Assembly: GCA_007376285.1 (NCBI GenBank)
Contig: VMFZ01000003.1
Location: 1 to 44,289 of the forward strand
DNA: 44,289 nt
Reading direction: 5' to 3'
Origin: Parcubacteria group bacterium Gr01-1014_17
GTDB lineage: Bacteria; Patescibacteriota; Minisyncoccia; Phycocordibacterales; UBA10002
The position numbers and the translations under genes were made by a program. The notes under the pieces are model-generated. The model did no database searches and was not told the DNA's origin. It saw only the letters and a list, made by a program, of their open reading frames with translations. Below, piece by piece: positions 1 through 44,289 of this stretch (the stretch's first letter is position 1; the number at the start of each line of letters is the position of its first letter).

Positions 1-327
1 TGCGACATCCTTCTCGGTTTTTCCGAGGAAGTGCTTTTGAAAGTCGCCCCAGAGGTAGCACTTCACTCCGTCCACCGTTCCCCCGTGTTTGAAGTGGTCG
101 GCGGCGACAAACTTGTTCACGCCTGGAACGGTGACCGAGGTCACGAATTCCAGTAGTTTGGGTGTGCCAATGTTCGTCCGATTCTTTACCGCATCCACAA
201 AAATCGCGATTGCATTCTTTGTATCGGCGATAACCCACTGCGCGTCTTCGGTTGACAGAGCTGAAAAACAGCTCTGGTGCTCGACAAGTAATCCCGCGAG
301 CTTAGGAATCTGTTGTTCGGTTGCCAT
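1..327 (-). CDS. hypothetical protein, 3' part runs off the left edge (MATEQQIPKLAGLLVEHQSCFSAL...)
   Basis: Open minus-strand frame from ATG at 327 to the window edge with coherent codons; absent from the ORF track because it is truncated. Confidence 0.6.
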   Translation of the reverse strand, partial: MATEQQIPKLAGLLVEHQSCFSALSTEDAQWVIADTKNAIAIFVDAVKNRTNIGTPKLLEFVTSVTVPGVNKFVAADHFKHGGTVDGVKCYLWGDFQKHFLGKTEKDVA

Positions 328-385
328 AGATAGGTCGTTCCGTTTTTACATGTTTTCCGACATGCTGTATTGGCTGGTCTCAGAC

Positions 386-440
386 TTCGCCACAGCGTTT
401 TATCTACACTGTATCAGTGTGAACAAAACGCTATGGCGAA
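386..440. repeat. nested palindrome in the leader of the 1..327 gene
   Basis: TTCGCCACAGCGTTTT (386-401) pairs with AAAACGCTATGGCGAA (425-440), 15/16; inner ACACTG/CAGTGT. Confidence 0.75.
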
Positions 441-540
441 CCTTGCTCTTTCAAGGTGCGTTGAACTGGATGTAGTGTAGCACAAACGGTGCTTTTTTGT
501 CAAGTGGTGTGGGAAAAGATGGCTCTTTTGAGGCGCAGAA

Positions 541-579
541 AGGCACCAGATGTTTGCCGCCTATCAACATCTGGTGCCT
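541..579. repeat. inverted repeat AGGCACCAGATGTT/AACATCTGGTGCCT overlapping the folD stop codon (terminator-like)
   Basis: 14-bp perfect arms, 11-nt loop; core arm recurs at 22438-22503. Confidence 0.75.
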
Positions 580-1451
580 CTAGAGGTGAAGGCATCGCGC
601 AAATTCTCAAACAAACACGCAACAGTCATAGGACCTACGCCGCCGGGGACGGGCGAGATTGCGGCGACCATATTTTTTACCTCATCAAAATCCACATCGC
701 CGATTAATTTTGTGCGTGGCATCTCTTCTTGAAGCACTTCGCCAGTTTCCATACGGTTGATTCCGACATCTACCACAACTTGTGTTTTATCGCCTCTAAA
801 ATATTCCAATCCGATAAACTTCGGCTTCCCGATTGCAACTATCACAATATCGCTTGCACGGGAAATTTTTTGCGCGGAGCGCGGAGGCGTTTTGCTGTGA
901 ATAACGGACACACGAGCACCTTTTGCAGAGAGGAGCTGTGCAATCGGACCGCCGGCAATGAGAGACCGCCCGAACACGGCAACTTTTTTTCCTGTAACTG
1001 AAATGTCGTAATGTGAAAGAAGTTCGTATACTCCACGCGCAGTCGCAGGCACGAACCCGCTCGCGTCGGAAAGTCCGTCCACATCCTTCTCATACGGCAC
1101 AAAATCAAGTATGTGTTCGCGCGAAAGGTGCGGCGGCAAAGGCAACTGCACAATGACTCCAAAAACAGACGGGTTCGCGGCGAGCGCGTGTATGCAATCC
1201 GTCACATCTTTCTCGTTCACACCGAGCGGCAACTTCTCATGAATCACGCGCGCGCCGACGAACGCGCCGAACAGCGCTTTTTGCTTGATGTATGCGCCGG
1301 ACGCAAGGTCGTCGCCTACTTGCACAATGGCGAGCACGGGCGGATGCGCAAGCGCGGCGAACTCTTTTTTGAGTCGCTTTTGTATTTCATCACGCACCAC
1401 GCGCCCGTCTAATATAACTGGTAATTTTTTCACCGCTCTATTCTGCATCAC
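564..1451 (-). CDS. folD: bifunctional methylenetetrahydrofolate dehydrogenase/cyclohydrolase
   Basis: VQLPLPPHL, KDVDGL, GRSxIxGxP, PVPGGVGPMTVACL motifs. Confidence 0.95.
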   Translation of the reverse strand: MMQNRAVKKLPVILDGRVVRDEIQKRLKKEFAALAHPPVLAIVQVGDDLASGAYIKQKALFGAFVGARVIHEKLPLGVNEKDVTDCIHALAANPSVFGVIVQLPLPPHLSREHILDFVPYEKDVDGLSDASGFVPATARGVYELLSHYDISVTGKKVAVFGRSLIAGGPIAQLLSAKGARVSVIHSKTPPRSAQKISRASDIVIVAIGKPKFIGLEYFRGDKTQVVVDVGINRMETGEVLQEEMPRTKLIGDVDFDEVKNMVAAISPVPGGVGPMTVACLFENLRDAFTSRGTRC

Positions 1452-1490
1452 CTACAGCCAAAGTAAAGAGGCGAAAAAGTTCCGCCCCTT

Positions 1491-1646
1491 TTAATCATGT
1501 GCACGAATCGGCACATTTCCACCCCTGCGACGCACCCACCGTTTGCATTCTGTGAGCGCAAGCTCATGAAATGCCCGATGGACTTGTGTTTCAGTAATCG
1601 CAATCACCCGTTTCCGTTTCCAGTGCGCATCTTTTTTTCTTTTCAT
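1491..1646 (-). CDS. small basic protein, 51 aa (MKRKKDAHWKRKRVIAITETQVHRAFHELALTECKRWVRRRGGNVPIRAHD)
   Basis: Complete ORF with GGAGG Shine-Dalgarno 7 nt before ATG; below the ORF-track length cutoff. Confidence 0.55.
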   Translation of the reverse strand: MKRKKDAHWKRKRVIAITETQVHRAFHELALTECKRWVRRRGGNVPIRAHD

Positions 1647-1709
1647 TTTAGACCTCCGTATTCAATCCTATGTCTATTATATCACTACATCGAGTAACAA
1701 CAATTTGGG

Positions 1710-1783
1710 GGTGCCTATCCGGTGTCGATCCGGAACTTAGGGTTCCACAAACCCTCGTGCAGAGCCGCTACACTATAGGCACC
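1710..1783 (-). tRNA. tRNA-His(GTG)
   Basis: Cloverleaf with G-1:C73, anticodon loop TTGTGGA, T-arm TCCGG-ATCGACA-CCGGA. Confidence 0.85.
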
Positions 1784-1809
1784 ATAAAATTAAAATACCA
1801 CATTTCTTT

Positions 1810-2073
1810 TCACGAACCAAATAATTCGTGGTGCGTGCCAATTTTCGAGAATACAACAAAGTCGTCTGCTTCATGTTTATAGAGTGCGCGTAAATCTCCT
1901 CCAACATTGATACTCCAAAAACCATCATACTTCCCATGAAGCGGGTGATTATGGAGCAGTGGATGAAATGGCTGTCTCAAAAACAATTCACGACGAATCT
2001 TAAATCGCGTTTTTTCACCCGCACGAAGCTTGGCGTATTTTTTATCAAAGACGGGGTGAGTCCGAAATCTCAT
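1810..2073 (-). CDS. RelE/YafQ-like mRNA interferase toxin
   Basis: Small RelE-fold-like sequence (HPLHGKYDGFWSINVGGDLRALYKHE...VVFSKIGTHHELF); 4-nt overlap with upstream antitoxin-like ORF. Confidence 0.75.
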   Translation of the reverse strand: MRFRTHPVFDKKYAKLRAGEKTRFKIRRELFLRQPFHPLLHNHPLHGKYDGFWSINVGGDLRALYKHEADDFVVFSKIGTHHELFGS

Positions 2074-2348
2074 AGAGCATCGAGATATCTATCCATCTCC
2101 TCTCCAGAATGAAAGACAGGGGAAAGATTCCGTCCCGCTTTTATGTCAGCGTCAATCCTTCCAAGTTGCCGTTCTAATTTCTTGCTCATTTTCTCCGGCG
2201 CGGCAAAGGTAACTGTTCGCTCCAATGCGAAACGCCGCAGATTTTCATTCACGATAAGCGAAAGAGGCAAGCCCAATTCGCGCGCGGCGCGCTGGGCGGC
2301 TTTTTTCACTTTCGGCTCCACTTTAACGCTCAACAACATTTTTGTCAT
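2070..2348 (-). CDS. RelB/DinJ-like antitoxin
   Basis: MTKMLLSVKVEPKVKKAAQRAARELGLPLSLIVNENLRRF; start trimmed to internal Met. Confidence 0.65.
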   Translation of the reverse strand: MTKMLLSVKVEPKVKKAAQRAARELGLPLSLIVNENLRRFALERTVTFAAPEKMSKKLERQLGRIDADIKAGRNLSPVFHSGEEMDRYLDAL

Positions 2349-2393
2349 ATAGCCAAAGTATAGACGATAGCAATACACTCGTCAATGGAGTGT

Positions 2394-2978
2394 TTACCGG
2401 TAACTCGGAGCCGCTTCGGGTACGCCGGCGCCGTGGTTTAAGAAACGCACCAGAGCGTACAAGAGCGATGAGAGCCGGTTTAAGTACGCAAGCGTGCCTT
2501 CTGAAAGCATCGCTTCCCTCTTTTCTGTGGCGGCGACCACGGCGCGCTCCGCGCGCCGCGCAATCGTGCGCCCGATGTCCAGAAAAGCTGCGAGCTCGCG
2601 CGCCGCGCTCCATCTGCCCTTCGGCGCGCCGCCTCCGATAAAAAACGATTTTACTGGCGGAAGCTTTTTTTCAGCCGCATCTATAATCGCTTCAAGCGCT
2701 TTCACTTTTTCACTGACGATGCGTTTATCCGCGCCAGCAAGCTCTGCTTGCGCGATAAAAAGATTTTCCTGTACGCCGTGGAAAAGCTCGGCGAGCGGCT
2801 TTCCGCCCACTTCAAGCGGAAGCTGGAGCGCGCGCACTTTTATCAAACCCAAAAACGAATTGAGTTCATCCAAGGCACCGAGCGCTTCGGTTGTGCACGA
2901 ACTCTTTGAAATGCGTACCCCGGGCTTCTGCCGAAGCGTTTTCGTGGAGCCGCTGTCTCCTTTGCGCGTGTACCACAT
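2394..2978 (-). CDS. PduO/MMAB-type cob(I)alamin adenosyltransferase
   Basis: YTRKGDSGST, ALGALDELNSFLG, ARRAERAVV, LNRLSSLLYALVRFLN. Confidence 0.85.
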   Translation of the reverse strand: MWYTRKGDSGSTKTLRQKPGVRISKSSCTTEALGALDELNSFLGLIKVRALQLPLEVGGKPLAELFHGVQENLFIAQAELAGADKRIVSEKVKALEAIIDAAEKKLPPVKSFFIGGGAPKGRWSAARELAAFLDIGRTIARRAERAVVAATEKREAMLSEGTLAYLNRLSSLLYALVRFLNHGAGVPEAAPSYR

Positions 2979-2980
2979 GC

Positions 2981-3235
2981 TTACGCCTTGTACACGAGAG
3001 AGCTGTCTTTTGCCTCCTGAGAGAGTTGGATGGCGATTTCCTGCCCTTTCTTTCCGGAGGTAACCGGCTCGTGGTCAAGCTGCATAGACGACACGGTATC
3101 TTCAAACTCCTTCTCTCCGTGACGCACTTTTACCTTATCACCGACCTTGAGCCCGCCCGCGAGCTTAACCACCGCGACATTGATTTTGCCGTACCAATGC
3201 ACGACCTTCCCTATTTCTTTTTCTTTTGTTGCCAT
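2981..3235 (-). CDS. translation elongation factor-like small beta-barrel protein (EF-Tu domain 2-like)
   Basis: IGKVVHWYGKINVAVVKLAGGLKVGDKVKVRH...SMQLDHEPV. Confidence 0.65.
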   Translation of the reverse strand: MATKEKEIGKVVHWYGKINVAVVKLAGGLKVGDKVKVRHGEKEFEDTVSSMQLDHEPVTSGKKGQEIAIQLSQEAKDSSLVYKA

Positions 3236-3288
3236 AAAAATTAAGAAAATTAGAACTACTAAATCGACTCCTTTTTGCTATTATACCG

Positions 3289-3307
3289 CAAAATGCGCGG
3301 GAGAGGA
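3289..3307. repeat. 19-nt direct copy of the tRNA-Leu 3' end plus downstream flank
   Basis: CAAAATGCGCGGGAGAGGA here and at 3441-3459. Confidence 0.8.
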
Positions 3308-3415
3308 ATCTTGAATCTTACAGATTCGGTACACCTTTCGTATCGTACTCGCTTCGCTCCGTGCGATTAACTCAAGGTCTGCTCGTCCTCACACGAGCAA
3401 CGCGGGTTGCTCGTT

Positions 3416-3454
3416 TCCCGCGCATTTCTGCGCTTCGCTACAAAATGCGCGGGA
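3416..3454. repeat. inverted repeat embedding the tRNA-Leu acceptor 3' strand
   Basis: TCCCGCGCATTT (3416-3427) / AAATGCGCGGGA (3443-3454). Confidence 0.75.
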
Positions 3455-3526
3455 GAGGATTCGAACCTCCACGCCTTTCGGCACACGCACCTCAAGCGTG
3501 CTTGGCTACCATTACAACACCCGCGC
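3446..3526 (-). tRNA. tRNA-Leu(GAG)
   Basis: Type II cloverleaf GCGCGGG.../CCCGCGC-A, anticodon arm CACGC-TTGAGGT-GCGTG, long variable arm, TTCGAAT loop; CCA not encoded. Confidence 0.9.
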
Positions 3527-3549
3527 GACTCTGTCAAATTGACCGCCGT

Positions 3550-4218
3550 CTACAGTGACTTCCCCACTATAACCAACATTTTCTCAATTTTCAACCGCTT
3601 CCTTGAAAGGCACATGACATTTGGTTTCGGGTACATTTTTTTTAGAACCCTCAAGCTTTCCGCTTTGGCGTACTTTAACTGAAATGTAGAACCTCTCCCA
3701 TCTTTGGTAATATGTCCTACGCTCCCCGTCTTCTTTTCAATCTTTACGCGCAACCAATCTATAAACGCTTTACTCGCTGAAGCAAATCCGAGATAAAACA
3801 TAAAACTTGATTTCCACCTTTTATCCCAATAAGAATAGGTAGATCCATCACCATCAAAAACGCCGCGCAAAAAACTGAAAAAATATTTATCTGGAATATT
3901 CAGCGGACCCAGTGTTTTTGATTTTCTTTTATGCAAACCGATCTTTTCCAAAAACGCGTAGAAAAACAAATCGCCAAACTGGACGACATAATATTTCTTT
4001 TCCTTACTCATTCCATTTCCTTTTCTTCCGATGTTATAGGCGATACCTAATGCTTTCTGAAAATTCTGGACTTGCTCTAAGTCCTTTGAGGTCAAATTCA
4101 AATGCCTTCCATCAGGAGAAAGATTTCCGTCTGTCGCCAACAATCCTATTGCGTACGCAAAATCCTGTGACCATTTGATAATGACCTTATGTCTTGGTTT
4201 TGGTCCTGGCTTTCCCAT
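3550..4218 (-). CDS. free-standing LAGLIDADG-type homing endonuclease
   Basis: Two LAGLIDADG-like motifs: AYAIGLLATDGNL and FLRGVFDGDGS. Confidence 0.85.
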   Translation of the reverse strand: MGKPGPKPRHKVIIKWSQDFAYAIGLLATDGNLSPDGRHLNLTSKDLEQVQNFQKALGIAYNIGRKGNGMSKEKKYYVVQFGDLFFYAFLEKIGLHKRKSKTLGPLNIPDKYFFSFLRGVFDGDGSTYSYWDKRWKSSFMFYLGFASASKAFIDWLRVKIEKKTGSVGHITKDGRGSTFQLKYAKAESLRVLKKMYPKPNVMCLSRKRLKIEKMLVIVGKSL

Positions 4219-4274
4219 ATATCCATCTTACCATGCTCAAGCGTATAGCGTCTACCAGTTGTGGACAACTTAAA

Positions 4275-4290
4275 CCCCGCAAAAGCGGGG
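4275..4290 (-). terminator. intrinsic terminator downstream of rplS
   Basis: CCCCGC-TTTT-GCGGGG followed by TTT on the minus strand. Confidence 0.6.
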
Positions 4291-4297
4291 TGAGTTT

Positions 4298-4741
4298 TTA
4301 TGATTTCTTTTCTTCAGGAGCAGGAGTTTCTGCAACCGGAGCCGCTTCCGTCTTGATTTGTTTTTGTTCTACTCGCTCGTGGCGCATCGCGCGGCGGATT
4401 TCTTTCGCCGCCTTGCGGCGGATGTGGTAAAGCTTCGCGCGACGCACTTTCGCGCGCTTCAATACTTCAATCTTTTCAATCGTCGGCGCATATAGCGGGA
4501 AAATGCGTTCCACGCCAATACCACCAATCACGCGCCGCACGGTAAAGGTGCTCCCCGCCTCGCGGCCGTGCTTGCGCGCCAACACCAAACCTTCAAACGC
4601 CTGCAAGCGTTTTTTTTCCTTCACCTTGTCCTTCTCCATCACGCGCTCGGTGATTTTCTGCGTCACGCGCACAGTGTCGCCTGCACGCAAATCAAGCGCC
4701 TTGCGCTCCTCCATATTTACGGATGAAATAGTGATTGGCAT
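4298..4741 (-). CDS. rplS: 50S ribosomal protein L19
   Basis: [45 protein letters not shown]. Confidence 0.95.
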
Positions 4742-4802
4742 AGCAGAAGCAATCTAGCATAAATTGTTTTATGATTCAAGATTCCCAAGATTTAACAAAA
4801 AT

Positions 4803-4826
4803 GCCACCGTGGATATCCACGGTGGC
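4803..4826 (-). terminator. perfect palindrome terminator
   Basis: GCCACCGTGGATATCCACGGTGGC followed by ATTTTTG on the minus strand, just after the 4841 stop. Confidence 0.8.
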
Positions 4827-4840
4827 GGTGTAGGGAGGAT

Positions 4841-5545
4841 TTATCTCAGTGGAACTTTTTTCATCGCGCGGACTGAACGACATGCTTCATAGTAAGTACT
4901 GTGCGCACATCTAAGTCGGATCAGATGATGACCAATTTCACTCACGGGGCTACAACAGTCCGCATATGCAATTCGACCGTCGGAGAGACGGTCTCCCGGA
5001 AACCAAGTTGGCGGGAAGGACTTTGGATCAAGATGTTCCCCTGTGAGAGAGAACTGAAACGAATCAGCGTCGCACCATTCATAGAGACCGCACAAGAGTG
5101 TTCTTCGTGTGATGAATCTCTTTGGGTTTCTTGCTTCCTTATGAGCGGCACAACGATCTGGGTATAGAGAGCGATTTATTAGATAGAGTTCGGAAACTCT
5201 TGGTCCCTTGGCATTTTTGTACCTCATCACATCTACCTGCACCCACACAGACACTCCCATTTTCCTTTTCCACTCAACCGCCATCTTGTTTGTTGCTCCA
5301 GCTGGGCGGAAGACTGGCATAAAATTAGTGCTTGCAAGATCTTTCTCATTAAGAACAAACATATCATGCAAGTCAACTGTTTCCTTTGTAAAGAACTGGT
5401 GAAGCGCTGCGCGGGCTGTGAGCAACGCTGACAGGGTCATATCCATATAAGCCTTTTCTGTTTGAATTTCTGTAAAATAGAACAGTGGTGGTAGAGCAAA
5501 TGTTACATCACCATCAGGTGTCGGTAAAGGACAGAGCTTTTTCAA
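4841..5545 (-). CDS. hypothetical protein (234 aa)
   Basis: Complete ORF followed by a strong terminator. Confidence 0.65.
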   Translation of the reverse strand: MKKLCPLPTPDGDVTFALPPLFYFTEIQTEKAYMDMTLSALLTARAALHQFFTKETVDLHDMFVLNEKDLASTNFMPVFRPAGATNKMAVEWKRKMGVSVWVQVDVMRYKNAKGPRVSELYLINRSLYPDRCAAHKEARNPKRFITRRTLLCGLYEWCDADSFQFSLTGEHLDPKSFPPTWFPGDRLSDGRIAYADCCSPVSEIGHHLIRLRCAHSTYYEACRSVRAMKKVPLR

Positions 5546-6287
5546 AATCCTCCGGGTACGGCGCTTCTATTTTTATTTCTTTCCCGTTTGCTTGCCCCGC
5601 GTAGCCTTGGCGAAGTGGGGGAAGCGCGAGCGTGAGCGAGCGCGCGTGGAGCGCGAGGCGCGAAAAACCAAGCGGGCATCCGCGGTTCGGAGCATACAGT
5701 TTATCGCACACGACCGGATAGTTGATGGCTTTCAAATGCACGCGGAGTTGGTGCGTCCGTCCCGTGAGCGGCCGCATCTCTAGAAATGTAAACCAAGGAC
5801 TATCCTGTACACTATCCTTGCTTTCCAAGGACTGTCCTTGGAAACGAGCAAGTACGCGATATTCGGTAACCGCCTCGCGCTCCTTCCCTTTCTTCCCGCG
5901 CGTCGCGGACCATAGCGCTCCTCCTCGCTTGCTCCGTGCAATAGAACGGTCAATGACGCCCTCGTCTTGCTTCATCTTTCCGTACACAAACGCGTGATAT
6001 ATTTTCTCTACCTCTCGTGTTTGGAATTGCTTTTTTAAAAATTCAAATGCTTTCTGTGTTTTTGCAACAACCATCGCACCACTCGTATCGCGGTCTAAAC
6101 GATGCACAAGACCGCTCCGTTCGGCTTCTTTGTTTTCGCCAACGCCTTTAATTTCAGGATGCGTATGTAAAATCCAATCAACTACTGTCGGTTCGTGAGT
6201 TCTGCCGTCTGAATGCACAATCAAACCCGCCGGTTTGTTGATAACAAGCACATCAGTATCTTCATACAAAATTGGAATGGAATTCAT
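5514..6287 (-). CDS. RluA/RluD-family pseudouridine synthase with repeat-derived insert LPPLRQGYAGQANGK
   Basis: VINKPAGLIVH, GLVHRLDRDTSGAMVVAK, RPLTGRTHQLRVH; start trimmed to MNSIPILYED. Confidence 0.9.
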   Translation of the reverse strand: MNSIPILYEDTDVLVINKPAGLIVHSDGRTHEPTVVDWILHTHPEIKGVGENKEAERSGLVHRLDRDTSGAMVVAKTQKAFEFLKKQFQTREVEKIYHAFVYGKMKQDEGVIDRSIARSKRGGALWSATRGKKGKEREAVTEYRVLARFQGQSLESKDSVQDSPWFTFLEMRPLTGRTHQLRVHLKAINYPVVCDKLYAPNRGCPLGFSRLALHARSLTLALPPLRQGYAGQANGKEIKIEAPYPEDFEKALSFTDT

Positions 6288-6293
6288 AAGAAA

Positions 6294-6393
6294 AACCGAG
6301 CGAAACACATTTTCAAAATGTCTGGAGCGAGCGGTCGCATTGCAGCGACCCGAGCGTTACCGAGGACTTTTGTAAAATGTGTTTCGCGAGGTT
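6294..6393. repeat. large nested palindromic element between rluA-like gene and uppS
   Basis: AACCGAGCGAAACACATTTT / AAAATGTGTTTCGCGAGGTT (18/20 pairing), internal GGTCGC/GCGACC stem. Confidence 0.75.
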
Positions 6394-7071
6394 CTATTTC
6401 CCCATCCGTCTCTCGCGGTCTCCAAACTCTTTTAAAATCCCGAAAAACTCATTGCGCGAGAATGCTGGCCAGTATGTTTTGGTGAAAAAAAGCTCGCTAT
6501 ATACTCCTTGCCACGGCAGAAACCCAGACAGCCGTCTCTCTCCTGAGGTACGGATAATGAGGTCGGGGTCTGGAATATCTTGCGTCCACAAGTATTTGCG
6601 GAAATTTTTCTCGTTTAAGTTTTTCTCTCCATTTTTAAGCGCGCGGTTTGCGGCGTCAAGAATTTCGGCTCTGCCTCCATACGAGAGCGCGAGCGCTAAG
6701 GTTGGACCAGGCAGGTTCGCTGTTTCTTCTTCCGCGCGCCGCATAATTTTTTGCAGTTCGCGCGAAAAACGCGACAGAAGCCCAACACAACGAACGCGAA
6801 ACCCGTCGCGTTTTATTGCCGCAAGCTCGCGCGTAAGCACCCGCTTAAAAAGACGCATAAGATACAATACTTCACTTTTTGAGCGATTCCAATTTTCAGT
6901 AGAAAACGCGTACACGATTACATGCTGGATTCCCGCTTCGCGCGCCCAGCGCATCACCTCTTTCAGCTTCTCTGAACCCGCATTGTGCCCTTCAAGGAGC
7001 GATAGCCCCTGCTCGCGCGCAAAGCGCCGATTGCCGTCCATAATGATGCCGATGCATTGGGGGGAGGACAT
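6394..7071 (-). CDS. uppS: isoprenyl transferase (undecaprenyl diphosphate synthase)
   Basis: IGIIMDGNRRFA, YAFSTENWNR, DPDLIIRTSGERRLSGFLPWQ. Confidence 0.95.
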   Translation of the reverse strand: MSSPQCIGIIMDGNRRFAREQGLSLLEGHNAGSEKLKEVMRWAREAGIQHVIVYAFSTENWNRSKSEVLYLMRLFKRVLTRELAAIKRDGFRVRCVGLLSRFSRELQKIMRRAEEETANLPGPTLALALSYGGRAEILDAANRALKNGEKNLNEKNFRKYLWTQDIPDPDLIIRTSGERRLSGFLPWQGVYSELFFTKTYWPAFSRNEFFGILKEFGDRERRMGK

Positions 7072-7147
7072 AAGAGTGTATCTTATAGGGTTATACGCCT
7101 TCTTACAACCTTTGCAAAACGCGCCTTGTTGCGTATGCTACAAAGAC

Positions 7148-7223
7148 GGACGGTTAGCTCAGTTGGTAGAGCACCTCATTTACACTGAGGGGGTCGCGGG
7201 TTCGAGCCCTGCACCGTCCACCA
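7148..7223 (+). tRNA. tRNA-Val(TAC), CCA encoded
   Basis: GGACGGT...ACCGTCC-A-CCA, anticodon arm CCTCA-TTTACAC-TGAGG. Confidence 0.95.
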
Positions 7224-7227
7224 AACC

Positions 7228-7262
7228 AAAACCCGTCCCGACTAAAGTCGTGGACGGGTTTT
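7228..7262 (+). terminator. terminator after tRNA-Val
   Basis: AAAACCCGTCC...GGACGGGTTTT. Confidence 0.75.
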
Positions 7263-7291
7263 GCGGTGCGTTTTGAAAAAACGCGAACGGA

Positions 7292-7510
7292 TTACATTGA
7301 CGAGCCGGAGCCGCAGGCCTTACAACCCTTCTTGTGCGTGAAGAGTTCATAAACCGCCGCGAGACCAACCAACACATAGATGAGCTTGGAGATTCCCGCA
7401 TCCATGCCGCCAAAGAGCGAGCCCACTTCCCAGCCCGTAAGCGCATACAAGCCCCAGTTCAAACCGCCGACCACGAGCAAAATCCACGCAATAACATGAA
7501 GTCCTTTCAT
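7292..7510 (-). CDS. DUF378-family small membrane protein
   Basis: HVIAWILLVVGGLNWGLYALTGW...ISKLIYVLVGLAAVYEL. Confidence 0.75.
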   Translation of the reverse strand: MKGLHVIAWILLVVGGLNWGLYALTGWEVGSLFGGMDAGISKLIYVLVGLAAVYELFTHKKGCKACGSGSSM

Positions 7511-7611
7511 AAAATTAAATACTAAAAAACTACATAATAAATATAATGACCTTTGTGTTAATTATACCACGCCATGTTTCCCGCAATAGCGAGATATACA
7601 CAGATGTATTT

Positions 7612-7683
7612 TGCCCCTGCGAGGAATCGAACCTCGATCAACGCCTTAGAAGAGCGCTGCTTTATCCGTTAAGCTACGGGGGC
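7612..7683 (-). tRNA. tRNA-Arg(TCT)
   Basis: Cloverleaf GCCCCCG.../CAGGGGC-A, anticodon loop CTTCTAA, TTCGATT loop. Confidence 0.85.
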
Positions 7684-7700
7684 GTCTATAAAAAATACGC

Positions 7701-7958
7701 TTACTTGCCCGGATCTGCAACCAAGGGAAGCGTCCGGAGCGCACTGTCGTACTTCGCTTTTCGTGTCTCAAATGAAGCAAGCACCTCATCTAGTTTCTCG
7801 CGCGAAAATGAGGCGGCGCGCGGCGGGTTCTCTACTGTGCTTGGCGCTTCATTCCTAATGAACAAAAACCAGTTCAGAAGCGCGAGCGCGAGCGCGAAGA
7901 CACAAGTTCCAAGAAGGAGGAGCATCCAATCGCGACATTTTTTATAAAACAACGGCAT
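7701..7958 (-). CDS. small membrane-anchored protein at the end of a pilMNO-like operon
   Basis: Single N-terminal TM helix, directly downstream of pilO-like gene. Confidence 0.55.
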   Translation of the reverse strand: MPLFYKKCRDWMLLLLGTCVFALALALLNWFLFIRNEAPSTVENPPRAASFSREKLDEVLASFETRKAKYDSALRTLPLVADPGK

Positions 7959-7964
7959 ATATGT

Positions 7965-8507
7965 TCATTTAATTTTTAATACCTCCAATTCAAAAACACC
8001 GCTCCATATTTCTTTTTCGCCTTTTGCAAATGAAACGCGGGACAAAACAATCGGGCGCGGCAAGCGTTCCGCAAGCGCAAGGAAGCGATGTACTCCGGCA
8101 AAACTTCCCTCCGCTTCAATCGCGACCGAAAGCGTCTCCAATCCAGCGCCCGCAAGATTGGCCTCCACTTCCCTGCTCTCTTTTTTTGCAACCTTTACTA
8201 CCGTTGTTTTCACTCCTGCCGAAGCGCCCGCCCGTTCAAGTTCTTTCAGAAACGCAACAATTCCGTCCTTTCCGACAAAGAGCATATCGGCGCGCGCGCG
8301 TTTTGGAGCGGTTTCGGAAAGAAGCGTTTGAAGCGATGCGTCAGAAATTCGCGCCTGTTCAACTTCGCGTAGCCCTCCAGAGATTGTAGCTGCGCGGCTT
8401 TGTTCTCTGGCAAACAAAAACCAAAGCAGTGCATACGCAACCGCACCAGTCGCGACAAGCGCGATGCACAAAACCAGCAAGAACTTTGTTGAACGAAACG
8501 GAATCAT
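7965..8507 (-). CDS. PilO-like type IV pilus assembly protein
   Basis: N-terminal TM, LxxLERAGxxAGVKTTVVKV...GVHRFLALAERLPRPIVLSRVSF, operon context. Confidence 0.65.
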   Translation of the reverse strand: MIPFRSTKFLLVLCIALVATGAVAYALLWFLFAREQSRAATISGGLREVEQARISDASLQTLLSETAPKRARADMLFVGKDGIVAFLKELERAGASAGVKTTVVKVAKKESREVEANLAGAGLETLSVAIEAEGSFAGVHRFLALAERLPRPIVLSRVSFAKGEKEIWSGVFELEVLKIK

Positions 8508-9049
8508 AATTGGGTGTCGCGGTATGCCGCGGTTACGGTAAATGGAAGCTCCTTATCTTTTGCAAAACTCCCGAGCGGAAGCTCTACCTCCGCAAATCTG
8601 CGGTCGCCATTGAGCGCGCGCTCAAATGAAGCGAGCGCGTCGCGCGTCGCCGCAATTCCGCTTGCCGACAAACTCCAATTCCCCTCTCCGGCGGGAAACG
8701 CTGTAAGCGCAACGATGCGTATGCTTTGTGGACGCAATGCTACCAATGCCGCCAGTGCGCCGGAAACATGCGCAGGAACATTCGTCGCAAGCATCTCAAG
8801 GCGCGCCTGAATCTCGGTAACAGAAGAAAGTTGAGCGGCTCCAGCGCGCGCATCGCGCGCGCCAGCAAGCGCCGCAGCTTCTCCGGCAATACGCTTCCCC
8901 TCGCCGCGAATAGCCAAAAAAGAAAAGGCGCCGCCGAGCAAAGCGAGTAGTATTTCCGCAAACACAAACGCACACGCTACAATCGCGAGACGGAAGCGAT
9001 ATTCCACTGCTACGTTTTTCTTCGCTTGTTCAGTAAGTAAATTAAACAT
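8504..9049 (-). CDS. PilN-like type IV pilus assembly protein
   Basis: MFNLLTEQAKKNVAVEYRFRLAIVACAFVFAEILLALLGG; between pilM-like and pilO-like genes. Confidence 0.65.
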   Translation of the reverse strand: MFNLLTEQAKKNVAVEYRFRLAIVACAFVFAEILLALLGGAFSFLAIRGEGKRIAGEAAALAGARDARAGAAQLSSVTEIQARLEMLATNVPAHVSGALAALVALRPQSIRIVALTAFPAGEGNWSLSASGIAATRDALASFERALNGDRRFAEVELPLGSFAKDKELPFTVTAAYRDTQL

Positions 9050-9059
9050 ATAACAAAAA

Positions 9060-10037
9060 TTAAATATACGAGAAGTAGCGAAGAGCCAAGCCAATGGGCG
9101 CCGCAAACCGAAGCGACTCGTCGCGCGACATGGGTGGCACCGCACGCTCCACAGAAAACGCATTTTGCCACACGGTCGCCGCTTCAACCGGAAGATGAAG
9201 TGTTGAGGAAAGCGTGGAAAGCGTGTGCGGAAATGCCGCTCCGCGGCCGCATGCAACGACCCCCTGAATTTTCTTGCCTGCCTCTCCGTGCGTTTCCCAA
9301 AATTCGCGCACTCGCGTTACCTCGCCCGCGAGCGCGCGGAAGATTTCTTCTGGAACGGATTCGCCTGCGACAAGCGGCACAGTAGAAGCGAAACGAACGG
9401 CGCCGTCGCTGAATACATACAATCCTGTATCGTCTTCAGATAAATTAACGACAAGGAGCGAGCGTGAGTCGCGCGCGCCGATAATGGCGCGCGTGATTGC
9501 GCCGGCTTCAATATCAAAAGAAAGGGGCGCGATTCCAGCGGTGACGCACACTTCAGCGTAGGATTCCACGATTTTCTTTTGCGCCGCCGCTACGCGATAC
9601 ATCCGATTGGTGCTTCCTGCGAGTGCGGGCGATTGCTTGTCCAACACAGCGTCAAACACCGCTTCTGAAGCGCGAATCGGCACCTGTTCTTCGAGGTGCG
9701 GTTCAATAGTCAAACGCGCCTCTTCGGGAGATGCGACCGGCGCCTCGAGCTCGCAAAGATACGATTTCTGTTCAGGAATAGAAATGTGCGCAAAATTGAA
9801 ACCGTGTGCAATACGAATTTTCTTCAATACTTCAACTACGGCGCTTTTGTCGCTGATTGTGCCGCCAACTATGGCACCGCGCGGAAGCGCTTCTTCTTGC
9901 CACCACGAAACCCGCATGGTCCCGAGAGAGCCGGAAAAAGAAAGCGCGCGAACGAATGCGTCTGAAATTTCTATGCCCGCCGCGGGCATAATCAAAAAGC
10001 GTGGTGGTGCAAACAGCCGATAGAGAGTATTGTGCAT
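9060..10037 (-). CDS. pilM: PilM-like type IV pilus assembly ATPase
   Basis: GIEISDAFVRALSF...FAHISIPEQKSYL...SFDIEAGAITRAI...LLVVNLSEDDTGLYVF. Confidence 0.75.
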   Translation of the reverse strand: MHNTLYRLFAPPRFLIMPAAGIEISDAFVRALSFSGSLGTMRVSWWQEEALPRGAIVGGTISDKSAVVEVLKKIRIAHGFNFAHISIPEQKSYLCELEAPVASPEEARLTIEPHLEEQVPIRASEAVFDAVLDKQSPALAGSTNRMYRVAAAQKKIVESYAEVCVTAGIAPLSFDIEAGAITRAIIGARDSRSLLVVNLSEDDTGLYVFSDGAVRFASTVPLVAGESVPEEIFRALAGEVTRVREFWETHGEAGKKIQGVVACGRGAAFPHTLSTLSSTLHLPVEAATVWQNAFSVERAVPPMSRDESLRFAAPIGLALRYFSYI

Positions 10038-10043
10038 ACAAAA

Positions 10044-10661
10044 CTAGTATAACACCGGCGACTTTTTACTTTTCCACCACTCGCGGATAAGTGGAAGAAA
10101 AGAAATTACGATAATTGCAAAAACAATGGGGAGGAGATACCGGTCCGGGTTTGGAATCATAGAGCCGAGCGTAAATCCGAGAAAGATGAGGAGGGTCGTC
10201 CACAAAAAGCCTCCAAGAATGTTGTATACAAGAAACACGCGGTACTCCATCTTTCCGACACCGGCAAGAATCGGCGCAAAAGTGCGGACAATCGGCACAA
10301 ACCGCGCGAGCACCACGGTCTTCTTTCCGTACCGCGCATAAAACGCTTGCGTGCGCTCTATATGTTTCTTGTGGAAAAAGAGCGAATCCTCGCGCGTAAA
10401 GATTTTGGGTCCAACCCGCGCGCCAAAGGCGTACCCCACGCTGTCGCCTAAAATTGCTGCAAGGGTACAGCCGAGCCAGAGCAGAATCACATTAAATTGC
10501 CCGAGCGAAGCCAAAAGTCCTGCGGTAAAAAGAAGCGAATCGCCCGGCAGGAAAAACCCGAAAAACAGGCCCGACTCGGCAAAAACAATAGCAAGTACGC
10601 CTAAGAGCCCGACAGCAGTCACCAGATAAGTCGGATTAAAAAATTCAATAATTTCTTTCAT
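10044..10661 (-). CDS. DedA-family membrane protein (SNARE-associated)
   Basis: FAESGLFFGFFLPGDSLLFTAG, GDSVGYAFGARVG, VLARFVPIVRTFAPILAGVGKM. Confidence 0.9.
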   Translation of the reverse strand: MKEIIEFFNPTYLVTAVGLLGVLAIVFAESGLFFGFFLPGDSLLFTAGLLASLGQFNVILLWLGCTLAAILGDSVGYAFGARVGPKIFTREDSLFFHKKHIERTQAFYARYGKKTVVLARFVPIVRTFAPILAGVGKMEYRVFLVYNILGGFLWTTLLIFLGFTLGSMIPNPDRYLLPIVFAIIVISFLPLIREWWKSKKSPVLY

Positions 10662-11059
10662 CGTGTTTTTGAGTTATGTTTGTCCAGAAAACTCTGCAAG
10701 ATAATTGCCGCCGCGGATGCATCAAGTTTGTCTGTCTTCCCCTGCCACCGTTCTGCTTGCATTGATGACCAGAACTCCGGCTCATATTCCACTTTTTTAC
10801 CGAGTGCGGCTTCAAGTTCTTTCTTGAAGCGCGCCGCAGAGCGTGCGATGCGATTTTCTTTTCCTTCCAAGTCCTTTGATTCGCCGATAACTACGAGTTC
10901 AACTTTCTGCTCTTCTACAATGCGTGCCACATCTTTCAATAAACTCGCATCATTTTTGAGCACAGAATGTGGAAACGCAACCTTCCCCCCTTCATCGGAG
11001 AGCGCCATCCCGACCCGCTTCGCGCCGTAATCAATTCCAAGATAACGCATAAAAGACAT
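10658..11059 (-). CDS. ruvX: Holliday junction resolvase-like YqgF/RuvX
   Basis: YLGIDYGAKRVGMALSD, VVIGESKDLEGKEN. Confidence 0.9.
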   Translation of the reverse strand: MSFMRYLGIDYGAKRVGMALSDEGGKVAFPHSVLKNDASLLKDVARIVEEQKVELVVIGESKDLEGKENRIARSAARFKKELEAALGKKVEYEPEFWSSMQAERWQGKTDKLDASAAAIILQSFLDKHNSKTR

Positions 11060-11097
11060 TATACATTATCGGCTCATTTTGATAGTATCGTAATGAG

Positions 11098-11186
11098 GGA
11101 GGAGTGGCAGAGCCCGGTTTATTGCACCGCTCTTGAAAAGCGGAGCCTCGGAAACGGGGCCGTGAGTTCAAATCTCACCTCCTCCG
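11098..11186 (+). tRNA. tRNA-Ser(TGA)
   Basis: Type II cloverleaf, anticodon arm CCGCT-CTTGAAA-AGCGG, long variable arm. Confidence 0.92.
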
Positions 11187-11217
11187 TTTTTATAGATATT
11201 TTTATACACATACCAAA

Positions 11218-11499
11218 ATGCTAGATTTCAATCCTAAAAAATGCCTTTGTGCAGTCACTGACTGCGGTAAATGCTTAACTCTTGGATGCACGGATGATGA
11301 TTGCACTAACCACCACATAATAACAAAATGGCGATACAGAAAACGCGCTTTGGAGAGCTTGTTGAATGAAGCTGAAAAGTTGCGTGGCGATAATAAAAAC
11401 GGAAAACAACCAACTTCCCTGCGAATGGATATTAAATCCTATGAGGAAGAAATTGAGAAGTTAGATAAAGTGATGGGTGTTAAAATATACTTGCACTAG
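11218..11499 (+). CDS. Cys-rich hypothetical protein
   Basis: MLDFNPKKCLCAVTDCGKCLTLGCTDDDCTNHH then predicted coiled coil. Confidence 0.5.
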   Translation: MLDFNPKKCLCAVTDCGKCLTLGCTDDDCTNHHIITKWRYRKRALESLLNEAEKLRGDNKNGKQPTSLRMDIKSYEEEIEKLDKVMGVKIYLH

Positions 11500-11534
11500 C
11501 GAAATAAATTAGATTAGGTATAGTATTAAGTATT

Positions 11535-11738
11535 ATGGAAACAATAAAAGCTCCCAACCTCAAAATCCTAAATAAAAATCACGAAAATAAGTGGGTGGCG
11601 TTTTCTCCTGGTTATAAAAAGGTGGTTGCGGTAGACGAAACACTGCAATCATTACAGCAAAAGGTCGGCGAGAAGGAAGCGGTCGTTATGAGAGCACTGC
11701 CGTTTGATGTTGGATACGCTCCAGGCAGCCGTGCATGA
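11535..11738 (+). CDS. DUF5678-like protein
   Basis: NKWVAFSPGYKKVVAVDETLQSLQQKV; ATGA overlap with next ORF. Confidence 0.55.
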   Translation: METIKAPNLKILNKNHENKWVAFSPGYKKVVAVDETLQSLQQKVGEKEAVVMRALPFDVGYAPGSRA

Positions 11739-12160
11739 AATTTGAGTACACCTCGGTATTCGGCACCAACGCGAAAGGTCGTTTAATCAAGCGACCACTA
11801 GTTGAACTTGAGTTAATTGGAAAAAGAAAAAATCTCAAAGCGCTTGGCCTTTTAGATTCCGGTGCCGACACAACCATGATGAATCTTGAGTACGCCAAAG
11901 CGTTGGATATCTCACTGGACACAGAAAAACAAAAAGAATATATCGGCATCGGCGGCGCGCGCATACCTTGTTTTCTTTCCTTGATAACACTCAAGGTTAA
12001 ACATTTTGAAAAACCCATAACGACTGCAGTTGCCTTTATTGACAGTCCTTCGGTTGATATTCTCCTCGGACAAGAAGATTTTTTTGAACGGTTCCGCGTC
12101 AAATTTGAGAAAGACCACGATGTTTTTGAACTCTCACCGTCGCCAAAGGTGAGAGATTAG
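11735..12160 (+). CDS. retropepsin-like aspartic protease domain protein
   Basis: LLDSGADTTMMN catalytic motif and VDILLGQEDFF. Confidence 0.75.
   Translation: MKFEYTSVFGTNAKGRLIKRPLVELELIGKRKNLKALGLLDSGADTTMMNLEYAKALDISLDTEKQKEYIGIGGARIPCFLSLITLKVKHFEKPITTAVAFIDSPSVDILLGQEDFFERFRVKFEKDHDVFELSPSPKVRD
12131..12155 (+). terminator. hairpin overlapping the 3' end of the retropepsin-like CDS
   Basis: CTCTCACC...GGTGAGAG, weak T tail. Confidence 0.45.
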
Positions 12161-12179
12161 CAGAATATCTTCTTACATT

Positions 12180-12635
12180 ATGTCCCACCTCTCATGGAAC
12201 GCGCCGGAGTACCGACACACAGCGAAAACCGTTGAGTGGTTTTTCGCGAGCGGCATCATCGCGCTTGCGCTTATCGCGACCTCGGTGCTCCTCGGCAACA
12301 TTCTGTTTGCAGTTGTGATTGCCGCCGCGGCGTTCGTTTTTCTCCTCTACGCGCGCCGCGCGCCGCGCATCGTTCGCGCGAGCGTAAGCGAGCGCGGCAT
12401 AGAGTTCGGAGAAACGCTTTATGAATACGGCGCACTCGCCTCATTTTGGATTGAGACCCGCGATAGCGAACCGCGTCTCATTCTTAAACAAAAAAAGCTT
12501 TTCTCGCTTCTCACCGTCATTCCCCTTGAAAGCGTGCACCCAAACATCATCCGCGCCGGACTTTTAGAGTTCCTTCCCGAAGAAGAACTACACGAGCCGC
12601 TCTCGCAAAAAATATTGGAGTATCTGGGGTTTTGA
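12180..12635 (+). CDS. hypothetical membrane protein (two TM helices plus C-terminal domain)
   Basis: Complete ORF with hydrophobic hairpin. Confidence 0.6.
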   Translation: MSHLSWNAPEYRHTAKTVEWFFASGIIALALIATSVLLGNILFAVVIAAAAFVFLLYARRAPRIVRASVSERGIEFGETLYEYGALASFWIETRDSEPRLILKQKKLFSLLTVIPLESVHPNIIRAGLLEFLPEEELHEPLSQKILEYLGF

Positions 12636-12669
12636 GGAAACGAAAAAAGATGTTAGCGTAAAGAGCAAC

Positions 12670-12741
12670 GCTCCCGTCGTTCAACGGATAGGACATAAGG
12701 TTGCGGACCTTAAAATCGGGGTTCGATTCCTCGCGGGGGCA
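12670..12741 (+). tRNA. tRNA-Arg(GCG)
   Basis: GCTCCCG.../CGGGGGC-A, anticodon arm TAAGG-TTGCGGA-CCTTA, TTCGATT loop. Confidence 0.88.
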
Positions 12742-12742
12742 A

Positions 12743-13000
12743 TTATTTTTGGAGTAGTTTCGCAAGTTGCGATTTTTTTCTGTCTGCCGCGCCTTTGCGA
12801 ATCGTGTGCTCTTTTGCCGCCTTGTCGTATGCTTTGTACGCGAGCGGAAGTAGTTTCGCCGCCTCGCTTAATTTCTTATCCGCCACGAGCTTTTTGATAT
12901 TCTTTACCGCTTCGCTGATTGCCTGCTTGCGGCGCAAGTTGAACACGCGCTTGCGGAGCGATACGCGGTGCGCCTTTTTTGCCGAACTGGTGATTGCCAT
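12743..13000 (-). CDS. rpsT: 30S ribosomal protein S20
   Basis: MAITSSAKKAHRVSLRKRVFNLRRK...YKAYDKAAKEHTIRKGAADRKKSQLAK. Confidence 0.9.
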   Translation of the reverse strand: MAITSSAKKAHRVSLRKRVFNLRRKQAISEAVKNIKKLVADKKLSEAAKLLPLAYKAYDKAAKEHTIRKGAADRKKSQLAKLLQK

Positions 13001-13059
13001 AAGTCCCGACACCGTAGCAAAAATTACCAAAAAACACAACTATTATATATACTACATAT

Positions 13060-13623
13060 GTGATTTCTCATCTAATTGGAATTGTGTTTGAAAAAGGCGT
13101 GCGCTTTGCAATCGTTGATGTCGGAGGCGTGGGTTATAAGGTATGGGCAACCGATGACACGCTACATCAACTGAAAATCGGCACCGAAAGCAATCTTCGC
13201 ACACATCACACGGTGCGCGAAGACGCGCAAGAACTGTTCGGATTTTTGGAAGAAGACGATTTGAAACTCTTTGAACTGCTTTTGGGAGTCCCAGGAATAG
13301 GTCCTAAGACGGCGCTCAACATCTTGAATGTCGCAACGCCAGAAACCCTGCGCCGTTCCATCACATCTGGCGAAACCGCGTACCTCACGAAAATTTCCGG
13401 CATCGGCAAAAAAACTGCGGACAAAATTATTCTAGAACTGCGCGAAAAACTAGGGCGCGATGAAGGAGGCACAACACTCAAAGAAGAAGTTGATGCGCTG
13501 GAAGCGCTTAAATCCCTCGGCTATTCTCACAGCGAAGCTCGCGAAGGGCTGAAGCGTGTGCCGGCGCACATTGAAGGCACAAGCGCTCGCGTGAAAGCCG
13601 CGCTTAAATTGCTGGGAAAATAA
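13060..13623 (+). CDS. ruvA: Holliday junction branch migration protein RuvA
   Basis: GVGYKVWAT, GVPGIGPKTALNIL, ISGIGKKTADKIILELREKL; GTG start. Confidence 0.95.
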   Translation: MISHLIGIVFEKGVRFAIVDVGGVGYKVWATDDTLHQLKIGTESNLRTHHTVREDAQELFGFLEEDDLKLFELLLGVPGIGPKTALNILNVATPETLRRSITSGETAYLTKISGIGKKTADKIILELREKLGRDEGGTTLKEEVDALEALKSLGYSHSEAREGLKRVPAHIEGTSARVKAALKLLGK

Positions 13624-14553
13624 CTACTTGAAAAACTGTTCCACTCCGCGGAATGTCGTATCGGCAAAACGCTCAATCGCTTCTTTCCGCCCAGCGGGCG
13701 TACGGAGGGGCGCTTCGTAGATGTATGCGTATTCAATAAGCACGGATGCGGCATTGAGTGTATTGTACGCGCCAACCGCAATCAAACTCTGGTCTGGCAC
13801 AATACCAGCATCTTCCTTCGGTAAATTGCTTTTCTGAAACATAGACGAGAACTCCGCAAAGAGCGCCTCGCCCACCGCATAGCTTGCTTTCGCGTTTGAA
13901 TACTGACCATCTGGAACATAGAGCGCGAAACCGTTGTATTGGTGCATATTCCGCGCCGTACGGCCTCCGAAATCATTAAAATGAAGATGCAGGACCAACT
14001 GAAAATTGTTTTCATTTGCCCACTGATTAATCGCATACAACCGAAGCGCAACGCCAAGCGCCGCTTTGTTATGTTGAACGCCTTCAAGCCGCTCCACCGA
14101 ACCCGCGGCAAGCAAGTCCTTCATAATGCTCTTTTTTGCAACCACTTCAGCGCGTACTGCGTCTATATGTTCGGTAAAATATTTCTCGAACGCAGGAAGA
14201 TGCCCGTTTCTGTCGCGCAAAAGCACTGCCTCGTAGGCGGGATTCTTCACAAACTGCGCCGAAAGCGCCTCGCCAACCCGCATCGTCAAATCCGCCTCGC
14301 GAATGCCGTTGTATTCTGTGCCCCAACTTACATCATCGTGCCCTGGCACAATCAAAATCTTCACTTTTCCTTCTCCGCGGAGCGCTTTTGCGTACGCTTC
14401 TTTTAATTCACCTTCCGTGATACTGTCAACAAAAAATACGCCAGCAACCGCGCGGCGCACATCATCAAAAGAAACATATTGGAAATTATCGGATGCCAAC
14501 GCGAGCGCAGAAACGCACAAAACAACGGCGAGAATAATGAGGATAATTTTCAC
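13624..14553 (-). CDS. secreted N-acetylmuramoyl-L-alanine amidase-like protein
   Basis: ILIVPGHDDVSWGTEYNGIREADL, LHLHFNDFGG, VLIEYAYIYE; likely GTG start at 14553. Confidence 0.75.
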   Translation of the reverse strand: MKIILIILAVVLCVSALALASDNFQYVSFDDVRRAVAGVFFVDSITEGELKEAYAKALRGEGKVKILIVPGHDDVSWGTEYNGIREADLTMRVGEALSAQFVKNPAYEAVLLRDRNGHLPAFEKYFTEHIDAVRAEVVAKKSIMKDLLAAGSVERLEGVQHNKAALGVALRLYAINQWANENNFQLVLHLHFNDFGGRTARNMHQYNGFALYVPDGQYSNAKASYAVGEALFAEFSSMFQKSNLPKEDAGIVPDQSLIAVGAYNTLNAASVLIEYAYIYEAPLRTPAGRKEAIERFADTTFRGVEQFFK

Positions 14554-14576
14554 ACAGATATAATAACACGAGCGAA

Positions 14577-14645
14577 GCGCACCGAAAATTTCGTATCGCG
14601 TAGGACCCCGTAGAGAGGGTAAAGCGGACGAAATTTTCGGTGCGC
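14577..14645. repeat. palindromic element copy 1 (conserved loop, 17-bp arms)
   Basis: GCGCACCGAAAATTTCG / CGAAATTTTCGGTGCGC; loop nearly identical to 29782-29853 copy. Confidence 0.9.
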
Positions 14646-14658
14646 AGAGCGAGAATGT

Positions 14659-15108
14659 ATGTACTTGATACTTCACAACATCCGCAGCAACCACAATGTC
14701 GGCTCTATTTTCAGAACCGCAGATGCCGCTGGCGTTACAAAAATATTCCTCACCGGCTACACACCCGCGCCACTTGACCGCTTCGGGCGAGTAAACAAAG
14801 AAATCGCCAAAACCGCGCTCGGCGCGGAAAAAACAGTTGCGTGGGAGCGGGTTAAAAAAGTTCAAGAACTTTTCGCTCATTTGAAAAAAGAAAAAGTGTT
14901 TCTGGTTGCCGTAGAACAATCACCTCATTCAATTAACTACAAAAAAATCCCACGCAAGAAAAACATCGCGCTCATCTTCGGCAATGAAGTACGGGGGCTT
15001 TCGCAATCCATTCTCAAACAATGCGACTGCATTGCGGAAATCCCCATGCGCGGCACAAAAGAATCCCTCAATGTCTCCGTCTCAGTTGGGATTGTTTTAT
15101 TCAGTTAG
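14659..15108 (+). CDS. SpoU/TrmH-family RNA 2'-O-methyltransferase
   Basis: HNIRSNHNVGSIFRTADAAGV, LIFGNEVRGLS, IPMRGTKESLNVSVSVGI. Confidence 0.92.
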   Translation: MYLILHNIRSNHNVGSIFRTADAAGVTKIFLTGYTPAPLDRFGRVNKEIAKTALGAEKTVAWERVKKVQELFAHLKKEKVFLVAVEQSPHSINYKKIPRKKNIALIFGNEVRGLSQSILKQCDCIAEIPMRGTKESLNVSVSVGIVLFS

Positions 15109-15427
15109 CCGACTTCATTAATTTCATTTTCAATTCTGGAATATCCACTTGTATGGTCTGCCACACAATTTCAATATCAATGCCGAAATAATCGTGAATT
15201 GCGCGATCGCGAAATCCGATAATTTCTTTCCACGGCAAATCAATTTGTGATTTTTCCTGTTCAGAAATCTTTTTTGCAACTTCGCCGATAATGGCAAGTT
15301 GTAAGATAACTGCGCTTTGCGTCTTTTCGTCTGCGCTAAAATTCACAAAATCAAAACCAGTCGTGAATTCCTCAATTTTTCTCACGGCGTCCAACACTTG
15401 CTCAATATACACCTTGTCATCCTTCAT
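15101..15427 (-). CDS. HepT-like ribonuclease toxin (DUF86)
   Basis: RDRAIHDYFGID (RX4HXY motif), paired with MntA-like gene. Confidence 0.88.
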   Translation of the reverse strand: MKDDKVYIEQVLDAVRKIEEFTTGFDFVNFSADEKTQSAVILQLAIIGEVAKKISEQEKSQIDLPWKEIIGFRDRAIHDYFGIDIEIVWQTIQVDIPELKMKLMKSAN

Positions 15428-15704
15428 AAATAAGTTTTGCGTTTTCAAGCGCATAAGGACGGACAAACTTATTGAGCCCTTTTTCTGTTACGACATCAAC
15501 CGACCTCCCGAGACTGGCTTCAATTTCGCGTATGAGACGTCCATACGAAATGAGCCCCATCGGAGTGCCGAGAGTTACTAAAATATCCACATCGCTTTCC
15601 GCTTTCTCATCTCCACGCGCGACCGAACCGAATACCGATGCACGCTTAATCTTGTGCGCTCGGAAAACCGGAGAAAGTTTTTGTTGTATTTCCGCGACTG
15701 ACAT
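15417..15704 (-). CDS. MntA-like nucleotidyltransferase antitoxin
   Basis: VFGSVARGDEKAESDVDILV. Confidence 0.9.
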   Translation of the reverse strand: MSVAEIQQKLSPVFRAHKIKRASVFGSVARGDEKAESDVDILVTLGTPMGLISYGRLIREIEASLGRSVDVVTEKGLNKFVRPYALENAKLIYEG

Positions 15705-15735
15705 AGCGTATAGTGTATCACAAAACACGCAAACA

Positions 15736-15813
15736 AAAAACCTCGCGACCGCGCGAGGTTTTTGGGAGTTTGCTTTCGCAAACTCCTGAACCGCAGTATG
15801 TTAATTGCGGTTC
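15736..15813 (-). terminator. three consecutive hairpins at the 3' end of the 15801 gene
   Basis: GAACCGCA/TGCGGTTC, GGAGTTTGC/GCAAACTCC, AAAAACCTCGCG/CGCGAGGTTTTT. Confidence 0.65.
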
Positions 15814-16211
15814 GCTATGAGAAAGAAGGTGTCGTGCTGTTTGGTCTGCCATTCATCATTTGGAAAGGACAACCAACTGGTCTCAATGGCGTCCGGACCT
15901 AGATATGGGGTTTTCCACATACCTAGGACGGAGTTTCGGTATTCATAGATGTGCATGACTGGTTTCCCAGTATCGCACACAGTTGAGTGTGAGAACACAA
16001 TGAGACGAAAAGCCCCACCGTTCGCGAGTTGTGTACGCACAAACTCACGAACATTCACTGGAGCGGTCCAGTGAAAACCACCACTAAAATTTAGGCCGCG
16101 CTTCCTCAACTCACCAACTACCTCATTCGTTGTTAGGACATGATCTGGAAGTTCACTTCGTGGTACAACAGTAAAAGAAATACCTTTCATTTCTATGGTC
16201 TTTGTTTTCAT
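15801..16211 (-). CDS. hypothetical protein
   Basis: MKTKTIEMKGISFTVVPRSELPDHVLTTNEVVGELRKRG...; start trimmed. Confidence 0.6.
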   Translation of the reverse strand: MKTKTIEMKGISFTVVPRSELPDHVLTTNEVVGELRKRGLNFSGGFHWTAPVNVREFVRTQLANGGAFRLIVFSHSTVCDTGKPVMHIYEYRNSVLGMWKTPYLGPDAIETSWLSFPNDEWQTKQHDTFFLIANRN

Positions 16212-16415
16212 GATGTATGGAGTTGCGCTGTTGCGGTAGCGCGTTACCGCTCGTCTTTTTGTTGTTGAAAACAGAAGACGAGGTAAACTGTCCGCTACAC
16301 CCAACACACATCCGTATGTCAAAGTTCGCTGTATATAGTATAGCATACCCCATACTAGAAGTCAATAGCAATGGCGGATTGTCATAAAACTCTTGTTTTG
16401 AGCCGTAAAAACAAA

Positions 16416-16492
16416 CACCACCACCCCTTAATCCCCTCCTCAACTGAGGAGGGGTGGCGAGTCCGCCTAAGGCGGACGAGACGGGGTGGTGG
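16416..16492. repeat. multi-hairpin palindromic element bounded by CACCACCACCCC/GGGGTGGTGG
   Basis: Outer CCACCACCCC/GGGGTGGTGG, internal CCCCTCCTC/GAGGAGGGG and GTCCGCC/GGCGGAC. Confidence 0.75.
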
Positions 16493-16503
16493 AGAGAGAA
16501 ACT

Positions 16504-17358
16504 TTAATAAGTCACCGCATCCACTGGTTTGCCGGTTGCGTCAAAAAGCTTAATCACTTCGCGGGTGGATTTCCACAAAGGTAAATCGCGTGAGAGGTAC
16601 AGGTGCCATTCGTTTTTGTAAAAATCGGGGTCGCTTTTGTGCGCGACGACGCACCGCGGATAAGTAAACGAATCCCTAATAAATCGACGGCATTCTTCGC
16701 CAAGTGTTTCGGGCGGGTTTGGCTCAATGCGGCACCGCCTCATATTGTCTATATATTCAAGACACGCGTCCGACAAACTGTTCGGCGGAGGCGGAAGCGG
16801 CTCTTTTTTCGGAAGCGGACATTCAATCGGAAGTTGCGGCACAAAGTTTTGGAACTGCTCAAAGTAGCCCGTACATTTATTCACGCGAAAAGAAGAGCCG
16901 GTGGGCGAGCGACCCGTTACCACGAACGCAGTACCACCAGGTTCAAGATATACCGGCTCCTCGGCATTGACTGTTCCTTGTTGGGGAAGATATGCACCTT
17001 TTCCGACTGTCGCGGAGCGGCCAGACGCATCGCTTTTAATCGTCATACCAGTAAGCAAAACTCGCGCGGACGCGGACTCGGAAAGTTGGAGTGTTATATA
17101 TTCTTCCGCCGCAGATGCAGAGCCGTAATTATTAACCGAGAGTTCCAAAACACCCTTGAGCGATGATGCGCCGCTTTTTTCTGCAATCGCTTTCAAGTCC
17201 TTTGGAAGCGAGCCGGTTTTTGTAGCCGAGCTTCTTTCCCCCACTGGCACGGGTGGCGCAATAAAAGGGCTCGCGACATCGCGCATAACACCACCTCCCA
17301 TCACCCACGCAATGATGAAAAAAATCAGAAACCCGATGAACCATTTTAAATCGTCCAT
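16504..17358 (-). CDS. membrane-anchored surface protein, hypothetical (beta-rich LTD-like middle domain, Cys/Pro-rich C-terminus)
   Basis: N-terminal TM; LELSVNNYGSASAAEEYITLQLS...VYLEPGGTAFVVTGRSP. Confidence 0.55.
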   Translation of the reverse strand: MDDLKWFIGFLIFFIIAWVMGGGVMRDVASPFIAPPVPVGERSSATKTGSLPKDLKAIAEKSGASSLKGVLELSVNNYGSASAAEEYITLQLSESASARVLLTGMTIKSDASGRSATVGKGAYLPQQGTVNAEEPVYLEPGGTAFVVTGRSPTGSSFRVNKCTGYFEQFQNFVPQLPIECPLPKKEPLPPPPNSLSDACLEYIDNMRRCRIEPNPPETLGEECRRFIRDSFTYPRCVVAHKSDPDFYKNEWHLYLSRDLPLWKSTREVIKLFDATGKPVDAVTY

Positions 17359-17393
17359 ACTATTATTATAGCAATTTGTGCTATACTTGCGCT

Positions 17394-17798
17394 ATGTTAA
17401 GCGTTTTCCCAGACCTTCTCGCATTCGGGCTTTTTGCGCCATTTCTTTTGCGCGCCACTCTGGGGCTTGTGTTTATTAGTTTTGGTAAATTTAAACTTGG
17501 GCGCGGGCGCACCGAAAAAACCGCGTTCTTTGAGTCACTTGGGTGGAAGCCAGGGTCATATGTCGCGGCTACGCTTGGAATTATTGAGATTGCGGTCGGC
17601 GTCCTGCTTCTCATCGGCCTGTATACGCAAATCGCCGCGCTCGTAGCCGCCATTATCTCGCTTGGCGCGCTTATTCTCAAACGAAAAACAACGAACGGTA
17701 TTGAAAGTTCTAGCGGGTTTCTCACCCTTCTCTGTATCATCTCGCTCTCGCTCCTCGTCTCCGGCGCCGGTTTCTTCGCGTTTGATTTCCCGCTCTAA
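17394..17798 (+). CDS. DoxX-family membrane protein
   Basis: LLRATLGLVFISFGKFKLG...FFESLGWKPG...GIIEIAVGVLLLIGLYTQIAALV. Confidence 0.8.
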   Translation: MLSVFPDLLAFGLFAPFLLRATLGLVFISFGKFKLGRGRTEKTAFFESLGWKPGSYVAATLGIIEIAVGVLLLIGLYTQIAALVAAIISLGALILKRKTTNGIESSSGFLTLLCIISLSLLVSGAGFFAFDFPL

Positions 17799-17837
17799 TT
17801 TCAAAACAAGGCGAAAATGTGCTATAAAATTACTGTC

Positions 17838-17908
17838 CCGCCCATAGCTTAGTGGTAAAGCAGTTGCCTTTTAAGCAATTGACCTAGGTCCGATTCCTAG
17901 TGGGCGGA
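17838..17908 (+). tRNA. tRNA-Lys(TTT)
   Basis: CCGCCCA.../TGGGCGG-A, anticodon loop CTTTTAA, T-loop TCCGATT. Confidence 0.85.
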
Positions 17909-17913
17909 TTATT

Positions 17914-18570
17914 TTACAAACTTAAAATCAGCCGCTCCAGCGCAATGGGGAACTCGTGCTTGCCGCGGTGGGAGTCGTGATAGAGCACCACAAACCGCGC
18001 GGAAAGATTTTTCAACTCGTCCGTGCTCCAAGAGCGACTCTGGTACTGGGCAGTGAGCATATCTTTCACCTTCCAAAACAAAACGCCATTTATATTCTCC
18101 GGCGCAACGCCTTCCAAGAGCGCCCTTTGATACAACACCCACAGGTCTTTTTTATTTCGCTCTCCAAGCGCATCCGCCAATGAAAATACATTAAACTTTT
18201 GGCCCTCAATCTTTGTTTTTTTAAACTCTTGCGCTTTTGCCGCCGCCTTCGTTACAACGCGCACAGTTGCAATCTCTACTGCGCCCTCAACAAGCACAAA
18301 AATATTCGGAGAATCGGCAAGTTCTCCGAGATGCGTGAGCACATATTCTTTTGCTTCCTCATCTTCAAAGACACCGGAAATCTGCACCAAAGAAATCGGG
18401 TGAAAAAGCCCTTGTCCTACAATAAGTTCGCCGAGTGCAGCGGCATTCCAATCGTCCACGCCCATTTTAAACACGCTTGCCTCCGGCCGCTTTTCCTGGA
18501 GCGATGCAACCAACGCACTCGCCTTCTCACGCGCCTTCGCGCCATCCGTTCCGTAGAAAAAGTAGAGCAT
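17914..18570 (-). CDS. holA: DNA polymerase III delta subunit-like protein
   Basis: MLYFFYGTDGAKAREKASALVASLQ; directly downstream of polA. Confidence 0.7.
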   Translation of the reverse strand: MLYFFYGTDGAKAREKASALVASLQEKRPEASVFKMGVDDWNAAALGELIVGQGLFHPISLVQISGVFEDEEAKEYVLTHLGELADSPNIFVLVEGAVEIATVRVVTKAAAKAQEFKKTKIEGQKFNVFSLADALGERNKKDLWVLYQRALLEGVAPENINGVLFWKVKDMLTAQYQSRSWSTDELKNLSARFVVLYHDSHRGKHEFPIALERLILSL

Positions 18571-18572
18571 AG

Positions 18573-20981
18573 TTATATTTCTTTCATCTCCCCCCAATTT
18601 TCGCCCACACTCGCGCCGACAACAATCGGCACGCCACGGGACTGTTCCAAAGAGAGCACGCTTTCCATAATGTGTTTTATTTTCGCCGCTAAGTTTTTTA
18701 CCGATTCTTTTTTCACTTCATACACGAGTTCATCGTGCACTTGCAGAATCAACGACGCGTCTTTTTCCAATTTTTTCATTCGCAAAAACTCATCAACCTT
18801 CACCATTGCGAGTTTTATAATATCAGCCGTCGCGGTACCTTGAATCGGCGCATTAATGACTTGCCGTTCTGCCGCCGCGCGGATATACGGAATTGGAGAG
18901 TTGAGCGCCTCAAAATACCGCCGTCGGCCAAAGAGTGTTTCAGTGTATCCGCGCTCGCGCGCGGCGGTCTTCGTATTTTCAAGATACGCGGCAAGCATGG
19001 GAAAGCGCGCAAAATATTCGTTCAAGTATTTCTGCGCATTTTCTCGCGACACCATGGTGCCACCATCAGAAAGAACTTGCCGCAGGGCATTTACTCCCAT
19101 ACCATACAAAATTCCGAAGTTAATCACCTTCGCTTGCCGACGCATTTCTTTTGTTACATTTTCTGAGAGCACACCAAATACTTCTGCCGCAACCGCCGTA
19201 TGCACATCGGTTCCCTTTTTGAAAATCTCTACAAGCTTCGGGTCGCCCGAGAGTATTGCTGCAACGCGAAGCTCAATCTGTGAATAATCAAACGCGAGCA
19301 ATACAAACCCCTTTTCCGCAACAAACGCATTTCGTATGCGTTGTCCGCGCTTTGTCTGAACTGGGATATTCTGCATATTCGGATTCTGCGACGACATACG
19401 CCCAGTCGTCGCTCCTGCCTGCAAAAAATTGGCGTGCAAACGGCCGTCTGCAGCGACCAAAACGGGAATCGTATCAATGTATGTTGAAAGCAGTTTCTGA
19501 AACTCACGATACTCCAAAATTTTCCCGATAATCGGGTGCAGTTCGCGCATTTTTTCCAATTCGCTTTCGCGTGTTGAAAGCGCGCCGCCAGCGGTCTTCT
19601 TTTGCCGCGACGGCTTAAGTTGGAGCTTATTGAAAATAATCTCGCCGAGTTGTTTTGGAGAATTGATATTAAACTCGCCATCAGCCAATTTCCAAATTGC
19701 TTTCTCAAGCGCAGACAACTCTTTGTGGTATTCCAAAGAAAGCGCCGCAAGATATTTAACATCTATCGCAACGCCGTGCTCGTTCATTTTTTCTACGATC
19801 GGAATTAATGGTTTCTCAATTTCTTCAAAAACGCGTGTAAGCTGACGCGTTTTAAGCTCCGCAAAAATCTTTGCGCGCGTGAGTCCAACATCTTTCGTTT
19901 CCGCAAAATTAAAAATATCATCCGTAGTCGGACTGGTGAGGTTTGAGTTGATAAGCCAGAGCGCCACCGCCAACTCAGCAACATCCCTCCCTCCGACTGT
20001 CGTCGGAGTACTCCCCTCAAGGGGAGATTTCTGCAATCCCCCTTTGAAGGGGGTGTCTCCCGTAGGGAGACTGGGGATGTTGATTGCCCCCCTCAACCTC
20101 TGTCCAAGATTCCTAAATTCTAATTCACCGAACAAGCGTTCCGCCTTTTCCACATCAACCCGCGCGCGCCACGGCGTCTCCGGAAGCGAGAAGCTAATTG
20201 GCGCATCACGCCGAATCGTTCCTAAAATTTTGCTAAACTCTGCATCTTCTTTTCCTGCTTCCAAAAGCCCGATAATGCGTGGCTTTATCCCTTCTTTTTC
20301 AAAAGCACCATTGTCTTTCTTTAATTTTTTATATATTTCCTCAACAGAACCAAACTTTTGTATGAGTTCCGTCGCTATTTTGTCTCCTATACCCTTGATT
20401 CCTTTTATATTATCCGACGGGTCGCCTTTCAATCCCTTAAAATCCGGCAAAAGTTCCGGACCAAATCCATATCGCTCTTTTACTTTTTCCTCGTCGTACA
20501 AAATCGTGTCGTTAATTCCTCTTTTAAGTGTATAAACTTGAACGCGCCTGTCGTCCACTAATTGCAGGGTATCCATATCTCCCGACGCAATAACAATATC
20601 TTCATTTTTTACTTGCCCAACAATCGTGCCGAGAATATCATCCGCCTCAAACCCTTCCTTGTCGTACATTGGAATTGCAAACGCCTCAAAAACATCGCGC
20701 GAACGCTTCATTTGCGCAACGAGCGCATCGTCAGTTTTCGCCCGTCCCGCTTTGTATTCCTTGTATGCCTCGTGCCTAAATGTTGGCTTCGGTAGGTCGT
20801 ATGCCGCCGCAAGATAATCAGGTTTTAAATCAGCAATAATCTTTATTAGCATTGCTGCAAGGCCGTAAAGCGCGCCTGTCGGTTCGCCTTTGCTATTGCT
20901 AAACTCAGGCAACGCATGATACGCGCGATGCAATATCGCGTGCGCGTCAATCAATACGAGGCGTTTTGCTTGCTCTGCCAT
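18573..20981 (-). CDS. polA: DNA polymerase I with 5'-3' exonuclease and polymerase domains, repeat-derived insert in the linker
   Basis: LVLIDAHAILHRAYHALPEF, FDYSQIELRVAA, RRQAKVINFGILYGMG, LQVHDELVYEV. Confidence 0.97.
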   Translation of the reverse strand: MAEQAKRLVLIDAHAILHRAYHALPEFSNSKGEPTGALYGLAAMLIKIIADLKPDYLAAAYDLPKPTFRHEAYKEYKAGRAKTDDALVAQMKRSRDVFEAFAIPMYDKEGFEADDILGTIVGQVKNEDIVIASGDMDTLQLVDDRRVQVYTLKRGINDTILYDEEKVKERYGFGPELLPDFKGLKGDPSDNIKGIKGIGDKIATELIQKFGSVEEIYKKLKKDNGAFEKEGIKPRIIGLLEAGKEDAEFSKILGTIRRDAPISFSLPETPWRARVDVEKAERLFGELEFRNLGQRLRGAINIPSLPTGDTPFKGGLQKSPLEGSTPTTVGGRDVAELAVALWLINSNLTSPTTDDIFNFAETKDVGLTRAKIFAELKTRQLTRVFEEIEKPLIPIVEKMNEHGVAIDVKYLAALSLEYHKELSALEKAIWKLADGEFNINSPKQLGEIIFNKLQLKPSRQKKTAGGALSTRESELEKMRELHPIIGKILEYREFQKLLSTYIDTIPVLVAADGRLHANFLQAGATTGRMSSQNPNMQNIPVQTKRGQRIRNAFVAEKGFVLLAFDYSQIELRVAAILSGDPKLVEIFKKGTDVHTAVAAEVFGVLSENVTKEMRRQAKVINFGILYGMGVNALRQVLSDGGTMVSRENAQKYLNEYFARFPMLAAYLENTKTAARERGYTETLFGRRRYFEALNSPIPYIRAAAERQVINAPIQGTATADIIKLAMVKVDEFLRMKKLEKDASLILQVHDELVYEVKKESVKNLAAKIKHIMESVLSLEQSRGVPIVVGASVGENWGEMKEI
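19981..20080. repeat. family-A multi-hairpin repeat, in frame inside polA
   Basis: ACATCCC...GGGGATGT ends, nested CTCCGAC/GTCGGAG, TCCCCT/AGGGGA, CCCCCTT/AAGGGGG, TCTCCC/GGGAGA; 100 nt, near-identical to 44036-44135. Confidence 0.95.
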
Positions 20982-20985
20982 AGTC

Positions 20986-21429
20986 CTATTCTAGCGCAAT
21001 TTTCCGCGTCGTATCATCTACGAATTCAAAATAGAGTTTGGCGTGAGCGGGCAGCAAAATGTCGGATACGCGGTCAGCCCATTCTATGAGAATGAGATTC
21101 TTTGAGTCGCCAACGAGTGCGTCCCAGCCGAGCTTTTTCAAATCTTCTCCGTTGTCCAAGCGATAAGCATCTATATGTACTAATGTATCAAAATTTTTAA
21201 TTTTTAATTTATAATTTTTAATTATTACGAAAGTAGGACTTTGCACGGAGCCGTGAACGCCGAGGATTTTTGCAACTTGCTGGACAAACGATGTCTTTCC
21301 GGAACCCAAATCGCCGTACAATCCGACAACGGTCGCTTGCCCCAAGCTCAATCGAGGGGAAAGACCAACAAGAAACTCTTGCGCAAATTGTGCGGTGTCG
21401 TCAATGCTTTTGCTGATTGTTTCTTTCAT
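20986..21429 (-). CDS. tsaE: tRNA threonylcarbamoyladenosine biosynthesis ATPase TsaE
   Basis: GLYGDLGSGKTSFVQ, SPTFVIIKNY, VHIDAYRL, EWADRV. Confidence 0.93.
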   Translation of the reverse strand: MKETISKSIDDTAQFAQEFLVGLSPRLSLGQATVVGLYGDLGSGKTSFVQQVAKILGVHGSVQSPTFVIIKNYKLKIKNFDTLVHIDAYRLDNGEDLKKLGWDALVGDSKNLILIEWADRVSDILLPAHAKLYFEFVDDTTRKIALE

Positions 21430-21436
21430 AAAAAGA

Positions 21437-21528
21437 ACATCCTCCGCCCTTCGGGCACCTCCCTCAAGGGAGGATTTTCCGAATTCCCCCTTTTAAGGGG
21501 GTGTCTCCCGTAGGGAGACGGGGGATGT
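21437..21528. repeat. family-A multi-hairpin repeat, intergenic
   Basis: ACATCC...GGGGGATGT; shares CCCCCTT-TTAAGGGGGTGTCTCCCGTAGGGAGACGGGGGATGT with the coding copies. Confidence 0.92.
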
Positions 21529-21551
21529 AGATTGCAGTATGCGAGAAAAGA

Positions 21552-21576
21552 AAAAGGCGCGCAAACTTCGTTTGCG
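21552..21576 (-). terminator. intrinsic terminator for the 21600-22391 gene
   Basis: GGCGCGCAAA-CGAAG-TTTGCGCGCC followed by TTTTTC on the minus strand. Confidence 0.85.
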
Positions 21577-21599
21577 CGCCCCAGTGAGTTTGAAAAAAC

Positions 21600-22391
21600 T
21601 CACCGTGAGTGAAATCTGACTCCGAAGAGTCGGCGTTCACACGACTGATTGTACACTGGCGCCCTTTGGTACGGATATCCATATCCGTACCCGCCGCCAT
21701 ATCCATACTGATACCCATATCCGTATGGTTGTTGCACCACAATGACCGGTGTCGGCGGTCGCCCTTGCTGGACGCTCTCGCCGCTTGGCGTATCTGTAGG
21801 AATCGGATTTGACCGACCTCCCATAATTACACCAAGCAAACTCCGCCGTCCAGGGTGCAGAAAGTTCTGTACCGAGGTGTTGGTCTCTGAAACCGTATTG
21901 GTTCCCGAGACCTTCACCGACGAGGTGCTGTTCGTGATGACATACATCGGCACCCGCCCCTTTGGTGTTGCCGCCTTTTTTGTGGGTACTGACTGCGGTG
22001 CTAACGGGTTACCAACATTAAGGGTCCCCTGAATGACCACCGATGGCTGCGAGTTGGTCACATTCACTGTGACTGGCACAATGACGGTGTTGGTTGCTCT
22101 TTCTCGCTGAACTTCTTCATTGAGTTTAAACAACCTATTTACCATCGCTTCCCTTTCCTCATTAGCGGCCTTCAGCGCCTTCACTTCGGCGGCGAGCAAG
22201 TCAATTTGACTTGGCGCATTCGTCGGTACTGCAACTTTCGCAACTACTGGCGGTTGATTGGTTTGAGTGGTTGCCCGCATGGCTGTAAGACCTGCGTTTT
22301 TACCTCTGACATATCCCACTCTCATGACGATCATGAGCAATGCGATGGTTATTATTGCCACGATAAAAACGATGCTATGTGTTTTCTTCAT
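21600..22391 (-). CDS. membrane-anchored/secreted hypothetical with Tyr/Gly-rich tail
   Basis: N-terminal TM, coiled coil, VQQPYGYGYQYGYGGGYGYGYPYQRAPVYNQ. Confidence 0.65.
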   Translation of the reverse strand: MKKTHSIVFIVAIITIALLMIVMRVGYVRGKNAGLTAMRATTQTNQPPVVAKVAVPTNAPSQIDLLAAEVKALKAANEEREAMVNRLFKLNEEVQRERATNTVIVPVTVNVTNSQPSVVIQGTLNVGNPLAPQSVPTKKAATPKGRVPMYVITNSTSSVKVSGTNTVSETNTSVQNFLHPGRRSLLGVIMGGRSNPIPTDTPSGESVQQGRPPTPVIVVQQPYGYGYQYGYGGGYGYGYPYQRAPVYNQSCERRLFGVRFHSR

Positions 22392-22437
22392 TCTTTCCTC
22401 AACTTTCTTTTTTGAATTTTTGGCTTCGTTTTTTCAA

Positions 22438-22503
22438 GCACCAGATGTTTGAAGCCGTCCCACCTCATCGGCGGGTCGCCGAAGAGGCGACAACATCTGG
22501 TGC
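22438..22503. repeat. inverted repeat GCACCAGATGTT/AACATCTGGTGC enclosing a CCTCATCGGCG-type hairpin
   Basis: 12-bp perfect arms, same arm as 541-579. Confidence 0.85.
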
Positions 22504-22591
22504 GACTTACCTAGACATAGCATAGCACCTCCTGTATGTAAAGTCAAGTACTCGAAAACCGCGCTTTTTACCCTCCCTCGCGTTATACTTA

Positions 22592-22626
22592 ATTCGCGGC
22601 ATTCGCATGCTATTCGTAGATTCGCA
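22592..22626. repeat. degenerate ATTCGYR repeat array upstream of pilB
   Basis: ATTCGCG, ATTCGCA, ATTCGTA, ATTCGCA at 8-11 nt spacing. Confidence 0.5.
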
Positions 22627-22645
22627 TCGCATGTGAGCCATTCTT

Positions 22646-24319
22646 ATGGCGATACAATTTAACGAAGAAAAGCAGAAAGAACAACTAACTGACTTGCGCG
22701 AGCGCGAAGAGCGCGAGCTTGTGCAAACGCAAGCTGAAAAAGCGGGTATTCCATATATAGACCTTATTCCAACCCCGATTGAACTGGACGCGCTCCGCCT
22801 TGTGCCGGAAGTAGAAGCGCGCGCGGCGCAGATTTCGGGTTTTGCTATCAATGGAAAAAAAGTGAGCGTGGCGGCATTCTCGCCAGAAAAACAGGAAGCA
22901 AAAGCTGCGCTGAAAAAGCTCGCGGGCGCGGGGTACGAAGTGGTGCTCTTTATGACCGAGCGCAAAGGGCTTGAGAAAGCATGGGCGCGCTACAAAGACC
23001 TCTCATTCGCCCACAAAGAAAATACCGGCTCTATCACAATTGCGAGCGACGAAGTATCGGCACAAGCGAAAAATCTCAAAACACTCGCCGACATTGCGGG
23101 GGTGCTACGCACTGAACTTGCGTCAAAACAATCCTCGCGCGTATCGCGGATGATTGAGACGCTACTTGCAGGGGCTCTTGCGACAAATGCATCAGACATT
23201 CATATGGAGCCGGGGGAGGCATCGGTGCGTCTTCGTTTGCGTTTGGATGGAATGTTAAACGACATCGTTGCGGTACCGATGGATGCATTCCAATTCATTC
23301 TGTCACGCATCAAGCTCGTATCCGGACTCAAATTGAATGTGCGCGACGAAGCGCAAGACGGCAGGTTGAGCGTTAAACTAGAAGGGGTGGAAATAGAAAT
23401 ACGCACTTCAATTATTCCAGGCGCGTATGGTGAGTCGGTGGTGCTTCGCGTCTTAAACCCAAAAACGATTGCGGTAAAAATGGAGGAACTCGGCATGCAT
23501 CCGAAGCTCCACGCACTCGTAGAAAAAGAAATAAAAAAACCGAACGGGATGGTGCTGACCACCGGCCCCACTGGAAGCGGTAAGACCACAACTTTGTACG
23601 CATTCCTGCGCAAAATCTACACACCGGGGACGAAAGTAATTACGATTGAAGACCCGATTGAGTATCATTTGCAAGGCATCGTACAGACGCAAGTAAACGC
23701 AAATGAAAAATATACATTCTTGGATGGCCTGCGCTCTGCGCTCCGGCAAGACCCGGATGTTATTATGGTTGGCGAAATCCGCGACAGCGAAACCGCGGGG
23801 GTCGCGCTCAATGCCTCGCTTACTGGCCATATGGTGCTCTCAACGCTCCATACCAACAACGCGGCGGGCACCTTCCCTCGCCTCATAGACCTCGGCGTTG
23901 ACCCGAAGATTATGAGTTCGGCAGTAACGCTCGCGCTCGCCCAGCGGCTCGTGCGCAAACTCTGCCCTGTGTGCAAAAAAGAGAGTGCGCCGACTGCAGA
24001 GCAGAAGAAACTAATTGAACAAACGCTAGCAGAACTTCCAGTGGGAGAAAGCGCGCCACAAACCGCGAAAGCGTGGAAGCCAGTCGGATGTGCTCAGTGT
24101 TCCGAAACCGGCTACAAAGGAAGAATTGGCGTTTTTGAAGGAATCGCGATGGACAGTGTGATTGAAAAGATAATCCGCGAAAACCCGAGCGAGCGCGAAA
24201 TTCGCGCGGCGGGAAAGCCGCAAGGACTCCTCACGATGCCGCAAGACGGCGTGCTTAAAGCACTCGCAGGCATCACTTCGCTCGAAGAAGTGGAGCGAGT
24301 GGTTGGATTTAACGAATAA
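22646..24319 (+). CDS. pilB: type IV pilus assembly ATPase PilB/GspE
   Basis: TGPTGSGKTTTLYAFL, ITIEDPIEYHL, RQDPDVIMVGEIRDSETA, STLHTNNAAGT, C-X2-C motifs. Confidence 0.95.
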   Translation: MAIQFNEEKQKEQLTDLREREERELVQTQAEKAGIPYIDLIPTPIELDALRLVPEVEARAAQISGFAINGKKVSVAAFSPEKQEAKAALKKLAGAGYEVVLFMTERKGLEKAWARYKDLSFAHKENTGSITIASDEVSAQAKNLKTLADIAGVLRTELASKQSSRVSRMIETLLAGALATNASDIHMEPGEASVRLRLRLDGMLNDIVAVPMDAFQFILSRIKLVSGLKLNVRDEAQDGRLSVKLEGVEIEIRTSIIPGAYGESVVLRVLNPKTIAVKMEELGMHPKLHALVEKEIKKPNGMVLTTGPTGSGKTTTLYAFLRKIYTPGTKVITIEDPIEYHLQGIVQTQVNANEKYTFLDGLRSALRQDPDVIMVGEIRDSETAGVALNASLTGHMVLSTLHTNNAAGTFPRLIDLGVDPKIMSSAVTLALAQRLVRKLCPVCKKESAPTAEQKKLIEQTLAELPVGESAPQTAKAWKPVGCAQCSETGYKGRIGVFEGIAMDSVIEKIIRENPSEREIRAAGKPQGLLTMPQDGVLKALAGITSLEEVERVVGFNE

Positions 24320-24398
24320 ATACATTAGAAAACAAAAAAGACATATAGGGCAGTGGCGCGTAAAAACAAAACAGGTAGATTTGAAACAGGAAAAGATT

Positions 24399-24431
24399 TG
24401 TCGCCTCATCGGCGACCCGCCGAAGAGGCGG
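24399..24431. repeat. TCGCCTCATCGGCGACCCGCCGAAGAGGCG palindromic repeat
   Basis: Near-identical core at 22462-22490 and in PrgI gene around 43566-43590. Confidence 0.75.
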
Positions 24432-24449
24432 GAAACTAGAATTCCAGAA

Positions 24450-24600
24450 CGCGAATCTCTAAGCAATACCTTTCATATAAATACGAAAAGCAAAACGCAA
24501 CTCTTTGGAGTGTTCCCGTAGAAAGCCGTAAAGCATAAAACCGGAACATCCATGACGAGGAGTCAAAAGACCCGGAGGTCCTATTGCTTAGAGATTCGCG
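24450..24600 (+). ncRNA. putative structured RNA closed by a 19-bp stem (6S-like overall architecture; identity unproven)
   Basis: CGCGAATCTCTAAGCAATA (24450-24468) pairs perfectly with TATTGCTTAGAGATTCGCG (24582-24600); internal GGAGTGTTCC/GGAACATCC stem; strand not determined by sequence alone. Confidence 0.55.
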
Positions 24601-24658
24601 CGCTTGAAAACAACAATATATGCAAAAAATATCCTAGCATAACTTAATTTTATTGTCA

Positions 24659-25681
24659 ATGACTACACACGCAAAAGAAAAAACAAAAGTAGAAGAAGAT
24701 ATCGGCGCTCGGCGAGATGCCTTTTTGGACACAACGCTCCGCCCTGCCTCGTGGGGCGAATATATCGGGCAAAAACAGATAACCGAAAATCTCAAAATCC
24801 TTTTGGCGGCCGCAGGCGAGCGCAAGCATCCGCCAGAGCATCTCCTTTTTTACGGCCCGCCAGGGCTCGGCAAGACGACGCTCGCGCATTTGATTGCAAA
24901 AGAAATTGGCGCGCAGATGAAATCCACTTCCGGCCCTGCGGTTGAAAAAGTGGGCGACCTTGCTTCTATTCTTACCAATCTTTCCGCCGGCGATATTTTG
25001 TTTATAGACGAAATACATCGGCTTAATCGCTCAATTGAAGAAGTGCTTTACCCGGCGATGGAGACCGGCGAGCTCCATATTATTATCGGCAAAGGCCCAT
25101 CCGCGCGCACGATTCAACTAGAGCTCCCACCTTTTACTCTCATTGCCGCAACCACGCGCATCGCGCTCCTCTCGGCGCCGTTGCGCTCACGCTTTGGCGG
25201 CGGTGTGTTCCGTCTTGAATTTTACGCGCCGGAAGAAATTGAAAAGATTATCCACCGCTCCGCGGGTTTACTTGATATAAAAATAGAGGGAGGTGCAGTG
25301 CGCGCGATTGCCGAAAGGAGCCGCGCCACCCCACGGGTGGGCAACTACCTTTTGAAACGGTGCCGCGACTTCGCGCAACTCAAGCGAGGTACGCTCACAG
25401 AAAAACTAGTGAGCGAAGCGTTGGAACTTCTTGGGATAGACACACTTGGGTTGAACGCCTCCGACCGCTCCCTTTTGCAAACGCTTATTGAAAAGTTTGG
25501 CGGAGGTCCTGTAGGCCTCAACACCCTTTCCGCAGCAATGTCGGAAGAAGAAGCGACCCTTGAGGAAGTGAACGAGCCGTACCTACTCCAACTCGGGCTT
25601 ATTGAACGCACCCCGCGCGGCCGCCGCGCAACCCCGAAAGCGTACGAGCACATCCGCGGCGTGAAGCAGACACTGGTATAA
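24659..25681 (+). CDS. ruvB: Holliday junction branch migration helicase RuvB
   Basis: LRPASWGEYIGQKQITENL, YGPPGLGKTTLAHLIAKE, LFIDEIHRL, AATTRIALLSAPLRSRFG. Confidence 0.97.
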   Translation: MTTHAKEKTKVEEDIGARRDAFLDTTLRPASWGEYIGQKQITENLKILLAAAGERKHPPEHLLFYGPPGLGKTTLAHLIAKEIGAQMKSTSGPAVEKVGDLASILTNLSAGDILFIDEIHRLNRSIEEVLYPAMETGELHIIIGKGPSARTIQLELPPFTLIAATTRIALLSAPLRSRFGGGVFRLEFYAPEEIEKIIHRSAGLLDIKIEGGAVRAIAERSRATPRVGNYLLKRCRDFAQLKRGTLTEKLVSEALELLGIDTLGLNASDRSLLQTLIEKFGGGPVGLNTLSAAMSEEEATLEEVNEPYLLQLGLIERTPRGRRATPKAYEHIRGVKQTLV

Positions 25682-25683
25682 AA

Positions 25684-25944
25684 TTACCGATACACCTCGT
25701 GGTCGCCAACCGCTAGTAAGACCACCTCATTTTTAGAAAGGTATTCAAAGATAATTCTTAAGCGATAGTTCACAGAAAAACTGTAGAAATCCTTCAGTTG
25801 TCCGTGTAATTTATGTACTTTAAGTTGCCGATGGTTGGCTGAATCCTTAAACTGTTCTATCTTTTCCAACACTTCTGTTTGAACATATAACTCCAGTTTA
25901 TCCAACTGTCGCACAAAAGTCGCCTTGTAAGCCACTTGAGTCAT
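25684..25944 (-). CDS. RelE/ParE-family toxin-like protein
   Basis: KLHGQLKDFYSFSVNYRLRIIFEYLSKNEVVLLAVGDHEVYR; 4-nt overlap with upstream gene. Confidence 0.8.
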   Translation of the reverse strand: MTQVAYKATFVRQLDKLELYVQTEVLEKIEQFKDSANHRQLKVHKLHGQLKDFYSFSVNYRLRIIFEYLSKNEVVLLAVGDHEVYR

Positions 25945-26156
25945 TTCGTGGAGAGTTTTTTGATTAATTTCCGCAAATCACCACGAAGAACTGGTTCATT
26001 GTGGGAACGAAGCACTGCGGCAACCGCCTCTTCCTCAGCAAGACGATGGAGCGCGCGGCGGACTACCGCCGCTTTATTCGGCGAGCGTTTTTGCTCTATT
26101 TCCCGCTGAATAAATATCTCTAGTTCAGTGGGAATTGGTATAGAAAGCGTGGTCAT
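25941..26156 (-). CDS. ribbon-helix-helix-like antitoxin
   Basis: TTLSIPIPTELEIFIQREIEQKRSPNKAAVVRRALHRLAEEE. Confidence 0.7.
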   Translation of the reverse strand: MTTLSIPIPTELEIFIQREIEQKRSPNKAAVVRRALHRLAEEEAVAAVLRSHNEPVLRGDLRKLIKKLSTK

Positions 26157-26206
26157 AAATGTATGATAATATCATATACCCACAAAAAACATATGTCAAT
26201 AAAAAA

Positions 26207-26227
26207 ACGCCTGCGTGATGCAGGTGT
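26207..26227 (-). terminator. intrinsic terminator for the 26240-26746 gene
   Basis: ACACCTGC-ATCAC-GCAGGCGT followed by T-run on the minus strand. Confidence 0.8.
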
Positions 26228-26239
26228 TGGTAGACATTT

Positions 26240-26746
26240 TTAGTTTTCTTTCGCATACAAAAAATATCCCTCGTCTTCCTTGATTGGTTCAGTAGAAGCG
26301 CAATGATAAATTATCATGACACCAGGACCCATTATTGCGCTTTCAGTATTAAAAACAGGAAAATTCCATCTGTAGTTTTCTTGACATCCTAGATTGGGGC
26401 TATATTTTATCGCTGAACCTTTTTCTGGAAAGGACACATCAACTTTAATGTCTGAATGATACAGGCCATCTTTTCTTAATTCATTCCTATTACTTAAACC
26501 TTCAAAGGAGTATGTGAGTGTTGGTTTGGGGTATGGTTTTGTATTTACTACTGTATTCCAATTTCCTTGTATCTGCACAGAATGGGGTGAATTTTTCGTA
26601 CTCTGCGACGAGTATATTACTTTAGAAATAGATTCTGACCCAAAAAACAAAAACAGTGCAACTATCAACAACAAAACAAATAATGTTTTTACTGGTGTCT
26701 TCTCAAGATCTGAAAAAATCTGTTTTAAATCTGAATATGAAATCAT
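26240..26746 (-). CDS. hypothetical single-TM membrane protein
   Basis: TLFVLLLIVALFLFFGS TM helix, short gap after GHKL ATPase gene. Confidence 0.6.
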   Translation of the reverse strand: MISYSDLKQIFSDLEKTPVKTLFVLLLIVALFLFFGSESISKVIYSSQSTKNSPHSVQIQGNWNTVVNTKPYPKPTLTYSFEGLSNRNELRKDGLYHSDIKVDVSFPEKGSAIKYSPNLGCQENYRWNFPVFNTESAIMGPGVMIIYHCASTEPIKEDEGYFLYAKEN

Positions 26747-26759
26747 AGTAATCTAGATT

Positions 26760-28400
26760 CTAGATATTGGTATGTTTGTCCTCAATAGCTTTTATCTTTA
26801 GTATTTTCTCCTCATATTCCTTTTTTAATCGATCGGCGATCTTTTTTTCTTTTTCGACCTCATCAAGTTCTTGGGTTAATTCTGAACTAGATTTGAGAAT
26901 CAGATCTCTAATCCTAGTAATTTCTCCAGGGGATCTCTTGTTTTTCTCAACCATAACTTCCGCTATGGCTTCTGCAATATTCCATACACCATAAAAAACA
27001 TGGTCAGAAGTATTTGCAAAACTAGGAAAGGCGATGTTAGTAAACACATTAATCCCAGTTTCATCATCAACTTTTTTATCTTTCAAGACTTCGTCCGTCT
27101 TGAGATCAACAAAATCATGGGTAACCTTAAATTTCTTGCCGTTAACTGTAATATAATAAGTTCTATGAATCTGATTCTTTTTGGGTTTTCGATTTTGCTC
27201 ATCACGAGATATAGGATCCTCCTCAATCGTAACCACATCTCTCGGATCTCTTTTTTCTATTTCTAAGTCTGTCAGACCCTCATTCTCTCCTTCCTTAGCC
27301 CGCACTTTTTCTTTTATATCTGGAAAGGCATATTCCTTAAGTTGCGGAATATTTTTTATGGCTTTCATTATGTTGTCTTTTTGGATTTCCATCTTATCAA
27401 GAACGCCTTGATCAATTCGTGTTTTGCGTTCAGAAGACCTAGCCTCACGGACAAGGTCATTCATAAACTTCCAAAAGATTCCCTCCTCATTGTTGATTTC
27501 TCTATAAAGCGGAGATTCTTCAATAAACTCACGCTTGTTGTGGGTAACTGGAACATGATCGAGGTGGATTTCTCCAACAATTTGTCGAACTTCAGGGTGA
27601 GGATTAAAACCAAGTTTGGCGAACTGCATAATCAAACGACCGCGTCGAAAGACTCGGAATCCATATTCGTTAATTGAACCTTTCTTTAACAAACCTCTCC
27701 ATCCACGAACTTCATGTCCACTTTCCAGTTTTAGATTAAACGGCTTTTTCCCGCCTGCCTCTGGATAGTATTCTGTTTTTAAATCAAGAGGTTCCGGTTC
27801 GCACCATTTTGTATTTACTTTAATTTTTACCTCACCATTTTCAATGAATGGAGCGAAGCGAGTAGCGAGATCCTTGCGGATATTACCTGGGAGGTTTCCG
27901 TAATGTTTGAAGTGTAGATTTCTAATTCGAACCGTTGTGCCTGATCGTTTTTTATCTATGCCACTTTTGATTTTCATCTCGTGCTTTGTCCAATCTCCAC
28001 TCTTTAGCCATTTATCCTCGTCATACTCTATGATATATTCCTTGTCATTTCCTTTTTGTGTTGTGATGATTTGAAAGTTTTTACCAAGACTAGTAGCCGC
28101 AGTTTTTAAACCAAGACCAAATTCACCGAGTTTGTTTCTTTTTGCAGAATGTGCGAGTCTCATACTGTTAGCGGCAGTTTGCTCGTCCATTCCAACTCCA
28201 TTATCAGAAATTTCCACCATACCCTTTTCACTGTCAAAAAAAATTTCAACAGTGAGAGCCTTCCCATCTTCACGGGCGTCAATTGAGTTATCCACAAGTT
28301 CTGATATAGCCTGTAGAACTGAATAGCCAGTTTGTCCAATCTTAGGCATCAAACTCCTGTGGGGGAGTATGTTTATCTCTTTTGTCTTAATGTTTGCCAT
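26760..28400 (-). CDS. GHKL/HSP90-fold ATPase, MORC-like
   Basis: AISELVDNSIDA (N box), VEISDNGVGMD (G1), LGEFGLGLKTAATSLG (G2), C-terminal coiled coil. Confidence 0.85.
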   Translation of the reverse strand: MANIKTKEINILPHRSLMPKIGQTGYSVLQAISELVDNSIDAREDGKALTVEIFFDSEKGMVEISDNGVGMDEQTAANSMRLAHSAKRNKLGEFGLGLKTAATSLGKNFQIITTQKGNDKEYIIEYDEDKWLKSGDWTKHEMKIKSGIDKKRSGTTVRIRNLHFKHYGNLPGNIRKDLATRFAPFIENGEVKIKVNTKWCEPEPLDLKTEYYPEAGGKKPFNLKLESGHEVRGWRGLLKKGSINEYGFRVFRRGRLIMQFAKLGFNPHPEVRQIVGEIHLDHVPVTHNKREFIEESPLYREINNEEGIFWKFMNDLVREARSSERKTRIDQGVLDKMEIQKDNIMKAIKNIPQLKEYAFPDIKEKVRAKEGENEGLTDLEIEKRDPRDVVTIEEDPISRDEQNRKPKKNQIHRTYYITVNGKKFKVTHDFVDLKTDEVLKDKKVDDETGINVFTNIAFPSFANTSDHVFYGVWNIAEAIAEVMVEKNKRSPGEITRIRDLILKSSSELTQELDEVEKEKKIADRLKKEYEEKILKIKAIEDKHTNI

Positions 28401-28511
28401 ATTTGTTATATTTATTAACTATAGCGACTTTTGATTACTTATAACCCGATCGTCCATAATCTTATACTAGTGGATAGAAGAAGTCAACATGTTTGGGTTG
28501 GGACTTGCTCT

Positions 28512-28554
28512 ATTCGTAGCCATTCGTATAATTCGTATCATTCGTAGATTCGTA
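28512..28554. repeat. array of five ATTCGTA heptamers upstream of yebC
   Basis: Copies at 28512, 28522, 28531, 28540, 28548. Confidence 0.85.
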
Positions 28555-28567
28555 TGTTTACATAACT

Positions 28568-29122
28568 ATGTCCGGGCATAATAAATGGAGTCAGATTCGG
28601 GAGAAAAAGGGGAAAACCGACGCGAAGAAAAGTCAGGTGTTTTCTAAGTTTGCAAAATTGATTGCGAATGAGGCGCGGGCAGCCCGTTCGACAAGCTCAG
28701 GGCGAGCGAGTGTCAACAGAGACGCACCAATGCTCCGCGCGGCGATAGAGCGCGCGCGGAAAGAAAATATGCCGAACGACAACATTGAGCGCGCGATTAA
28801 GAAAGCGACGGAGGCGGGCGCGAAAGCGTTGGAACAAGTAATGTATGAAGCATACGGGCCTGGCGGTGCGGCGCTTCTAATAGAAACACTTACCGAAAGC
28901 ACCAACAAAACGGCGCAGGAAATAAAGCACTTGCTTTCCGAAAACGGCGGCAACCTCGCCTCCCCAGGCGCGGCGGCGTGGGCGTTTGAAAAAACGCAGG
29001 AAGGTTGGAAGCCGACAACGAATGTTCCCCTTTCAGACGAAGACCTTGCGAAACTGGAAAAACTGGTTGAAAAATTGGAAGCGTACGAGGATGTTCAAGA
29101 AGTAATCACGAACGCGGAATAA
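28568..29122 (+). CDS. yebC: YebC/PmpR-family regulator with short repeat-like insert
   Basis: MSGHNKWSQIREKKGKTDAKKSQVFSKFAKLI, RARKENMPNDNIERAIKKA, YEAYGPGGAALLIETLT. Confidence 0.95.
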   Translation: MSGHNKWSQIREKKGKTDAKKSQVFSKFAKLIANEARAARSTSSGRASVNRDAPMLRAAIERARKENMPNDNIERAIKKATEAGAKALEQVMYEAYGPGGAALLIETLTESTNKTAQEIKHLLSENGGNLASPGAAAWAFEKTQEGWKPTTNVPLSDEDLAKLEKLVEKLEAYEDVQEVITNAE

Positions 29123-29123
29123 T

Positions 29124-29627
29124 ATGAAAGTTCTTGCTATTGATCCAGGATACGATCGACTTGGAATCGCTGTGGTAGAAAAACAAAAAGGAGTGGAGGT
29201 TGCGCTTTTTTCTGCGTGCGTAACAACCAACAAAAAACAAACGGCGGGCGAGCGGCTCGCGTATATCGGGGGTGAGATAAAAGAAGTGATTACAAAATGG
29301 AAGCCGGACACACTGGCGACTGAGACATTGTTTTTGTTTTCTAACCAAAAGACCGCATTTCGGGTCGCCGAAGCGCGCGGTGTGATTCTCTACGAAGCCG
29401 CGCGCGCCGAACTTTCCGTGTTTGAATACACACCCCTTCAGATAAAAATCGCCGTTACCGGTTACGGTAGGAGTGATAAGCACCAGATAACGGAAATGGT
29501 AAAAAAACTCGTGGTACTCTCGCCCAAAAAACGCCTAGACGATGAATATGACGCGCTCGCCATCGGTCTCACCTGTCTTGCGATGGAAAAGTTTTCCACA
29601 ACGAGCGTTCTTGCAAAGAAAATCTAA
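29124..29627 (+). CDS. ruvC: crossover junction endodeoxyribonuclease RuvC
   Basis: VLAIDPGYDRLGIAVVE, ATETLFLF, KIAVTGYGRSDKHQI, DDEYDALAIGLT. Confidence 0.95.
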   Translation: MKVLAIDPGYDRLGIAVVEKQKGVEVALFSACVTTNKKQTAGERLAYIGGEIKEVITKWKPDTLATETLFLFSNQKTAFRVAEARGVILYEAARAELSVFEYTPLQIKIAVTGYGRSDKHQITEMVKKLVVLSPKKRLDDEYDALAIGLTCLAMEKFSTTSVLAKKI

Positions 29628-29679
29628 TTTGATACAACTATCTGCGTATCTTTTTACAAGATAATGCACTATATATAAA

Positions 29680-29772
29680 ATGGACGAAGAAACCATTGAC
29701 CCATCAGTCAGTGTAGAAGAGGAGGAGGAACTCACTACTGATTTTGTAAGCGGAAACGATGAAGAAGAATAG
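29680..29772 (+). CDS. possible 30-aa highly acidic peptide
   Basis: MDEETIDPSVSVEEEEELTTDFVSGNDEEE; complete but very short. Confidence 0.3.
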   Translation: MDEETIDPSVSVEEEEELTTDFVSGNDEEE

Positions 29773-29781
29773 GAACACTTC

Positions 29782-29853
29782 GCGGAAAGCGAAATTTTGT
29801 CCCCTTTACCCTCTCTACGGGGGTCCTACGGGATACAAAATTTCGCTTTCCGC
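29782..29853. repeat. palindromic element copy 2 (conserved loop, 18-bp arms)
   Basis: GCGGAAAGCGAAATTTTG / CAAAATTTCGCTTTCCGC; loop is reverse-complement match to 14594-14628. Confidence 0.9.
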
Positions 29854-29859
29854 TTTGTG

Positions 29860-31071
29860 TTATACCTTGATGCGTACAAACCGATGCTTGCCAATGCGGT
29901 ACTCTCCGCTTGTTTGTTTCTTCAGAAACTCCTCCCCCATTTTTTCTCCGCTTGCGATGTGTGTGACTGCGCCTTCGGCAATAAGGCGGCGAAGTTCTGT
30001 TTTTGATTCTATAATCTTTTTTTCAATCAGCGTATTGGCGAGTGTTTTACCTTCAAGCGCAACTGCTACAAACTCGCTCGGTTTCCCATCGCGGAAAGCT
30101 TGATTAAATTCTTTTTCTGCATCCTCTGCATCATTTTTACTATGAAAAAGCGAAACGACTTCTTTTGCAAGTCGCGCCTTAATGTCGCGTGGATTTGTTC
30201 CATTCTTTATTTTTTGCTTAAATTCTTCTATTTCTGATAATGGAACTTCTGTGCAATCAATGAACAGTTGGGTAATCGCTGCGTCTGGGAGCGCCATTAC
30301 TCCGCCAAACATTTCGCTTGGTTTTGCTGAAAGTGCGACATAATCTCCCTCGCTTTTATTCATTAGTTTTTTTCCTGTTTTTGGGTTTATAAGGAGCGTG
30401 GTAGTAATAACAAACTTTTCTTTATTTTTGTATTTCTTAAGCAAGATTCTTCCGGTTAACATGTTGAATAACTGGTCATTTCCGCCCATTTCAGCGTCCA
30501 CATCAAGCGCTACACTGTCATATCCCTGCATGAGAGGATAGAAAAATTCATGTAGATAAATCGGTTTTTCATCTTTCCAGCGTTTTTCAAACATATCTCT
30601 CTCAAGCATTTGTTGGACAGTGAATGCAGAGGCGAGGTCAACAATTTCAGAAAAACCAAGTGCGCTCAACCACTTGCTGTTTAGTTCTATGCGAACGGAA
30701 TTTTCTGGGTCGTTTAAATTAAGGGCTCTTCCGACTTGTTCTTTCCATGTCTTTATATTTTCGGTTATTTCTTTTTCTGTCAGCACCTTACGCACCGATT
30801 CTTTCTCTGTTGGGTCGCCAATGCGCGCTGTGAAATCGCCAAAAAGTACGATAATCTCGTGTCCAAGTTTTCTCAACCGCTCAAGCAAAAGAAAATTTGT
30901 TGCATGGCCGATATGCAAATTCGGACCTGTTGGGTCGCAACCAATATAAAACCTTAGTCGTTTCCCGCTTGATAGCGCCTGTATCAATTCTTCGCGCGAA
31001 GGAAGAATTGCGGCAATGCTTCTTTCAAGAGCGCGCTCAATCGCAATGCGGTCTGTAATTGGTCTTTTCAT
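29860..31071 (-). CDS. tyrS: tyrosyl-tRNA synthetase
   Basis: YIGCDPTGPNLHIGHATNFLLL, MQGYDSVALDVDAEMGGNDQLFNML, KTGKKLMNKSEGD, C-terminal S4-like domain. Confidence 0.93.
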   Translation of the reverse strand: MKRPITDRIAIERALERSIAAILPSREELIQALSSGKRLRFYIGCDPTGPNLHIGHATNFLLLERLRKLGHEIIVLFGDFTARIGDPTEKESVRKVLTEKEITENIKTWKEQVGRALNLNDPENSVRIELNSKWLSALGFSEIVDLASAFTVQQMLERDMFEKRWKDEKPIYLHEFFYPLMQGYDSVALDVDAEMGGNDQLFNMLTGRILLKKYKNKEKFVITTTLLINPKTGKKLMNKSEGDYVALSAKPSEMFGGVMALPDAAITQLFIDCTEVPLSEIEEFKQKIKNGTNPRDIKARLAKEVVSLFHSKNDAEDAEKEFNQAFRDGKPSEFVAVALEGKTLANTLIEKKIIESKTELRRLIAEGAVTHIASGEKMGEEFLKKQTSGEYRIGKHRFVRIKV

Positions 31072-31135
31072 ACGGCTATCTTACCACAAAAGACCTGCCC
31101 GACATTCAGGCGGGTGTGTGTTAGTATGTTTTACC

Positions 31136-33649
31136 ATGCGGAATAAAAAGAAAAACTTTGTGCGGCGCACGCTGGTGTTTCTCCTATCTCTCGGACTTAT
31201 TGCGGCGGGAAGTATTGCCATCTGGATTTCCACATTTCGCATTCCAGACCTTAAGGCGCTTGGCGAGCGGCGCGTCAGCGAATCCACCAAAATCTACGAC
31301 CGCACCGGCACCGTCCTTCTATACGACCTCCACCGAGGCGTGAAGCGAAGCGTAGTCCCTTTTGATGATGTATCGCCCTATGTCAAAAATGCGGCGGTGG
31401 CGCTGGAAGACGCCCGTTTTTTTGAACACAATGGTATTGAGCCGAAAGCAATTCTCCGCGCCATACTCGCAAACCTCGGAAGCAGGAGCTACGGCCAAGG
31501 CGGCTCCACCATTACCCAGCAGGTAGTGAAAAACTCTCTCTTGACTGGAGAGAAGAAAATATCGCGCAAACTCAAAGAATTGGTGCTCGCGCTAAAACTT
31601 GAAAAAGTTCTTACAAAAAACGAAATACTCGCGCTCTATCTTAACGAAGCACCATACGGCGGCAATATTTACGGCATTGAAGAGGCAAGCCAGTCGTATT
31701 TTAATAAATCATCCAGCGACCTGACGCTTGCGGAAGCGGTATACCTTGCCGCGCTTCCAAACGCTCCAACCTACTTTTCCCCATACGGCACCAACCGAGC
31801 GCGGCTTGAAGAACGGAAAAATCTAGCGCTCACTAGGATGCGCGAAGCGGGTTTTATCACAGAAACGGAATACGAGGACGCGCACAAAGCCGAGACTACA
31901 TTCCAACCTATTGACCCATACGGCATCAGAGCGCCGCATTTTACGCTCTTCGTGCGGGACCAACTCATTAAAGAATACGGCGAAGATGTTGCGGAAAGCG
32001 GGCTTCGTGTGATTACAACACTTGATTACCGGCTCCAAGAAATTGCGGAACGGATTGTGAAAAAACGCGCGATAGAAAACCAGGAAAAATTTAACGCAGA
32101 AAATGCGGCGCTTGTCGCAATTGACCCTAAAACCGGAGAAATTCTCGCTATGGTCGGCTCTCGGGATTATTTTGACCCAGCAATCGACGGCAATTTCAAT
32201 GTGGCGCTTGCAGGCAGGCAGCCGGGTTCTGCATTCAAGCCATTCGCATACGCAGAGGCATTTATAAAGGGATTTACGCCAGACACTGCGCTATTTGACC
32301 TTCCGACACAGTTCAGCGCGCTCTGCGACGCAGAAGGAAAGCCGCTTACTGAAGAAGACGAACCAGAAAAGGTGTGCTACGCGCCGCAGAATTACGATGA
32401 AAAGTTCCGAGGGCCAATTACCATGCGCGAGGCGCTCGCGCAATCCATTAATGTGCCCTCTGTAAAAACACTTTATCTCGCAGGACAGCAAGACACTTTC
32501 AACCTCGCATCGCTTATGGGTATATCAACACTCACCAACTCAAACCAGTATGGGCTTACCCTTGTGCTCGGCGGCGGCGAAGTTCAACTGCTTGAAATGG
32601 TGGGTGCATACGCGGTTTTCGCCAACAACGGAGAGAAAAACGAGGTGCATTCCATCAAACAGATTTTTAATGCAAAAAAAGAACTTATAAAAGAGCCGCG
32701 TCAAAACACGGAACGGGTGCTACCTGAAGCCGTAGCGCGGCAGATTTCAGATGTATTAAGCGACGACAAAGCCCGCGCGCCATCGTTCGGCACCCGTTCA
32801 TACCTCTATGTCCCAGGCTTCTCTGTTGCCGCAAAAACAGGCACGACCAACGACTACAAAGACGCGTGGATTATCGGATACTCTCCGACACTCGCCGCAG
32901 GCGCCTGGGCTGGCAACAACGATGCAACTCCTATGGAGAAAAAAGTGGCTGGCTTTATTATCGCCCCGCTCTGGAATGAGTTTATGCGCGAAGCGCTTCC
33001 TCTTATGCCGCGCGAAGCGCTTCCTCCTCCGCCAGAGGAAAGTAAAGACGGCATCGCGCCAGTGCTTAATGGTATGTGGCAAGGCGGGCGCGCATTTATG
33101 GTTGACCGTATGTCTGGCAAGCGTGCGACTGCCTATACGCCGGCTGAAACGCGCGAGGAGCGAGTGGTGCGTGAGATTCACTCAATACTTTACTGGCTGG
33201 ACAAAAACAACCCGCGCAACGGAATCAAACCTGCGAATCCAGAAGCCGACCAGCAGTTTGTGCTCTGGGAAACTGCTGTGAGAAAATGGGTGGAAGAGCA
33301 AAAACTTACTGACGAAACTGATTCTGTGATTCCAATTGAAGACGACCCAATTCATAAACCAGAGTTCGCGCCAGCCATCTCAATCACTTCTCCAAAAACC
33401 GGAGTGGTAGTTGGGAAAAGCGAGCGCGTCGTTATTTCTGTTTCGACAGTACAGAAAAAATATGCACTGCTAAAAGCGGAACTCTATGTGAACGGCGTGT
33501 TTGTTGATTCAACATTCGCCTCCCCCTTTTCATTCTCTTTCATTCCTAAAGACCTGAGCGGAATTACGGACACCAACGAACTTAAGGTGGTCGTATATGA
33601 CACTGTTCTAAACCGCGGGGAAGCGAGTATAGCACTGGCAGTAGAGTAA
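31136..33649 (+). CDS. class A penicillin-binding protein (PBP1A-type)
   Basis: ALEDARFFEHNGIEPKAILRA, GGSTITQQVVKNSLL, PGSAFKPFAYAEAF, AAKTGTTNDYKDAWIIGYSP. Confidence 0.95.
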   Translation: MRNKKKNFVRRTLVFLLSLGLIAAGSIAIWISTFRIPDLKALGERRVSESTKIYDRTGTVLLYDLHRGVKRSVVPFDDVSPYVKNAAVALEDARFFEHNGIEPKAILRAILANLGSRSYGQGGSTITQQVVKNSLLTGEKKISRKLKELVLALKLEKVLTKNEILALYLNEAPYGGNIYGIEEASQSYFNKSSSDLTLAEAVYLAALPNAPTYFSPYGTNRARLEERKNLALTRMREAGFITETEYEDAHKAETTFQPIDPYGIRAPHFTLFVRDQLIKEYGEDVAESGLRVITTLDYRLQEIAERIVKKRAIENQEKFNAENAALVAIDPKTGEILAMVGSRDYFDPAIDGNFNVALAGRQPGSAFKPFAYAEAFIKGFTPDTALFDLPTQFSALCDAEGKPLTEEDEPEKVCYAPQNYDEKFRGPITMREALAQSINVPSVKTLYLAGQQDTFNLASLMGISTLTNSNQYGLTLVLGGGEVQLLEMVGAYAVFANNGEKNEVHSIKQIFNAKKELIKEPRQNTERVLPEAVARQISDVLSDDKARAPSFGTRSYLYVPGFSVAAKTGTTNDYKDAWIIGYSPTLAAGAWAGNNDATPMEKKVAGFIIAPLWNEFMREALPLMPREALPPPPEESKDGIAPVLNGMWQGGRAFMVDRMSGKRATAYTPAETREERVVREIHSILYWLDKNNPRNGIKPANPEADQQFVLWETAVRKWVEEQKLTDETDSVIPIEDDPIHKPEFAPAISITSPKTGVVVGKSERVVISVSTVQKKYALLKAELYVNGVFVDSTFASPFSFSFIPKDLSGITDTNELKVVVYDTVLNRGEASIALAVE

Positions 33650-34747
33650 TTATCTATTCATAGGCATCACGATATAGCGAAAGTTGGAATTTCCGGCGCC
33701 GGTTACAACAAGTGGCTTTCCGGCACCTGAAAATAAAAGCGATGCGCTTGATTCTGTAATCGCGCTCATACAATCTATAAGATAGCGTGCGTTAAAACTC
33801 ATCTCAAACGATTCCCCAGAGACCGCCGCTTGAAGTTTACTAGTCCCCTCTCCAACATCAGCGTTTTTTACATACAAAGAAATCTCATTGCCGCCACTTG
33901 GAACATTAACAAAAATCTGGTTTGATTTTTCAGAAAGTCCTGATATAAGCTGGAGTGCCTTGAGAAAATCGTCTTTAAGAAGCGTTACGGTAGTTGAGAA
34001 TTCTTTAGGGATTATTTGTTTGTAGTCAGGAAATGTCCCGTCAACCACCCGTGATGTAAAAAGCATGCCGTTTCCATTTACAGCAAACTGTCCCTTTTCA
34101 CTAACAATAGAGAATACTTCCTGCTCCATTTCAGAAGCGATTCGGAGGAGTTCTGTTGCATTTTTTGCAGGAACAAGTGTTGGCTGTATGGAAATATTTT
34201 TTTGCAATACAATATGCTTTTCTGCTAGGCGGAACGAATCTGTCGCGACAAATACTATTTCATTACCTTCAGAAAATATGTAAACACTTGAAAGTTCTGG
34301 CCTAATTGAAGATATTGATGCGCTGTATAAGACAGATTTTAAACCAGAAACCAATTGAGACACCTGAATTGTGTTTGTTGTTTCTTTTTGGTGAGAAAAT
34401 TTCGGAAAATCATCATGAGGAAAAACTTTGAATGTTGCGCTTGAATTTCCAGCTCTCACTGACATTCCACCTTGTGTTGCGCTAAAAGATATATTCTGCG
34501 AAGACACACCAGATAAAAATGCGGTAAATGTTAAACCAGAAACTGCAACAACACCATCTTTTTCAATTCTAGCAGGAACTGTTGCTTCATATGCGACATC
34601 AATATTTGTTGCGCGCACAACTACTACACCTTTTTTCGCTTCAATAAGAACACAAGACAAAACTGGTAATGATGGATTCTTACTTGTCATACGGCTTGCA
34701 TGGCGCATTGCCTGTTCAAGTTTGTCCTTAAAGCATTCTCCTTTCAT
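33650..34747 (-). CDS. dnaN: DNA polymerase III beta sliding clamp
   Basis: SKNPSLPVLSCVLIEA, RPELSSVYIF, TDSFRLAEK, FNARYLIDCMSAI, VTGAGNSNFRYIVMPM. Confidence 0.96.
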   Translation of the reverse strand: MKGECFKDKLEQAMRHASRMTSKNPSLPVLSCVLIEAKKGVVVVRATNIDVAYEATVPARIEKDGVVAVSGLTFTAFLSGVSSQNISFSATQGGMSVRAGNSSATFKVFPHDDFPKFSHQKETTNTIQVSQLVSGLKSVLYSASISSIRPELSSVYIFSEGNEIVFVATDSFRLAEKHIVLQKNISIQPTLVPAKNATELLRIASEMEQEVFSIVSEKGQFAVNGNGMLFTSRVVDGTFPDYKQIIPKEFSTTVTLLKDDFLKALQLISGLSEKSNQIFVNVPSGGNEISLYVKNADVGEGTSKLQAAVSGESFEMSFNARYLIDCMSAITESSASLLFSGAGKPLVVTGAGNSNFRYIVMPMNR

Positions 34748-34925
34748 TTATTTATAGTAAGAATACTAATAAGATAGATACCATGTGAATACTGTGGAAA
34801 AAATAAATTTATCACTATAATTATTATGTATTTTATCATTTTTTGTTGTGAATAAATGTAGAAAAACTTTATAATAAAACCCAGTTATTTTTTACTTGTT
34901 TTGTTTTTAACAACTTATCAACTCC
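34748..34925. promoter_or_regulatory. candidate oriC (AT-rich dnaA-dnaN intergenic)
   Basis: DnaA-box matches on minus strand: TTATTCACA (34847-34855), TTTTCCACA (34793-34801), GTATTCACA (34784-34792). Confidence 0.65.
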
Positions 34926-36281
34926 CTACAACATCGCCCTGAGTTGTTTTATCTCTTGCTCAAGTGTGCTGTTGTGTTTTAATTCATTTTTTATTTTTTC
35001 ATATGAGTGAATAACTGTTGTGTGGTCTCTTCCTCCAAGTTTCTGCCCTATAAGCGGATATGAAATGCTACAGTCCTCTCGGAGAAGAAACATAGCAATC
35101 TGTCTAGGCCTCACCACCTCCTTTCTCCTTGTTTTTTCGTAAATACTGCTTTCTTCTATCTGATAAAAATTTGAGATAACCCGCAACACATCTTTTATTG
35201 AAATCATCTTCTTTGGTTTTTCATTAGCTTTTACAATACTTTTTACTTCAGAGAGGTTTAACTCCCTCCCCTTTAACTGCGAACTGCATATAATCGCATT
35301 GAGCAACCCCTCTAGTTCCCTGATATTTCCTTCTATAATTCCAGCAAGATACTGCGCTGTCTCCATTGAAATAGGAAATCCAGAGTGCTTTGCTTTTGAT
35401 TGTAAAATGGCGATTCGCGACTCAAAGTCCGGCGCGGGAAGGTCTACCACCATTCCGGAAGCGAAGCGCGACTTCAGGCGATCTTGAATATCTGAGATAA
35501 AGTTTGGGTGCACATCGGCGGAGAAAATAATCTGCTTATTGCTTTCATATAGTGTGTTGAATAGGTGAAATAATTCTTCCTGTGTTTTCCATTTTCCAGA
35601 CAAAAATTGTATGTCGTCCATAATAAAAAGGTCATAGATGCGGTATTTCTCTTTAAATTGATTGATTCGATTTGCTTGCATCGCGACCACAAACTCAATC
35701 TGAAACTTTTCAGAAGTGATGTAAAACGCTTTTTTTAACGGCTCTGTTTTGTAGAGAAAATTTCCCACTGCTTGGACGAGATGGGTCTTTCCGTGCCCGG
35801 TGTTTCCGTAGAAAAAAAGAGGATTGTATACAGCAGGCTTTTTGATAATCGCCTGCGCTGCGGCGTGCGCTAGCTCATTGAAAGGGCCAACGACGAACGA
35901 ATCAAAGGTATACCGCGGGTTAAGATTGTTTTCTTTGTTAGTGTAGTGTTCTTTGAGGGGCAGTTCCGTATTGCCGGAATCATGTGTCCATTCGGCTATG
36001 CGTGCCGGAGCCCTCTTTTGCTCGTCTTTTGTGATTACATACTCAATAGAACGAATCTGCTCTGAGAGATTGCGCAGGGCGTGCAAGGCCATCTTGTGGT
36101 ATTTGTCGGATATCCAATCGCGCACAAATGCGTTCGGCACCGCAAGGTAGGCAACCCCGTCTTCTAGGCGGGAAACATTTGTATCTTTAAACCATGTTTG
36201 GAAATTTGCTTTGGAAATTGATGTCCCTATTTCCACTAAAGCACTTTCCCATAATTGTTTCGGGCTGGTAGTATTTTCCAT
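34926..36281 (-). CDS. dnaA: chromosomal replication initiator DnaA
   Basis: [73 protein letters not shown]. Confidence 0.98.
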
Positions 36282-36340
36282 GCGTTACGAAAGTATATCG
36301 CGCCAGAAACAATGTGGAAGTTGCGTAAAGATACCCACTA

Positions 36341-36371
36341 TGTTAATAATATGTTTACAGTGTGTTGATAA
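36341..36371. promoter_or_regulatory. DnaA-box-like pair upstream of rpmH/dnaA
   Basis: TGTTAATAA (36341-36349), TGTTGATAA (36363-36371) = TTATCAACA on minus. Confidence 0.45.
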
Positions 36372-36378
36372 TAAATCT

Positions 36379-36513
36379 ATGAGTTTTACATATCGTCCAA
36401 AAAAGAAAAAGCGCGCTCGCACGCACGGGTTTTTGAGGCGTATGAGTAGTACTTCAGGTAGAAGCGCTCTGTCTCGCCGCCGGAGCAAAGGGCGGAAGCG
36501 TATCTCCGTCTGA
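36379..36513 (+). CDS. rpmH: 50S ribosomal protein L34
   Basis: [44 protein letters not shown]. Confidence 0.95.
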
Positions 36514-36514
36514 C

Positions 36515-36841
36515 ATGTTTAAGAAGAATAATCGCATTACTACTGCGGAATTCAAACAACTCGGAAGGCCGCTTCGTGTTTTTCATACTGTATTTTTCAG
36601 CGTTCGGGTCCACAAAATCGTGGGCGAAGGAAAGAAGTTCGCTGTCGTGGTTTCAAAAAAAGTTGTGCCGACTGCAGTTGGGCGCAATCTCATAAAGCGG
36701 CGCTTGTATGCGCTTTTGCAAGAATATATCGTAAGCGTTCCTCCAAGCACCGCGATGGTGGTGTTTGTAAAAAAAGAGGCCGCGAAAGCGTCATTTCAGG
36801 AGTTGAAAGATTCTTTTTCTATAATGTACGGCGGGCGTTAA
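36515..36841 (+). CDS. rnpA: ribonuclease P protein component
   Basis: KFAVVVSKKVVPTAVGRNLIKRRLYALLQEY; between rpmH and yidC. Confidence 0.9.
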   Translation: MFKKNNRITTAEFKQLGRPLRVFHTVFFSVRVHKIVGEGKKFAVVVSKKVVPTAVGRNLIKRRLYALLQEYIVSVPPSTAMVVFVKKEAAKASFQELKDSFSIMYGGR

Positions 36842-36859
36842 TTTTGTTACTATACCACT

Positions 36860-37591
36860 ATGCTCGCCTTTTTTAAGGTTGTGTTTTACCAGCCGCTTTA
36901 TAATGGACTGGTTTTTTTGATGGATGTTATTCCGGGCGCTGATGCAGGTATTGCGGTTATCGTACTGACGATACTAGTAAAACTCATACTCTTTCCTCTC
37001 TCCAAACGCTCCATTGAAACCCAGTTTTCTATGCGCCAGTTCCAGCCGGAGCTTGACGGGCTAAAAAAGAAATATGCAGGTGACCGCGAAGGGTTTGCAC
37101 GCGCCACAATGGCGTTTTACAAAGAGAAGCGCATCAACCCCTTCTCAAGCTTTTTCTTGCTCCTTATTCAGCTTCCAGTTATTATTTCCCTCTATTATGT
37201 TTTTTTTCGCGGTGGGTTGCCTGAAATTAATGAAACACTCCGCTATGCGTTCATCCCTAGTCCCGAAGTGAGTATGGAATTTTTAGGTCTCATTGATATC
37301 GCCGGCAAAAGCATTTTTCTTGCCGCGCTCGCCGGTATCTCGCAGTTTTTCCAAGTAAAACTTGCGCTGCCGCCGCCTGCTCCCGGTACGCGCGACGGCT
37401 CCTTCCAAGGCGAACTGGCGCACGGAATGCATATGCAAATGAAATATGTGATGCCTATTTTTGCCGCCGTTGCCGCGTACACGATTTCCGGAGCCGTCGC
37501 GCTCTACTGGGTGACGAGCAATCTTTTTGCGATTGGGCAAGAGTTGGTAGTACGGAGGCGGTTATTAAAGGCGCAGGAGCCACAGGGTTAA
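36860..37591 (+). CDS. yidC: YidC/Oxa1-family membrane insertase
   Basis: YQPLYNGLVFLMDVIPGADAGIAVIVLTILVKLILFPLSKRSI; MPIFAAVAAYTISGAVALYWVTSNLFAIGQELVVRR. Confidence 0.93.
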   Translation: MLAFFKVVFYQPLYNGLVFLMDVIPGADAGIAVIVLTILVKLILFPLSKRSIETQFSMRQFQPELDGLKKKYAGDREGFARATMAFYKEKRINPFSSFFLLLIQLPVIISLYYVFFRGGLPEINETLRYAFIPSPEVSMEFLGLIDIAGKSIFLAALAGISQFFQVKLALPPPAPGTRDGSFQGELAHGMHMQMKYVMPIFAAVAAYTISGAVALYWVTSNLFAIGQELVVRRRLLKAQEPQG

Positions 37592-38626
37592 GTCACTTTT
37601 GTTTTGGAAAATAAGGTACTGGTCGTCTGGGCTTATATCAAAATTAAATGCGTCAAGAGAGGCGCTGGCTTCGTCGCGCAGATTTACATCAATGTCTGCG
37701 CGGCCGTCTTCAGCGTCAATTTTCCACACCGAATCCCTTGTTTGCGCGGTTCCCTGGTACCAGTTGTCGGGAAAGTTTCCCGCCGGAAGTGCGTCAGGCA
37801 CGGCGCAGTATGCAGTGGCGCGCACTTTTTTACCCCACACACACTTATCGGCAATTGTGGCGATACCAAGCGGTGTAATTTCCGCCTTTGCGCGGTTGAA
37901 TATAGAAAGCAAGGCGGCGCCCTCCCCACTTTTTCCTGTAAGTAAGAGTGTTCCGCTTCGGTTTGGAAGCGCTGTAAGGCCGGTATCGCTTGCAACAACC
38001 TCAAGTGTGCCGCTCTGCGTTCCAACTGAAAATATATGCCCTGCAATTCCTGAACTCGCGCGCGTGGTGAGGAATATTGAATCGTTAACTGACCAGTTTG
38101 CAGTCAGGTCTTTAAGCGCGAGTTCAAAAAGCGTATTTTTCTTTGTGCCGTCAGTTCCGGCGAGAATGCCGCTCGCGCCATTTGCGTTTTCAGAGAGGTA
38201 GAAAATGGTGTTGCCGGTTGGAGAAAAAGCAATCGTGCGGATATTGCGCGGCAAAAATGAGGCGCGCAATTGCTCGCCATCGCTCGCCGCTGCGCCAACG
38301 CTTGCAAAAAAGCTTTCAATATATTCGGAACCAGCCACTTTTTTCGCGTAGCGCACCAATACCCCCGAGCCGTCTGGCTTCCATAACGCCTCACCTATTT
38401 CGGGAATGGTTTGGTTTGAAATACGCCGTGCAGTTGTTTCTTCCACGACGGTTTCCAGTTCTCCAAAACCACCAAGGTCTCCTGATTCAGGAAATGAACC
38501 GTTTACCCCGAGCGAAGTCGAGGGGCCTGTTTCGCGCATAAAAAACCACCAATACACAAACGCTCCCGCCACAACAAGCAGAACGAACGCAACTCCCCAG
38601 ATTATTTTTTTGTTTTTGATGGACAT
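37565..38626 (-). CDS. membrane-anchored beta-propeller-like protein with repeat-like juxtamembrane insert
   Basis: N-terminal TM; FSPTGNTIFYLSE, ISPDDQYLIFQN; GPSTSLGVNGS near the TM. Confidence 0.6.
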   Translation of the reverse strand: MSIKNKKIIWGVAFVLLVVAGAFVYWWFFMRETGPSTSLGVNGSFPESGDLGGFGELETVVEETTARRISNQTIPEIGEALWKPDGSGVLVRYAKKVAGSEYIESFFASVGAAASDGEQLRASFLPRNIRTIAFSPTGNTIFYLSENANGASGILAGTDGTKKNTLFELALKDLTANWSVNDSIFLTTRASSGIAGHIFSVGTQSGTLEVVASDTGLTALPNRSGTLLLTGKSGEGAALLSIFNRAKAEITPLGIATIADKCVWGKKVRATAYCAVPDALPAGNFPDNWYQGTAQTRDSVWKIDAEDGRADIDVNLRDEASASLDAFNFDISPDDQYLIFQNKSDLTLWLLRL

Positions 38627-38638
38627 GTCTTTATTAAA

Positions 38639-39601
38639 TTAAAGATTTAGTCCCGATACCTTTCCAATATCTTTGAGCGCCTGTCTCAACAATCCCTGTA
38701 ATTCAGCGACCTGCTGAGTAAATCCTTTTTGCGCCAATTTTTGCATTTTATCTTTTATATCATCTATAAGAGTTGATGCTTCTGTTTCAATAATTTTAAG
38801 TCCTTCCGGTTGCGTTTTCGCATCTTTGTATTTTTGAATTATTATCGCGGTGTTTTTTTGTATGATTTCCCTACCAGCTTCAACTGTCGCTAGGGCAGTA
38901 ATGGTGTTTGTTGTTTTTGTTAAATCAGCTTCAAGTTTTTGTTTTTTTTGAGCAAATTGTGGATCCTGAGGATCAAGTGTGTCAAGCTGTTGTTGTATGG
39001 TTTGTGCCGTCACTTTCAGTGGTGCCTGGACCTCTTTAAGTTTTGCCTTTCCTTCGTTTACGGATTTTAGTAAATCGTCAAGTATTTTTCCGTATGTGTC
39101 CTGCGCTGTCGGTATCCTCGTTTTAGTCACCGGTCGCAGGTTTTCGAGCGCGAGTCCGATATCCACAAGCCGAGGGTTGATTGTGTAAAGCAAAACATAC
39201 GAGGCAAGCACGGTCGCAAGCCCCCACACAACATTCATAATAACACCCCTGCTTTCGCTTTTTCCTTGTATTGCCTCGGTCGTCATATACTGGAACCCGC
39301 CCCACACGAGCATCAGTACCGCAAGAATGCCTGCCGCCGCAATGCCGGTTTTGTAAATGCCGGTGAGATATCTCGGTAATGCATTTGCTGAACTTAACTT
39401 GCACTTTTCTTTGTATGCATCTGTTCCAGGTTTCAGCGCGTTTTCATCAAGCGGGTTGCACTGTGGGTCAGGAGTATTATTCGGCAGTAGAACGGTATTC
39501 GGAAGCGGCGCAAGTGGAATATAATCAGTTTGAGCGTGAACAACAAACATACTACCCGCAAAGAGTAGAAATGTGGCAAGTATGAAAAGGTGTGTACGCA
39601 T
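38639..39601 (-). CDS. VirB2-like/pilin-like secreted membrane protein with C-terminal coiled coil
   Basis: Signal peptide, two TM helices (GIAAAGILAVLMLVWGGFQYMTT; GVIMNVVWGLATVLASYVLLYTINP), T4SS context. Confidence 0.6.
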   Translation of the reverse strand: MRTHLFILATFLLFAGSMFVVHAQTDYIPLAPLPNTVLLPNNTPDPQCNPLDENALKPGTDAYKEKCKLSSANALPRYLTGIYKTGIAAAGILAVLMLVWGGFQYMTTEAIQGKSESRGVIMNVVWGLATVLASYVLLYTINPRLVDIGLALENLRPVTKTRIPTAQDTYGKILDDLLKSVNEGKAKLKEVQAPLKVTAQTIQQQLDTLDPQDPQFAQKKQKLEADLTKTTNTITALATVEAGREIIQKNTAIIIQKYKDAKTQPEGLKIIETEASTLIDDIKDKMQKLAQKGFTQQVAELQGLLRQALKDIGKVSGLNL

Positions 39602-39603
39602 AG

Positions 39604-40656
39604 TTAAAAACTAATTGTTGTTTTTGCATCCCCAAACTGAAACATCGCTTTCGGGTTGGTTACTTCAACTCGTACACCCGCGCTCCCTTCCGCATTTTCT
39701 TTGCGAAACACAACGCTATTGTCCGACGGCGAGCCGACCTTCTGGCTGTTCAGTGTCCAGTTGTATTTCAAAAGCCCCGCATCTGCTTTGTTGAAAAAGA
39801 ACGGCTGCGCAACGACGCGGATTTCAGGCGCTTTCAGCGCTGTGTCTTTTGCAAGTGCTTTGTTCCAAAGCGCTCCGTAGAGTGGATGGTCTTCGTACAA
39901 CACAACCGCTGGCGCAAGCGCCTCGGCGGTAATTCGTGCCTCGGCAACTGCGCTTCCGTCTGGCGACTCAACTTCCACCGTTATTTCCGTAGGTCGAAAT
40001 GGAACTTTCGCGTAAAACGAAAAGGTGTCGCGCCCGACTCCGGACGAACCCTCCGGTACGCGGTCGGCAATTTTCCATTTATAGGAAAGGGTCTTCGGGT
40101 TCGCGCGTGCGCTAGGTGCGTTCCCGAAAAACGGGATTGCCACAATGCGCGTCGCGCCGTGATATGAAAAAAGCGTCTTGCCTCGGTAAAATGGCGGCGC
40201 GGTGCCGTCCGACTCGGCAACGAGCAGTACTGACGCCGGCGAGAGGTTTATTGTTTTTTCTACAATTTCGCCTGCTTCAGAAAGTTTAACAGTCAGCACT
40301 GTTTTTGAGCCGAGCTTTCCTGTACGGAACGATGCGCTTGTTTCCCCTTTCCCTTTCCGCACTGACACGCCGTTTACGAGCCATTGTATGTCTGTGGTTG
40401 CTCCATTTCCCCCGCTTAAAATAGAGAGCGTTGCGGTTACTAGTGTGTTCGGTGCTGGTTTTTCAGGCGAAAGCGTAATCAGTATCGCGTCTGGCGATGG
40501 CGGCAACGCGGCAAAAACGGGCGTTGTGAAGAATATACCTACCAACAGTAATACAAAAACAACATCCCCCCAACCCCCCTTCAAAGGGGGAGTTTCGGAA
40601 AATCCTCCCTTGAGGGAGGTGCCGAAGGCGGAGGATGTGTTTTGTTTTTTTTTCAT
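39604..40656 (-). CDS. secreted hypothetical protein whose N-terminus contains a family-A repeat
   Basis: MKKKQNTSSAFGTSLKGGFSETPPLKGGWGDVVFVLLLVGIFFTTPVFA. Confidence 0.65.
   Translation of the reverse strand: MKKKQNTSSAFGTSLKGGFSETPPLKGGWGDVVFVLLLVGIFFTTPVFAALPPSPDAILITLSPEKPAPNTLVTATLSILSGGNGATTDIQWLVNGVSVRKGKGETSASFRTGKLGSKTVLTVKLSEAGEIVEKTINLSPASVLLVAESDGTAPPFYRGKTLFSYHGATRIVAIPFFGNAPSARANPKTLSYKWKIADRVPEGSSGVGRDTFSFYAKVPFRPTEITVEVESPDGSAVAEARITAEALAPAVVLYEDHPLYGALWNKALAKDTALKAPEIRVVAQPFFFNKADAGLLKYNWTLNSQKVGSPSDNSVVFRKENAEGSAGVRVEVTNPKAMFQFGDAKTTISF
40562..40638. repeat. family-A-related repeat inside the signal-peptide region
   Basis: ACATCCCCCC...GAGGATGT with internal CCCCCTT/AAGGGGG and CCTCCCT/AGGGAGG hairpins. 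Confidence 0.9.
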
Positions 40657-40991
40657 ACTTTCTTCGGCATTTTTATGCCGGTTTTGTCCTCTAATTGTAC
40701 CATAGCGATGGTGAGCGCTACGCCGAGCGTAACTCCCGGCAAGATATTGAGTACTGGAATTGCTTCAATAACCCCCGAGCCGAAAAATGTTACGGCACGC
40801 TTTGGATTTGCGAACCCGACTCCGCGCTTCAGAAACCAAAAACCAAAGGTGCAGTAGGCGACGATAGAAACGAGAACAGAGAGTATCTGCCCCAAAAACG
40901 GAATAAGGTTTAAGCCGGCATTCACTGCGTCAAACAAGAGCGCAACTCCAATCATTGCTCCGCCAGTTGTTGAATCAATGCGCTGGTTCAT
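40653..40991 (-). CDS. small hypothetical membrane protein in T4SS-like locus
   Basis: Hydrophobic helices; overlaps both neighbours by a few nt. Confidence 0.6.
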   Translation of the reverse strand: MNQRIDSTTGGAMIGVALLFDAVNAGLNLIPFLGQILSVLVSIVAYCTFGFWFLKRGVGFANPKRAVTFFGSGVIEAIPVLNILPGVTLGVALTIAMVQLEDKTGIKMPKKV

Positions 40992-42805
40992 AGTGTACTC
41001 GCTTTTAATTCCTCCTTCGCCCGCTTAATCGCCAAAAGTTGCGACGGGTCGGAAGTAATAATCTGGTCCTCGGTATATGAGGCGACGATTTTAATCGCAA
41101 CATGCTTCAACCCAACGAAGAAAAGCCCTTCCCCCACATCCGACTCAAGCAGAAGGTATTTTTCCTCGTCAGTGAGGTTAAATACTTTCTGTATGCGGTC
41201 TATGACTGCCGGCGATTGCTTCAGAAGCATCTGGATTGACGAGTTGGTTACAATCGGCAAGCCGTATGGCGAGCTCAAAAAGTCGTCAACATCTTGCGTA
41301 ATTGTCGCAACGCCCAAGAAATATTTGCGTCCGCGCTTGGCGACCGATAGGAGAAACGAAGCCGTGTCCTCGCTCCGCATCATCCACCATGCCTCGTCCA
41401 CCACCAAGAGGCGGCGCTTTAGGTTGCGGCGCACTGCGTTCCAGATGTGGTGGGTTACGATGTAGGTGGCGACCGATTTGAGTTCGTCTTCCATATCCCG
41501 CAGAGAAAATACAACAAGATTTCCCTCAATGGAAACATTGGATGGGCGGTTAATGAAGTTCGCCCAAGTGCCTTTGGTGTATTTGGTAAGCCGTACACGA
41601 ATGCTCTCCGCCCCCTCCATTCCGGCGAGTACGGTTTCAAAATCAGAGAGCAAAGGTGGCTCAGTTTTTCCAAAATCAGAGTCGGGTGTGATATCTTTCA
41701 GAGCGTAGGTCTCGGTAATGGCGCGGTCCACCAGCGCGTCTTCTTCCGGAGTAAGTCCGCCGAGCATTATTCTGAAAAGTCCGACAAGCGAGATAATGTG
41801 CGAACGCAGAATGTCCGAAGGCGACTCGTCTTCTCTCGGCAATGGCAGGTCAAATGGGTTGATGTGGTGTTCGGAAGTAAGCGAAATAGAAAAGAATTTT
41901 CCACCGACTGATTCCGCAAGGTACTGGTATTCTTTTTCCGGGTCAATAACAATTACTTCGGTGTCAAACATAAGCGTTCGGAGAATTTCCAATTTCATCA
42001 TATATGACTTTCCGGCGCCGCTTTTTGCGAAAATAACCGAATTGTAGTTTTCCAAAGAAAAGCGGTCAAAGAGAACGAGCGAGGAGTTGTGGCGGTTCAC
42101 GCCATAAAGAATTCCTTTGTCGGAAGTTAGGTCGAACGAAGTGAACGGAAAGATAGAGGAAAGCGGTCCAGAATTCAGTTTTGAATGGACTAGAAGTTCG
42201 TCTGAGGCAGTTGGCATAACAGAGCGGAACCCTTCCGCCTGCTGAAACAGCGCGGGCTTCATATACACGAGCTTTGCTTCCATAATTGACTTCACCTCGC
42301 TCTCAACTTTTTCTAATTCTTCTTCGGTATCTGCATAGAGCGTTAGGTACAGCCCGACATCAAAAATCTTTTCCTGCGCTTGCTGGAGTTCATCGCGGAG
42401 TTTCTCAAGGTCTTGATACGCGGTCTCAAGCATTGGGTCCCGTACAAACCCTTTTTCCTCGCGCGTATGTATCTGACTCTGCACCTCCGCGACTTTTTTC
42501 TGGAATTGCTTTAGCACTTTTGCGGTTTCAACCGGATGCACAAAAATGGACACATCAAACACTTTGTCCAAGTTGATAATCGGCGAGAACCAGCCGGCGG
42601 TCAAAAAGCGCGGGTAGGAGATGACGAAATAAGTGCGTGCTATTTTCTCGCCCATATTGAGCATTTTTGGCGAGATTTTGAGCGCCGCAGGAGCGAGCAC
42701 ATCGCGCAGTTCCAAAACGCCCGATTGGTAAATCTGTTCCGGTAAGATAGGCGTTATCTCTTCCGCCGCTTTCTTTTTTGTTTTTAGAAAATCAAAAATT
42801 CCCAT
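40988..42805 (-). CDS. virB4: VirB4/TraC-type T4SS ATPase
   Basis: VIFAKSGAGKSYMMKLEILR, EVIVIDPEKEYQYLAE, LLVVDEAWWMMRSEDT, TITQDVDDFLSSPYG. Confidence 0.93.
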   Translation of the reverse strand: MGIFDFLKTKKKAAEEITPILPEQIYQSGVLELRDVLAPAALKISPKMLNMGEKIARTYFVISYPRFLTAGWFSPIINLDKVFDVSIFVHPVETAKVLKQFQKKVAEVQSQIHTREEKGFVRDPMLETAYQDLEKLRDELQQAQEKIFDVGLYLTLYADTEEELEKVESEVKSIMEAKLVYMKPALFQQAEGFRSVMPTASDELLVHSKLNSGPLSSIFPFTSFDLTSDKGILYGVNRHNSSLVLFDRFSLENYNSVIFAKSGAGKSYMMKLEILRTLMFDTEVIVIDPEKEYQYLAESVGGKFFSISLTSEHHINPFDLPLPREDESPSDILRSHIISLVGLFRIMLGGLTPEEDALVDRAITETYALKDITPDSDFGKTEPPLLSDFETVLAGMEGAESIRVRLTKYTKGTWANFINRPSNVSIEGNLVVFSLRDMEDELKSVATYIVTHHIWNAVRRNLKRRLLVVDEAWWMMRSEDTASFLLSVAKRGRKYFLGVATITQDVDDFLSSPYGLPIVTNSSIQMLLKQSPAVIDRIQKVFNLTDEEKYLLLESDVGEGLFFVGLKHVAIKIVASYTEDQIITSDPSQLLAIKRAKEELKASTL

Positions 42806-42810
42806 ATATT

Positions 42811-43440
42811 TTATTTTGTAACTGCCGCATGTTGTTCCTCGCCCGGGTTGAATAATTTGTAAAACAACTCTATCTCCTCGTCGGTGCCGAGGCGCGCGGC
42901 GCGCAAGCCGCAGCGCGTGAGCCCTTGCTCCACGATGGACACGCGCTGCTCCAGTTGAGTTCTGTTTTCATTGAAGTCGGTTGTGGCAACGGCGGCTGTT
43001 GGGTTTTTGCGCCGTAGTCCCACCGGCAATCCCCCCTTAAGTTTTACGGGGGTCGGCGAGTACGGCACGGCGATGAAAAATGTCTTGGACATAATGGCAA
43101 TGTTTTCCGTAAAGGAGCGCACAAAACCGATGTACTCACGTGTCTGAATTTTCAACAATTCATTCTGTTGCGCTTTCACGCGCCCTTCAAGAAGTGCCAA
43201 GTAGGGCCGCACATCAAAACGCCGCGAGTGAATAACAATTTGCACCGAGAAGTCCACCGTATTGAGAAAGTTTTGGAACTGCAAAAGTATCGCCTGCTGG
43301 TTGTCTTCTGACTTGAGTGCAAAGTTGACTGATGAAACCATTAAAACAGCGCGCAACCCCCCATCACGCAGGACCAAAATCCCGTCGCGTATTTCAGATA
43401 TCGGCACAAACTCTTGAGTTGGTTTTGTGTGTGGCGGCAT
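42811..43440 (-). CDS. TraC N-terminal-domain-like protein (T4SS)
   Basis: FVPISEIRDGILVLRDGGLRAVLMVSSVNFALKSEDNQQAILLQFQNFLNTVDFSVQIVIHSRR; upstream of virB4. Confidence 0.7.
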   Translation of the reverse strand: MPPHTKPTQEFVPISEIRDGILVLRDGGLRAVLMVSSVNFALKSEDNQQAILLQFQNFLNTVDFSVQIVIHSRRFDVRPYLALLEGRVKAQQNELLKIQTREYIGFVRSFTENIAIMSKTFFIAVPYSPTPVKLKGGLPVGLRRKNPTAAVATTDFNENRTQLEQRVSIVEQGLTRCGLRAARLGTDEEIELFYKLFNPGEEQHAAVTK

Positions 43441-43458
43441 AAATATATGATAACACCC

Positions 43459-43869
43459 CTATTTTCTGGTCGTCGTATGCGAGATATCCAGTGTCCATGT
43501 TAAATCGCGGAGTTTGCCCTCAGTCAATTTTGGAAATTCTAATGTCGTGGCGCGCTCGCCTTCTCGGTGAGTCGCCGATGAGGCGACTTTCGGGATTTTG
43601 CGCCACAGGTAGAGTTTTTCTGAAAAATAGTAGCGAATAGCAGATTCAAGGACGAATACAAACGGCTTTCCGTTTATTTTCCAAAATGCAAGCGCAAGCG
43701 AAAGCGCCACGACCGGTGCAATCACGAGAATTGCAATAAAAAAGGTTAGAAAGCGGTAGGCGATAAACGAAAGCCCCGCTCCGCCGACGAGGTACACGAA
43801 CTGCTTGACGGTCAGCGGTCCGAACAGTCGGTCTTCAATGTCTATAAATTGTGGCGTTTGATATTTCAT
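43459..43869 (-). CDS. PrgI-family membrane protein (T4SS) with repeat-derived insert
   Basis: YQTPQFIDIEDRLFGPLTVKQFVYLVGGAGLSFIAYR; insert VASSATHREGE. Confidence 0.8.
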   Translation of the reverse strand: MKYQTPQFIDIEDRLFGPLTVKQFVYLVGGAGLSFIAYRFLTFFIAILVIAPVVALSLALAFWKINGKPFVFVLESAIRYYFSEKLYLWRKIPKVASSATHREGERATTLEFPKLTEGKLRDLTWTLDISHTTTRK

Positions 43870-44289
43870 TTATTCAATTGGTTCGCGATATGGGTCAACG
43901 GAATATTTTTTTGCTTCCGACATCGGCGGTAGTTTTGCTTTTTGTTCTTCAAGTGCGGATGGTAGAAGTTTTGGTTCAACTGCGTTCACCACAGGTGGCG
44001 GAGAGGAAGGTTTTTCCTCACCAACTTTTTTTGACACATCCCTCCCTCCGCCTATCGGCGGAGTACTCCCCTCAAGGGGAGATTTCTGCAATCCCCCTTG
44101 GAAGGGGGTGTCTCCCGCAGGGAGACGGGGGATGTTTTCTGAATGTATCGGCGCAAATTTTAATTCTTCCTTTGGTTCCGCCGGTTGACTCATCTTCCTC
44201 AAAATTTCCCGCACTGGCCGAAACACTTCCATATTCACCGCCTGCCCAATCGCCATCGTCTTATCGCGCGGAAGTTTTAATCGGCGCGT
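43870..44289 (-). CDS. T4SS-locus hypothetical protein, frame open to the right edge, with in-frame family-A repeat
   Basis: Frame is open upstream of the first ATG (TRRLKLPRDKT-MAIGQAVNMEVFRPVREILRKM); contains NIPRLPAGDTPFQGGLQKSPLEGSTPPIGGGRDV. Confidence 0.6.
   Translation of the reverse strand, partial: TRRLKLPRDKTMAIGQAVNMEVFRPVREILRKMSQPAEPKEELKFAPIHSENIPRLPAGDTPFQGGLQKSPLEGSTPPIGGGRDVSKKVGEEKPSSPPPVVNAVEPKLLPSALEEQKAKLPPMSEAKKYSVDPYREPIE
44036..44135. repeat. family-A multi-hairpin repeat, in frame in the 43870 CDS
   Basis: 100 nt, ACATCCC...GGGGATGT, near-identical to 19981-20080. Confidence 0.95.

Follow-up and report, generated by a model that had tools for sequence, protein, structure and literature searches.

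A palindromic repeat residing in frame in polA of a Parcubacteria genome and its likely link to a DUF559 nuclease gene

The window analyzed here, a stretch of 44,289 nucleotides, is one contig (C17) of a Taylorbacteria-type (Parcubacteria) genome of 610,266 bases that is 96% complete (G000 in the following). On its minus strand, an open reading frame at positions 18573-20981 encodes DNA polymerase I (polA, 802 aa), and within this gene lies a palindromic element of 100 nt. This locus raises the question what kind of sequence the element is and how it came to reside in polA. The protein matches the Pfam families DNA_pol_A (1.6e-137), 5_3_exonuc_N and 5_3_exonuc. The element (positions 19981-20080, minus strand ACATCCCC...GGAGGGATGT) has the ends ACATCCC and GGGGATGT, is read in frame as (N)IPSLPTGDTPFKGGLQKSPLEGSTPTTVGGRD(V) and contributes 34 residues (NIPSLPTGDTPFKGGLQKSPLEGSTPTTVGGRDV) to the PolA linker. 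The insert corresponds to approximately residues 303-336 in the numbering of the 805-codon open frame and lies between the 5'-3' exonuclease match (10-275) and the DNA_pol_A match (412-801). The insert (301-330) was unstructured in an AlphaFold model of PolA; since this model was poor overall (mean pLDDT 63), we consider this weak evidence.

The element has five conserved stems, namely a 7-bp outer stem enclosing four serial hairpins. The arms of the outer stem, ACATCCC at 19981-19987 and GGGATGT at 20074-20080, pair with each other and form terminal inverted repeats; in an alignment of 11 copies, 98.7% of the cells of this stem were paired, and it was present in 11/11 copies with a single unpaired cell. 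The left or alpha half (19981-20029, plus strand, 58 bits with nhmmer) comprises the tag ACATCCCTCC followed by the hairpins hp1 (19991-20008) and hp2 (CTCCCC TCAA GGGGAG, 20011-20026, 97% of cells paired). The right or beta half (20035-20080, minus strand, 48 bits with nhmmer) comprises the tag ACATCCCC and the hairpins hp1' (20055-20071) and hp2' (CCCCC TTTGAA GGGGG, 20038-20053, 100% of cells paired). In hp1 and hp1', the stem letters differed among copies with retention of pairing, including replacements of whole stems, and compensatory changes were found in 2/7 and 3/7 pairs, respectively. Over the 11 aligned copies, 94.7% of the cells paired compared to 45-60% when the partners were slid, and 12 cells were doubly changed compared to a mean of 3.9 after shuffling. 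The folding z-score of the 100-nt strand was about -5.7 for the polA copy and -7.0 for a second copy at 44036, and 0/200 shuffles were as good. A match of the polA element to Rfam was not found. An earlier inspection of the letters only (the sequence-only reading) had placed a 100-nt unit with these ends between the exonuclease and polymerase domains, which held, and had described four nested hairpins, which did not, as the hairpins lie side by side inside the 7-bp outer stem.

The second alpha/beta copy (approximately 44036-44136, minus strand) lies in frame in the gene at 43870-44289, which is conserved on either side of the insert in relatives. At the DNA level it is 94% identical to the polA copy and it is read in the same frame, yielding peptides with 28/34 identical residues, as had been claimed before. 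The earlier claim of two copies has to be extended, as the window contains two more and the genome about 25. One of the two is an intergenic gamma/beta member (21437-21528, plus strand), which adjoins a 147-aa ORF (20986-21429) and whose site is nearly empty in a related genome, G004. The other is a gamma/delta member (40562-40638, minus strand) located in frame near the N-terminus of the ORF at 39604-40656; it is missing at the same place in two relatives.

A DNA search of G000 gave 26 places matching the polA element, and a rescan of all 610 kb by pattern and profile gave about 25 dispersed elements. They share an architecture in which a left half of type alpha or gamma is combined with an inverted right half of type beta or delta, with the ACATCC tags pointing outward; a few members are lone halves. 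The ends are sharp and read ACATCC/GGATGT in nearly all copies, with neither a GTAG nor a CGTC tag, and no target-site duplication was visible by eye in the 26 copies. About 13 of the 25 copies are located outside of genes compared to an open-frame content of about 87% of the genome, indicating a preference for extragenic positions. For the family, the sequences of G000 and G004 were read as a whole and that of the sister genome G010 for the most part. DNA matches across 13 genomes of the genus numbered 26 in G000, 11 in G004, three in G010, two in G011 and one in G002. When 85,462 species genomes, from which the records closest to the window's own genome may have been excluded, were scanned by pattern, the alpha half was detected only in Candidatus Taylorbacteria RIFCSPLOWO2_01_FULL_48_100 (G004). 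The window also contains three copies of a second palindromic repeat of the CGCCTCATCGGCGACCCGCCGAAGAGGCG type at 43556-43587 (inside a 136-aa ORF, 43459-43869), 22458-22493 and 24398-24433, and inverted copies of CCCCGTAGAGAGGGTAAAGCGGACGAAATTT at 14606-14636 and 29792-29822. A CCCCGTAGAGAGGGTAAAGCGGACGAAATTT-like stretch is found in the PfkB gene of G010, where G000 has an ACATCC element.

Twelve copies lie in frame within open frames whose parts before and after the insert are both conserved in relatives. Based on Pfam domains, from which all host gene names were inferred, the hosts are polA, leuS, argS, murB and genes for a UvrD/PD-(D/E)XK protein (UvrD-type helicase), a PfkB kinase, a ribulose-phosphate epimerase, a Wzy/TPR protein, a peptidoglycan-binding protein and an LTD/PKD protein, with 2/12 having no family match. 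The inserts are located between domains in PolA, LeuS and the UvrD protein and within a domain match in ArgS, MurB, PfkB and the epimerase. Copies are read in both orientations and in several frames (including +0, -2, -0 and -1), which shows that the mobile unit is DNA and not a peptide domain; the latter reading is ruled out by the usage of frames and strands. The earlier statement of a common orientation and frame held for the polA/44036 pair and for 4/5 of the full alpha/beta copies located in genes but not across the family, and the frame common to these four is among the few that are usually stop-free. Very likely, we are thus dealing with a dispersed palindromic element that is translated in frame, translation itself being inferred from the open frames. 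A bacterium with a minimal genome would then carry translated selfish DNA in polA, leuS, argS and murB simultaneously.

The flanks of the insertion sites were aligned with G004 and G010, where each site held a member of the same family, another palindrome or no hairpin at all. These outcomes were sorted by eye, and with DNA identities of about 80% between species, the exact insertion junction could not be resolved. Most PolA homologs of the genus do not have the peptide, and their linker varies from species to species. The polA gene is present in G010 as two partial copies, of which only one has the element; they are about 86-91% identical outside of it and for this reason probably stem from two strains or species that were binned together. 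In-frame hairpin repeats of different families were present in the PolA linker of G000, G010, G004, G008, G007, G009 and G002. The PolA linker is a sink for repeats, and the families of palindromes that fill it differ between sister species. Together with the results above, the dispersed family, its residence in frame, the empty sites and the conserved fold are established. A second site in polA, located in an exonuclease loop, has in-frame inserts in G002, G003, G009 and G012 (loci L055, L051, L053 and L052, respectively); they encode LDSRLRGND-type peptides and derive from a ATTCCCGC...GCGGGAAT repeat. This repeat resembles known REP-type repeats.

A 120-codon open frame on another contig (G000:C7:2780-3139) encodes a DUF559 protein and is flanked by alpha/gamma halves on one side and by a beta half on the other side, with the tags outward. 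G004 has a homolog with 80% identity and the same layout at a different locus, and the site that holds the cassette in G000 has nothing comparable in G004 and G010. The cassette of G000 had been missed in an automated count of genes between halves because one half was too diverged for the profile. The protein scored 108 bits against PF04480 (cut-off 20.6), matched PDB entry 3HRL (6.8e-14) and, weakly, I-Bth0305I by sequence, and its model (pLDDT 88) matched the folds of 3hrl (E 2.6e-6) and 3r3p (E 1.9e-4). Residues E26, D55, E66, D68 and H72 were invariant in 32 homologs. By family and fold, DUF559 is a small nuclease of the Vsr/EDxHD type and not a known transposase; that it nicks or cuts its own repeats is an inference.

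The alpha half in polA (19981-20029) is identical in 46/49 nt to the half beside the DUF559 gene on C7. In general, the PolA-linker inserts matched the DUF559 flanks of their own genome (mean 22.4; examples are this one and 45/47 nt in G002) better than those of other genomes (11.9; permutation p = 0.0002), with the reservation that the permutation treats related genomes as independent. The tags point outward in G000 and G004 and face the DUF559 gene in most other species of the genus; the unit that carries the gene therefore has no uniform layout. The family reaches its highest copy numbers in the genomes with this DUF559 subtype, of which there are only two. G010 has inserts, and DUF559 was not found in its 94%-complete assembly. 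At three loci (L215, L228 and L217), the DUF559 open frame extends into the downstream hairpin, giving a C-terminal tail encoded by the repeat.

When inspected by eye, each of the 14 full-length DUF559 loci in the genus had hairpin halves near both sides. In a blind score, inverted flank repeats exceeded all local controls at 12/14 DUF559 loci of the genus, at 19/30 of the phylum and at 9/12 on plasmids from other phyla (Cyanobacteria, Alphaproteobacteria, Deinococcus), compared to 2/14 Y1_Tnp loci from the genus. Both flanks had strong hairpins at 5/14, 22/30 and 5/12 of these DUF559 loci, respectively, and at 1/14 Y1_Tnp loci, with a background of 4.6% of windows. As the phylum sample comprised only the 30 best-scoring loci and the local controls included coding windows, the rates describe these sets. 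A flank half of a Sphingomonas DUF559 gene was dispersed over 85 places in 20 plasmid records. In a Sphingomonas parapaucimobilis plasmid (L273), a DUF559 gene with hairpins lies between the genes for NAD(P) transhydrogenase subunits in one operon. We have little doubt that the association of DUF559 with flanking repeats is non-random. No report of it was found in the literature searched, which did not cover preprints and most subscription papers. The DUF559 partner is what appears to be new here; in-frame palindromes in genes including that of DNA polymerase I were already known.

In our preferred reading, which we consider likely (probability about 0.66), the insert in polA belongs to the REP-like palindromic elements, is non-autonomous and is mobilized with the help of DUF559, the enzymology being inferred. 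It would be a REP/BIME-like unit of two hairpin halves (alpha/gamma left, beta/delta right) with ACATCCyCC tags outward, belonging to a family related to a small cassette in which a DUF559 nuclease gene lies between the same two halves. DUF559 may recognize the folded ends of the element that encodes it, as well as those of gene-less copies in trans, and nick them, after which repair or single-strand reinsertion would copy the ends elsewhere without target-site duplication. For DUF559 as the mobilizer of the halves, the balance of evidence tips only slightly in favor, and there are no data on nicking, transposition or excision. The element may have entered polA once, in an ancestor of G000 and one sister or by transfer, at the disordered inter-domain linker. 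It would persist there because, by chance, its orientation and phase contain no stop codon and leave the frame intact, and it would be translated as a passive linker peptide, whose neutrality is inferred like the nicking and copying. A bolder reading, which we consider slightly less likely than not, is that DUF559 with flanking hairpins represents a pan-bacterial mobile class in which a nuclease of the Vsr/EDxHD type replaces the transposase. If so, many orphan GC-rich palindromic repeats, including those in frame in essential genes, would be miniature derivatives. Several palindromic repeat families have no known mobilizer, and a nuclease partner with defined ends makes their movement testable.

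The sequence-only reading had already proposed a selfish palindromic element tolerated as a peptide in the mode of the Rickettsia palindromic elements (RPE), which is supported, without sequence relation to these, which is consistent at the end tag (CGTC is missing) and rests on a comparison of tags only. It would have been refuted by PolA homologs carrying the peptide universally or by a lack of homology between the units at genome scale; neither was the case, as the alignment showed the peptide to be absent from most relatives, and the homology held in the DNA search and the pattern and profile rescans. It had missed that intragenic in-frame REPs, including those in DNA polymerase I, were already described (PMC3733652), that the left and right halves are separable and also flank DUF559 nuclease genes, and that different palindromic families occupy the same PolA linker in different species.

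Of the alternatives, an ordinary REP/REPIN family moved in trans by a Y1 (RAYT/IS200-like) tyrosine transposase would fit the hairpin-doublet architecture and the length of about 100 nt (PMC3116915), the occurrence of Y1_Tnp genes in 12/13 genomes of the genus and the failure to see a target-site duplication. However, no half of the family was detected near either of the two Y1 genes of G000, a reason to reject Y1/RAYT as the partner; flank repeats rarely exceeded the control at Y1 loci of the genus, and the GTAG tag is missing. We therefore regard this explanation as unlikely. ACATCSGATGT palindromes (G000:C8:2518, C11:7652 and C21:31985; G010:C36 near 5050), one of which lies directly upstream of a Y1_Tnp gene, were considered as a collapsed form of the element and rejected, as there are only three in the genome; their likeness to the tag may be coincidence. 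It remains possible that DUF559 is a homing gene that invaded pre-existing palindromic repeats spread by something else. DUF559 has the fold of a homing endonuclease, and its gene occupies the central spacer in some species and the tag junction in others, a pattern that insertions into repeat arrays should leave. Against this stand the match of PolA inserts to the DUF559 flanks of their own genome, although a homing gene invading local repeats would give the same, and the richness in copies of the genomes with this subtype, where n is only 2.

A conserved functional peptide module, kept in PolA and other proteins for its amino acid sequence, could explain the frame and peptide common to four full alpha/beta copies in genes. 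This is practically excluded, as further copies use the opposite strand or different frames, most PolA homologs have unrelated repeats in place of the peptide, and covariation is seen in the fold and not in the peptide. Host recombination, slippage or hairpin gene conversion at permissive linkers, without any dedicated enzyme, would account for different palindromic families at the same sites in relatives, as expected from hairpin conversion. We nevertheless consider it improbable in view of copies at sites that are hairpin-free in a relative, the sharp ends of the element and an association with DUF559 that spans phyla.

Compared to known systems, the DUF559 protein resembles the EDxHD homing endonuclease I-Bth0305I and Vsr in fold and sequence, EDxHD being a listed family of homing endonucleases (PMC6083498). 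Those are intron-borne or repair enzymes, for which flanking palindromic repeats are unreported in the literature searched. With REP, BIME and REPIN sequences, the family shares short GC-rich hairpins arranged as inverted pairs with a length of about 80-105 nt, doublets with conserved spacing, dispersal, a conserved fold and some intragenic copies. REPs inside genes, including those for DNA polymerase I, tRNA synthetases and repair proteins, have been reported together with RPE insertions (PMC3733652), and the REPIN architecture has been linked to RAYTs (PMC3116915). In contrast to these, our family has no GTAG tag, and its halves flank DUF559 genes and were not detected near the Y1 transposase genes of G000. 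Like RPE, it is palindromic and tolerated as peptides in frame in conserved protein genes (12 genes), but RPE end in a CGTC tag (PMC3733652), whereas the ends here are ACATCC...GGATGT. CGTC REPs were stated to have no dedicated transposase, and no partner gene was reported for CGTC repeats (PMC3733652). MITEs, finally, also have terminal inverted repeats and are gene-less copies of a gene-bearing element. Here, no target-site duplication was seen, and a parent-like DUF559 cassette with the same halves exists but encodes a Vsr/EDxHD nuclease fold and not a transposase.
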